NCBI GenBank assembly: GCA_014281115.1
Contig: JACONQ010000014.1
Coordinates: 2,294,001-2,358,000, forward strand
Direction of reading: 5' to 3'
From: Laburnicola sp. R22_1
Lineage: Eukaryota > Ascomycota > Dothideomycetes > Pleosporales > Didymosphaeriaceae
Length of the DNA stretch: 64,000 nucleotides
How positions within the stretch are numbered: the stretch's first letter is position 1; every line of letters begins with the position of its first letter. The position numbers were made by a program, and so were the translations under genes. The notes under the pieces are model-generated. The model saw only the letters and a program-made list of their open reading frames with translations, searched no databases and was not told the origin of the DNA. Below are positions 1-64,000 of the stretch, piece by piece.

Positions 1-3000
1 GTCTTTTAGGATACTACGGCGTTAAGGGCTAAAGTAGGATACTAAATTAGAACTTATAAGCCTAAAGCGAGCAGACAACACAGTTATTACTAAGCTGTAA
101 GAGCTTTATAACTAATAGGTTCTAGAATACTAACCAGAACTAATAGAACAGGCAACCTTCCACACTCACAGAATTACCTCACGCACTAAGAGATCCCCAC
201 AAAAGGCAGACGCACTGCGATGGCATAAGCGACTAGGGCATCTAGGCCCTAGTGCTCTTAAGCACCTAGTGCAGCAATCTAAGGGGGTGCGGATCAAAGG
301 CATTACTACAGTACAGTGCGACGCCTGTGGACGAGCTAAATCTAAGAGGTTAATCTGCTAAACACCACAACTAATTAATAAAGGACTAGAAGAACAAGTC
401 GCAATAGACTTCTATAGCTACAAGGATGGCAGCTTAATAAAAGAGAAGAGCCAAATGCTAATCACTAATCGATACTTAGGACTAATGTGGGATTTCTACT
501 TTAAGGACAATCGCACGGCTCGATCTATTATCTAAACTTTGGCCACTTTTACAAAGTTTATAAAGAACCAATTTATCCTTATAGTTAAGGTAATTAAAGC
601 GGACAATAAAATACTCATAGTTAAACAAGAAGTTAATTAATAGTGCACAGCCTAGGGGATTACAATTAAGCCTTTAGCACCTAACACATAAGCACAGAAT
701 GGGGGAGCTAAACGCTTAGGGGGTGTAATAAAAGACAAAGCCCGGGCAATACAACTTAATGCCAACCTACTATAGGAGATGTGGCTAGAGATTACCTAGT
801 TAGCTATCTACCTCTATAATTAAACGCTAAACTATGCGAATCACTAGAGAACACTATACAAAGTCTTCTTTATAATAGTGGCCTTCTAGAATAGAGTGAT
901 TACAGCACTATAAAAGCTAAATTAAACCTATCTTAAGGTATATAGGTGCAAAGCTTTTATAATAACAGATAATATCTACTATAGTAAGAGTAGGCTACAA
1001 TGTCTCAACCCAAAGGCGTGGATTGGATATCTGGTAGGATACTAATCCTCTAACATCTTTTGGATATAGATACCCTCGCTTAGGAAAGTAATTAGCACCT
1101 AGGACGTAATATTTAATAAAGACAGCATCTTTAGCGGAAAGACAGAGGACCTTATAAATAACCTTATGCACAATACCCTTAAAGAGATCGCCGTATAGGT
1201 CCGGTCGGTTAAACTACTATCCACAGCTAAACTAACTAAATTAGAGACAGAGTTGTTTTATAAAGATGAGACAATTTAAGATAACCTATAGAATGAAGAC
1301 CAGCCTAGATATCGACAAGGCAGGAAAGTGAACTATACTTATCCCACTCCGCTAATCACACCACTACTAGTGACACTTCTTGCACAATTACTAGTAGAGG
1401 AAGATAAAGGAAAAGACCACTAACCCTTATTATTAATAGCATACCTATGGGCTGCAGCATTTATGGCCAGTACTAAAGTGGCAAATGTAGGGAACTTTAA
1501 TAGGAAAACATTAGATAAGGCGCGGTTAAAAAGATTGCTCTCTAAAGGATTAAAGCTATATAGGAGCCAGTTGCCTATACTACCTTCCTAACGCAATAAG
1601 CTTAAAGAACATCCACTGTGCGATATGTTTAAGGAAGCTAAGAAACAGCACCTAAACAGTCACCGGGACATGAGATCCTGGACCGAGATACTAGCTAAAA
1701 CAATTAAGCTGACTAGAGAACAGATCCTTAACTATATGTGGGTATACACCTACAAGTTTAATAAACATTACTAACTTAAGAAGTGCAAAGCACGCCTTGT
1801 TGTTCATGGCGATTAACAGAGAAATATCACGTCACAAGATACATATGCGGCAATATTGGCTGGACAATTATTTCGCATGCTTATGGCGATTGCGGCGCGA
1901 TTCGACCTAGAGCTCCTTTAATACAATGTTATGAATGCCTTTGTTTACGTAAAGATTAACCAAGATATATATATAAGGATGCCACAAGGCTACAATAAAC
2001 CTAGGATAATTCTAAAGCTTAACAAGGCGCTATACAGACTCCGGATCTTACCACTACTCTGGCAGAGAGAGTTTACTTTAATACTGCGAGGCTTAGGCTT
2101 TATTAGTATACCTTATAACCCTTGCTATATGATTAAACAAGGCGTAATCATCTTCTTCTATATAGATAATATTATTATTGCCTATAAACAGGAGAACAAA
2201 CCCTAGGCTAAGCTAGTTATTAAGTAGCTATAAGAAAAGTACACCCTTACAGGAGGAAAAGATCTCTAATGGTTCCTAGGGGTTGAGATTCTTAGGAACC
2301 GCCCGCAATACAAGATCTAGCTCTTACAAGCGTTATATATTAATAAGATTGCTAGGCTAGTTAATAACTAAAGCCTTAGGCATAATACCCTAATAAGTAG
2401 TATTAAGCTTACTCTACAATTAGGCTTTGCTAGTTTATCTAAGATTAATAGATACTAACGCAAGGTTAAATCGATTCTATTTACCACAGTTACTACCTGG
2501 CTAGACACTACTTTTGCGTCCTTCTAATTAGCACAATTTCTCACTAACCCTGGCAGTCAATATTAAGATGCCGCTAATTAAGTCCTACTATACCTCTAAG
2601 AAACACACACAAGGGCGTTACAGCTAGGTAGAGAAGATAGTTTTAAGGTAGCAAGTAATGCCTTATTTGCGGACAATACACTAGACTAAAAGAGTTCTTA
2701 AGGATATATTATTAAACTGTTTAGTGGGCTAATTATGTGGAAAGCAAGCAAGCAAGATACTATTACCACATCCACCACTAAAGCCGAGCTACTAGCCCTG
2801 TTACAGGTAGCTAAGGAGGCACTGTTTACATCACGCCTGCTTAATAAGCTCTAGGTTAAGCTCGCGGATTAAACAATTACTATCAAATGCGACAACTAGC
2901 AGATAATACAGCTTGTTGCTAAGGAGACTGCGTAGCTTAATACTAAACTCCGCCATGTAGATATTCATAACTATTAGTTAAGGCAAGAGGTAGCGCAAGG

Positions 3001-3190
3001 AAGGATTAGGGTTACCTACACTTAGTCGAACGAAATGATAGCTAATAGGCTCACAAAGGCCCTTTCTATCAACAAATAGAGCAAATTTCTAGATTAACTA
3101 GGACTTGTTAATATGGCAGAGGATCTTAATAGAAAGGAGGTACAAATTAACGAGCTAGAACAAAGGATAGAGGCTATTACTCTAGAATAA
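1..3190 (+). pseudogene. Copia A1 Gag-Pol polyprotein, RIP-inactivated, 3' part
   Basis: Read in frame 2 the translation follows Copia Pol to a terminal TAA at 3188-3190. HKRLGHLG and CDACGRAKSKR mark the zinc-binding pre-integrase region. AQNGGAKRLGG carries the third integrase acidic site, where the usual Glu is now Lys. In the reverse transcriptase the usual YVDD is YIDN, and RNase H shows TTSTTKAELLAL. The longest open stretch is only 91 codons (1931-2206). The stops I read through are TAA or TAG, as expected when CAA, CAG and TGG codons change by CpA-directed RIP. I needed no frameshift to follow the polyprotein. Confidence 0.9.
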
Positions 3191-3241
3191 AGGACGGCTA
3201 TAAGGGGTCCAGCTTAAGGATAAGCCTAAGCTAAGGGGATG

Positions 3242-3406
3242 TGTCAGATTAGAGCCGTGTTGCCGAACAAGGGCACGTGGTCGGCTCCACCCTCTAAATT
3301 AGACCTGGAGCCAATAAGTTACAGAACACACACAATACAACTGTTTATCCATCTTATCTATTAGATTCCCCATCTTAATAAGCTTAAATAGTGCTTAAAT
3401 CTAACA
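3242..3406 (+). repeat. 3' LTR of Copia A1
   Basis: The 165-bp LTR begins TGTCAGATT and ends AATCTAACA, so its ends are near-perfect inverted repeats. It follows a short purine tract (about 3231-3241). The sequence corresponds to the A2 LTRs at 5710-5872 and 16241-16403 in reverse orientation. Confidence 0.9.
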
Positions 3407-5709
3407 CGCTTATACCTAAGCGTATATAACTATGTCTTTATAACTAAATATACTAAGATAAAGTTTATTTTTAATTACACCCTTAATGTGGCGTATTAAC
3501 AATTAGAGCATCGTATAGACTTTAACAAGCCTAGTGCCTTTTAGTCTACTAAAGACATTTTTAATATGTTAGATTGTAGCTACGTGGCGGCGAATCCTAT
3601 AAGTAAGACGTACGTAGCCATATAGGGCAACTAGTTAAAGATTAGAGACTGCGAAAGCTTTAAAGAATGGCTATCCCAATTTAAGATCGTAACTACACCT
3701 GTTAATGTTCCTAATTAGTAGAAAATTATTACTACTATCTAACTCTTAAAACTATCGCGGTTAGAGGCTAATAAGCAATAGTTAAACTTAGACTTATAGT
3801 TATTATTTATTAAAAAGATACATTATTAGGTTACAATCTTAAAGCTACAGGGCCCTGCGCAGTAGCAGGATAATAATAATAATAATTAAGACGATTATAA
3901 TGGGGGAGGCGATTGTAGTAAAAGTAACAATACTAGTAGTAATATTTCTAGTTATACTAACGTCTAGGTTAAGTTACTAATAAACAAAGAACCCTATATT
4001 AAATGTGGCGAGAAAGGCTACTATTACAAGGATGAGAACGCTTTATACAAGCGCAAACCACAGTAACTAGCCAATAAGATTAAGGCCCTTATTAATATAG
4101 ATCTTGCTGCGGTTAACATCTAATCTTTATTGCTAGCTTTTACCGCGTTAACTAAAGCCAACCTATTAGAAAACTAGATGTCCCTGTTAAAAGTTATGAG
4201 TAGGGACCTTAAGAGTTATTACTAAAACTTTTATATAAGATTAAAGAGCTAAAGCTATAGCTAACTTAATAGTTATTATAGCCCTAGCAGGTTGTTAAAC
4301 TCTACGCAAACTCGCTTAACAAGGACACACTACTAATATATAGGGCACAATTTATCTTTAAGTATTAGCTTTAGACTACTAATAGAGGCAGAATTACTAT
4401 TAATAGTCTTATAGATTTGGGCGTAACAAACACATGTGTAAGTAAGGACTATATCGCTTATTATAGACTTTGTATAGTCTCGCTTAAAAAGCCTATCTGC
4501 CTACGTCTTAGTAATAGTGTTACAAAATAAGTACTTATAAAGGCGGCGGTGTTGCCTATATACTATAGAGACTACTTTTTTAAGGAGTTGGCATATATTA
4601 TTAACCTATTAGGATATAATATTATCTTTGGCATATTATAGTTAAGTGCCTACAACCCGAATATTAATTAGAAAGACAAGACTATAACCTTTAATAAGCC
4701 CTATTACATAAGTAACTACTATATAAAAGGGCTTCTAGTTATTATTACTAGTAAGAAATATTAATAATAGTTGCCTAAACTAAGGACGCCACACCCTACA
4801 TATGCTGAAATGGATATTAAAGTCGTCTCTAGGTACGCTACTTCACTTATAACCCTTAAGGCCGACTACCACGCTATCTAGCTATATCCCAAATATATAT
4901 AGCGACTTAAGAAGCTTAGTAGGGTTAATAATAAGAGTAAGTTAAATAACGCCGCTAATATTAAGGCTATGTTTGCGCAGTTATTTTGCGTTAATCTTAT
5001 AGCTTTAACTTAAGAAGACTTTAACAAGTTTTATTAGAAGATAAATTAACCTAATAAGACAAAGAAGGAGATACTAAAGTTACTACCTACCTGGCTTTAA
5101 GATAAGTGGGGGGCTTTTATAGTGCCAAAAGACTAGCTCCTGTCTTATTAGCCTGGGGTGAACTATAAGATTAACTTAGAATCTGGGGCAAAGCACCCCA
5201 CCGCCCGGCTATATAGTATAAGCAGAAAGGAGGCTCTGGTAGTAAAGGCGTACGTTAATAAGAAGCTTAGTATAGGTAAGGTGCAACGTAGCACCTTAGA
5301 TTTTGCGACTCTAGTACTAGTTATTAAGAAGCCTAATAAAGGTCTACGTATCTATATTAACTACTATTAGCTAAACGCCGCTATAGTAAAAAACAAGAAC
5401 GCGCTACCTACTATCTATAAGACGCTCTCCTAACTATCTAGGGTGCAGTAGTTTAGCGTCCTTAATATTATTACGGCCTTTTATAAGGTGCGCATTAAGA
5501 ATAGAGACAAATATAAAACCGCCTTTATAACATAGTATGGATTATTTAAATACCTTATTATACCTTTTAGATTGTGCAACGCACTGGCGACTTTTTAGTC
5601 TTATATTAATAAGACGCTATAGGAATACCTAGATAAATTTTATTTGGCATATATTAATAACATCCTAGTCTTTAGTAAAATGTTAGTTAAATATAAGAAC
5701 TACGTCTAT
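3407..5709 (+). pseudogene. Gypsy-1 fragment: Gag, protease, start of reverse transcriptase
   Basis: Gag-like sequence is followed by a degenerate zinc knuckle (KCGEKGYYYKDE, near 4000). Next comes an aspartic protease motif, LIDLGVTNTC (near 4410), and the reverse transcriptase. The RT is best seen from 5158 on as IKKPNKGLRIYINYY, TAFYKVRI and LAYINNILVFS. The usual catalytic Tyr-x-Asp-Asp reads YINN near 5650. Both Asp-to-Asn changes fit TpG to TpA transitions, so RIP has destroyed the active site. The piece stops at 5709 where Copia A2 inserted, and the RT continues at 16404. Confidence 0.8.
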
Positions 5710-5872
5710 TGTTAGATTTGAGCACTATTTAAGCTTATTAAGATGGGGGGTCTAATAGATAAGATGGATAAACAGTTGTATTGTGTGTTCTGTGACTTAT
5801 TAGCTCTAGGTCTAATTTAGAGGGTAAAGCCGACCACGTGCCCTTGTTTGGCAACACGGCTCTAATCTAACA
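5710..5872 (-). repeat. 3' LTR of Copia A2
   Basis: The 163-bp LTR has ends TGTTAGATT and AATCTAACA (plus-strand reading). It is followed inward by CACCCCCTCAGC, the complement of the polypurine tract. It matches the partner LTR at 16241-16403. Confidence 0.93.
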
Positions 5873-8800
5873 CACCCCCTCAGCTTAGGCTTATCCTTAA
5901 GCTAGACCCCTTATAGCCGTTCTTTATTCTAGAGTAATAGCCTCTATTCTTTGTTCTAGCTTGTTAATTTGTACCTCCTTTCTATTAAGATCCTCTGCCA
6001 TATTAACAAGTCCTAGTTAATCTAGAAATTTGCTCTATTTATTAACAGAAAGGGCCTTTGTAAGCCTATTAGCTATTATTTTATTTAACTAAGTATAGGT
6101 AACTCTAATCCTTCCTTACGCTACCTCTTACTTTAACTAATAGTTATGAATATCCACATAGCGGAGTTTAGTATTAAGCTGCGTAGTCTTCTTAGCGACA
6201 AGCTATATTGTCTGCCGGTTGTCGCATTTAATAGTAATTGTTTAATCCGCGAGCTTAACCTAAAGCTTATTAAGTAGGCGTGATGTAAACAGTGCCTCCT
6301 TAGCTACCTATAATAGGGCTAGTAGCTCGGCTTTAGTGGTAGATATGGTAATAGTATCTTGCTTGCTTGCTTTCTACATAATTAGCCCACTAAACAGTTT
6401 AATAATATATTCTTAAGAACTCTTTTAGTCTAGTATATTGTCCACAAACAAGGCATCGCTTGCTACCTTAAAACTATCTTCTCTACCTAGCTATAACGCC
6501 CTTGTGTATGTTTCTTAGAGGTATAGTAGGACTTAATTAGCGGCATCTTAATGTTGGCTGCCAGGGTTAGTAAGAAATTGTGCTAATTAGGAGAACGCGA
6601 AAGCAGTGTCTGGCTGGGTGGTGACTGTGGCAAATAGGATTGATCTAACCTTGCGTTAGTATCTATTAATCTTAGATAGACTAGCGAAGCCTAATTATAG
6701 AGTAAGCTTAATGCTACTTATTAGAGTATTATGCCTAAGGCTTTAGTTATTAACTAGCCTAGCGATTTTATTAATATATAACGCTTGTGAGAGCCAGATC
6801 TTTTATTACGGGCGGTTCCTAAGAATCTTAACCCCTAGGAACTATTAGAGATCTTTTCCTCCTATAAGGGTGTACTTTTTTTATAGCTGCTTAATAACTA
6901 GCTTAGCCTGGGGTTTATTCTCCTATTTATAGGCAATAATAATATTATCTATATAAAAGAAGATAATTACGCCTTATTTAATTATATAGCAAGGTTTATA
7001 AGGTATACTAATAAGGCCTAAGCCTCATAGTGTTAAAGTAAACTCTTTCTACCAGAGTAGTGATAAGATCTAGAGTCTATATAGCGCCTTGCTAAGCTCT
7101 AGAATTATCCTAGGTCTATTATAGCCTTATGGCATCTTTATATATATATCTTAGTCGATCTTTATGTAAATAAAGGCATTCGTAACATTGTATTAAAGAA
7201 GCTCTAGGTCAAATCGCGCCGCAATCGCCATAAGCATGCGAAATAATCGTCTAGCTAATATTACCACATATGTATCTTATAACGTGATATTTCTCTATTA
7301 ATTGCCATAAATAACAAGGCGTGCTTTACACTTCTTAAGTTAGTAATATTTATTAAACTTATAGGTATATACCTATATATAGTTAAGAATCTATTCTCTA
7401 GTTAGCTTAATTATTTTAGCTAGTATCTTAGTCTAGGATCTTATATCCTAGTGACTATTTAGGTGCTATTTCTCAGCTTCCTTAAACATATCGCATAGTG
7501 AATGTTCTTTAAGCTTATTACGTTAGGAAGATAGCATAGGCAACTGGCTCCTATATAGCTTTAATCCTTTAGAGAGCAATCTTTTTAACTACGCCTTATC
7601 TAATATTTTTCTATTAAAGTTTTCTGTGTTTGCCGCTTTAGTGCTGGCTATAAATACTACGGCCCATAGGCATATTGTTAATAATAAGAGTTAGTAGTCT
7701 TTCCTTTTATCTTCCTCTACCGGTAATTGTGCAAGGAGTGTCACTAGTAGTAGTGTAATTAGCGGAGTGAGATAAGTATAGTCCACTTTTCTGCCTTGTT
7801 AATATCTAGGCTAGTCTTTATTCTGCGGGTTATCTTAAATTGTCTCATCTTTATAGAACGACTCTGTTTCTAATTTAGTTAGTTTAGCTGTGGATAGTAG
7901 TTTAATCGATCGGACCTATACGGCGATCTCTTTAAGGGTATTGTGCATAAGGTTATCTATAAGGTTCTTTGTCTTTCTGCTAAAGATGCTGTCTTTGTTA
8001 AATATTATGTCCTAGGTGCTAATTACTTTCCTAAGCGAGGGTATTCATATCCAAAAGATGTTAGAGGATTAGTATCCTACTAGATATCTAATCCACGCCT
8101 TTAGGTTAAGATATTATAGCCTGCTCTTGCTATAGTAGGTATTATCTATTATTACAAAAGCTTTGCACCCATATGCCTTAAGATAGGTTTAATCTGGCTT
8201 TTGTAGTACTATAACCACTCTATTCTAGAAGGCCACTATTATAAAGAAGACTTTGTATAGTATTCTTTAGTAATTCGCAAAGTTTAGCATTCGATTATAG
8301 AGGTAGATAGCTAACTAGGTAATTTCTAGCCATATCTCCTATAGTAGGTTAGCATTAAGTCGCATTGCCCGGGCTTTGTCTTTTATTACACCCCCTGAGC
8401 ATTTAGCTTCCCCATTCTATACTTGTGTGTTAGGTGCTAAAGGCTTAATTATAATCCCCTAGGCTGTGCACTATTAATTAACTTCTTGTTTAACTGTGAA
8501 TATTTTGTTGTCCGCTTTAATTACCTTAACTATAAGGTTAAATTAGTTCTTTATAAACTTTATAAAAGTGGCCAAAGTTTAGATAATAGATTAAGCTGTG
8601 CGATTGTCCTTAAAGTAGAAATCCCACATTAGTCCTAAGTATCGATTAGTAATTAGCATTTGGCTCTTCTCTTTTATTAAGCTGCCATCCTTGTAGCTAT
8701 AGAAGTCTATTACGACTTGTTCTCCTAGTCCTTTATTAATTAGTCGTGGTGTTTGGCGGATTAACCTCTTAGATTTAGCTCGTCCGCAGGCGTCGCACTG

Positions 8801-9448
8801 TACTGTAGTGATGCCTTTAATCCGCACCCCCTTAGATTGCTGCACTAGGTGCTTAAGAGCACTAGGGCCTAAATACCCTAGTTGCTTATGTTATCGCAGA
8901 GCGTCTGCCTTTTGCGGGAATCTCTTGGTGCGTGAGGTAATCCTATAGGTGTGGAAGGTTGCCTGTTCTATTAGTTCTAGTTAGTATTCTAGAACCTATT
9001 AGTTATAAAGCTCTTATAGCTTAGTAATAACTGTGTTGTCTGCTCGCTTTAGGCTTATAAGTTCTAATTTAGTATCCTACTATAGCCCTTAACGCCGTAG
9101 TATCCTAAAAGACACTAGGTTGCATAGAAGGTCTAGGCAATAGGCCACATTGTTAAGGCGTAGTATCCGCTATCTATCCGGGCCCTTTAGTTTAAGGTAA
9201 ACCGTGCTATATCCTTTAACTCATATTTGTGTATTTCTAGCCCATATAAAGTCTCTAGGCGATAGAGGGCGAAATGAGACAAATTAATTAAGGTTGTTCG
9301 CGATGTGGCAGGTGGTGCCTAAATTAAGAATTAAGGAGTATTATAGTGGGTAGCTTATAGAATTGGATTAATATAATGCCGCATTAAAGCTTGCTTAAAT
9401 AGTGGAAATTTTCTATCTATCTAGTTAATTATTATTAATCTTAGGAGT

Positions 9449-9766
9449 TGTCAGATATTAGGTTACTGGAAATCACTGTGATTTCACTGTGAAATCCAGT
9501 AGTCACGTGCGTCCGATCACATGGTCTCCTTATAACGACAGTTGGTGTAACTTAGAGTGATTTCACTGTGAGATTACTGTGAAATACACAAAGGAGACTG
9601 GCGTACTACTATTACACTACTCCGCACTATTACTAGTGCGTCTTAGCGCTAGATAGATATTGCGTACGATAGCTGAGCTTCTCCGACAGAGATCACTCGA
9701 CAATCAATTCATCATCAAATCCATCACTTTCATCTCATCTCATTAAAGATACTTACGTATCTGACA
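9449..9766 (+). repeat. 5' LTR of Copia B
   Basis: The 318-bp LTR opens TGTCAGATATTAGG and closes TACGTATCTGACA. It contains short repeated palindromic motifs around ATCACTGTGATTTCACTGTG, an A/T-bounded stretch that appears twice in modified form. A diverged solo copy of this LTR type lies at 52927-53242. Confidence 0.95.
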
Positions 9767-9784
9767 ATTAAGAGTCTCACTGCC
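9767..9784 (+). other. Primer-binding site of Copia B, half-tRNA Lys(CUU) type
   Basis: ATTAAGAGTCTCACTGCC begins directly at the LTR edge. Its complement, GGCAGTGAGACTCTTAAT, reads as the end of the 5' half of a lysine tRNA: anticodon stem TGAGA, loop CTCTTAA with anticodon CTT, then T39. The same site occurs in Copia A2 (16223-16240, minus) and Copia C (38800-38817). The tRNA assignment is inferred from known tRNA-Lys(CUU) anticodon-arm sequence. Confidence 0.7.
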
Positions 9785-9802
9785 TCAATTAAACCAAAAA
9801 TC

Positions 9803-12800
9803 ATGTCTCTATTAACACTTAGGGATCCTATAGTGATCCTGACCAATTACTCGAACTACACACTATGGCTGAGGCAAATTAATGCCTGAGCCTAGTTGTT
9901 GAAAGCATGGGATCTTATTAACCTATCCCTTAACAATAAACCGATGGCAGAACTGATCATGCCAATCGCACCGAATATTAGTGCCTATTAACCAGCTCCC
10001 GCTTTCGTCAACGGAAACACTAACAACGCCCGTCCATCGCTACCATCGCACCTATCGCCGGCTGGCGAAAAGGCGTACAAAATTGATACCGATTTCTATA
10101 AGAATTAACTCGAAATCTACAAGCTCCTAGATCGAAAGTACGAACAGGAGAAGGAGAACCTAGATAAGCTGGTTATTCTCATTCAAACCACCACCTCGGC
10201 ACATTTACAGTCTAATTGCTGCACCCTAGGTGAATTAATTAGACAATGGATTAAGAACCTCACGAAAACGGTTGGGGTTGACTAACACGATGAACAAAGA
10301 AGAGCAAGGATTAGGTACTAAGACGCTCTCAAACCAATAAGATTAGTTGGTTTATAGTACACCTGGCTCGCTAAGTACGATTATGCGGCTACAGAAGCTG
10401 AGTATAATTGTGTGTTAGAGCTTTAGGAGCTAGACTTAGTTAAACAAGATTTTATAAAAGCGGTCACTAATGTCGCATCCTAATAGGTTACGACCTTCCT
10501 GCAACACGGAAGTAAGGACGAGACCGTTAATAGAAAAGAGATGGTGAAACTCTTCTAAGAACAAATGGTAATGCAGCACCTAATCAAGGGTAAATAAAGG
10601 GGCGCCTTTGCTGTTGCAGGACTATCTCTCGCTGACAGTGGTGTAACCACCCAGGCCGCAGCTGGGGACGCCCAACCTGTGGATGAAGCAGCATCACCCA
10701 AGCGAGGCAGATCACGCGCCAATAAAGCTGGCCCTAAAGCCAAATCCAAGCAGTCCGTACGAGTCACTGACAATGAGCCAACAGCAGTTGGAGGCCAAGA
10801 GGGATTAAACCCCAAGTGCCCTGCTTGTGAACAACGCCATAGTCTAAAAGACTGCTTTTACGCATTCCCTAACAAACAACCTAAATGGTTTAAACTAAAG
10901 CCTGCTATGGAGGCGGTTATAACATACAGGTTAGAGAATGACCCTATACTTATAAAGCGCATAAGATCCATAAAGCGTTAAAAGTCATAGATACCAAAGA
11001 GCAAACAATCAAAGACCCCTACTCCAACTCAAATTACTGAGATTACTGACGATAAATGACTAGATGGCAGACAGATCACTATCCTCTCAGCGAGCTTCAA
11101 TGCTATCGCAGCCTCCTACCACTCAGACCTGAACACATACCCACTATGTGACTCCGCGATCCTTAATTCTGGCACAACCTGCCACATCTTTAATGACATT
11201 GATCGCTTCGTCTTATGGCGACCACCGTCGCCAGGAGACTTCGTATGGGCGGGATCATCACGAGCATGGATAAGGGGATATGGAAGTGTCCATCTTCACG
11301 TCAAGAGTAAGGAGGGAAATTGCTTAGTAAGGTTAGATAACGTCGCCTACTGTCCTAGTCTACTTTGCAACCTAGTGTCCTTCCAATTACTCCAAAGGCA
11401 AGGCCTCTAGTAGGACACCAAGTTAGACCCAACAACAATCAGGAGACAAGACAATACGATCCTGGCCGAACTCCAAGAAATCTACAATTAATAGGTACTG
11501 GAGTTCATACCAACATCAAAATTAACTTGTACCACAATCAATAGTACGTACGCTACACACAAATTTACCTCGCGCACCACACGACAAGCGCAGAAGGTAA
11601 ACGCCATCACATGGCACAAACAACTAGGCCACCCAGGCCCTCAGGCACTAGAGCACACAGTAAATCACAGTGAAGGGGTACGTATTAAAGGGTTAACTAC
11701 GGTCCAATGCGACGCTTGCGGCAGATCAAAGCTCAGGCGACAAATTAGACATCAGGCTAGACAAATCAACGATGGCCCAGGAGAGAGAGTCGCTATAGAC
11801 TTTTACAACTTCGAAGACAAGAGCTCAACCAGCGAAAAGAGTATAATGCTTATCTCTAATCGTTTCTCAGGCATAGCTTAGGACTTCTACTTTAAAGACA
11901 ATCGACCAGCACGAACAATTATCAAACTGCTGAAGGAATTTGTACTATTTATGAAAGTATAGTTTAAGGTGACTATAAAAGTTATTAAATCCAACAATGA
12001 GATTTTCTTAGTTAAACAAGACGTTCACAGGTGGTGTGTTAATGAAGGGGTTGTTATTAAGCCTTCAGCACCCGATACCTAAGCTCAAAATAGAGGGGCT
12101 GAACGCTTAGGGGGTGTAATCAAGGAAAAGAGCCGTGCAATGCGACTTGACGCCAACCTCCCCTGGACACTATGGCCAGAGATCACACGAGCGGCCGTAT
12201 ACCTGTATAATCGAACGCCAAACTACGCCAATTAATGGCAATCACCACACGAAGTATTTTTTACAATAGTTGCCTACTAAAATGGCATTGTTACCTAACT
12301 AAAGAAACTAAACTAGGCTCACCTTAGAGCCTACAGCTATAAAGCTTTTGCCTTGACTAACAATACAAAACGCGGCAAGAGCAAGCTCTAAAGGCTCGAC
12401 CTAAAGGCATAGGTTGGTTACCTAGTGGGCTATCGATTAATAAACATCTAGAGAGTATGGATACCTCCACTTAACAAAGTTATCAGCACACGCGACATTA
12501 TCTTTGACAAAAATCAAGTGTTCTTAGGTAAACAAGAAGACCTGTTGGACAACCTCATGCACAGCACTACTGAAGAGATTGCTGCATGGACCCAAATAGT
12601 GGAGCTACTGCCCTCACCACTAGAACATAAAAATACGGAGTCTTTCTACAAGGATAAGTCGATTATTAACTCTCACGAGGAGTACGAGAGTGCTCTAGGG
12701 TACTATTAAGGGAGGAAGATTAATTACACCTACCCAACACCACCAGAGACACTTCCGCCTGTCGCACTGCTTGCCCAATCAATAGTGAGTTTCGAACAGA

Positions 12801-14596
12801 ACCAAATTGAAAAATTACCCATAGGAACACCACAGCCAGATTAACACGCTGTGCTATAGGCAGCCGCCTTCCTTGCAGGTACACTCGCAGGAAGTAGAGG
12901 CAAATATAAGGGGAAGCCACTTAACAAAGCTTAATTTAATTGCATGCTCACAGCAGGCAAGAAACCCTATTAAAGTCAACTGCCGGAACCTCCATTATGC
13001 AGAACCTAGATAGATAATCATCCGTTATTCGAAATGTGGAAGGATGCCAAGCGATCCCATCTACAAAGTCACAAAGAAATGAGGTCTTAGAGCGAGGTGC
13101 CCACAGCCTTAGTGCGATCACGCAGTTACTAGATTCTTAACTATATGTGGGTATATACCTACAAACTTAATAAACATCACAGATTATAGAAGTGCAAGGC
13201 AAGGCTAGTAGTGCGCGGAGATTAACAACGCCATCTCACTACACAGGATACCTATGCCGCAACACTCACAGGTAGATCATTTCGCCTGCTTATGTCAACA
13301 GCGGCTCGGTTTGACCTAGAGCTAAGCCAGTACGACGTTACTAACGCCTTTGTCCACACGAACCTGGACAGAGAAATCTACATGCGGATGCCCTAAAGTT
13401 ATACCCAAAGAGGCACCATCCTACAGTTGCACAAGGCACTGTATGGCTTACACATCTCACCACTACTGTGGCAGAGAGAATTCACTAGTGCGCTTAAGGA
13501 TCTCGGTTTTACCGCAGTCCCACACGAACCTTGCTGTATAATCAAAGACAGCATTATTATCTTCTTCTATGTAGACGACCTCATCGTCGCATACTCGAAA
13601 GATCAAAAGCACGCTGCCAATGCAGTGATAAAAAAGATAGGTACAAAGTTCACCCTGACTGGTGGTAACGATCTACAGTGGTTCCTAGGCATTGAAGTTG
13701 TTAGAGACCGTGCCAACAGGCAACTCTGGTTATCACAGAGGTCCTATGTGGACAAGATCAGTCGTCTAATCAACTAACGCGACCTTAAACACGATACCCT
13801 AATGTTAGCAGTCGAACTGTTACCTTAAGAAGGACTCGCCACAATAGCAAAGATTAATTAGTACTAGCGGAAAGTGGGATTAATCCTCTACGCTGCAGTA
13901 ACTACGCGCCCAGACATAGCTTTTGCAAGCTCCTAATTATCGCGCTTCCTTTCAAACCCCAGCAACAACCATTATAACGCCGCCGACCGCGTACTGCTAT
14001 ACCTATCATCCACCCGATCACTAGGGCTACGATTTGGAGGAGCAGACACTTACAAGGTTGCGAGCGACGCGTTGTTTGCAGACAACACCCTTAATAGAAA
14101 GAGCTTATAGGGGTATATTATTAAATTGTTTAGTGGCCTTATCGCCTAGAAGGCAAACAAACAAGACACTGTTACTACTTTAACAACTAAAGCTAAGTTG
14201 CTAGCACTTTTACAAGTTGCAAAAGAGGCACTGTTTACAGCTTGGTTAATTGATAAACTTAAGATTAAACTGTCGCTATTAACAATTACTATTAATTACG
14301 ACAACCAACAAACTATTCGACTTGTTACTAAGGAAATCGCCAAATTGCAAACTAAGCTTAGGCATGTCGACATACACAATTATTGGCTTCGACAAGAAGT
14401 AGTACGTGGAGCTATCAAAGTCCAGTACTAGCAATTAGAAGAAATGGCAGCAGATAGTCTTACAAAAGCTCTGCCAGCCGCCACATAGACTAAGTTCTTG
14501 AATCAACTAGGACTTAAAGACGTTAGGGGAAGGATTACCGACTAAGAGGCCAACCTCGACGAGTTAGAAGACAGGATGGAAGCTTTTGAACTATAA
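9803..14596 (+). pseudogene. Copia B Gag-Pol polyprotein, one frame with nonsense codons
   Basis: A single frame of 1598 codons runs from ATG (9803) to TAA (14594-14596). Gag (MSLLTLRDPIVILTNY) is followed by a zinc-knuckle-like CPACEQRHSLKDC (about 10817). Next come protease LNSGTTCHIFND (about 11165), pre-integrase HKQLGHPGPQ (about 11617) with CDACGRSKLRR, integrase, RT with FFYVDDLIVAY (about 13560), and RNase H TTLTTKAKLLAL (about 14175). Nonsense codons, mostly TAA/TAG, interrupt it about every 100 residues. The longest open stretches are 10679-10981, 13427-13777 and 14198-14431. No frameshift is visible. The YVDD catalytic motif is intact. Confidence 0.93.
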
Positions 14597-14661
14597 GCAA
14601 TAGTACAACTGCGCAAGAGATAGTTCAGCTTGGCCCTCTGAGGATCCAAGCTGAGGGGGTG

Positions 14662-14979
14662 TGTCAGATATCAGGTCACTGGAAATCACTGTGATTTCAC
14701 TATGAAATCCAGTAGTCACGTGCGTCCGATCACATAGTCTCCTTATGACGACAGTTAGTGTAACTTAGAGTGATTTCACTGTAAGATCACTGTGAAATAC
14801 ACAAAGGAGACTGGCGTACTACTGTTACACTACTCCGCACTATTACTAGTGCGTCTTAGCGCTAGATAGATATTGCGTACGATAGCTGAGCTTCTCCGAC
14901 AGAGATCACTCGACAATCAATTCATCATCAAATCCATCACTTTCATCTCATCTCATTAAAGATACTTACGTATCTGACA
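14662..14979 (+). repeat. 3' LTR of Copia B
   Basis: 318 bp, preceded by the polypurine tract GCTGAGGGGGTG (14650-14661). It aligns end to end with the 5' LTR with nine transitions. Confidence 0.95.
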
Positions 14980-16240
14980 GGAGTAGGGGTATGTGAGTTC
15001 TTAATTCGTAGGATTTAAGACCTTAGTCTCTTTACCTTCCATATCTCCTCTTATAGATCTAAATTATTTCTAATCCTATATTATACTATATCTATAAAGC
15101 TAGGTTGTGGCCTAAACTACTCTAGTGTATGTTTCGAATATGCGTAGAAGCAGTCTTTTAGACTATGCCTTTATCAATAAGCAGGGCATTTTTTGCCTTT
15201 AACTGCCGTTATATCCTCTATTAAGAACTGCTTAGATATAGTACTTTAACCAAAGGATTGTTTTTATTAAGGTCTCCCCTGTCCACGTTAGTTATTTGTG
15301 GAAGATGGCGCGTCTTTGGCAGCGTAAGAGGCGTTCCTATTAGTGCCTAGAGTGGATACACCACTAGTAGCGAGAGATAGCTTACTAGCAGCAAAGGCGC
15401 CCCTATGCTATTTGCCCTTAATTAGGTAGAGTATTGCTATATATTCTTAAAAGCGTTTTATTATCTCCTTCCTTGTTATATCTGCATCTTGGCATCTAGT
15501 TTCTTAAAAGGACACGCCCTAGGTGGGGGCAGCCTTTATAATCGCAGTTAGAAAGTCCTTTATAGTATTATGGATTAATTGTACTTTAGCGATATTGTTT
15601 GTCTCTGCTTCTATAGCTGCCTAATTATACTTAGTTAGCTAGGTATCCCAGTTTAAGAGTTGTCTTATCGGCTTAAGAGCCTGTAGGTATCGCGCTCTTG
15701 CCCTATTCTGCTTGTCTTCCTTATTAACGTCTACTATCTGCGTTAGAGATTTAATCTATTACTAGATCTGCTCTTTAGGCTTATAGTAGTTACGTTGTAG
15801 GTATTGCGACATAGTTAATTAGATATAGATAATTACTTTCTTAAGACTTATTTTCTCCTCTTAGTATTCCTTATCCTTAATCTTATAGTCCTTAAGCTGT
15901 ATCTTATAGAACTTAATGTCCTCCTTATATGCCTTAAGGCCTAAATTTAATAGCTCTAATAGGCGTGTTGGAGGGTTTTATTAATTGTTATTGTTTACGC
16001 GGATAATCGGCTAGTAACTTGCTATTTCTAGCGGCAATAGTGGTGTCGGCTTTTTGCGTGGGAGTTTGGCTCTATCTGAATTAATAATGGGCCATATATC
16101 TATTAGCTCGTATTGCGCTTTTAGCTGTAGCAGCCATGGTGTATAGTTAGTGTAATTAGTTAACACAATTATTAAGTCGCGGAGCGTTAACAGCGACATT
16201 ATCTTTTCTTAAGGTTAATTAAGGCAGTAAGACTCTTAAT

Positions 16241-16403
16241 TATTAGATTTGAGCACTATTTGAGCTCATTAAGATGGGGGGTCTAATAGATAAGATGGAT
16301 GAACAGTTGTATTGTGTGTTCTGTAACTTGTTGGCTCCAGGTCTAATTTAGAGGGTAGAGCCGACCACGTGCCCTCGTTTAGCAATACGGCTCTAATTTA
16401 ACA
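16241..16403 (-). repeat. 5' LTR and adjacent primer site of Copia A2
   Basis: The 163-bp LTR is the partner of 5710-5872; its inner end reads TATTAGATT, a G to A change from TGTTAGATT. The adjacent 16223-16240 (plus-strand reading GGCAGTAAGACTCTTAAT) is the complement of the primer-binding site. It matches a lysine tRNA 5' half ending at position 39. Confidence 0.92.
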
Positions 16404-16451
16404 TCTATAGAGTCTATTAACGCTTAAAAAAGGCTGGGCTGTATCTTAATA

Positions 16452-16631
16452 TGTAAGATAGTGGAGATCACAGTAATTTATAGTGATATGGATTAACTAT
16501 AAGAAAAGAGGTGTGTTATTACTATGGAGGACCGAGGGCCTGAAGGTGTATGGGTGAGGCTAGGCATAAGGTTATTCCGGCCGAGGTTATGTGACTAAGG
16601 ACCGACTATATAGCCATGTGGTAGTCTTACA
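16452..16631 (-). repeat. 3' LTR of Copia D
   Basis: 180-bp LTR, followed inward by CACCCCCTTTA, the complement of the polypurine tract. Confidence 0.92.
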
Positions 16632-18150
16632 CACCCCCTTTAGATTGCCAACAGTAGTGATCTGAGAGATGCCAGGTCCTGAGTTAAAATAGGTATGCGT
16701 GGCGATAAGAAATAAAGTTAAAATGGCGCGATAGGTAACAAACAACTCCCAACCTTAGTAAGGGGAAAAAAAAGGAGCTGTTAGTAGGTTCTTATGTGGG
16801 CTGCTTGCTATAAAAGTTACTCTAAAACACTATAACAATAGTGTGAGTAAGCTAAAAGGTGTTAGACTAGAGGGGCGCGTAGCTATGTGCCTTATTAATA
16901 TAGTGTTGGACTAGAGGGGCGCGTGGCTATATGCCTTATTAATAGTGTAAAATATAGTGATTTTGTGGACTGTAAGTGTAAGGATAGGGTAAGATTTATT
17001 AGTCACCTAAACCGCCAGGATAGGGTAAGACTAATAGGTTACCTAAGCCGTCTATGTGTGGGTTAGCGTCTAAGTGTCCTTAGCATATAGCTTGTAATAG
17101 TAGATTAGGTCTATTTTAATATAAAATTACTATAAGAAAGCAGTCTGCCTAGGTACTAGCGTAAATAATTGTAACTGTTCTATATAGCTAGGCTAGCAAG
17201 TAAGGGCGTACCTTATAGGAGAGCCTAGTCTTAAAATAAGAAAAGGTGGGTCCTAGTCTAGTGCTAAGGTCTGCCTGTGTTCGTTATTAATATAAGCTGT
17301 CTTAATAACTCTAGTGTAATTGACTCTAGCGTAAGTGGGCGGAACCACTCTATATAGCTGCGCTAGCACAAGGAGATAGAACTCCTTGCTAATATCTAGA
17401 CTTGTGCCTTAGGTGTGTAGGTACTAAGAGAACTAATCTGTAGAATAGGTAGCTAATCTACCTAGATATAGACAGTTATTAGCTATTATTAACTTCTTAA
17501 TAGACAGTGCTTTACGTTAGACGTTAAAATTCTTCTCGTTAGAGCTGTGATACAACACGTGTAAGGTCTTATTACTATAAAATATAGGGAAAGTAGGGTG
17601 CTAGAATAGAGCAGTGCTTAGGGGTAATATTAGACTAGAGGGGCGCGTAGCCATGTGCCTTATTAATATGTAGAGATGGAGGAGTATTAGACTAGAGGAG
17701 CGCGTAGCTATAGGCCTTATTAACACAGTAAAATATAGTAATTCTAGAGACTATGGGCGTAGGGATAGGGTAAGATTTATAGGTTACCTAAACCGCCAAT
17801 ATTCTACTATAAGGTCGTAGAGGTGTAAGAGCTTAAAGACTCTACTTATTTATTTGTAATTTGCTTTGGAATAGGCTTAAGTTATAAGAGCTTTAACTAT
17901 TCCTAATACTTCTGTTTAGGTAGAAGTTTTATAAGGCTATTAGCGGGCTAAGAGTTAGTTTTAATATAAGCGGGAGTAATAGTTCCTTATAGTGCCTATT
18001 CCTATAACTAATAGTGGTGTATATCCACGTGTTAAAGGGTTGTCTTTAGCTAAGGGGGCTCTATAACTAGTAGACAAATTGTCTATTTATTATTACAGTA
18101 CATAGAGGGTTGTTCCTTAAAGTCTAGGTAGAGATTATTAAAGATTCTGA
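16632..18150. repeat. Repeat-bearing 3' non-coding region of Copia D
   Basis: No coding sequence is seen. A roughly 40-bp unit starting GACTAGAGGGGCGCGTAGC and ending CCTTATTAATA occurs four times: twice in tandem near 16862-16945 and twice near 17629-17725. Each pair is followed by the same block containing GGATAGGGTAAGA and CACCTAAACCGCC (16980-17050 and 17765-17805). So a segment of about 190 bp is duplicated about 770 bp apart. Within the first block the GGATAGGGTAAGA segment is itself doubled. The function is unknown. Confidence 0.75.
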
Positions 18151-21100
18151 ACCACTAGTAGTACTTAGTGTACCCTGTAGAGAGTGAGATGAGTTTGGCT
18201 TTAGTAGTTAACTTAACAACACAGCGTTAGAGTGTTGCTTTCTAGTTAATTAGACCGCTAAATAGGAAGAAGATATAGCCTTGTAAGAACTTACGGGTTG
18301 CCTTATAATTAGCGTAAGACGCGTTAGTTGCGCTATAGAAGTCAGTCTCTTCGGTATCTTTTTAATAGAGATGCGGAGTAGTGTAGCCTATAGAGTAGTG
18401 CAGTGCCAGGTTCTAGGAGTAATATAGGTATGCGAGGCACTAATATGTAGCTAATAAGTATTTAGGGCCAGGGTTGGTAAGAAATTTAGCTAATTTTAAA
18501 TAAGCTTTAGCGATATCTAGACGTGTAGCACTAGCGGCGTAGCCGATAGATCTAACTATCTGGGAATAATAATAAGATGCGTCCTTGTTCTTAGACTCTG
18601 TTGATGGTACAAGCTCCTTAAAAGGTAGAGGTAAAGCAGGTGCCTTAGTCCAGGACAACTTTTAAGGTACTTGGTATTTAGCGTAGATTTTCTAGATGTA
18701 GTCACGTTGTAACAACTAAAGATAACTATTGTCGCGGTCTCTATGTGTGGTAATACTATAGAAAGTAGAGTTCTCTTAGCCTTACAAGTTAGTAATTTTA
18801 TACTATTTAATAAGCTTGCGTTTAAAGGCGTTAAGAAAGGATAAATAACCTAGAAGGGCCATAGTAATAATGTCGTCCACGTAAAAGAAGACGATAATGC
18901 GATTATCTCTTTATAGACAGGGTGTGTTAAGTACTAGTAATAGACCAAAGCTCTTAAGTGTAGTTGTAAAGTCTTTATACTAGAGTAGTGGTAACGTCTT
19001 AAGGCTATAAAGGGCGCGATAAAGTTGCCAGTAGTGCCCGCTATTATAGAAACCTTCTAGTTAAAAGGTGTAAATAGGTTTGGGGAGTTTGGCGTTAGTA
19101 AAAGTATTAAAAGCGTTATATTAACGTATGTCTATGTTAAAGTAGACGGCAATTGCTATAAGAGCGCGGAATATTCGTATAGTAAAAGTAGTAGCATGGG
19201 TGTTACCTATAATAGTCTGCAAGTCTTCTCTTATAATAATTCTTGCTGTAAACTTGGCTAGATAGCCTTAATTAAATTTGTATGTGAAGACCTACATAAG
19301 TGGCAAGACTTTAGTGCTTAGAGAAAGCTCTAAGAGCGGAATCTTAGTGTATGTCTCCTTTCTAGTAATAGTATTTAGCTTCTTCTTTGCAGCTGCCATA
19401 AAGCCTTCTCTAAACTATATAGGGAGTTTTAGGACATCATTCCAAAATTAAGGCAGGGGCGGAAGCTAGTCTCTGTGGACTCGCCGTGATAGTGCGATTG
19501 ATTAGGGCACTTTGTCTAGTAGTGAGGCTAACGCGAACGTGTTTTAATAAGTCTAGATAGCGTTAGTAGTAGAATTTTGTGTGCGTTTGGATAACACATT
19601 AGTAGTTTAGAGATGGGTATTGGTTCTATATTGCTTTTTTTGCGTAGGAGGTCCCATTAATATAGGTGTAGGGGACGCAGAGGACTAAGAGAGCGTTGGC
19701 GGTGTAGCTAGTACTAACATTAGCGGCGCGGAGGTCTAATTAACTATAGAAACTAGTAAAGGGTATGCATCTCTGCCACGGTATACATTATAAGCTTAGC
19801 CTAATTTCTTGCCTGCGAGTAGAGTTTTAGTAGAAAGAATAGATAGCTTAGCATCTTTATGTACTTCCTTATTAGAATCTTCCTACTCACTTTCTAATTC
19901 TTTAATCTTAATATTGTCGATGGCTTAATCTAACTAAATGCTAAGTAGGCTCTCTTTATTAGTGGACCTAAAGAATAGTTCTTTATTAAAGGTAATATCT
20001 CTTATTTAAAAAACCTTGCCTCTGTGTCCGCGGGATACAGCTTTTAGTACCCATATATAGTAGATATTATATGAGTCTACGCCTACTAAGTAACTAATAA
20101 GCGCCCTTGGGGAAAGCTTATCTATTTAGGAAATCTTCTTGCGAAGGTAATATACTCTATATCTATAGATGCGTAAATAAGCGATAGAGGGCAGTTTGCC
20201 GTGTGCAGCCTTAAATAGTGTAGTCTAGTTTAATAATTTAATAGGAGTCTAATTGAGTAGATATGCCGCATAGACGTACATCTCTTCGCACAGATAAAGT
20301 GGAAGGTTAGACATAGTCCTAAGTAATTAAGACACAGTAATTAGCATCTTTCCTAACTATTCTATATGGCCTAATTATTCTATAGTGTTAGGAGACTAGA
20401 GCTATATAGTAATGCCTTGTTATTTGTAGTGCTTAACTACACTAAGGTTATTCTAAAACCTATAAGCTCTCTCTCTGTCTATTAGTACAAACACTAGGCT
20501 AGCATTGTAGCGGCGTTTAATATGTCTGTCTATAAGTTTAAAGACTCTATCTAGAATATCTGTAGATTAATTAGGTATGCCATACACTATATAGGTCTTA
20601 GAGACAAGATAGTAACTATAAAAGATGTACTAGTTGCCCACAAGAGATTTAGCATTAAGTGCAATAATATTAATAGTAATAGCTTTAAATACACACACAG
20701 GTTAGTGCTCTCTATTAGATCTCTATAAGATAATCTATAAAGCCTTATTAACTCTGTATTATTCGTAGTCTTGTGTACTAGGGGGAGAAGATGTAAGCGA
20801 AGCTATGCCAGCAACGTTGTGACTTAGTTTCTCTATTAATTTAGCTCTAGCATAGCCTATTAAGACGTGTGCGTAAAGACCGGATAACGTGCGGTTAGGT
20901 AGTAGTGTAATAGAGGGTTTCTTATAGCTCCTTTTATTGGCAAGCACTAGGAAAGGTCTATTAGTGTGGTTCTCTAGTGGTGCTGAGGGAGACTGTTAGT
21001 CCACTAGAACATAGTGACCGCCTATAAATTTAACTATTGCCTAGATAGGATTCTTAGTGCCATCCTTTGTGTACAGGCATTCACGCCCTAAGTTAAAGTA

Positions 21101-22675
21101 GATATCTTTTTCTCTAAGCCTTAAGAGCGACACTAGTAAGATAATAAAGCCTGGACATAAGGTAACATTCCTTAATATAGTCCTTATAGGTCCACCTAGT
21201 GTCTGAATTTCGATGTCGTATTTACCCCATGCGGCGATTTTCACTAAGTCTTCTTTACAACTAATTCTTTTGTCTAGTATTATAGAACAAATCTATATAA
21301 ACTTATTGGGCTTATTACAGACGTGTATGTCCGAACCATAATTAAGGATCTAAGAGTGACAGAGTACTAAGGTCAAATATTGCTTATTGCTTATTATAAG
21401 GTATTTTGTTACGTATGCCTATTTGTATTCTCTATTAGAGGCTTAGTTGCCAGCGTTAATATAACCTGTAAGTGTAACGCGATTTTGCTTTGCCTTCTCT
21501 CTTATTTGTATTTTATTAAGTAGCTTAGCCTGTCTAGTAACTTTACTATATCTTTAAATGGCTTCGACGTAAGCTAGGTTAATTTTAAACCTAATTCCTT
21601 GCAGCCAGGTGCAGATGTATAGACAAGCTCCCTATTATGGGTTACCTAGGTGGGCGTCGCCTTTACTATAAGAACAAGACTTTCTTTGTAAACTACTAGC
21701 GATTTTAGTGTTAGTGTGCTTTCTATTATTCTAAAGTCCTTCCACATTGTTTAAAGGTGTTAAGCTATAGCTCTAATTTCTCGCATCTATATAGTAAGAA
21801 GACTATACTCTATTAAGCGCGGTATAGATAGTGCCTTATATGTTGCCCTTATTTGAGCTGTGTAGGTACGGCGTCGTTTAGTAGTGTTAAATAAGCGCTG
21901 TAATAGATATCTTGTTGGGTATACTTAGTAATAGTGTAGGGACTATAATAAGTTGCTCTAGTGTAACAACAACGCCTATGCGATTAATAACAGCTAGTAT
22001 AGTGTAGACTATTAAAGCTAGTAGATTAAGTTCTATATTAATATATACTAAATAGGCCTTATAAACTTTCTTATTTATTATTGCTGCAAACCCTAAATTA
22101 ATAGCGTGAAAGACCTTAAGAAGATCGAGCTAGGGAGCGAAACCCTGAATAGCTGGAACCTTTAGTTTAATGGCCTTGTTAAGATGAATTTGGAAGTTAT
22201 TTATCTAGTCCTTAATTAACTAGCGACTAGGCGTATACTTCTTCGCCTTATTATATTAATAGTCTGCTTCTTCTTGTTTTATAACTATTGGTTTTAAGTA
22301 GTTTTTATAAAGGAACCTAATTTATTCTGCGATAGTGTAGTTAGCAGGCATAGAAATTAGTATGTTATCTCTTACTATACTTGTAATGTGGCTTTTAAGC
22401 TTGCTTAGCAATTTCTCGCGTTTTTATTTACGCTTGTATTTCTCTTTCCACACTGCAATATTGAGGTTTTTATTAGGGTTGGATTTAACGTCTTCTGGCA
22501 CCGCAAGGTTTGTAGTCTCTGGGTTAACGTATTTTAGAACGCGTAGTGTGCGCGCGGTACGTTTAAAAACTGTGTACCATGGTTTAAAGTTGTCCATCCC
22601 TTTTAGTATAACTTTTTTATTCTTTGGCATTGCCATTATAATGCGTTTGCGATGACTTTTCGCGTGTTTAGCCAC
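18150..22675 (-). pseudogene. Copia D Gag-Pol polyprotein, degraded
   Basis: Read leftwards from about 22675. The Gag start is basic (MAKHAKSHRKRIIMAMPKNKK) and includes FKPWYTVFKRTARTLRVLKY. A protease-region fragment lies at 21041-21244, a pre-integrase-like LYAHVLIGYARAKLIEKL at 20759-20947, and the integrase after it. The RT keeps an intact FFYVDDIITMA (about 18865-18895). The RT/RNase H linker lies at 18440-18658 (SIGYAASATRLDIAKAYLKL), with VKLTTKAKL near 18200. Many stops and some ambiguous joints mean the exact ends are uncertain. Confidence 0.85.
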
Positions 22676-22858
22676 TAGTGTAGGCTTTTTATTGTAATTT
22701 AGAGTCTTACTATGTTTTATAGTAATTTATAGTAACTATAATTATGGTTTTGCAAATGACTTTTCGCGTTATTATTGTGAAAACTCTACTCTGGTCCGTG
22801 CGAGCGATAATGTGGCAGCAGGACTAACTAGTAAGGAGTTTTAGAGGGTGCGTAATAA

Positions 22859-22879
22859 GCGTTGTACTAGGCTTATAAC
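22859..22879 (-). other. Primer-binding site of Copia D, half-tRNA Ile(UAU) type
   Basis: The plus-strand text next to the LTR ends TACTAGGCTTATAAC. Read as tRNA this is an anticodon stem ending in G31, loop CTTATAA with anticodon TAT, then C39. The primer-binding site is therefore the complement of an isoleucine tRNA 5' half ending at nucleotide 39. That is the same end point as in the lysine-type sites of the other Copia families. The tRNA identity is an inference. Confidence 0.6.
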
Positions 22880-23059
22880 TGTAAGATAGTAGAGATTATA
22901 GTAATTTATAGTAATATGGGTTAACTATAAGAAAAGAGGTGTGTTATTACTATGGAGGACTGAGGGCCTAAAGGTGTATGGGTGAGGCTAGGCATAAGGT
23001 TATTCTGGCCGAGGTTATGTAACTAAGGACCAACCATACAGCCATGCGGCAGTCTTATA
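22880..23059 (-). repeat. 5' LTR of Copia D
   Basis: 180-bp LTR matching 16452-16631. The outer end reads GTCTTATA instead of GTCTTACA, a CpA to TpA change. Confidence 0.92.
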
Positions 23060-24385
23060 TAATATTAACAAGTGCGAGTTCGCGATTAAGAAGGTTAAAT
23101 ACCTAGGACTTATTCTTACTATTAATAGTATTAAGATAGATCCCGCCAAGATCCGCGTTATAACTAAATGGCAGCTCCCCACTAACGTGCGTAAGGTGTA
23201 GTTGTTTCTAGGATTTGCGAACTTTTATAGGCGATTTATTATTAGCTACTTAAGCTTAGCAAGGGCGCTAACAGACCTAACCCGCAAAGAGGCTTCTGCG
23301 GAGTTCCCTCTTAACCCGTAAGGCCCCGCCGCCAAAGCATTTAAGCAGCTTAAGAACGCGTTTATAATAGTCCTAATCCTGGCATATTTTAACCTAGATC
23401 TAGAAACATAGGTTAAGACAAACGTGTTAGACTTTGTTATTATCACAGCCTTATCTTAGATATATAAGGGCGCCCTGCGTCCTATTACCTTTATATCTAT
23501 AAAAATAATACTAGTAAAGTACAACTACGCAATTTATAACAAGAAACTTCTCGTAATTATTAAGGCTTTTAAAGACTAGCGACCCAAGCTATCTAATAGG
23601 TTGCTTATTAATGTGATATTAGACTACAAAGCACTAGAGTAGTTTATAACTACAAAATAGTTAAACTATTATTAGGCTCGCTAGGCGGAATTTCTCTCTA
23701 AGTTTAACTTTAAGATTACTTACTAGCTGGGTAGACAGAATAGAAAGCCCAATTCTCTTATCTATTGTTTAGGTAACTTGCTACGCAACGTACTAGACAA
23801 TTGTCTTTAACACTAAGCGTAAACAATCCTTACACTCGACTATATTAAACCTGCCCCGCTAGTAGTTATATCTAAACCTATCTTAAAGATAGTTACACTA
23901 CTTATAGAGCGTTCTACTAAAGAAGTATTACACGCTACTTACCTCGCATAAATGCTAGTAGGAATAAAGAAGTTAGTAGTTAGCCTTACTACGAGGTTAT
24001 ACTATCTTAGTAAGGAGAGACCTATTAAAGATAGGATAGTTAATAACGGCCCTCTAGAGAGTCGCGAGGCCACTTTGCTAGGATAGACGAAGTTGCTAAG
24101 TAAGAATCCCTCTATATAAAGTCACGTTAGTATAATAGACTAGTTAAAACAGGCAACTACTAGGGATCCTATCCTATAATAAATTGTTATGGCAAAGCAA
24201 TAGGGCATATAATATCTCCTAGTAGTAGTAATATATAACCACAATGTTAAGGTAGAATTATAAGACTATAACGTTACTAATAGTTTGGTGTTTTTCTAGA
24301 AATAGATTTTTATCCCCTTTAATAATATCCTTCGTACGGATATTGTACGGTCGTGTTATAAACCTCTAAGAGCAGGACACGTAGA
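23060..24385 (+). pseudogene. Gypsy-1 fragment: end of RT, RNase H, start of integrase
   Basis: This continues the short piece 16404-16451 after Copia D. It reads NKCEFAIKKVKYLGLIL, then FLGFANFYRRFI, then an RNase H region. It ends near GCAGGACACGTAG, the Gly-His-Val-Gly start of the integrase zinc-binding region, where chromovirus E inserted. Several TAA/TAG stops break it. Confidence 0.8.
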
Positions 24386-24544
24386 TGTTAGGGTTCGGGC
24401 CCGCGATAGTTGGGATAAAGGTAAGTTAATTCCTAGTACATGAAATACTGCTATGCCAAATGGGTGCTGCCGAGCTAACGCCAAATCGGGCCTAGCGCCG
24501 GATCAACGTTGTTCCGGGCCGGGTGCCGCCATGGATCCATAACA
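24386..24544 (-). repeat. 3' LTR of chromovirus E
   Basis: 159-bp LTR, followed inward by CTACCCCCCCTTT, the complement of the polypurine tract. It lacks 26 bp that the other LTR has after GCTATGCCAA. Confidence 0.92.
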
Positions 24545-24698
24545 CTACCCCCCCTTTAATAGCCTTAAGTTCTAACAAGGCTTATAACCACACCTTATAA
24601 CTACTTATCGTATCCAAAGTGCTATTGCAAACCATTCCTAATTATCGCAGATTATTATAAACTATTCTAAGTGCCTTTGTTATTAACTTTAGTTTATA

Positions 24699-26613
24699 AG
24701 CCAGGGGTCCTAGTTTTCGACACCCCCGTGTTTCGGACAGCCCCACAACCGCGCCTCCTCATCATGCACTACAACTGAATATAAGTTCTTAAAAATTTAA
24801 TTCTTTATTAATTTTAATTTATCTTTTTGCATTATTTTTTCTGTCTTCTAATAGCTAGATATATAGAGGGCGACGTCCAAAATGCACTCGCAGACCTTAA
24901 ATCTGGGGTCGCTTTGGCCACTACTGCTGCTTAGCATAGGATACTACAGAACACTCTTCGCGGCCGCTTTAATAGTGCCCAACCTTACTAACACGCTTAC
25001 GACGGTGAACAGCGGCTTATAACTGTTTAAGAAGAGCATCTAGAGCACTGAATTCTCTAGTAGAAGGCCCTTAGTTACGCGCTAACGTATGCGCAAGTGT
25101 AAGCTATCGCAACTGGCGTGCTTAAGCGAGAGGGTGACCACAGGAACCTAGGGAGGAAGTGGTCTAATCACTTTTTGCGGCGCCACCCAGCCATTAAGAC
25201 AAAGTTAGGCTGCTGGACTAACTAGGAACGCATAAATGCAGCTACTCCAGATAATATCAGGCACTTGTTCGACCTGTACGGGACCGTGAGCTGGATTCCC
25301 CCCCAACGGAGGTACAATGCCAACGAGGGCGGCATTATGGAAGGCCAGGGTATTAATGGGCTTGTTATTGGCTCCTTGCAGGAAAATCCGAACTCTGTAC
25401 TAGTTAAGATAGTAAATGCCCGTACTTGGACCTCTGTAATAGAGTGTATCTCCGCGCTTAGTGTTGCTCTAGACCCCCTTGTTATCTTCAAGGCCAAAAG
25501 CATCTAGGAGCAGTGGTTTAAGCGGGAGTTTTTGGCTTAACATCCTAGCTGGCATATTACCTTCTCGCAAAATAGATAGACAAGCAACGAAATTGCTGTT
25601 AAGTGGCTAGAGAAGGTGTTCTTGCCCTAGACTAAGCCTAACAATCTATCTAAGGCACAGTTACTTATTATCAACAGTCATAGCAGTCATACCTTGGACA
25701 AATTTATAACTACATATTACCTAAATAATGTTTACTTGCTCATTTTGCCTGCCCATACTTTATATATACTCTAGCCTTTAGATCTTAGTTATTTCTCAAG
25801 TCTAAAGGCAGCGTATCGGCGGTTCCTTGGCGAGCATACAGCTCTGACAAATGCAACAAAGGTTAGGAAGGCCAGATTTCTTAAATTTTATGTAGAAGCG
25901 CGTAAAATCGGTCTTCGAGAGCAGTGCGTACAAGCTGGGTAGAAGGCGACAGGGCTATATCCTAAGAGCGTGGATAAGCCCTTGGGTTCTCAGTGGGTCG
26001 TAGTGCGCCAACAGCCATTGACACCCCCCTCTTCTACTATAGATATTAGGACGCCAAAACGCGGTGGCGACATTGTGAAGCTATTTTCTAGGAAGAACAG
26101 CTCTCTAGCTACACGACGATATATTCGGCTTGCTGCCACAGCGCTAGACTATATCGCAATAGAGGTCTCTATAAAGGATCATAAAATTGCTTCCTTGCGC
26201 AAGCATGTTAAGCAAGCAAATCCGCTAAAACGCCGCAAAGTCGCAATTAATCCAAACAATCGCTTCGCGAGTCTTGCAGAGATTCTCTCTCAGACTAATC
26301 AGGAGCCCTCCCAACGTGTTCGCAAGGCAAGAAGCCCAACGCAGGAGGTGGAGGAGAGTTGCTCTAAGGAGGAAGCGGAGCAGGCATTAGTTCGACGTTC
26401 AGCACAGGATCAACAACCAACACAACGGTATCTTGCCCGTAATTTAAGTGTAGACAAAGAAAGCGATTAAAGCTCTTCAAATACAGTTTATTTTGTGTTT
26501 TTAGAGATTTATTTGACAAAGTTGTAAACACATTCGTAACCAGGGTAGTGACGGCAGCGGGGCTTTGCAGGGTGTCGGAAACACGGAGCTATCGGAAACT
26601 AGGACCCTTGGCT
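24699..26613 (+). mobile_element. Pogo-like DNA transposon I (1915 bp)
   Basis: Terminal inverted repeats start AGCCAGGGGTCCTAG at the left and end CTAGGACCCTTGGCT at the right. They are imperfect over about 45 bp and share the motif CGTGTTTC. TA duplications lie at 24697-24698 and 26614-26615. The element sits in the 3' non-coding part of chromovirus E. Confidence 0.88.
24840..26470 (+). pseudogene. DDE transposase of pogo-like element I, broken
   Basis: One frame runs through 25265-25507 and 25970-26470 with stops between, and the start codon is not clear. The N-terminal part (DNA-binding, about 24880-25240) has KWSNHFLRRHPAIK. The catalytic region shows WTSVIECISALSVALDPLVIF, then WLEKVFLP, LLIINSHSSH and LPAHTLYIL, as in DDE_1-type transposases. 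In the second motif the expected Asp is Asn (INSHSSH). The 166-residue C-terminal part is open and rich in Lys/Arg. It probably cannot cut DNA. Confidence 0.85.
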
Positions 26614-26879
26614 TAACCGCTTAACAGTAGTATTGCGACAATGTGCCCAGTAGCAGTAACTAAGTCTAAACAGGTCGTTTTAACTAGCGCAGTAGCGGCA
26701 ACCTCCTCTGGCAAGGCGCGCATAACCGTAATAAACGACTTAGTTACTTGCTGCAACAGCAGAGCGTTCCTATTATACTTACGTCACAGCGTACATAGCA
26801 CTAATCTTGTGCGCTAATACCTCTTGTCAAGTAGCTAAGTCCCCAAAGTTGGCGTGTTTTGCGGGTTTGCGTGGATTGT

Positions 26880-27095
26880 CGCGATAAAACTAGTCAACCG
26901 CTTCCAGCGCGTTAATTAGTAGCATCCATAGCTCCTAAGATAGATTATCTGGGCCTTTGGGGTAGTTGTCCCATTCAACCAAGTACTAAAGCAAGCCTTT
27001 CTTATTGCGGCGGTATAGGTCTCAGAGATCACTATTAACCCAACAGTTCAGTATAGCTTTAATCGTATAGTCCAATATATCCTCTATATTAACGT
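26880..27095 (-). other. Chromodomain at the C-terminus of the E integrase
   Basis: Just after the integrase tail the translation gives VNIEDILDYTIKAIL, then LYRRNKKGLL, a stop, YLVEWDNYPKGPDNLS and ELWMLLINALEAVD. The Y-L-V-E-W-x-x-Y-P core followed by an aligned Trp-Glu position (one Trp now a stop) is the chromodomain pattern of fungal chromoviruses. Such domains are known to direct integration towards heterochromatin marked by histone H3 lysine 9 methylation. Confidence 0.75.
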
Positions 27096-29299
27096 TAATC
27101 TAACCTTTAGGTTCCACTTTCTATCCAGGTAGTGCATTATTAGCCTATCAGTATAACAACTATGGGTGGAAAACGTTATACACGCGACCCATCTCCAGTG
27201 GCAGGTTAAGTTCATAGGCGGAGTTATCTATAACTCTAGTAACGGTGAAGGGCCCACGGTGTTTCATATCCAACAACTTACTTAAACAAGTTGGCTTAAT
27301 AAACCGCATATTAAGCATAACTTTATCACCAACGCGTAGCTTAGAGGCAGGCATGCAGTCCAAGTTAGCGTATTCCGCTTATTTTGCTTGCGCCCAGGCC
27401 ATATTGTCCTAACAGAATCTCCATATATCTTCCATCCTAGCAATAAGTTTGTCTACTCTCCTCTAGTCTATACGTACAGGAGCGGACAGCGTAGTTGTAA
27501 AAGCGTCGGGTTCGTAGATCGTTAAGCGTGGCAAGTATCCTTTAGTCGCCATAAACAAAGAGACGCCAGTTGTAGTGCTAACCTGGTTATTAGCGACGAA
27601 CTCTGCTATGGGCAGGTAAAAGGCCCAATCATCCTGTCAGTAGTTAACGTACGCTCTTAAGTATTGCTTAAGCCATGCGTTAATAATCTCTGTCTGGCCA
27701 TCTGTTTTAGAATAGTGTAACGTCGAGATCTTTAGTTTAGTACCCAGGCGTTAACATAACTGTCTCTAGAAATATAAGACAAACTAGGCACCTTAATCAC
27801 TAACAATCTATACAGGGTATCCTTCCTTCCTCCAGACGTGCTTAACAAACGCTCATACTAGCGTTATGACTTTTAGGTCCGTGACTAGTATAAACTTCTT
27901 CTTCTTAGACAGGCGGTCCACGCTAATAAGTATACCCTTATAAGTTCTACTATAATCCTTACATACTAGTAATTTAGTAATGTCGTTAATAGATATACAC
28001 TCCCAGTAATAGTCAGGAATAGGCAGTGGCCACAGTAATTTGTGTTTCCCTTCTTTATTAACCTTGGACTATTAATAGGTAAGACAATTACAGACATACT
28101 ATACGATATCAGTAGTCATGCGTGGCCAGTAATACTATTAGCTAAGTCCATTATATGTAGCGTATTTGCCAGGGTAACCTGCGCAAAGCTTATTATAAGA
28201 GTCCTTTATAACCGCCGTGCATAGGCGGGCGTTGTTGGGTATATAAACTTTGTCTCTAACATAGAGTAACCCATCCCTTATCTAGTAATCCCCCAGTTTA
28301 ATGCGGAGTTTCTTATTATAGATAAGTGCCATAGGGATTTATTAGTGGCCACTAGTTTTTGCCCTCATAATTTCCTATAGGTCTTTATTAGCAGGGTACG
28401 CTTCCTTAATTCTAGTAACAATATCCTTGTTAGAGTTGCTATCATTAATAAGAGGATTTATCCTTGTCTCCTCCTCTGTCTCTAGCGACTACACAGGTGC
28501 CAAAGATAACAACACTAGTAATTCTTCCATAGACTCCTTACTAACATAATCCTCTTCGCTAACAAGATACATTATTAAAGCCAGGTTTGCAATATTGTTT
28601 GTGTAATTATATGTTAAGATCTGCGCCATATATACTGTATATTAGGAGCTGCTCTTGTTCGTCGCGTCGCAGCCATCACCGTCCTCAGGACCATAATAGG
28701 CTTATAGGCCGCCATTAGTGCGGGCTTTAGGCGCAACGTAATGCGGCTTAAGGATAGTCTACACCTAGTGTTATTAGCATTCATCGTGCGCGTCTTTAGG
28801 GAGGTCGCCTAGGCGTCAAGTGAGTGCATTAGGCTTTGCGCCTTAGCTCCCAGGCCTGTATCTTATAAGGAAGTTAAATTTGGAAAGGAATTCAGCCTAG
28901 CAAGCTTAATAACAGTTCAGTCACTTGTTAGTCATAAAGTAGCGCAATGCCAAGTGATTAGAAATGACGTCAATTAGAGTCTTAGTACCAGACAGCTCAA
29001 ATCGCCATTCTTCAAAGGCGCGCACTATCGCAAGGAGTTCTTTATCGTATATCTCATAGTTGCACTCCGCGGGGTTCATCTTATATAATAAGTAAGCGAC
29101 AGGTTTAAGTACGCTATTGTGCATCTGTGACAAGACCACTGCAGTAATAAAGTCAGACGCGTCGGTCTCAAGCTAAGTCTCTAAGTTAGCGTCGAAGTGG
29201 GCCAGTATTAGCGCACTAGTAAAAGCTTGCTTAAGTCACTTAAAAGCTTAAGCTGCGGCAAAGTCTAGTGCTAAAGGAAACATCTTAACGCAGTTCTTA

Positions 29300-31172
29300 A
29301 CGTACTCCACAACCGAGCGACTCACCCAACCGAGCGACTCACTTTTGCCAAGACCCCACTAAAACGTGCTACCATTAATAGTACAACGCGATGCCTCAAC
29401 AACACAACGAACTACTAGCGTTAAACGAAGCTTGTATACAGCTTGCGATCCAGGCTATTAAACAAGACGCGTCACTTTCGCAAAGACGCGCTGCCGCCAT
29501 CTATAACATCCCTTAAAAGACCCTCAGCTAACGACGCGCTGGAATCGCCTTCTAACGCGACTGCCCACCCAACACAATAAAGCTCACTGTAAGAGAGGAG
29601 AAGGCGATTATACAGCATGTACTCGACCTAGACTTGCAAGGATTCCCGCCACAGCTTGCTGCTGTGGAGGATATGGCCAATTCTTTGCTAGCTGAGCGGC
29701 ATCGCGACCCTGTAGGCTATAACTAGGCTCCAAACTTTGTTAAGCGCCAGCCAGAGCTTAAAGTCAAGTTTAATCGAAAGTACGACTATAAGAGAGCTCT
29801 CTAGGAGGATCCTAAGGTAATACGAGGCTGGTTCCGGCTTGTGGAGAATATGAAGGCTAAGTATGGTATCCTAGATAAGGACACCTATAATTTCAACGAG
29901 TCTGGCTTTATAATAGGCATAATATCGACTGGAGCAGTAGTCACAGGCTCTAAGCGTTAAGGACAGCTAAAGCAGGTGCAGCAGGGCAATAGGGAGTGGA
30001 CAACAGTTATCCAAGGCATTAACGCAATAGGGTGGTGGATCCCACCCTTTATTATCTTTGGGGGCAAGCACCACCTCTCCACCTGGTATAAGGAGAAGGA
30101 TCTACCTCATAATTGGGTTATTGCAGTCTCTAAGAATAGCTAGACAACAAATAAGCTTAGTCTGCAATGGCTAAAGCACTTTGATAAGCATACAAAGAGG
30201 CGTACTATTAGTAGAGCACGTTTGCTTATTATTAATAGCCACGAAAGTCACAACTCGCTTGAATTCCAGGATTACTGCAAAAAGAGTAATATTATTACTC
30301 TCTGTATGCCTCCACATTTGTCGCACCTCTTGCAGCCACTTAACGTGGGTTGTTTTGCGCTGTTAAAGAAGGCGTATAGGCGCCAAGCCAAGAATCTGAT
30401 GCGCAACTATATCACGCACATCACTAAAATCGAGTTCCTACCTTGCTTTATTGCTGCTTTTAAGGCTTTAATTACTAAAAGTAATATTAAAGGAGGCTTT
30501 TAAGGTGCTGGCCTAGTGCCCCACGACCTAGAGGCTGTACTATCGCAGCTTGACGTCCGCCTGCGTACGCCTCCAGAATGTACTATTCGCGATAGTACAT
30601 AGGAGTCGCAAACTCCGCGAAATAGTACAGAACTTGGGTCACAATTAATGCTAGTTAAGCAGAGGATTCAAAGGCATGTGGATAGTTCCCTAACTTATAT
30701 GGTTAAGGCGGTGGAAAAGCTTGTTAAAGGCGCCGAGCTGATGGGGCATTCTTTGGTGTTGATAACTAAACGCAACGCCGAACTTCAAGCTGCTAATAAG
30801 GCCGCTACGCGATATAAATCGCACAAAAGAAAGCGATTGCAGCAAGAAGGAGCTCTTACAGCTAAAGAGGGCCAGCGGCTGGCTACTCTAAAGGACTTTG
30901 CGGCGCGCAGTGATGGCAAGAAGGCAAAGAAGAGGGCGCGCGTTGATGGAGGCGAGCCAACTCAACGGCGCTGTGGACGCTGCGGCGAGCCTGGGCACAA
31001 TAGAACAACGTGTAAATAACCTGCAGAAGTAGATTCTGAATAGATTGGCCTATTTAGACTATTGATAATAGTTCGTATTGACTCTGTACTGTCGTGAATA
31101 GTACATGTTTTGGTGGGGTCTTGGCAAAAGTGAGTCGCTCGGTTGGGTGAGTCGCTCGGTTGTGGAGTACGT
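29300..31172 (+). mobile_element. Pogo-like DNA transposon J (1873 bp)
   Basis: Perfect or near-perfect inverted repeats of about 60 bp start ACGTACTCCACAACCGAGCG and include GCCAAGACCCCAC. TA duplications lie at 29298-29299 and 31173-31174. Removing J restores the host E frame as LIKKTKNCVKM, which fixes the boundary outside the ACGT end. Each inverted repeat holds two tandem copies of AACCGAGCGACTCAC, likely transposase-binding sites. A RIP-degraded relative is K at 58379-60249. Confidence 0.93.
29391..31019 (+). pseudogene. DDE transposase of pogo-like element J, nonsense-broken
   Basis: A single frame of 543 codons runs from ATG 29391 to TAA 31017-31019. N-terminal helix-turn-helix (MPQQHNELLALNEACIQLAI) is followed by a CENP-B-type region (FPPQLAAVEDMANSLLAER). 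The catalytic core shows NFNESGFIIG (usual DETG changed to NESG), WWIPPFIIF, LLIINSHESHNSLEF and HLSHLLQPLN. The C-terminus has a CCHC zinc knuckle, CGRCGEPGHNRTTC. Stops are TAA/TAG. Both the first and second catalytic Asp positions now read Asn, consistent with RIP. Confidence 0.9.
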
Positions 31173-34100
31173 TAGTCTTTTTTATAAGTTTAGTAAGAGG
31201 ACAGGCAAGTTAGCTAAAGCCTAGGATAAACCGTCTATAAAAGTTGGCAAATTCTAAGAAGGCTTAAACGTCTTTAACGCTGCAAGGAAGTTGCCATTCC
31301 TATATAGTCTTGACTTTGGTGGGGTCCATTTCGATGCTGTTAGTTGTTAAGATTAACCCAAGGTACTTAACTCGCTTCACTTTAAACTGTAACTTATAGA
31401 TGTCTAAGTAGAGTCTGGCGTTAACAAGTTTTCCTACTATAAGTTAGACATGTTTCTTATGTTTATCCTTGTTGTTAGAGTAAATAAGTACATCGTCCAG
31501 ATACGCCGTGCAAAAGTTGTCCAGGTACTGTCGCAGGACATTATTAATGTATAATTGAAAGGTTCCAGGTGCGTTGCATAATCCAAACGGCATGACGAGA
31601 TATTTGTATAAGCCGTACCTTATTAGAAAGGCGGTCTTTTCCTCGTCTCCTTCCTTGACACGTACAGCGTTGAAAGCCGCTATAACGTCGATAATGCTCA
31701 TGATTCTGGCCTTGGTCAGACGTGCCATAGTTTCTTTAATAGAAGGAGGTGCGTTGCAATTCTTCTTTGTGGCTGTATTAAGGGCTCTGTAGTCAACGCA
31801 TATCCTTAACCCGCCTCTAGGCTTCTTAACGCACAAGACTAGGGCAGCGTATAGTAAGCTACTAGAACAAATAAAGCCTTTGCCTAGCATCTTATTAATA
31901 TACGTCTTAACTACCTCACACTCCTTTTATATTAGCCCGTAGATCTTTAGCCTTGGAACAGCTGCATCTGGATCCAGATCTATAGCGTAATTAATTCCTG
32001 GTCAGTGTGGCGGCAGTTTGTTCGCTTCCTTTGGGTCTAATCTATAAGCGAAGTTAGACAAGAATAACGGCAGTAGCTCCATAATTTGTTATTAGGTGAG
32101 CGCAGGTTTCTCCATCTTTTTTATATACTTCTTGAAGTCGGCCTTAGACACCACACAATGCTGTGCGGCGCAAAGGTTGGCTGCGATATGCTTACAGAGG
32201 TTATTAGAGTCGTCTCTGCCTGGGTTAAGTGCTTTAAGACGCTCCCAATGGTGTGGTTTAATAAAAATGGCTGAATCGGAATCCTTTAAAATTATTATGG
32301 CAGCCGCGCAGCCGGAGATTATGTCTATTCCGTTCTTTGCTATCTTTTTCTAGGTAGCACTGTTAGGTGGCTTGTTGTCGTAGATCTTATCGGGCATAGC
32401 GCCGTCTAAGCAGTTCACTAGACAGTAAGTTGACTTAAAGCTTAGGGACCTTGTTTCTCCAAACGCTGGTACTGGCCTATAATAATCCATCTAATTTATA
32501 CTAAGTAAGACGTTAAACTTGCCAATCTTAGTAACATAACACAAGACCATACTAGTATGCGTTCTATGTCTGACAGCGACTTCGACTGCAGTTCGTAATT
32601 TTCTAAATAAGTTACTATCTGCTAGAGCGAGACTAATAGGACGCTCCAACGTGATTTCTTTAAGCTGGTATTGTTTAACTGTTTAACAATAAATGAAACA
32701 AGTGGTAGCTCCTATGTCTACCAGACTGCGTGCGCGCAACTATTTTCGTGCAATTAGAAGTTTAATATAACAGTCAAATTCTAATTGTCTGAACGCGTCC
32801 AGCATAGGGTTGACGTCCAAGGCGAGCGCGGAAACAGCGTGGATGACGGCGGGTTCATCTAGGGTATAATAACTAGCAGCAGCTTTAAGTTGACAAATAG
32901 TACGTTTGACCTCCCTCTGGGTCCTACGCCAAGGTTGCTCCTAATCGCGATTTAGTTTAGGAGCGCCTCGTTTTCCAAATCCTTATCTGTCTCGCTCTCA
33001 TAAGCGAAGCTGTCCTCGTCATTATTAGTATCCTCTATATAGGCGGTGTTAATTGCGGCGGCTAGGGCAGGTATGTCCTTAGAAGGGACGTAGTCTTTGC
33101 CCTTACAGGGTGCAGATTCATCCCGCAATGTGTGACTAGGTTTGCCGCACTTAAAGCATAGTCCTAACTTGCTTATGTAGTTACATTCTTCTGTGGTGCG
33201 TTTCTAGGCAAGGGCTTGCGGCACTTTGCGTATCTGCATCCTGTTGCTTAGAGAATATTTACGCAATTAATCCTTTTCTAATATGCTTATAGATAACTTC
33301 TTTGGACTAGAGTGTAGTTGGCTGTTAATGTTAAGATTATACTGGTGCAGTTAACGAGTGTGAGCAAGGAAGGCCATAAGGCTCTCGTTTGGGATTAAGC
33401 TAGCGGAGGCTTAACAGGCCAATTGACTATCTATAAGTTGGCGAGCGTAACGTACTTTGCCCATCTCATCTATACTAAGTAAGTTAATAACTAATAGAAA
33501 TTGTCCTTGCTATTGCGCAAATGTCTCGCCCTTCTTCTATTGTAAGGAGTTGTTGTAGAGTTTCTGCTCGGCTTTAATAATACAGTTATAGGACATATAA
33601 GTCTTATCCAACAGTCTTAGTAGGTCGTCTAAGGTGTTAACTAAGTTGAGGATCGGGTACACTAAACTCTAAGCATTGTCCTTAATAAAGCGACAGACAT
33701 AGCAAACCTTGTGTTCTTTTAACAAAAGTGTGATGGCTTTGTTAATCGCTTATATACGCCATTATTTGTAGTCTTCCTTATCTTTCCCGCTAAAGAACTC
33801 TATCTTAGGTGCCTTATAGTGCAATCCTCCACCCATCGCAAGCGATACGTAAGACGCGCTAAAAGGTCGCTCTGAATCTCTCTAATTATTATGTTAGTCA
33901 CAGTTATTATGTTAGTCTTAGTCGTCGCGTCGATCGCAGTGGTTAAATCAATCGCAATCTTCCTAGTTATAGTCTTGGAATTCATATATATCCTCGCAGT
34001 TGTCGCGTAAATCTCGTCGTTCGTATCTAGTGTTATAGTATGGGTTCTTATTGGGACAAGCATGGGTAAACCTACTATAAGCCGAACTGGCTAGATAATA

Positions 34101-36059
34101 GTTAAGAGCGGAATTGCTGTTTAGCGTATAGACATCGCGTTAGGGAGAGCACGCACAACCAGTGCTATAGGGAGGAGAAGGCAACCTATTAAACTAATTA
34201 CGTAGAAGAGGTTGCCCTTTATATATTATGTTATAGGTTTAACAAGTGGTTTGTTGTCTTAGAGCTTTTAACTCATCCTTAGCTACGTAAGCCGCTTTCT
34301 TAGCTAGTAGTGCTTATTGTTCTATCTGCTGCAAGTCGTGCTTAAGATATTAAGCATCCTAGATAGTATACTAGTAGTTAGCTTTTATGTTATAAAGCTT
34401 AGTGTTCGCATTCTAGTTAGTGGTTATTACATTATTAAACTTGCTCTGCAACTCTTGTCCTGCCTACACTATCTAACAAAAACAAGTAAGAATATCCTTT
34501 AGCTTACCTTTAGCAGAGGCTAAGTCGATTCCTTACTGCTTATAAGAGTCTAGCAGGGCGTTATATACTTGTTATAGTTGCTTATAAGCCTTGGGGTTAG
34601 TGCCACCTACAGAGTTGTATGCGTTACGTAGTTGTTAAAACGTAGATTCTAATGCGTTAAGTTAAGAGAGTTTCTCCGCTAGTTATTCCCCAGACTTTAC
34701 GCACTTAACAATAACGTTAAACCAGGCGTTAGGGTAGGCCTATACGTCCTTAGCGAACTTAGCGGTGTCTGTTAGTTGAAACGTCTTTTCTACCCATTCT
34801 CCTTAGGCATCCTTGTATTGTACTTCTAGGTTGTAACCTAGTCCTCCTTCTTTATTAACTGGGCCACAGGCTTCTACAAACAAGTTGGAGGCTCTTAAGG
34901 AAGTACGTTGTTAGTTGTCGCGCGTAAGCGGAGGTGGGGACTCGAAGCGAATCTAAGATAACGCTTTCTTGGGTACTTGTATGTCCTCGGGGCTGCGACT
35001 ATCGGACTTTGAGCGCGAGGCTCCTCGAACTGGTGACTAACGTACTTGCTCGCGTGAGCGGCCTTAGTTAGGAGATTGTTAAGGTGTCTAAATTGTTATG
35101 TAGTAGGTGTCACGCGGAACGTCGCGTTATTCAAACTTAGTTGCGTTAAAGATGTTGTCAATTCTGTTAGTTGTTGTGTCGAAATATTGGGATGTGTTTT
35201 GCGGCAGTCGAGTGTCCCAAGCCGCAGGTCTAGCTCGTGGGTTTATAGCGGGGATAACTAGTGACTAAGATTATAAGTTACCCGCAATAGTAGTAGATTC
35301 TTAAGTATTATCTGCACCTACCCAACTACAAGCAAAGGCCTCTGCGAAGAATGGGGTAAAGTTCTTTAGGTCTCCAGCCCCACAAGGTTGCGGCGTAGGC
35401 GAGTCCGTGTTGCCAAAGTCGAAACTGCCTGGCATAGGAGATTGGGGTGCGCGGCGTCGACCTTGCTCGTTGTACGTACCGCTGACGCGGGGGTAGCTGG
35501 ATGCCATTGGCAGCGGGTAAGTCGAAGTTATAAGTTGAAGTTAATGTTGCGGGTGCGGGTGAGGTGCAGTCTTTGGCACCTTAGGCGGTGTTATATAAAA
35601 GTCGCCAGCCAGATCTCTCACTAACATCTGTTCTGCTAAATTGCCCCAGATATCACTGCTATCGCTGTAAAACACTATGAATTACTGTGAAGTTATAGTA
35701 GGGAGGGCCAGGTCCTTATTAAGTCGTCCTCTCCACTAACATTCTGTAGCGGCACACGCGTTAACCCGCGCGTCTAGCCCTACTGTCTGCCTACTCTCCA
35801 TAACGTTAGTTGCGCCTAAGAGGGAGAATATCCTTAGTTAAGTCAAGTTTCTACGTGTTGTTATCGACCGCGTCGTCGCTTGTACGCACACCACTGCGCC
35901 CTAAGTCCAGGCACGCCATGCGATCGCGGGATCTCCAATTTGTCATTGCGTAATTCTCTAATTCGTCGTCGTACTAGCTTGCGTAGATCCAATCGCTAGC
36001 GCCCTGGTTGGTGGGCCTATTGCAGCTAGAACCCTAAGCGGGGAGCGATAGCAGTATAG

Positions 36060-36244
36060 TGTTAGGGTTCGGGCCCGCGATAGTTGGGATGAAGGTAAGT
36101 TAATTCCTAGTACATGAAATACTGCTATGCCAAGTGGGCAGGCAGGGCGGCAGCACCTTATGGGTGCTGCCGAGCTAACGCCAAATCGGGCCTAGCGCCG
36201 GATCAACGTTGTTCCGGGTCGGGTGCCGCCATGGATCCATAACA
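36060..36244 (-). repeat. 5' LTR of chromovirus E
   Basis: 185-bp LTR matching 24386-24544 apart from the 26-bp length difference and a few transitions such as GGGATGAAG against GGGATAAAG. Confidence 0.92.
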
Positions 36245-36625
36245 TAGGGAAAAGATGAACGTACTATGAGGTTAGCCAGCACTATTACTGGCCTAGTATA
36301 ATAGATATGGTTGCTTATTATGCACGCGATTATATTACCTACTACTACTTAAAGCTATTTAAGAAATAGAAGTAAGAACTTTTTTGCCTACTACTAGTAC
36401 CAAAGCGTTTCTAAAAAGATATCTCTATTAATTTTATTACTCTATTGCCAGATTGCACGCGCAGTAGAGTCACCTATTGTTATATTATAGTGGTGGTTAA
36501 CCGCCTATCTAAGCAACATAAGTATATTGCGCTTTTATTGCTAGATATTAAGGTTGTTATTAGAGCCTTTATTAAGTATATATGGCGCGAGGAGGGGTTT
36601 CTTAACACTATTATCTCTAACTATA
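36245..36625 (+). pseudogene. Gypsy-1 fragment: integrase zinc-binding region and core
   Basis: The piece lies between E and F. Open stretch 36445-36675 begins PDCTRSRVTYCYIIVVVNRL and contains KQHKYIALL and FIKYIWREEGF, the integrase core after the first catalytic Asp position (now Asn). It stops at NTIISNY, where pogo F inserted. Confidence 0.82.
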
Positions 36626-38476
36626 ACGTGTTTACAAGCGTGCCGTCAGTACAAGCGAGCCGTCAACCCTACTAACTTTCTACACTTAAAAAGCCACGTA
36701 GTTTAACAACACATCAAAATTCTATTAATATAATAGCTTTCCTAAATCAAGCAGTATCTATAGAAGCTTTCTTGCACGTACGTGAGTTGTGCCCAGGCTC
36801 CCTGCAGCGCGTGCAGCGCGCTGAAGCCTGCCGGCTCGCACCTGACCGCGCCTGGCTATACCGCGTTTCTCCCTCTAGTTGCTGCTTAATAGCCTTCTAA
36901 GCAATAATATCCTCTCCCTCTGCCTTTAATAGAGTGCCTCGCTTCTAGATCCGCTTCTTTTTGCGCTATTTACGCGTTGTGGCTGCCTTATTTGCCCTTT
37001 ATAGACTAGCTATCTTATCGCGCATAATCACTATTAAATGCGCCATTCTCTTAGCCCCTCTTGTAAGCCGATCAAGCGACTAGATAACTAATGTAGGAGA
37101 GGATCCTTAATGCCTTTAGATCCGCTCACAAACTAGAGTTGACTAAGCGCCTAGCTCGCGCGCGTTGCTTAGTGTTGCAGACTCCTATAGGGTCTCTAGT
37201 AGGGCTGCTGGCGACGGCGTACAAAGCTTCACATCAAGCTTTAATATTACTGCCTCTAGATTGTGTAGGACTAGCCCAGCGCCTTAAAAGCTTGCGCAGA
37301 TATTCTCCTTTGTAATTAACTGGTCGTAGGCGGCGCGGAAGGCTAGTAGGAACTCAAGCTTAGTGATATGGTTGATGTGGTCGCGTATCAGGCCCTCGAC
37401 CTGGCGCCCGTACGCCCGCTTCAACGGCGAGAAACAGCCAACGTTAAGCGGTTGCAGAAGGTGTGACAAATATGGCGGCATACAGAGAGTGTAGATCTTG
37501 TTCTTCTTGCAGATCTCCTAGAATTCGAGCAAGTTGTGACTCTTATAGCTGTCAAGTATTAGTAGCTGACGCGCGCCCACTCTACGCTCTACTGTATGCT
37601 TGATAAAATGCCGTAGCCAGGCAACACCAAGCTCGTTCGTAGTCCAGCCATTGTCGCTGAGACCAATAGCCCAGTCACCTGGTATATCGTCGCCCTCGTA
37701 CCAGGCAGAGAGGTGGTACTGGCCAGCGAAGATGATAAAGGGCGGGATTGCCCACCCAGCAGCGTTGATTCCGTGGATCGCCGTCACCCACTCACGATTG
37801 CCTGGCTGGATCGCTTTTGGCCGGCCACGCCTCTCTAAGCCAGTAACGACTAGCTGGGAGGATATTTTACCTATCAGAAAGCCAGTCTCGTCGAAGTTGA
37901 AGGTATCCTCGTCGCAGATACCGTAGGTGGCCTTTGTACGTGCCACTAGCTCAAACCAGGCCTGTATAACTGTCGGGTCCTCGCAGAGGGCTCGCTGTCG
38001 ATCGTAGGGTCGATTAAATCGCGTTGTGAGGCTGTCTGTTCGCTTAACAAAGTTCCTAGGCCACTGCTGGCTAACGTGGCCTGCGCTGCGCTCAGTGAGC
38101 AGCTTATTCGCTATATCTTGTACAGCACCTAGAGTGGGCGCAAAGCCTCGCAAATCTAGGTTAAGTATTTGCTTAACAATCACCTCCTCTTCTAGCTTAG
38201 TAAGCTTCTTTGATTTGGGCTGGTAATCGCGTCGCGCAGCAATTCCGGCGCGTCGGTCGCGCAGCGTTAATCGAGGGACGTTAAACGTTAAGGCAGCGCG
38301 ATTTTCGCTCTGAATCTGATTTTTATTAATAGCTAAGATAGCAAGGAAGATATCTCCTTTGTTATAGGGCAATTAAGTTGTAGTTGGTTAAGGCATTGTA
38401 GTTTGCTTATCGCGCGTTACGGAAAGTTGGTGGGGTTGACGGCTCGCTTGTACTGACGGCACGCTTATAAACACGT
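36626..38476 (-). mobile_element. Pogo-like DNA transposon F (1851 bp)
   Basis: Inverted repeats begin ACGTGTTTACAAGCGTGCCG, with TA duplications at 36624-36625 and 38477-38478. Taking F out restores the Gypsy-1 integrase as IISNYSA followed by FTFYF. Each inverted repeat contains two adjacent near-copies, CAAGCGTGCCGTCAGTA and CAAGCGAGCCGTCAACC. It is the least damaged pogo element in Gypsy-1 itself. Confidence 0.94.
36747..38396 (-). pseudogene. DDE transposase of pogo-like element F, nearly complete
   Basis: One frame of 550 codons runs from ATG 38396 to TGA 36747-36749. After two early stops it is open for 284 residues (37518-38372) and again at 37284-37481. The N-terminal half has the helix-turn-helix and CENP-B-like regions. 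The catalytic core is well kept: NFDETGFLIG, WAIPPFIIFAGQ, LLILDSYKSHNLLEF and LSHLLQPLNVGCF. The third acidic position is Asn, as in J. A C-terminal zinc knuckle CTRCREPGHNSRTC is present. Stops are mainly TAA/TAG from Gln or Trp codons. Confidence 0.93.
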
Positions 38477-38572
38477 TAGCGCCTAGTTCACGTTCTACTT
38501 TTAAAGAAAGCTCTATAGATAGGTGGGTACGCAACCCGCGCTCATAATAGCTTTTTATCTAGAGGGTAATAG

Positions 38573-38799
38573 TGTCAGATTGGATAGGTGATCCGAACAA
38601 CTATCGTGGGTGGCAGGAGAGAGATGAAACAGCCCCTACCCAAATAGGGATAGTATGGAGGATTAGCCAAGAACTAAAACAGCGCACAAGCAAACCTCGA
38701 GAGAGGAGACACACAATCAACAGAATGAGCCGATCTCAACACTTATTAAAATTAAACCACCTTTCATCTTATTTATTAAGAATACCCTTATATCTGACA
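38573..38799 (+). repeat. 5' LTR of Copia C
   Basis: 227-bp LTR, directly followed by the lysine-type primer-binding site ATTAAGAGTCTCAGTGCC (38800-38817). The complement extends to GGTAGAGG, which resembles the tRNA D-arm side. Confidence 0.96.
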
Positions 38800-38906
38800 A
38801 TTAAGAGTCTCAGTGCCTCTACCTTGAACACCGGAACAACCAGAACGCCGATACAACTCGAGCCGAAACGACGCGACGTCGCACAGAACGATAAAAATCC
38901 ATCAAG

Positions 38907-41900
38907 ATGTCAACTACCCCGAATCGCGACCCCACAGTAATCCTTATGGACCATACCCAGTGGATCAAGTGGATCGCACAACTGGAGTCGAAGTGTGTGT
39001 CGTTGAACGTCTGGTCGAAGATCGACCCCAAACAGATGGCCCAGCCACTCGCCGAACCTATCGCCCCAATCAGGCCCTTGATAGCCGACTATTAACCAGC
39101 TACAGCGGCGATAAACTAACATCAAACCCAATACCGAGCGAATCACGGGCAGCACGCAGTGATACCCCCATTTGTACCGGCTCGACCGTCCGACCTCTCG
39201 AACGCCGGCAAGACCTCATACAAAGAAGACGTAGACGACTTCAAGTCCATTTTTAAAGAATACAAGGTCCTCGATCAGAAACATCAACAAGAACAAACCC
39301 ACTTCTCTCAGGTCACCGACTTCATTCGGACGACAGTATCCTTACACCTATTCACCAACTGCTGCAAGCCGTCCCAACCATATCGAAGCTGGATAATCAA
39401 ACTCGCCGCTACTGTAGGCGTGAGATCAGAGGACGAGCTCAACAAAGCAAGGGAACGATACCAAGCAGCCTTTAAACCAATGAGGACAACAGCCCATTAG
39501 GACACCTGGCTTACTGAAGTGGACCACGCGGTTACAGAAGCCAAAGCGACTGGTGTACCCGACTGCCTGAACGATCAATTCATCAAGAACGACTTCGTGA
39601 AAGCTACAGCAAAGAATTTCCAAGGATGGACAATCTTATTTATGGAAAACGGCCTCCCAGATCCTACGGTGACGGCCACCGACATGTTCCTACGATTTAG
39701 AAAACAAGCCAACCTACTATACCCAGCCAAGAGCAAATCGTCCAGAGCAGCCTTCGCAGCTGGAGGACCAACCCTCGCTGGAGAAGAAGCTGATGATAAT
39801 GCCGATACCAAACTAACCCGCGGAAGAGGTCGCAACCAACGTCAAAAGCGTAGTTATCGCGATAGTGATACGATCGACCATACAATGCAGAAGTGTAAGG
39901 CTTGTAATGGACCACATGATCTCAACAAGTGTTGGTATGCAATGCCAGAGACAGCGCCTCCAAATTGGAGAGCCCGAGACGGCGTCAAGAGAATGGCTCA
40001 AGAAAGGATTAGCAATAATGCTGAACTTTAGGAGGAAATACGCTTAGCGAAAAGGCCACGATCGAAGACCCCAGCTCTTAAGAAGTCGCACTCAGCGACT
40101 CCAACAATAGAAGCTTCCACAGAAGAGTGACTACATGGAAGGCAAATTGGAGAGGTCAATATTGCGATAGCCGCCGCCTCTTTCATGACGAAACAGTCAA
40201 GGTACCCACTTGAACGATCCTTTATCCTTGACTCAGGGACAACGTGCCATGTAGCAAATGATATCAGACGATTCACGAACACTCGGCCACCCACACCAGG
40301 AGATTTCTTATGGGCAGGGAACTTACGCGTATGGATTATGGCATATGGCTCACTATATGTGAGAGTGAAGACTGCAGGCTCAACACGCCGCCTTCACCTC
40401 AGAGATGTGGCCTTCTGCCCAGACCTACACTGTAACCTTGTCTCATTTAGAGTACTCCGACAACAAGGCCTATGGTGGGATACCAAGTCAAACCCTACCG
40501 TACTACGCCGGTACGACGATAGTGCTGTTGCGCTCCTTGAAGAACGATACGGACAATGGGTTGTTGAGTACAACAATGTCTCTAAGCCAAAATCAACCTT
40601 TGCAACAACCAAAGCACGCACAATCAAGCCGCGACAACGAGCGAGCGGTGAGATGTGGCACAAACGACTGGGACACCCAGGACCTCAGGCACTTGAGCAC
40701 CTCGTGCATCACTCTGAGGGGGTGAAGATTGTTGGCATTCCTACCGTCAAGTGCGACGCATGTGGAAGATCAAAGTCTAAGCGACAGATAAGAAGAACCC
40801 CCGAACAATCCTAGAAGGTCCAGGAGAGCGAATAGCCCTAGACTTTCATGATTACGAAGAAGGGAGTAACACAAAGGAGAAGAGCCAAATGCTAATCATG
40901 TGCAGAGTTACTGGTATGCTATGGGATTTCTATTTCAAAGACAACCGACCTGCCAGATCAATCATTAAAACCCTCCAAACATTTATCACATTTATGAAGA
41001 ATCAATTTGGGATTATGGTCAAAGTCATTGAGACTGATAATGAGACGTTTCGCTCAGCCGAAGCCCAGAGGTGGAGGGACGAGCAAGGTATAGCAGTCGA
41101 GCCCTCAGCACCTGATACCCAAGCCCAAAACGGCGGAGCTGAACGCTCAGGGGGTGTGGTAAAGGAGAAAGCTCGTGCAATGCGCCTTGACGCGAATCTA
41201 CCATGGGAAGTATGGCCTGAAGTGACTCGAACCGCCGTATACCTATACAATTGAACACCCAAGTATTCGAATCGCTGGAAGACGCCCTATGAAGCGTTCT
41301 TTACCGCTGTCGCCTTTTAAAATGGGATAGTCACGTCCCCACGCAAACCAAACCAATCCCATCTACGAGCATATGGTTGCAAGGCCTTTGCCATAACAGA
41401 TGATACGAAGCGTGGCAAAGGACGTCTATAAAGACTCAACCCAAAGGCATGGATTGGATACTTAGTGGGTTACGTTTCCTCAAACATCTTCAGGATATGG
41501 ATACTGTCGATGGGCAAGGTTATCAGCACCTGCGACGTAGTGTTTGACGAAGATAGCATCTTTGATGGAGACATGAAACACATTATAGACAATCTTATGC
41601 ACAGTACCCTTGAAGAAATTGCAACTTGGATTAGGACGATAGAGCTACCGCCTTCACCATCACAACAGAACGATGCTACAAGCAGGTTCTATGAGGATGA
41701 AGCGACGGACGACTCTCCTTCTAAGCAAGTGGGGACACCCCAGTACGACGAGCGCGGGAGGAAGGTCATACCCTACCCGACGCCGCCAAGTACACCACCA
41801 CCAGCAGCCTTATTGGCGCAACTGATGAGCTTAGATGGATACGAGCAGTGCCCCAACTCGCTGCCCAGCGCTAGAGATGATTAGGAGCTAGATCCAGCCC

Positions 41901-43825
41901 TGCCTCGCCCTGGAGGAATACAGCCTGTTGAGAGAGCCCTCCTGCGTGAAGAGGAAGGAAAGCTGGTTGATCCCCAGTTGCCCCTCTCCCACAATCTGGA
42001 CAGACTCCAATCTCCACTCAGTTCCTTACCCAGTAAAGCGAAAGCCACTGCACCATAGGCCGCAGCCTTCATAGCTGGTACCAAAGCAGGTCACGTTCGT
42101 GAAGTAGAGGGGAAGAAACTGGATGACGCAAGCATTGAACGCATGATAATGAAAGGCTATCAGCCTTATTACAGCGAACTGTCACTAGCACCTCCTCCGA
42201 ACGGGCTCAAGCCTACGCACCCACTCTACATGCTCTTTAAGAAAGCTGAGGAAGAACACCTCAATAGCCACAAACAAACGAAGTCATGGACTGAGGTGTC
42301 CACTATTCAGGCAAGACGAGAAGGAATCCAGATACTGGATTCAATGTGGGTATACACCTACAAGCTCAATCAGCACCACTACTTCTAGAAGTGTAAGGCA
42401 AGGCTAGTTGTCCGAGGCGATCAACAGAACAATGTTACCGCCCAAGAGACCTATGCCGCCACACTCGCAGGAAGATCGTTTAGGATGCTGATGGCTATTG
42501 CTGCTCGGTTTAACCTAGAGCTAAAGCAGTACGACGTGACCAACGCTTTCGTACATGCATTGATTGATCGTGTTATCTACATGCGAATGCCACGCGGGTA
42601 TGCACGTCCAGGCACGATACTTCAGCTTCAAAAGGCGCTGTATGGCCTGCGGATCTCACCCTTACTATGGCAAAGGGACTTCACCACCTACCTCACAGAG
42701 CTTGGTTTCTCTGTAGTTCCACACGAACCATGTTGCATGGTACGAAAAGGGGTGTTTATCTTCTTCTACGTTGATGATATCATTCTTGCGTATCACCCAC
42801 GAAACCGTACACTAGCAGACCAGGTCGTGAAGGATCTCCAGAAGAAATACAGCCTAACAGGAGGAGGGGATTTGAGATGGTTCCTTGGAATAGAGGTGAT
42901 GAGAGACCGAACCCAGCAGAAGATATGGCTATCGCAAGCCGCGTATATCGACAAAATCGTCCAACTCGCAACTGATCATGACCTTCGCCACGATACCCCG
43001 ATGGCTCGAATAGAGCTTACTGGCCGCACAGACCTCGCAACACATGGAGAGATCAACCTGTACCAACGCAAAATTGGCTCCCTACTCTTTGTAGCGGTGA
43101 ATACACGCCCTGACGTTGCATTCGCTGTCTTGCGACTCGCCCGCTTCCTTACCAATCCAAGCCTAACACATTAACAAGCGACTGACCGCGTCCTCTTATA
43201 CCTACACTCTACACGAACATACGCCCTAGAGTTTGGAGGAGACAATAGTCTTATTGTAGCTAGCGACGCATCGTTTGCAGACAACACAATAGATAGGAAG
43301 AGTTCCCAAGGGTACGCAATTAAACTATTTGGCGGCCTTATCGCCTGGCGAGCTAATAAGCAGGACACGGTTACCACTTCGACAACTAAGGCAGAGCTCC
43401 TAGCACTATCCCAAGTAGCTAAGGAAGCTATGTTTACACGGATGCTGCTTAACGAACTTCAAGTAACACTGGAAGACCTAGTGATTACTATTCAGTGCGA
43501 CAACAAGCAGACGATTTGGCTAATCAACGAGGAGATCTCTCAGCTGACGACTAAGCTCCAACATGTGGATATCCACAATCACTGGCTACAACAGGAGGCA
43601 AAGAGGAAGTTAATTAGAGTGACATATGTCCCCTCGAGCGATATAATCGCTGATGGATTCACTAAGACCCTTCCTGTTAGGACCTGGCCCCAGTTCCTAA
43701 GCCAAGTAGGACTGGCAAACGTGAAGGACCGCATGATCGTAGAGCAAGGAGAGATAGATGCGATAACACGAAAGATTGAAGCTTTAGGGAGAACGGTAGA
43801 TGCTGAGACATCCCGGATCACCTAA
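38907..43825 (+). pseudogene. Copia C Gag-Pol polyprotein, near-intact but broken
   Basis: From ATG 38907 the reading is Gag, then zinc knuckle CKACNGPHDLNKC (about 39894). Next are protease LDSGTTCHVAND (about 40220) and pre-integrase HKRLGHPGPQ ... CDACGRSKSKRQ, all in one frame. One indel near 40800-40815 shifts the frame. Integrase follows (LDFHDYEE, IETDNETF, NGGAERSGG, so D, D and E are all kept), then RT with FFYVDDIILAY (42485-43174) and RNase H TTSTTKAELLAL, ending with TAA at 43823-43825. About ten nonsense codons are spread along it. One, TGA at 41252-41254, replaces the CGA of Copia B. All catalytic motifs are present. Confidence 0.94.
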
Positions 43826-43873
43826 GAATGAATGGTGAACAGCTCAAGGCGAGGTCGCCGAGCTGAGGGGGTG

Positions 43874-44100
43874 TGTCAGATTGGATAGGTGATCCGAACA
43901 ACTATCGTGGGTGGCAGGAGAGAGATGAAACAGCCCCTACCCAAATAGGGATAGTATGGAGGATTAGCCAAGAACCAAAACAGCGCACAAGCAAACCTCG
44001 AGAGAGGAGACACACAATCAACAGAATGAGCCGATCTCAACACTTATTAAAATTAAACCACCTTTCATCTTATTTATTAAGAATACCCTTATATCTGACA
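43874..44100 (+). repeat. 3' LTR of Copia C
   Basis: 227-bp LTR preceded by polypurine tract GAGCTGAGGGGGTG, identical to the 5' LTR except one transition. Confidence 0.96.
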
Positions 44101-44478
44101 AATAGGTAGACAGAAATTATAAATACTGTCCTAAAGGTGTACTTATATTGTTACATTAATTATATATAGAATAACTAGATTAACTAGTTGCCTATTACGT
44201 AACTTGCTATAAATTACAAAGAAAATGTATCTACTAAAGTTGCGCTATTGCTTATAACTAAGGGCTACTTGCCGCGATAAGGCTTTAAACCTATTACTCT
44301 AGTTATAGCAACGGACTATTATAAGAAGTTATAATGCGAGGACGCCTAGTAAATAGTTTATTATATTAAAGACGTTATACGCTTTATAAATAAAAATCTA
44401 GCCTGGCCCTAATTAAAAATAGAGTTTTACGCAAATAAGGGTCGACAACCCACACTAGCATATACTGTTAGGGATATA
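44101..44478 (+). pseudogene. Gypsy-1 fragment: integrase C-terminal part
   Basis: Together with 38477-38572 this gives EGNR-TEIINTVLKVYLYCYINY, then LPIT and IKDVIRFINKNLAWP, typical of the integrase tail of Gypsy elements. It ends YTVRDI, and the next codons (VYLDARNILS) are at 52635 after pogo G, which confirms the TA target of G. Confidence 0.85.
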
Positions 44479-44656
44479 AGCTCGGCTATATAGCTATTAA
44501 TCACATAGGGTTCCTGATCACCCCACCGAAACGCGCACCCTGAATAAAACACGCGATATCTCTCAACAACGCTTTTATAATTGCCATTGAGTATACATAG
44601 ATTTAAGCGCTATAGCTGCTGTAGCTACTGCAGCCCTTTCTGAAGCGCTTGATATA

Positions 44657-46444
44657 AGCTAGCGTACATAGTCTCCGGCCACCCGGGGATTCCGGCCACC
44701 CCACCAAAACGCGACACCCGCACAAAACACGCGATATCTTAACAACGCTTATTATGATTGCCACTGCGTGCACATAGACTCTAGAGTTGCAGCAGCAGCA
44801 GCTACTAAAGCTGTTTCTGAAGCGCTCGATATAGTAGATCTTTGCTGCTGAGCTCCTGCAGCCTCAGCTGCGCGTATAGCCTCTACGATAGTCTCTACCT
44901 CTGCAAAGCGTCGATTTGGGTCTATTTGAACGCGCTTTCGAGGACGCTGAGAGCTAGTAGTCTGTAGATGATACTCAAGGCGTCTTTTCTCTGATTCTAG
45001 CCCTGCAGCTCTAGCATTTGCAGCTGCTAGCGCCTTACCTGCTTTCTAAAGGAGTAGCCGGGTCCTACGACCTAGATTCTCAACGCTCTGGACGTCGCGC
45101 TGCGCTATATAGAGATCGCGAGGGCCTTGAGGGGTTGAGAGGAAGCTCTAAGGCTGCTGATGAGGCTGCTGCTGATACGTAGGCGTAGTAGGCCTCTGAG
45201 AGACTTGCGACGAGCTGAGCACGTGATTGATGTTGAATGGGCAGATACCAGCAGCCTGCCAGCCAGCTCGAATCACACGCTCTGTGAAGCCTGCCTCCCT
45301 AGCTTGATAGTAGCAGGCGATAAAGCGCTCCTTCTTAACAGGCGCGGCGTCGTCGAGCGATGCAAGCTCCTGGATCTGGCGTCGGTAACTAGACTTGATA
45401 ACGGAGAAAGGGGCGAGATCTAGAGGCTGTAGGACGTGCGAGGTATGCGCAGGTAGGTATAGGAGCTCTATTCGATGCTGTTTGCAGAGCCATAGGAAGT
45501 CTATATCGATGTGGCTGCCATGGCCGTCGAGGATAAGGAGGCGGTACTAGCCATCACCTACAGCTGTCTCAGGGATAAATATGCGCTGTAGCCACTCAAC
45601 ACCTATCGCTTTCAACGTCCATCCGTTCTCAGAGGTTGTATAGAGCCAGTTAGGTACGTAGGACGAGGGAAACCATGTAGTCTGTAGGGTCTGGCCTTTG
45701 AAGATGACGGCGCAGTGCAGTTTCCGCCCTGCTGCTGATACACACTCGATTATAGAGACCCACTCGCGATTCTCTGGAGACCGAATGTAAGCCTTCTTCT
45801 TCTGGCTACTAGAGAGTACTCTGGTGTTCGTACATACCCCTAGAGCTACACCAGTCTCATCCATATTCCAGATATCCTCTGTACGTATATTAAGGCGTAT
45901 TCTAGTCTGCTCAAAGAGCTCTAGAAAGGCGCGTACACGCTCTGGAGTAGCTGAATCAGCTCTGAGCCTCTAGCTTTCTGCCGACTACTGAGGCTATGCG
46001 TGGCTGGCGCTTGATGAAGTGGTATAGCCAGTGCTTGCCGACAGGCTGATTGTCGCCGTTCATACGTAGGATTCGATTGGCCATTTCTCGAGCGCGAGCG
46101 TGTGAGGGAGGACAGGCGCGCGCGTCTTCTTCGAGGATCCATTCTACTAGGAAGTCCTCTTGTAGAGGAGTCAGCCGCTGCTGATGCTGATGGCTAGTTA
46201 CGCTGGTAGTCGCGCCACGTAGTCGGTCTTGAAATGTAGATCGAGGAAGGCCGTACGCCTCTGCTGCTGCTCGCTGGCTCTTATAAATGCCTGTATTGTA
46301 ATCGCTGATCGCTGATTGTATAGCCAGCTCACGGGCGTCCATATTGATGAGTGTTATGGAAAGAAATCGCGTGTTTTGTGCGGGTGTCGCGTTTTGGTGG
46401 GGTGGCCGGAATCCCCGGGTGGCCGGAGACTATGTACGCTAGCT
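44657..46444 (-). mobile_element. Pogo-like DNA transposon M (1788 bp), nested in G
   Basis: Near-perfect inverted repeats start AGCTAGCGTACATAGTCTCC and contain two direct copies of TCCGGCCACCC. TA duplications lie at 44655-44656 and 46445-46446. It belongs to the same family as G, and its uninterrupted sequence shows what G looked like at both insertion sites: GCTCGATATAGTAG for M's own site and GATTCTAGCCCTGCAG for N's. Confidence 0.95.
44752..46342 (-). pseudogene. DDE transposase of element M, frameshifted
   Basis: It starts at 46342 and stops at 44752-44754. The N-terminal part (45956-46342) shows YKSQRAAAEAYGLPRSTFQD (helix-turn-helix) and GKHWLYHFIKRQPRI. A 2-bp loss near 45960 shifts the frame, since the G copy still has the extra AG. 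The core follows at 45547-45864 (MDETGVALGV, WVSIIECVSAAGRKL) and then, past a TAG, LPAHTSHVLQPLDL and a C-terminal region with KRRLEYHLQTT. It is only lightly mutated. The frameshift and about three stops make it inactive as it stands. Confidence 0.9.
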
Positions 46445-46662
46445 TAGTATATTTACGTTGCTGAGCTGCTAAAGCCTTAGCTGCGCGCATACCCTCTATA
46501 ATAGTCTCTACCTCTGCAAAGCGTTGATTTGGGTCTATCTGAACGCGCTTTTGTGGCCGGTGAGAGCTAGTAGTCTGTAGATGATACTCAAGGCGTCTTT
46601 TCTCTGATTCTAATATCTCCCACTACGTAACGAGAACCACATCGTAGCGAGAAAATAATAGG

Positions 46663-47584
46663 TACTTAGACTTTAGAGTGGAAATAAAATCCCTATACCT
46701 ACTTACCTATGATTTGCTACTCAGGTTATATTCTAACGATCTTTCTTAATCTCTTAATTGCTGCTAATAAGAAAATTACCGGCCTTGTCGGCGCCATCGC
46801 GGGTTAGAGAGGAGTGACTTGTTTCTTAGCAGAGCTAGCTACCTCTACTCTAGCTATAGCGCTGAGCCTGCACGACTCCCAACTTTGATAGTGTACAGTA
46901 TCCAATTCTCGGAGCTTTAGGATCACGCTACTAGGCCATTATCAGCCCTGTGGCGGCTGTATGATGATGATTTATGCAACGTCGCCACGCTGATGGGTAC
47001 CTCCTGGCTAAGCGAGATGACCTTGTGAAAGGCCCGTAGGTTTACGTAATGATTACGGTGTTATATACGCCACAAAGCCAAGCCCGTATCGCAGGAACTG
47101 TAACCGTCGCACTTTAGCGCAGTCTGACCATGTGATCCAGTTGCATCAGTCAAGGCCATCCCCACGCTCGGACGACTACAGCCCAACTTCTCGCAGCTTC
47201 TGAGCAGCACTGCTTTGAACGACCGGTGAACTGGCAGCCGGACGACCCTCTGAGGATACGACAGCCCTTTGGCAGCGGGGCGAAACGAAGGCAACCTCGC
47301 AAGAACGCGCAGCGACGGCCCGAGGCGGACAAGAGCTCCTCACAGGAACGGACAGCTCATCTCTCTTACATTTCCAACCAGCGAGCACTATACAATCCCT
47401 AGCAAAATCGGCTTCCGCCTTGGACGCTCTTCCAGATTTACTGACCTGCTCATAAAGGCAAGGCTAAGGCCATAAAGCTACAATTTTTCAGAATCACGTG
47501 CCATTCCTAAGCATCTAAAGTTGGGGCCAGAATCCTACTGCCTAAGCAATCGTGAGCTTGGACTCTTTAGAGTTGAATAGCTGA
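46663..47584. other. Upstream region of the HET gene inside N
   Basis: No coding sequence that I can support. Small open frames on both strands overlap each other and lack recognisable motifs. The base composition is mixed and not RIP-like, and it presumably contains the promoter of the HET gene. Confidence 0.4.
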
Positions 47585-49927
47585 ATGGCCGACCAAGCTC
47601 TAATACTGGAAAACTTTCTCGGGAAGGCGGTCGAGGAATTCGTCGATGTCAGCCTGTGTGGTGTTTGGGCAGGTTTCCAACTTCGGGGAGTAGCGTGGCT
47701 ATGCTCTTGGGTCGCGAGTCTTGTCTTTGGCATCAGTATTCCTTACCTAACACAAATCTTCTTCTTAATTGCTTTCTTCTACACACCGCCTCACCTTGAC
47801 ACAATAAGAGAAATATGGAATGTCAGTAATCGAGACGGGCCTCCCGATAGCGATCCATTGCTTGAGCAGCTGCTTCTCCTAAGGGGTTTGATGGGGATGC
47901 TTCTTCGTGTTCTCATTTTGCTCTTCGTTAGTCGATTTGAAATTCTTGTTTGGTTTTTATGGTCATTTTCAGATTCCAATCTATTCCTTCTCCTGATAGG
48001 GTTATCAATCTGTTTCCAGTTTCTTCGCTATGCTGCTGACAGGGCTACTTTTTGGGCTGGGTACTTCGCTAACCTTAGCCTTATCGTCATCGACAAGACA
48101 TATGCGCTACGCAATCAAGGGACATCTCATGAAGGAGGGAGCTGCTCTACACCTTACCTCTATCATCCCTTAGACTCTGGCAGGAGTCAGATACGGCTTA
48201 TTCAGATCAAAAAACTCACACCTTTCACGAGACCAACCTACAGCCTATTTGTTACAGATCTTGCAGAAGCACCTGCTTACGACGCTATGTCATACACTTG
48301 GGGCGGGCAAGGCCTCGACCAAGACGTTTCATTCAATGGACATCTGTTGAAAACAACACTGAACGTGAAGAAAATGCTTCAACAACGAGCGTCTTCCATG
48401 CGGACAACGTATCTCTGGATAGATGCTGTCTGTATCAACCAAAACGATAAAGGAGAGAAGGGGCACCAAGTTTCCCTAATGGGGAAAATATACTCGCAGG
48501 CGAAGCGGACTATTGTCTGGTTAGACAGCAGCGATCCGAGGCCTTCAGACGCGATCCGGGTCAAGATCACCCTGAGCCTTATATTCTTGGCGACGAAATA
48601 CTTGTCGAACGATATCGAACTCTTTGACTTGGCTTGCTATCATATTTCGAGTCAGAACTTGTGGGGCTCTGTCGAAAGATTCCTTGCGCACCCATATTGG
48701 GGCCGTATGTGGATCCTTCAAGAAGTTTCAAAAGGCAAGAAAGTGCATATTCTCTATGGAGGTCAATTTATCCACTGGGATAACTTAATCAAACAACTTC
48801 GTATTACCGTAGAGGGACCACTCTCTCATCGATTTTTGAGTCATGTCGCCAACAGACAACGAGACAACAAGAGCACACCCGTTCGAAGCCACGTCCTCCA
48901 CATCAACGAATGTAGAGAAACACTTTCTCGCTCAAGGCTCCCTCTGTCGCTTGCGCTAGAATTTTCTACACGGTCCAAAGCATCACTTCCAAGTGATAAG
49001 ATCTTTGGACTGCGCAGCTTAGTGATAGACGATTCCGACAATACATCGTCGCTGGCCGGTATTTTGAAGCCAGACTACAAAATCGACTATACACAAGTCT
49101 TCACACGCGTTGCGCTACATCTTCTCTATGAGAATCCGAACTACGTACTTGATGCGGCGGGCGTGGGCTGGCCCCGAGATAGATCTGTGAATGCCGCAAT
49201 CCTTCCAAGCTGGATTCCAGACTGGCTTCAGACAAGAGAAACCAGCCTCCTAGTCCCAGGGTATTGTGCGGGAGGGGAGATAGACCTATGTCGATTGACT
49301 CAAGCTGGAAAATTTCTCGACGCTCCAGCCTTGACTATATCCCCCTTAGCGACAGTAACACCACCAACGGGAAATGGGTTTGCCTTATATTCTGCTGCTC
49401 TAAGGCTTGTCGAGCCGAATTTGACCGGGATTTACCACCCTACTGGCGAGCCTTATGCCGAGGCGTTTTGGCGCACACTCATCGGGGACGCTGGACGAGA
49501 GAGATTTTCAAGATCGTGCGAGGAGGAGTCCATTTTCCCAGCTCCGGCTGAATGGGGAAAGCGATTTTTGGCATCCATTGTAAAGGCCCGCTATCTAGAC
49601 CAGTCTTCCGAATCAGTTCTTGAGAGGGATCCACATGACGGTTATCTATTTTGGACGGACATGATGTACGCGTGCAGTGGTAGGGGTTTTGCTGTCACAG
49701 AAGAAGGTCACATGGCATTGGTTCCACAGCTAGCAAAGGCGGGAGACGTTCTCTGTGTACTTTTTGGACTACAGATGCCGTTCTTGTTGAGAGAGAAAAC
49801 AGGAGAGATAGAGAAGTACGGACAAGAGAAAGCCTGGGACCTAGTTGGGAGTTGTTATGTTCACGGATTGATGAAAGGCGAGGCTTTGAGTCAAAACAGG
49901 GAGGAAAAGATGCACATCATTTTCTAA
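47585..49927 (+). CDS. HET-domain protein with N-terminal membrane segments
   Basis: An uninterrupted frame of 780 residues. The N-terminal 170 residues are strongly hydrophobic in blocks (about 36-66, 100-127 and 131-170), suggesting several membrane-spanning segments. The HET domain follows from about residue 231: AYDAMSYTWGG, YLWIDAVCINQND (276-288) and MGKIYSQAKRTIVWL (299-313), then GRMWILQEVS. The C-terminus has CYVHGLMKGEAL, a common ending in this family. HET domains act in fungal heterokaryon incompatibility and related cell-death responses; the partner here is unknown. No intron is needed. The gene lies wholly inside element N and, unlike its surroundings, carries no nonsense codons. 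The start is the first ATG of the frame, preceded by a nearby in-frame stop. Confidence 0.93.
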   Translation: MADQALILENFLGKAVEEFVDVSLCGVWAGFQLRGVAWLCSWVASLVFGISIPYLTQIFFLIAFFYTPPHLDTIREIWNVSNRDGPPDSDPLLEQLLLLRGLMGMLLRVLILLFVSRFEILVWFLWSFSDSNLFLLLIGLSICFQFLRYAADRATFWAGYFANLSLIVIDKTYALRNQGTSHEGGSCSTPYLYHPLDSGRSQIRLIQIKKLTPFTRPTYSLFVTDLAEAPAYDAMSYTWGGQGLDQDVSFNGHLLKTTLNVKKMLQQRASSMRTTYLWIDAVCINQNDKGEKGHQVSLMGKIYSQAKRTIVWLDSSDPRPSDAIRVKITLSLIFLATKYLSNDIELFDLACYHISSQNLWGSVERFLAHPYWGRMWILQEVSKGKKVHILYGGQFIHWDNLIKQLRITVEGPLSHRFLSHVANRQRDNKSTPVRSHVLHINECRETLSRSRLPLSLALEFSTRSKASLPSDKIFGLRSLVIDDSDNTSSLAGILKPDYKIDYTQVFTRVALHLLYENPNYVLDAAGVGWPRDRSVNAAILPSWIPDWLQTRETSLLVPGYCAGGEIDLCRLTQAGKFLDAPALTISPLATVTPPTGNGFALYSAALRLVEPNLTGIYHPTGEPYAEAFWRTLIGDAGRERFSRSCEEESIFPAPAEWGKRFLASIVKARYLDQSSESVLERDPHDGYLFWTDMMYACSGRGFAVTEEGHMALVPQLAKAGDVLCVLFGLQMPFLLREKTGEIEKYGQEKAWDLVGSCYVHGLMKGEALSQNREEKMHIIF

Positions 49928-51123
49928 CGATTATCTAGCGTTAGCAAAACGTGATTATTCCTAATTGAAATTCAAGTTGAGATACAATTAATGCTTTTGA
50001 ACTATTAGTGCCTCGGGCCTAGAAGCATGAACATTAAAAATCCCCGTTTGTATCCTACTGTAATAATTATACTTTACAAGCTGTTCTCGGTTCAGCTCAT
50101 GTTAAGAAGAGCGCGTCAAACCAATGCAAGATCTCATTGTAGATGTTGTAGCGATTCCAGTTTTGGGCCCTTTTCCTCTTTGCATTGAGCTCTGGACGAC
50201 GTCTTTCAAGTCCCTTAGCCCAGTTCACACCTAGAGGCTTTGGTAGTCTATCTACTTGGGGCCGATTGCGGGTAGCACTCTATACGATAGCCCCTACATA
50301 CTTCGTTCGCTTAGGTTATCCTAGGGGGTTCATAAACAACGACGGCGTTCTCTTCGTAAGGGGCGAGGTACTGCTAGCTTTATGCTGTAGTTTCTCTCGA
50401 GCGTCGTCCGCGTGTACGATGATAGAGTATTAATAAAGGAACGTCACCGTGTGCAGCTAGGGCTGAGTACGTGTTAGGTATGCCTTCAGGAACGCCTTTA
50501 GCCAGTAGGCATTTCAGCTAACAAGTGCGTGCTAGGCGCCGACAAAGGCACTAAACAGCAACTGCCTGAGTCAGCGGACGCCAGTGAGGCATCTCAGGCA
50601 GCGAACAAAGAACAGGATACAGTTTCCGGTTGGACCTAATTGGACAAACTGAACAAACTGCATAGACCAAGCAACTCTCATTGCTCAGCCACAAATGATG
50701 TGATGGCGCTAAGATTTAATACAGTGTCACGTGCGTGCGTATGTTACACTAACCTGTATCAGGTTGCAGTCAATGCACGCTAAAGCGGCAGGATGCTAAG
50801 ACCCATCCCTTTATCCTCAGAGAAACTTTCGGAATTTACCACCCATTGCTCGCTACCTCTAGAATACGGGTATCCAAACCTGTTTGTACAGGGCTATTAT
50901 GTCCTAGTTCCGGATCTAGTGGTTTCGCTCGTAGTCGTCGTCAAACAGGGGTGAAACTATTAAAGCGGATCTTTATGGCGTAAGGATCCAACTGACAGCG
51001 TCACCAACGCCACAGTATTTTTCCCATCCCAGACTAGCATTCGGTGCGGAAATGGTTAAAGAAGCCCGGAATACTACTTATAACTTTATTTACTTGTGTG
51101 GGAGAGCTCTAAGTTGCTAAAAT
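49928..51123. other. Downstream region of the HET gene inside N
   Basis: No gene that I can support. An 82-codon open frame at 50185-50433 has no recognisable motif. No transposase, no recombinase and no LTR are seen before the right terminal repeat. Confidence 0.4.
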
Positions 51124-52634
51124 AGTCGCGTCATCTCGTTACGGAGTGAATCTCGCTACGTAGTAGGGGATATTAGCCCTGCAGCTCTAGCATTTGCAGC
51201 TGCTAGCGCCTTACCTGCTTTTTGTAGGAGGAGCCGGGTCCTATGACCTAGGTTTTCGAGGCTCTGGACGTCGCGCTGCGCCAAGTAGAGATCCTGAGGG
51301 CCTTGAGGGGTAGAGAGGAAGCTCTGAGGCTGCTGCTGAGGTTGCTGCTGAGGTTGCTGCTGAGGCGTAGGCGTTGTAGGCCTCTGAGAGACCTGCGACG
51401 AGCTAAGCACGTGATTAATGTTGAATGGGCAGATACCAGCAGCCTGCCAACCAGCTTGAATTACACGCTCTGTGAAGCCTTCCTCCCTAGCTTGATAGTA
51501 GCAGGCAATAAAGCGCTCCTTCTTAATAGGCGCGGCGTTGTCGAGCGATGCGAGCTCCTGGATCTGGCGTCGGTAACTAGACTTAATTACTGAGAAAGGA
51601 GCGAGATCTAGAGGCTGTAGGACGTGAGAGGAGTGCGCAGGTAGGTATAGGAGCTCAATTCGATGCTGTTTATAGAGCCAGAGGAACTTAATATTAATAT
51701 GGCTGCCATGGCTGTCAAGAATAAGTAGGCGGTACTGGCCGTCAGCTGGCGCCGTCTTAGGGATGAATATGCGCTGCAGCCACTCAACACCTATCGCATT
51801 TGACGTCCATCCATTCTCGGAGGTTGTATAGAGCCAGTCAGGTATTGATTTGGCTGGGAACCAGGTAGTCTGTAGGCTCTGGCCCTTGAAGATAACTACG
51901 CAGCGCAGCTTCCGCCCTGTTGCCGATACGCACTCAATTATTGAGACCCACTCGCAATTCTCTGGCAACTTAACGTAAGCCTTCTTCTTTAATGCCCTAG
52001 CAAGGACTCTGGTGTTAGTACATACACCTAGCGCAATGCCAGTCTTATCCATATTATACGTATTCTCCGTCTGTATATTAAGTCGCTGTCGAGTCTGCTT
52101 ATAGAGCTCTAGGAACGCGCGGAGCTATTCTGGCGTAGCTGCCTTAGCTCTCTGGGCGTTAAGCTTCCAGCCTACTACTAAGGCGACGCGTGGCTGGCGC
52201 TTAATAAAGTGTGAGAGCCAGAGCTTGCCAACAGGCTGATTGTCGCTGTTTATGCGCAGAATTCGATTTGCTATCTCTCGCGCGCGAGCGTGTGGAGGAG
52301 GATAGCCGCGTGCGTCTTCTTTAAGGATCTATTTAACAAGGAAATCCTCTTGTAGAGGAGTCAATCGCTGCTGGTGTTGATGGCTAAGCGCGCTCGTTGT
52401 TGCGCCACGGAGTCGCGTTGATAGCGTAGATTAAGGGATATTGTACGCCTTTGCAGCTGCGCGTTGGCTAGAATAAAGACCTGCGTTAAAATCGCTAATA
52501 GCTGATTGTATAGCTAGCTCACGGGCGTCCATTTTGATGAGCGTTGTTGAGAGATATCGCGTGTTTTGTTCAGGGTGCGCGTTTCGGTGGGGTGATTAGG
52601 AACTCTATGTGATCAATAACTATATAGCCGAGCT

Positions 52635-53916
52635 TAGTTTATTTAGACGCGCGTAATATTCTGTCCCTCTATTCTAACAAAGGTCTAGATGTTAAGAATT
52701 TAGGACTATTTTTTATCGCAGAGGTCTTTCGCGACTATACGTACTAGTTAGAGCTTCCTATAAGTTACTATAATATATACCTATGGTTTTACACCTAGCT
52801 ATTATATAATACTTCTAATACTATCTAGCTTTCTAATAAGAAGGGCATAGTTGTAATAGACGCGCCTATTACTCTACTAGCGAAGTTATAGGACTACTAT
52901 ATTAACTTTATAGTTAATAGCAAGATTATTAGATAGATAGTCCCTATAAATCACTGTGATTTTACTGTAAATTACGGTGGATAGGTGTGTTCGATTATAT
53001 AGCCTATACACACTAGTAATTAGTGTAAATTATAGTGTTTTCACTATAAAATTAAAAGAGGCCGGCGCACCACTGTTTTGCACTGCCCCTGTACTATCCC
53101 AAATAGTACTAGTGTGTCTTGGCACTAGATAGATACTTCTCGCGATAGCCGAGCTTCTCTAGGAGAAACAAGGAAAAAATATTAATTAATTAACCATACC
53201 ACTTCCCATCTCATCTTATTAAGAATACCCCTATATCTAATAAAGATTAACTATTACTATAAGAATTCTTTAATAGGCAATAAGAGGCTACTTATGTATA
53301 GAGTCTAGTATAAAAACTCTCCTAAGTAGAACACTAATCTTAAGTAGCAGCCCTACACAGACATATTAGGTTGTAAAAAAGCTGTTAAAATATATTATAG
53401 AAATAATAATAAGAAATCTAGCCTATATACCCTATATAAAGATCTAGTAATATATAAGAATCTTATGGTTATGTACCTCTAGAATAATAGATTTAGGGAC
53501 CCTAAGCTTCTGGCCGTTATGTATATACATGCGTGAGATTAAGGTATCTCTTAATATAATATTATGCCGTAAGACTACTAGGATAGGCATGTAGAGCGCC
53601 CGCTAACTGGCTGTTTTAGACAACCTTTTTGGGTAACAGGTCTCTCTCTAGGCTATACCTAAGAAGACACCTAGGTTGTCTTGTTAGACGTAACCACTAT
53701 AACGCGCAGTAGTAAGACGCTCACTTTACTAGCTTGTGTACTAGGAGAGGTTATCTAATAGTTATTTTACTTATTATAATATTTCTAGATAGTCTTATAT
53801 AGTCTTAAATAGTCTATAATAGTTTATAATATTTGTTAAGCCACGCGATTAGCGCCTCTAGTATGGTTTTTCTTAGTTTGCCTCGCTAAAGCTAAGGCTT
53901 TTAGAGGGGGGGGTAA
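52635..53916 (+). pseudogene. Gypsy-1 C-terminal coding end and polypurine tract, split by a solo LTR
   Basis: After G the frame continues VYLDARNILSLYS, then runs to 52926, where a solo LTR interrupts. It resumes at 53243 in the same sense (NSKIN then YYYKNSL, GNKRLLMYR, TDILGCKKAVKIYY), resembling a chromodomain-like integrase tail. A purine tract AGAGGGGGGGGTAA (53904-53916) precedes the 3' LTR. Confidence 0.7.
52927..53242 (+). repeat. Solo LTR of the Copia B type
   Basis: The 316-bp sequence corresponds along its length to the Copia B LTR (AAATCACTGTGATTTTACTG, CACTAGATAGATA, AGCTTCTC). Its ends are TATTAGATA and TATCTAATA. A perfect 5-bp duplication AAGAT flanks it at 52922-52926 and 53243-53247. 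No internal retrotransposon sequence is present, so it arose by LTR-LTR recombination. It is RIP-mutated. Confidence 0.92.
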
Positions 53917-54687
53917 TGTTAGGGATTACCGCCTATTAGCCCATCGAACCTCCGATCGGCCCGACGTTAATCCGACCCGGTCGGCCTAATGTTAATCCGG
54001 CCACATGCGCTAGTCCCAATTAGGTAGTACTAGCGCGCCCTTAGGACCGCTGCCATATAGGTAGTATGCAGTACCTAGTATCCTCATTATAGCAATTTAA
54101 CCTATTTAATAATTAAGCCCGATTGCTCTCTTATATAATAAGCAATCTTATTTTTTACTAAGTAAGCCTTAGCAATTTAGCGTAGGTAAAGTGGATTTCT
54201 ACTAATAGGGACCTAAGTAGACTATTACTTATTAATTATAACCTTAGAGCTAGGCTAATTAGAATATTAGTTAATTAGCTAATTTAGTATTATATAACCT
54301 TACTATACAGCTAGACTAGTCTATATAGCACTATACTATAGACTCTAACTAGGCAAATTATAATTAAGTACTAATATAGGATAACTTATGTTATAAGTTA
54401 GAAGTGCTTACTTAGTAGGATCTAATTAAGTAAAATTAATTAGATTTATAGAAATATCTTTAGCCTAAATAGGAGCGCTAAGACCTTTTAAGAAAGACTA
54501 GTAATTGTTATCCTTATCTAAGAGCAGAGTAGAAGATAGAGCACTACCTTTTTTATCTTTTTTTACTTAAATATATTTTTAGTCGTTCTCTAAAAGTTAC
54601 TAGACTAAAACTCTTTATAAGATTAATATAAGAAGATTAGTACTATAAAAATTAATAAATAATTAACTAAATATATATAATTATATA
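53917..54687 (+). repeat. Gypsy-1 3' LTR, left part, cut by pogo H
   Basis: It starts TGTTAGGGATTACCGCC directly after the polypurine tract. AT-rich and strongly mutated beyond the first 150 bp. Pogo H interrupts it at a TA (54686-54687). The LTR probably continues after 56886, but its end cannot be placed without the 5' LTR. Confidence 0.6.
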
Positions 54688-56884
54688 ACATATTCTATTA
54701 GTAGCCCGAATAGATTAGTCCGCCGGATAGTTTTTGCCAAGACTATAACACTTCACTATAAATCATAATGTCTTAATAACACGACGCGTTATTATCTAAT
54801 TAAGAAGGTAGAATTAAGCTTGCCCTTTACGCCTATTAGAATAAGCAAATTTTAAGCCTATAATGCGCTGCTACAGTATATAATATCCTAAAGTCTATAC
54901 TAAGCAATTAAATTAACAGAATTACCGCCCAAGTAGATATACAATTAGGCATGGCAAAGCTTACTATAACTAAAGAGTAGACGCTTATATAGTATATCCT
55001 TTACCTAGATTCGCGAGGATTTGCACCCTAGCTAGGTAAGGTGGAAGATATGGCTAACAAACTACTAGCTGCGCGGTATAGAGACTCTATAGGATAATAC
55101 TAGGCTTAGCGCTTCGTAAAGCGCGTACCTGAGCTTAAAATGACTTTTAATTAAGCGAAGGACTAATAGAGAATATAATAGGAAGATCTAGAGATTATAA
55201 ACGCGTAGTTTTAGCTAGTAGAGAATATAAAAGCCAAGTATAGAGTGTAGAATAAAGATATCTATAACTTTAATAAGATAGGCTTCTAGATAGAAGTTAT
55301 TAGCTTAATAAAGGTTGTAACTAGTTTAGAAAAACGTTCTTAACCTACGCTTGTTTAGCCAGGCAACCGCGAGTAGGTTATAGTAATTTAGAGTATTTGC
55401 GCTGCTAGGTATACTGCCCCGCCCTTTATTATCTATAAAGGACGAGTCTACATCTTAGCGTGGTATAAGAAGACTAGTATTCCCCGCAATTAGAAGCTCT
55501 TAGTCTCTAAGACTGGCTAGACTAATAGCGAGCTTAAAGTCGCGTGGTTAAAGCACTTTAACGCGTATATAAGGCCGCGCATAGTAGGGTTATAGAGGTT
55601 ACTTATTCTAGACAGCTATAAGAGCTACTACTCCTAGGATTTTAAGGATTATTGCCTAGAATAGAAGATCCTAACACTCTATATACCAGCGCACTTATCT
55701 TATATCCTTCAGCCGCTTAATATAGTCTATTTCGCGCCACTAAAGCTAAAGTACTCCTAGCGCGTGTAGGACTTAGCGCGCTAACGCATCTTTTATATTA
55801 ATAAAGAGGGCTTCCTACTAGCCTTTTATAACGCGTTTTTTAATATGTTTACACTAGAAAACTATAAGAAAGCCTTTAAGGCCTTTAGGCTTATTCCTTT
55901 AGATGTGTTAGTAGTAGTAGATCGCCTTAATGTGCGTATTCACACTCTACCTTAGGGTACCCCACCAGATACACCATGGCAAGCCAGGACCCTAAGCAAT
56001 ACCCTTGAGTTTAGATTCTAGTTAAAGCTCGTACGCGGCTCTTTTATTCGGTCTCCACCTAATACTAAATTGAGCTACTTACAGCTTATAAAAGGTGCTA
56101 AACTTATGCTCTACTATGGTGTACTTTAAGAGACCCGTATTAAGGAACTTAAGAAGCAAATTAAGGTTCTAACAAAGCGAAAAACGCGTAAAAGAAAGCG
56201 CATTTAGAAAGGTGGGACGCTAGGCTTTGCTTAGGGAGCAGATTTGGGAGTAGAAAGTCCTTCTATTTGAGTAAAGTTGTTGAAAAGGGCGCGAGATAGT
56301 GGTAAGGGAGAGGCAGGTCCCTTAACACAACGCCACTGTAGGAGGTGCGGAGAGTCTAGGCATAACTTAAGGACCTGTCAGATAGATAAAGAGATAGAGA
56401 AGGAGTTAGATATTATCCTTAGCGGCTTATTTTCAAATAGTGTTAATAGTAAATTAGAGTGATTTTATTATAGATTACTATAAGGCCAAAAATGACGGGA
56501 TAACTTTATTTTGCAATAGTACGCACTTAGTAACTAAAAATTAGATAATGTACTACTTAAGATATAGTATACTTCACTGCGAATTACAATAAATATACTA
56601 TATATTGCCTACGTATAGTATGGTAGATAATATATCGTATATTATAGGGAGTCTTGTTGTAAGTTCGTATTGCCAAGAAAGACTCCTTAGCTTTACGCGG
56701 CTGTAGTAGCCACGCAAAAAGGCTGCACGACGTAAAAAGTAGATTAAATAGTAACTTAGTATATTATAAGTTATAGTAGGTTATTATAAGTTACTATAAA
56801 GTAACGTTAGTGGTGTTCTATAATAAGTTATAAGGGACCTCGAAGTTGCCAAGAAAAACTGTCCGGGCTACTAATAGAATATGT
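54688..56884 (+). mobile_element. Pogo-like DNA transposon H (2197 bp), RIP-degraded
   Basis: Inverted repeats begin ACATATTCTATTAGTAGCCC (left) and the complement at the right. TA duplications lie at 54686-54687 and 56885-56886. The left repeat carries two related motifs (AGTAGCCCGAATAG, TTAGTCCGCCGGATAG); the right has lost one. The ACAT start is probably RIP-altered ACGT, which the related fragment L still shows. Confidence 0.85.
54768..56462 (+). pseudogene. Transposase of element H, heavily nonsense-mutated
   Basis: One frame of 565 codons from ATG 54768 to a stop at 56460-56462, with very many TAA/TAG codons. Recognisable pieces are the N-terminal LDSRGFAPxLGKVEDMANKLL-like region, a core with IYKGRVYILAWYKK, and the open C-terminal stretch 56277-56462 containing the CCHC knuckle CRRCGESRHNLRTC. 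Confidence 0.8.
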
Positions 56885-56886
56885 TA

Positions 56887-57900
56887 CTAAATTATTATTT
56901 GCCTAATACTAAATAAATCTATAAGCCTTATCTTTAAGCTTCTTAGGCTTTAAGAATATTAGTAAGTAAGAATTACTAAAGACAATTAGGTTTTTATATA
57001 ATAGCTTACACATATCTAGACGCGTAATAATAATATTAGGTGTTTAAGTATTTAGTTAATATATTTTTAAAATACCTACTATTTAAGCTACTAGAAAGAC
57101 AAGATTTAAGGCATATAATATATATATACCTATGCTTAGGACTATATAATTAATTAGAGGCTAAACTAAGCTTGTCTTTTTAATCTTCTTATTTTTAGGA
57201 GTTTTAGGCTTATTTTTAGACTTAGAGCCGCTTAAAAAAGTAGCTTTAAGAAAAATCTAATTAGTATTCTTTAATTATAAAGACTTTTTATAAGATTGGA
57301 AATGGTCCTTAATAGGCTTAGAACGCTTAGATAATTAGGATTAATTGCGCTTTTAGGTTTCTGCCTTCCTCTTATATATTCTCTTCTTTAGGAGATTAGA
57401 AGTAATCTTACTAAAAGTCTTATTTAATAGACGATTAGAGCGGCGTATTATAAGTTAATTAACCTAATCTTATATATTTTTAGCCTTCTATTTACGTTTC
57501 TCTTAAATAAGCTTTATTTAAAACTTTATAGACGCGTTAATTAGTATGTTTTATATATACTAGTTAGCAGTCTATAATTATCAAAGTAAAAAAATAGAAG
57601 ATAGGAATAATTAACTTAATCTTATAAAAACTTAACTAAAGGAACTAAGTAAAGAGATAAAGCGTAGATAAGTAGAGTTTTATTATTAATAAAGGGCTAT
57701 TATAGGCTTATATAACTATAAACACTTAAATTACGCTATTATAACTAATTAGTTGCTTAGCTAGGTACTTAATTTATAAGCTAATTAGAGGTAGGATTAT
57801 TCTAAGCCTTATTACGTAAGTAGACGCGCTACTTATATAGCCTACCTAGGGGGTGTATTATAGAAATAAGGCTCTAACTAGGTGCAATTATATACCTATA
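56887..57900. other. AT-rich degraded stretch, unassigned
   Basis: No open frame of note. The sequence is dominated by TA steps and looks fully RIP-mutated. The first part may be the rest of the Gypsy-1 3' LTR. A CCTAGGGGGTG tract near 57846 resembles a retroelement polypurine tract, but I cannot identify an LTR after it. Confidence 0.35.
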
Positions 57901-58374
57901 ATTATGTAAGTAGTAAGGCCATTTTAAGCTTGGCTAAGTGCGTTACAAAGTGCTCCGCCCAGCGCTTGTTAATAGGCTGGCCACTGCGTATACCTAGCAG
58001 TTTATCGGCTATATCTTCTACCTCGCATAGCCAGGGCGCGAATCCTCGCGAATTAAGGTTAAGGATATATTAGACGATTGTCTGCTCTTTAGTTGCAGTA
58101 AGTTTCTAAATCCCTAGTCGAGTTTGGGCGCGTAGAGTGATTCTGTGAAGCCGATTAGAGAGGCGCTAGTGTTTAACGTTAAAGGTAGCAGCTGCGCGTC
58201 GTAGGCTTTAAATTTGGCCAGAAGTATAGGCCTTAAGAGTAAGGTCAATTCTGCATTCTTGGTTAACTAATATCGCATTGTGTTGTGAAGACATATTAGA
58301 GTTACTAAAGTGTTAGTTGTGCTAAGGAAAAGTGGCCGGCTTACTAATATGGCTAGCTTACTAATAGAATACGT
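57900..58374 (-). pseudogene. Pogo-like fragment L: N-terminal part of a transposase with one terminal repeat
   Basis: Read leftwards from ATG 58294: MSSQHNAILVNQECRIDLTL, then LNLNSRGFAPWLCEVEDIAD, HFVTHLAKLKMALL, and then the similarity ends near 57900. The right terminal repeat (complement ACGTATTCTATTAGTAAGC) ends at 58374 and is followed by TA. The catalytic core and other end are missing, so this is a truncated relative of H in opposite orientation. Confidence 0.8.
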
Positions 58375-58378
58375 TATA

Positions 58379-60249
58379 ACGTACTTTGCACTCGAGTTAA
58401 TTATTCTATTAAGTTAATTACTTTGCTAAGACCTTACTAAAATATACTATTAGTAATAGTATAACGTAATGCCTTAACCACACAATAAACTACTAGCGTT
58501 AAAAGAAGCGCGTATACAGCTTACAATCTAGACTATTAAATAAGACGCAACACTCTCTTAGTGATGTGCTATAGCCCTCTATAACATTTCTTAAAGTATA
58601 CTTAGTAATTAATATGCCAGAAAGACATTTAGACGCGACTGCGTACCTAATAAAATAAGACTTACTATAAGAGAGGAGCAGGTAATTGTGCAGCATATAC
58701 TTAACCTAGACGCGCGAGGATTTTCGCCCTGGCTTAATACTATAAAAGATATGGCCAATTCTTTACTGGCTGCACGCCACTACAAGCTAGTTGACTAGAG
58801 GTGGCCTTATAACTTTATTAAGCGCTAGCCAAAGCTTTAAGTTAAGTTTAATTAAAAGTACAACTATAAGAGAGCCCTCTAGGAGGATTCTAAGGTAATA
58901 TAAGGCTAGTTTCGGCTTGTAGAGATTATAAAGGCTAAGTATAGTATCCTAGATAAGGACACCTACAATTTTAACAAGTATGGCTTTATAATAGGCATAA
59001 TATTAACTAGAGTAGTAGTTATAGGCTCTAAGCGTTAAGGATAGCCAAAGTAGGTGCAGTAGGGCAATAGGGAGTGGATAACAGTTATCTAAGGTATTAA
59101 CGCAATGGGGTGGTGGATCTCACCCTTTATTATCTTTAGGGGCAAGCACTACCTCTCCGCCTAATATAAGGAGAAGGATCTACCTTATAATTAGGTTATT
59201 GCAGTCTCTAAGAATGGCTAGACAATAAATAAGCTTAGTCTATAATAGCTAAAGCACTTTAATAAGCATATAAAGAGGCGTACTACTAGTAAAGCACGTT
59301 TGCTTATTATTAATAGCCACAAAAGTTACAACTTACTTAAATTTCAAAATTACTATAAAAAGAGTAATATTATTACTCTCTATATGCCTTTACATTCGTC
59401 ACACCTCTTATAGCCACTTAATATGAGTTGTTTTGCGTTATTAAAGAAGGCGTATAGGCGCTAAGCCAAGAATCTAATGCGCAACCACATTACGCACATT
59501 ACTAAAATCGAGTTCCTACCTTGCTTTATTGCTACTTTTAAGGCTTTAATTACTAAAAGCAATATTAAAGGAGGCTTTTAAGGTGCTGGCCTAGTGTCCT
59601 ACAACCCAGAAGTTATAATATCACAGCTTAACATTCGCCTGCGTATGCCTCCACTTTATACTATTCGCGATAGTATATAGGAGTCGCAAACTCTACGAAA
59701 TAGTATAGAACTTAGGTTACAATTAACGCTAGTTAAGTAGAGAATTTAAAGGCATATAGATAGTTCCCTAACTTATATAGTTAAGGCGGTAGAAAAGCTT
59801 GTTAAAGGCGCCAAGCTAATAGGGCATTCTTTAGTATTAATAACCAAACGCAACGCTAAACTTTAAGCTACTAATAAGGCTGCCACGCGATATAAATTAT
59901 ATAAAAGAAAGCGAGTATAGCGTAAAGAAGTCCTTATAGCTAAAGAGGGCCAGCAGCTAGCCACTCTAAAGGAGTTTGGGGCGCACAGTGATGGGTAAAA
60001 GGCAAAGAAGAGGGTGCGCGCTAATAAAGGCGAATCTGCTTAACAGCGCTATAGACGCTGCCGTAAGTCTAGGCATAACAAAATAACCTATAGGCAGCCT
60101 GTAGAAGTAGATTCTGAATAGATTAACCTATTTAGACTATCGAAAATAGTTCGTGTTAACTCTGTACTATTGTGAATAGTACAGAACTTAGTGGGGTCTT
60201 GGCAAAGTAATTAACTCGATGGAATAATCGACTCAAGTGCAAAGTACGT
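58379..60249 (+). mobile_element. Pogo-like DNA transposon K (1871 bp), RIP-degraded sister of J
   Basis: Inverted repeats begin ACGTACTTTGCACTCGAG at the left and have the complement at the right. TA duplications lie at 58377-58378 and 60250-60251. The interior aligns along its whole length with J but with very many C to T and G to A changes. L ends only four bases upstream (ACGT-TATA-ACGT). Confidence 0.93.
58469..60095 (+). pseudogene. Transposase of element K, heavily RIP-mutated
   Basis: It corresponds codon by codon to the J transposase (MPxPHNKLLALKEARIQLTI at the start). In the zinc knuckle most Cys codons and the original stop are altered by transitions (CRRCRKSRHNK region, near 60050). 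Stops occur every few codons. It is useful as the RIP-ed counterpart of J. The 3' end is approximate. Confidence 0.85.
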
Positions 60250-60251
60250 TA

Positions 60252-60542
60252 ATATTATGTTACTTTAGCTTAAGTTATATTAGCGTTCTAGTATTTAAGA
60301 TAGAGGCACTAAGACTCTTAATTATTAGATTAAATAGTTTCTTAATAAATAAAGTTAATATTTTAATAATGTGTAATTATTATTATTATTCTTTTAAAGG
60401 GTATTTTCTCTCTATAAAGGTCTACTTATACGATATTTTAGTTCTTAGCTAATTCTCTATACTATTCCTATTTAGGTTAAGGCTATTTTATCTCTCTCCT
60501 ACTACTTATAATAGTTGTTTAGATTATCTATCTAATTTAATA
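60252..60542 (-). repeat. Copia C-like remnant: leader, primer site and 5' LTR
   Basis: 60323-60542 aligns with the complement of the Copia C LTR over its length (TTCTTAATAAATAA, TTTTCTCTCTATAAAGG, TCTCTCTCCTACTAC) with many transitions. Next to it, 60306-60322 reads GCACTAAGACTCTTAAT, the lysine-type primer site. 60252-60305 matches the Copia C leader. Pogo K lies in this leader. The rest of that Copia copy is not visible to the left. Confidence 0.82.
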
Positions 60543-61372
60543 ATAACACTATCTTTAATTAAAATTTTAAGTATAGATATTATATTAAAAATCTTCGTTT
60601 AATAGAGATTCTAACTAAGGTTAAATTCGCACTATATATAGAGAGAAGTAAAATAGAAGGCACTATAACCTAGTACCTAGCATATAGTAGTAGTAATAAA
60701 ATATGTATAAAATAATAATAATTTTATTATTAATATTCTGTATAATAGTATTAATAATAGTAGTTATTATAACTTATTTATATTAATATTATCTTTATTT
60801 GTGTTCTTTAATTCAACTAATTGAGATAAATTTTTTAATTCTTTGCCTTTTTATATTATAAATATAATTCTTATTAGTGTTCAAGGTAATACTCCTACAT
60901 TAATTATAGAAAAAAGTTAGTTGAAAAACAGTGAATAGTTATTATTATTATTATTACAGCGAAAATATTATTAAAGAAATTATTAATTACGTAACACGGT
61001 GGTTAGTTAAATAGCCGGTTTAGGATTATGTAATATTACGAATTAACTCTAGGGAGAATATAAATATTATATAGTAATGTAATAGTTTATTATTATATCT
61101 ATTAATAGTAACACGTTATATATACTTATAGTATATGAGTATAGAGTGTTACAAATATGTTTATAGGCATAGTGTACTAAACTAATATTATATAATTAAT
61201 AAATAAGCGTTTAAACGCTACTATGGCCGGCTAACGTCCCTCTTAGTAAGAATAGCCAAATAAAAACACACTTATATAACACTATTAAAACTACTAGTTA
61301 CATATCCTGCTCCCGTGTAAGTAGTTGTTGCCTTGCTAGGACTGCGAAGTCTTAACAAGCAACGAAAACTAT
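60543..61372. other. AT-rich intergenic sequence
   Basis: No gene or element recognised. It contains short TTA/ATT runs (for example near 60955) and marks the right border of the transposon nest. The last part presumably holds the 3' untranslated region of the gene at 61373. Confidence 0.5.
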
Positions 61373-62972
61373 TTAATCAACAACAGTGTATTCTCCAAGC
61401 TTTATTTGCCAGTCCGCATAGTCGGTGCCCGTGTATACTCCCTTATTCTTCCAAGTCCACACTGCTCCTGTTGTCGTGGTCATCTTCATTGTTGAAATAA
61501 AGTCGAACTTGAATGCATCCCATCTAATGAGAGTGGCTTCAATTCGACATACACGTCCGGGGGGACACAAAATGTAACCCCAGTTACCTTGCTCTATCGC
61601 AGTGCTTTTTGTCACTGTCTTCTCCTAATGACAAATAAGTCAGCTTATCAGGCGGTTGAAATGATTCGTTTTTACGTACCTCTCCGTGTTGACTCTGCTC
61701 CATTTGTACGGTTCCGCCGGTACCAGCTAAACTACTGCCCGCTATCACGGGCAGACCTGCAGTCACCGTAACTGAAAATGATTTCTCCGTCTGCTCTAGG
61801 TTCATCCAACTACTGCTGATGGCCCGTGAATATGTGTTAGTGGCGGTCAGCCGTAGCAATGATTGCTGTTCCAACGTGGTGTTCCGATTGTCCATAGTTA
61901 GCCTCCCTGCGGTAACTATGTGCCCACCAGACAGTGTGACTTGCCCATCCACAAAATCCGTGAAGTCCATAACATCATATTGAACTTTGGACACTGGGGC
62001 CACCATATCAATGCCCAAGTTATAGATGCTGCCAGAGGCCACCGAAGTGTGTATGGCGAAGATAAAGCCGCCACCAGCGTTGCGGGGAACGGCGATGTCG
62101 TTGGTTGGTTTGCTCTGGAAGCTGCAGAGGAAACGATTGTCCAAATTGGTAGTGAAGTCAAAACCAGTGAAGCGCTCATAGCCCCCGCTTCCCGCGGCCC
62201 AAATTCTGAGCGCAGTAATTATCTCCCCGTCGGCAAAGACAAAGTACTTGTAGGTATCGGACCTGTCGTTGATCTAAGAGCAATCGATCTGTTAGATACA
62301 AGATTAATAGAAAGGATTAGAAAGACTCACAGTTCCAGCAACGGTCACCACACCAGTATGATCCGTAACCCTCATGCCATGCAACGTATTTGCAGCTGAC
62401 CAAGTTTCGATCTTCTTGAAAGGGCCCGGAATGATAGTGTTATTGGCGGTTTTTAGGTGCTGGTTCCCAAAGATTCGAGTAGTTTCTGCGGTAGTGGGAA
62501 TGTCTGTCTGCCGTTCCCGAATTTCCGGTTCCATTTTAGGAGGAGGGACATGGGCATCGAGCCGTGCAGACGCAACACCGAGATCCCTCTTAGGAGGAGG
62601 GACAAGGGTATCGAGCTGTGTAGACGCAACACCGAGATCCCTCTTAGCAGTCGAGCCCTCAGCAAGCCAGATATCCAGCTGAGCCTGTGTGATAGTCCCA
62701 GTCTCAACTTTGGGATCAACCTTAAGAGATGGATCACTGGCAGGAATGGCATTGTCCCGTTTCGACAGAGAGGGAGGGATGTCGTCTCCTACCGAATGAA
62801 TCTCGTCTGAACTATCAAATCTCCGCCGGATCATAGGTTCAAAGGTGTCTCCCATGTCAATTGTCGGATCGTGAATTGCCGGATCGGCGAGTACGGCTGT
62901 TGGGGATGGCGCTCCATCTACCAGAAGAAGCACAGGGCCACAGAGGCCCAAGAGTAGTCGAGGGTGATACAT
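61373..62972 (-). CDS. Secreted protein of unknown function, three exons, Lys-Arg repeats
   Basis: Exons at 62331-62972, 61680-62273 and 61373-61624 join in phase to 495 residues. The intron at 62274-62330 is 57 nt (GTGAGT ... CTCTTAG, CTAAC branch site). The intron at 61625-61679 is 55 nt (GTACGT ... CATTAG, GCTGAC branch). The first 20-odd residues form a signal peptide (RLLLGLCGPVLLLVDGA). Residues 110-127 and 128-145 are tandem repeats, KRDLGVASTQLDTLVPPP and KRDLGVASARLDAHVPPP; a further KR is at 71-72. The C-terminal part is globular-looking, with LTATNTYSRAISSSWMNLEQ, FSVTVTAGLPV, CPPGRVCRIEATLIRWDAF and GVYTGTDYADW. I do not recognise the family. No RIP damage is seen. Confidence 0.85.
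62538..62645 (-). repeat. Two 54-bp tandem repeats inside the secreted-protein gene
   Basis: 62592-62645 and 62538-62591 are near-identical units, each coding 18 residues that start with Lys-Arg. They differ at only a few bases (for example ACAAGGGTATCGAG against ACATGGGCATCGAG), so the duplication is recent. Confidence 0.85.
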
Positions 62973-63069
62973 GATTACGCAGGGAGAGATCTGGAGATAA
63001 TGAGATGTAGAGAGTCCGAAACAGTCCTTACGGGCCTTGCAGAATCCAGCTCACGAAATATCTAGGACA

Positions 63070-63077
63070 TATTTATA
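63070..63077 (-). promoter_or_regulatory. Possible TATA box of the secreted-protein gene
   Basis: TATAAATA on the minus strand, about 100 bases upstream of the start codon at 62972. A sequence match only. Confidence 0.4.
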
Positions 63078-63099
63078 CTATGATTATATAGCCCAACCC

Positions 63100-64000
63100 C
63101 CTACCCTCAAAATAGTAGATGATCCTATCCTCGGTCATTTGTAGTATCGCATGGAGAGCGGTAATTGCTTTGAGAAGATCATATAAACATCCCTACTATA
63201 ACCTCCACCAGGATATGCCGAGCCTGAAGTGATGTTGGCCATTAATATCCGACTGGATATCCGACTGCGCTATTTAACCCCACATAGTCGGGTACGGCTT
63301 GAGGCAGCACTAGATCCAGCAGAAACCTCGCGCGAGGCTCCAAATGTCAGCTGGGAGGACTGGTGTCGCGAATAGAGCCTGTAGCTACAAAAAATCCTCA
63401 AATTTCCTATACCCATACACAAAAACAGCTTCGTTTTAAGGATATCGCGAGAAAAAGGTAGCAAGTTCGAATCCTGCCCTGGCCTACCCACTATCCCGTG
63501 TTTTTCACGCCCAGCTAGAAACCTGGCTACTGCAGCGCTGCAGCACCGCGTCGTCGTCGCCCTCGTAATGGTGAGAACAGCCGGGCAACAGACTTGCCAT
63601 GGTGCCGAGTCTGCTCCGGATCACCACACTAGCACATCACTATGTTGCTTGCTGCACGCACGGCGTTAGTGTGGCCGCTTCCACGCGCGTGAGTGGTCGA
63701 AGGCCCATAACCCCCTTGGCAGCCAAAGGTAGGACCTGGTCCCCCCTACTATAAGCGAACAAATCGGGGCGCCTAAGGGAACCCATGGCGATAAACTAAG
63801 AGAACCGCGTACCCGCCACTCGCCAAGTAGTCTTGGCGGCTGGCGCGGGTAGTACAAGAGAACGCACTTGCCGGCAGGGTGTAGTGACGTAATCACTTTA
63901 CGCCTATTGGATACTAGGCAACAACCAACCGAAGACACCTTGGCACGAAGTGGAGCATCTCTGGACAGGATTGTGAGTAACAGGAAAAGCGACGGAAGCG
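63100..64000. other. Right-end stretch without a supported gene
   Basis: Normal base composition, no RIP-like decay. Open frames at 63270-63491 and 63666-63938 (both minus) have no recognisable domain. A tRNA-like T-arm is discussed among the rejected items. Confidence 0.4.

Follow-up and report, generated by a model that had tools for sequence, protein, structure and literature searches.

A HET-domain gene in a putative non-autonomous pogo/Fot-type element, and a family of related ends that often enclose receptor genes

The 4,561-bp unit at positions 46613-51173 of the window (the whole stretch of 64,000 nucleotides that was analysed, C6:2294001-2358000) carries a complete HET-domain gene and, judged from its sequence, is very probably a non-autonomous member of a pogo/Fot-type transposon family which was moved in trans and whose members often carry receptor genes. 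In the genome of 63.9 Mb in 26 contigs, from which alone all counts given here are taken, HET or NOD-like receptor genes lie inside members of this family much more frequently than would be expected, and the family thus seems to mobilise part of the repertoire of fungal immune receptors. The original prediction, a HET gene captured by a single element, is correct, yet it understates the situation because receptor cargo is common across the family and not one case.

Results

Ends, target site and cargo of the window element

The following features of the window were assigned:

44477..52636, minus strand: transposon G, the insertion target, with 97-bp inverted arms (44477-44573 and 52540-52636), split by transposon M and the HET element
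44655..46446, minus strand: transposon M, nested in G, with 86-bp inverted arms; keeps the empty site
44998..44999: empty-site TA in the sister transposon M, from the junction alignment
46611..46612: left TA of the target-site duplication
46613..51173: TIR element with HET cargo, 4,561 bp, defined by ends, TA duplication and empty site
46613..46652, plus strand: left terminal inverted repeat, 40 bp, two CGTARCGAGA motifs, matching the right end at 32 of 40 positions
46938..47025: left subterminal block, 79% identity to the NLR-carrying element C13:28102-42997
47585..49927, plus strand: HET-domain gene, the cargo, 780 codons without internal stop (PF06985, E 5e-29)
47687..48037, plus strand: N-terminal hydrophobic segments (residues ~35-151) in a Kyte-Doolittle scan, a possible membrane anchor
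48278..48724, plus strand: HET domain, residues 232-380 (PF06985, 101.9 bits against a curated cut-off of 22.5, profile positions 1-146, the whole profile)
50109..50508, minus strand: degenerate, truncated remnant of the family's pogo-like transposase (residues ~82-217), 68% identical in nucleotides to the part of C13:28102-42997 that holds its transposase (tblastn E 4e-13 and 3e-11)
51134..51173, minus strand: right terminal inverted repeat, two CGTARCGAGA motifs
51174..51175: right TA of the target-site duplication

The inverted ends with their paired motifs and the TA duplication had been predicted and were all recovered. Local alignment of the two 48-bp ends gave a score of 48, compared to 35 for the top of 2,000 random window pairs. 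Transposon M, predicted to hold the empty site, retains it as GATTC-TA-GCCCTGC (44993-45006), and the flanks in G, joined with a single TA, aligned with M over 167 bp without a gap; thus, the ends of the window element are exact and it arrived as one piece. The DDE_1 domain of G was located in the ORF at 51156-52052. The frame of 535 codons, which was predicted to be restored in G by excision, was not reproduced: 410 open codons run across the junction with M left in, and the figure of 535 may rest on removing M as well. A chance resemblance of the two ends is ruled out by the alignment score, the empty site and the genome-wide family of ends, whose pattern search recovered the window element independently as the end pair C6:2340611-2345175.

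As predicted, the HET protein is the only large gene inside, and no other ORF of at least 200 aa lies wholly within the element. Pfam gave HET only for this cargo, neither NACHT nor NB-ARC, both of which occur in other family members. The cargo may act in non-self recognition or cell death. A search for further copies of the gene found none in the genome; identity is 28% for the top-scoring match other than the gene itself and 26-31% for those that extend across at least 300 residues. With one copy of the element and no close relative of its cargo in the genome, the window cargo is seen to move only once, which counts against the preferred reading. The TpA/ApT ratio is 0.73 over the HET ORF versus 1.23 and 1.30 in the remaining element, so the gene has less RIP-like bias than its surroundings.

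A genome-wide family of ends

The original prediction had called for further copies of the two ends with other cargo, and a large family was indeed found in the same genome. A pattern with both motifs (up to 3 mismatches) matched at 31 places versus 1 for the reversed pattern, the outer-end pattern gave 122 matches versus 2 and a looser outer-end pattern 139 versus 0; the consensus of the outer end is approximately TA followed by AYRTCC..CTRCGTARCGAGA. TA was present on both sides in 12 of 12 elements with both ends in hand, the window element included, but the search pattern itself starts with TAA and, therefore, only the two empty sites (in M, and in locus L053 for the element L039) prove TA duplication independently.

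The 121 distinct end positions analysed were taken from the matches listed (100 of the 122 and 100 of the 139) and from the both-motif search. Each plus end was paired with the minus end that followed it at up to 25 kb, which gave 33 pairs; three of at most 1.5 kb were dropped, and the remaining 30 together cover 0.42% of the genome. Most of them (25 of 30) span 4-15 kb, and three are longer than 20 kb, where the two ends may belong to different elements. Thirteen of the 30 pairs, including the window element, were read at sequence level (C23:3724936 to about nine tenths), the other 17 being judged by domain matches only. Many family members have kilobase-long inverted arms.

Receptor genes between the ends

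A HET, NACHT or NB-ARC match was enclosed by 18 of the 30 pairs longer than 1.5 kb; 10 pairs held a HET match and 16 a NOD-type match (NACHT, NPHP3_N or NB-ARC). When the pairs were shifted by 15-60, 30-150 or 30-500 kb (5,000 times each), the mean number of receptor-enclosing pairs was 1.2-2.0 and the maximum 9. The excess was also found after two copy groups had been collapsed by removing six pairs as copies (12 of 24 pairs; shifts with a mean of 1.6 and a maximum of 7), with the window element excluded as well (11 of 23), and among pairs of at most 10.5 kb (14 of 23; mean 0.8, maximum 5). Shared architecture, not alignment, defined one of the collapsed groups: of these HET-NACHT pairs, C1:242368, C8:1645334 and C3:328042 were removed, whereas C10:1468517 stayed in the test.

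Counted by domain, 11 of 150 HET, 9 of 78 NPHP3_N, 14 of 47 NACHT and 7 of 15 NB-ARC positions lie inside pairs, counts which overlap because many receptors have both HET and NOD matches, while none of the 89 P450 control positions does. The HET positions derive from the best 150 of 194 candidates scored (153 matches, 150 positions used), and the P450 positions from the best 92 of 213 candidates (109 rows, 89 used, the weakest 20 omitted). One NACHT position was entered as the NPHP3_N start at the same locus. MFS_1, a second control with 9 of 400 candidates scored, was left out of the test. The excess is directional: of the 121 ends, 51 have a receptor match within 8 kb on the inward side and 10 on the outward side, and for the 55 unpaired ends these numbers are 15 and 4. 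Twelve of the 30 pairs had neither a HET nor a NOD match, which counts against the preferred reading.

Receptor-carrying relatives and other cargo

The following family elements, most of them with receptor cargo, were distinguished:

C22:1702892-1710928, C24:2725108-2731331, C1:2371148-2379009 and C13:404372-410470: four copies of one HET/NB-ARC/TPR element
C10:1468517-1473541: a HET-NACHT ORF, open over 779 aa, with a WD40 ORF adjoining it
C23:3724936-3735071: a further HET gene, flanked by arms over 2.3 kb long and more than 99% identical
C21:1186056-1191397: element L039, whose insertion site is a relative of the C10 element's right part

The main aligned blocks of the four-copy element are approximately 91-98% identical and jointly reach from TIR to TIR, and the flanks (42-72 bp per side) are unrelated, with homology ending within a few bases of the TA ends. 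In the C22 and C24 copies, whose domains were read with Pfam, HET and NB-ARC are common to the two, and C22 has TPR repeats as well. The copies are 6.1 to 8.0 kb long, and the repeat array accounts for most of the difference. Within the NB-ARC match, one stop was found in the C22, none in the C24, four in the C1 and three in the C13 copy; frames are interrupted in several carried receptors, which counts against the preferred reading. The exact empty site of element L039, with one TA, is present in L053.

The HET-NACHT proteins of L053, which has both ends, and of L059, which neighbours a clade transposase with an open frame, share 535 of 768 residues; dN/dS between them is 0.13. This value, at a dS of 1.5 that is near saturation, fits a maintained function; between L052 and L054 dN/dS was 0.39, on 19 differences only. 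Receptor cargo is frequent, yet non-universal in the family: the L039 pair holds a GRF zinc-ribbon gene, the L040 pair a collagen-like gene, and L055 and L056 the same ORF in two copies (98.6%), which had no Pfam match and, for the L055 copy, no PDB match. No cargo was recognised in L057 among ORFs and Pfam matches.

Transposases of the family

The window element has no functional transposase of its own, only the remnant at 50109-50508, and is therefore non-autonomous. The predicted transfer of a HET gene by a non-autonomous TIR/TA element is supported. The remnant sits at the place corresponding to the transposase in C13:28102-42997, a 14.9-kb element that has both ends and two internal blocks in common with the window element. 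The minus strand of the C13 element encodes the pieces of a receptor in consecutive separate ORFs (PNP, NACHT as NPHP3_N, WD40) and, close to the right end of the element, a degenerate DDE_1 transposase; a segment containing 183-bp direct repeats separates the two. Transposase-bearing relatives with the same kind of ends, as sought by the original prediction, therefore exist, the C13 copy being degenerate. At group level the prediction's term Tc1/mariner-like is correct, since the transposase is of the DDE_1, pogo/Fot-like type, which belongs to the IS630-Tc1-mariner group as one of its branches.

When the genome was searched with a related transposase, 28 clade loci with at least 40% identity in the best piece were obtained, followed by other pogo transposases at 31-36%. 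Neighbouring fragments had been merged by hand to obtain the 28 loci, including one opposite-strand fragment on C25, and the 35 other pogo loci are a sample, based on the best 69 of 3,054 candidates scored. Of the 28 clade loci, 14 have a family end no more than 12 kb away, versus 2 of the 35 others, and at three clade loci a distance of 577-601 bp separates the end from the matched part of the transposase, which lies downstream of it. The contrast was weaker for HET or NACHT matches within 8 kb (10 of 28 versus 4 of 35). L058 and L060 each combine one family end with a clade transposase, and in L015, a clade member without recognised ends, a Tc5-type HTH match was just below the cut-off.

At two sites, transposase and receptor reside together next to a family end:

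C3:314700-324690: composite-like, with 2.4-kb inverted arms (95%), a clade transposase in each, around a receptor
C26:628500-638400: HET and NACHT matches, a clade transposase and one family end

The receptor of the C3 site has an NB-ARC match and 82% DNA identity to the receptor of the C22 element; a weak family end (4 mismatches) flanks one side of the site and a different transposase interrupts the other. In addition, L062 has a NACHT match and a clade transposase but no family end within it, and in L059 the open-frame clade transposase is divergent to HET-NACHT-WD40, with no recognisable family end. The transposase-receptor pairs of L059 and L062 are thus unproven candidates for single elements.

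Discussion

The ends, the TA duplication, the empty site, the receptor enrichment, the multi-copy cargo element and the co-residence of transposases and receptors were read directly from the DNA, and a mechanism may be built on them. In this mechanism, the window element would have lost most of its transposase gene and kept the complete HET gene. Relatives whose ends are of the same kind probably supplied a transposase in trans, which recognised the paired CGTARCGAGA motifs, cut at the ends and inserted the unit at a TA of transposon G. At least one element with receptor cargo has been copied to four contigs. The action of a clade transposase on the window element and the order in which its cargo was captured are what we infer from this arrangement.

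Some alternatives concern the carriage itself. It is highly improbable that the ends merely landed near receptors in TE-rich regions, the HET gene being resident beforehand: receptors are somewhat denser nearby (shifts of 15-60 kb give 2.0 pairs, those of 30-500 kb 1.2), but the exact empty site without the HET gene excludes a resident gene for the window element, and family-wide this reading is disfavoured by the excess of receptors inward over outward of the ends and by end-to-end copies at unrelated sites. Segmental duplication instead of transposition would agree with the blocks of up to 98% identity among the multi-copy receptor elements, but flanks that differ at all four sites and the exact L039 empty site in L053 make it very unlikely. 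We consider it equally far-fetched that the window element is a fragment of a Starship or cargo within one, even though HET and NACHT cargo is reported for Starships in excerpts of PMC9594970 and PMC9815663, and one NLR in PMC12134995: the unit is only 4.6 kb long, has its own TIRs and TA duplication, and its relatives carry a DDE_1 transposase. A DUF3435 tyrosine-recombinase captain was not found within the window element, where the HET gene is the sole ORF of at least 200 aa, and a Starship identity was rejected on the small size, the own TA ends and the lack of a second large ORF.

Two further readings concern the cause of the receptor excess. The family may take up cargo promiscuously, with RIP destroying empty elements and those with other cargo, together with their findable ends, while elements with a useful receptor escape decay; this falls just short of an even chance. 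It would account for the other cargo in several pairs (GRF zinc-ribbon, collagen-like, the ORF without assignment) and for clade transposase copies full of stops, and the low dN/dS between the L053 and L059 genes points in the same direction, but P450 genes are missing from the pairs and several receptors inside pairs are themselves decayed; moreover, it touches only the cause of the excess and not the carriage. Tentatively, and as a possible rather than a probable reading, the pogo-type lineage could instead be a dedicated HET/NLR vehicle, with a standing cargo that spreads and diversifies with the family and whose carriage is selected for the benefit of host or element, a situation likened to defence genes on bacterial mobile elements. 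This is suggested by repeat arrays that vary among copies, by the one composite-like form with inverted transposase arms around a receptor, and by the presence of HET, HET-NACHT-WD40, HET-NB-ARC-TPR and PNP-NACHT-WD40 genes between the ends of one family.

The preferred reading, a non-autonomous pogo/Fot-type element from a receptor-carrying family, agrees with known pogo/Fot1 elements in the TA target duplication, the terminal inverted repeats and the DDE_1 transposase of relatives sharing the kind of ends. It differs from them in the complete receptor genes enclosed, the kilobase-long inverted arms of many members and the window member with only a transposase remnant. Pack-TYPE elements and Pack-MULEs are non-autonomous TIR elements with captured host sequence, mostly gene fragments, whereas the receptor genes described here are complete, with frames partly open and partly interrupted. 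Reports of HET/NLR receptors carried by a pogo-type or another small DDE element did not turn up in the literature search, which is weak evidence of absence since subscription papers and preprints were mostly outside it. ToxhAT, as outlined in parts of PMC6737239 and PMC12506042, is likewise a TIR transposon with a host-interaction gene, ToxA, but its cargo is a plant-disease effector in a single element, whereas here a family is enriched for one functional class. The Podospora HNWD genes het-d, het-e and het-r share the HET-NACHT-WD40 architecture and repeat arrays built of nearly identical units with several of the cargo genes; passages of PMC1805685 and PMC12222747 treat TEs near NLRs generally, without a TIR transposon that carries the genes. 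A transposable-element relic adjoins the pseudogene NWDp3 according to part of PMC1805685, and nwd2 is inactivated by a transposon according to an excerpt of PMC3321046. The weak negative correlation between NLR number and repeat content in a Sordariales survey, as given in a section of PMC12258605, counts against the preferred reading.

A functional parallel is provided by Starships, fungal mobile elements which move HET and NOD-like receptor genes; NLR and HET genes are described as their cargo in passages of PMC9594970, PMC9815663 and PMC12134995, the second of which cites Gluck-Thaler et al. 2022 on Starship elements with such cargo. Starships are large, driven by a tyrosine recombinase and carry many genes, whereas the pairs described here are mostly 4-15 kb long and have ends and a transposase of the DDE/TA type. 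The rapid turnover of fungal recognition repertoires between strains and species is an open question, for which the giant Starships are one known carrier. If the preferred reading is true, a compact cut-and-paste family with recognisable ends, a matching transposase clade and common receptor cargo would be a second, more tractable carrier, whose TA ends and empty sites across strains make gain, loss and copying of receptors directly testable.

Single family ends and mirrored arrangements

Single recognised ends of the pogo/Fot-type family, located by pattern, were accompanied by matches to HET and NPHP3_N domains at the following positions:

C20:3168977, single family end with HET and NPHP3_N
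C20:3238575, single family end with HET and NPHP3_N
C3:86070, single family end with HET and NPHP3_N
C6:230084, single family end with HET and NPHP3_N

Inward of each end the HET match lay at approximately 0.9–2.5 kb, followed by the NPHP3_N match, and no partner end was found among the matches listed by the pattern search. These loci are likely additional HET-NACHT elements. The pattern search also revealed, among the matches listed, four family ends in mirrored order and approximately 14 kb apart at C6:161675-176114; this order suggests a large palindrome. In the window, positions 1–3332 and 5782–9113 form an inverted repeat of 3.3 kb (92% complementary, 2.4 kb apart).

Repeats, inverted arms and a composite-like build

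Two NLR-carrying regions have a 626-bp stretch in common (L061:841-1466 and L042:526-1150, 99% identity) with 123-bp inverted ends, which is probably a MITE. Direct repeats of 183 bp (97% identical, approximately 5.2 kb apart) inside the NACHT/WD40 receptor element on C13 (L042/L043, C13:35277-40611) look like an LTR insertion.

In the family members L039, L040, L041, L055 and L056, inverted arms of 0.7–2.3 kb (94–100% identical) enclose a unique centre. The cargo ORF of L055 (822-2890) has a second copy in L056 (98.6% identity); it gave no Pfam match and, searched with the L055 ORF, none in the PDB. By its motif, L056 also seems to carry a nested hAT transposase; the one ORF scanned against Pfam gave no match. 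In L065:1-9991 (C3:314700-324690), inverted clade-A transposase copies flank a relative of the C22 HET/NB-ARC/TPR element's receptor on both sides, which makes this a composite-like unit.
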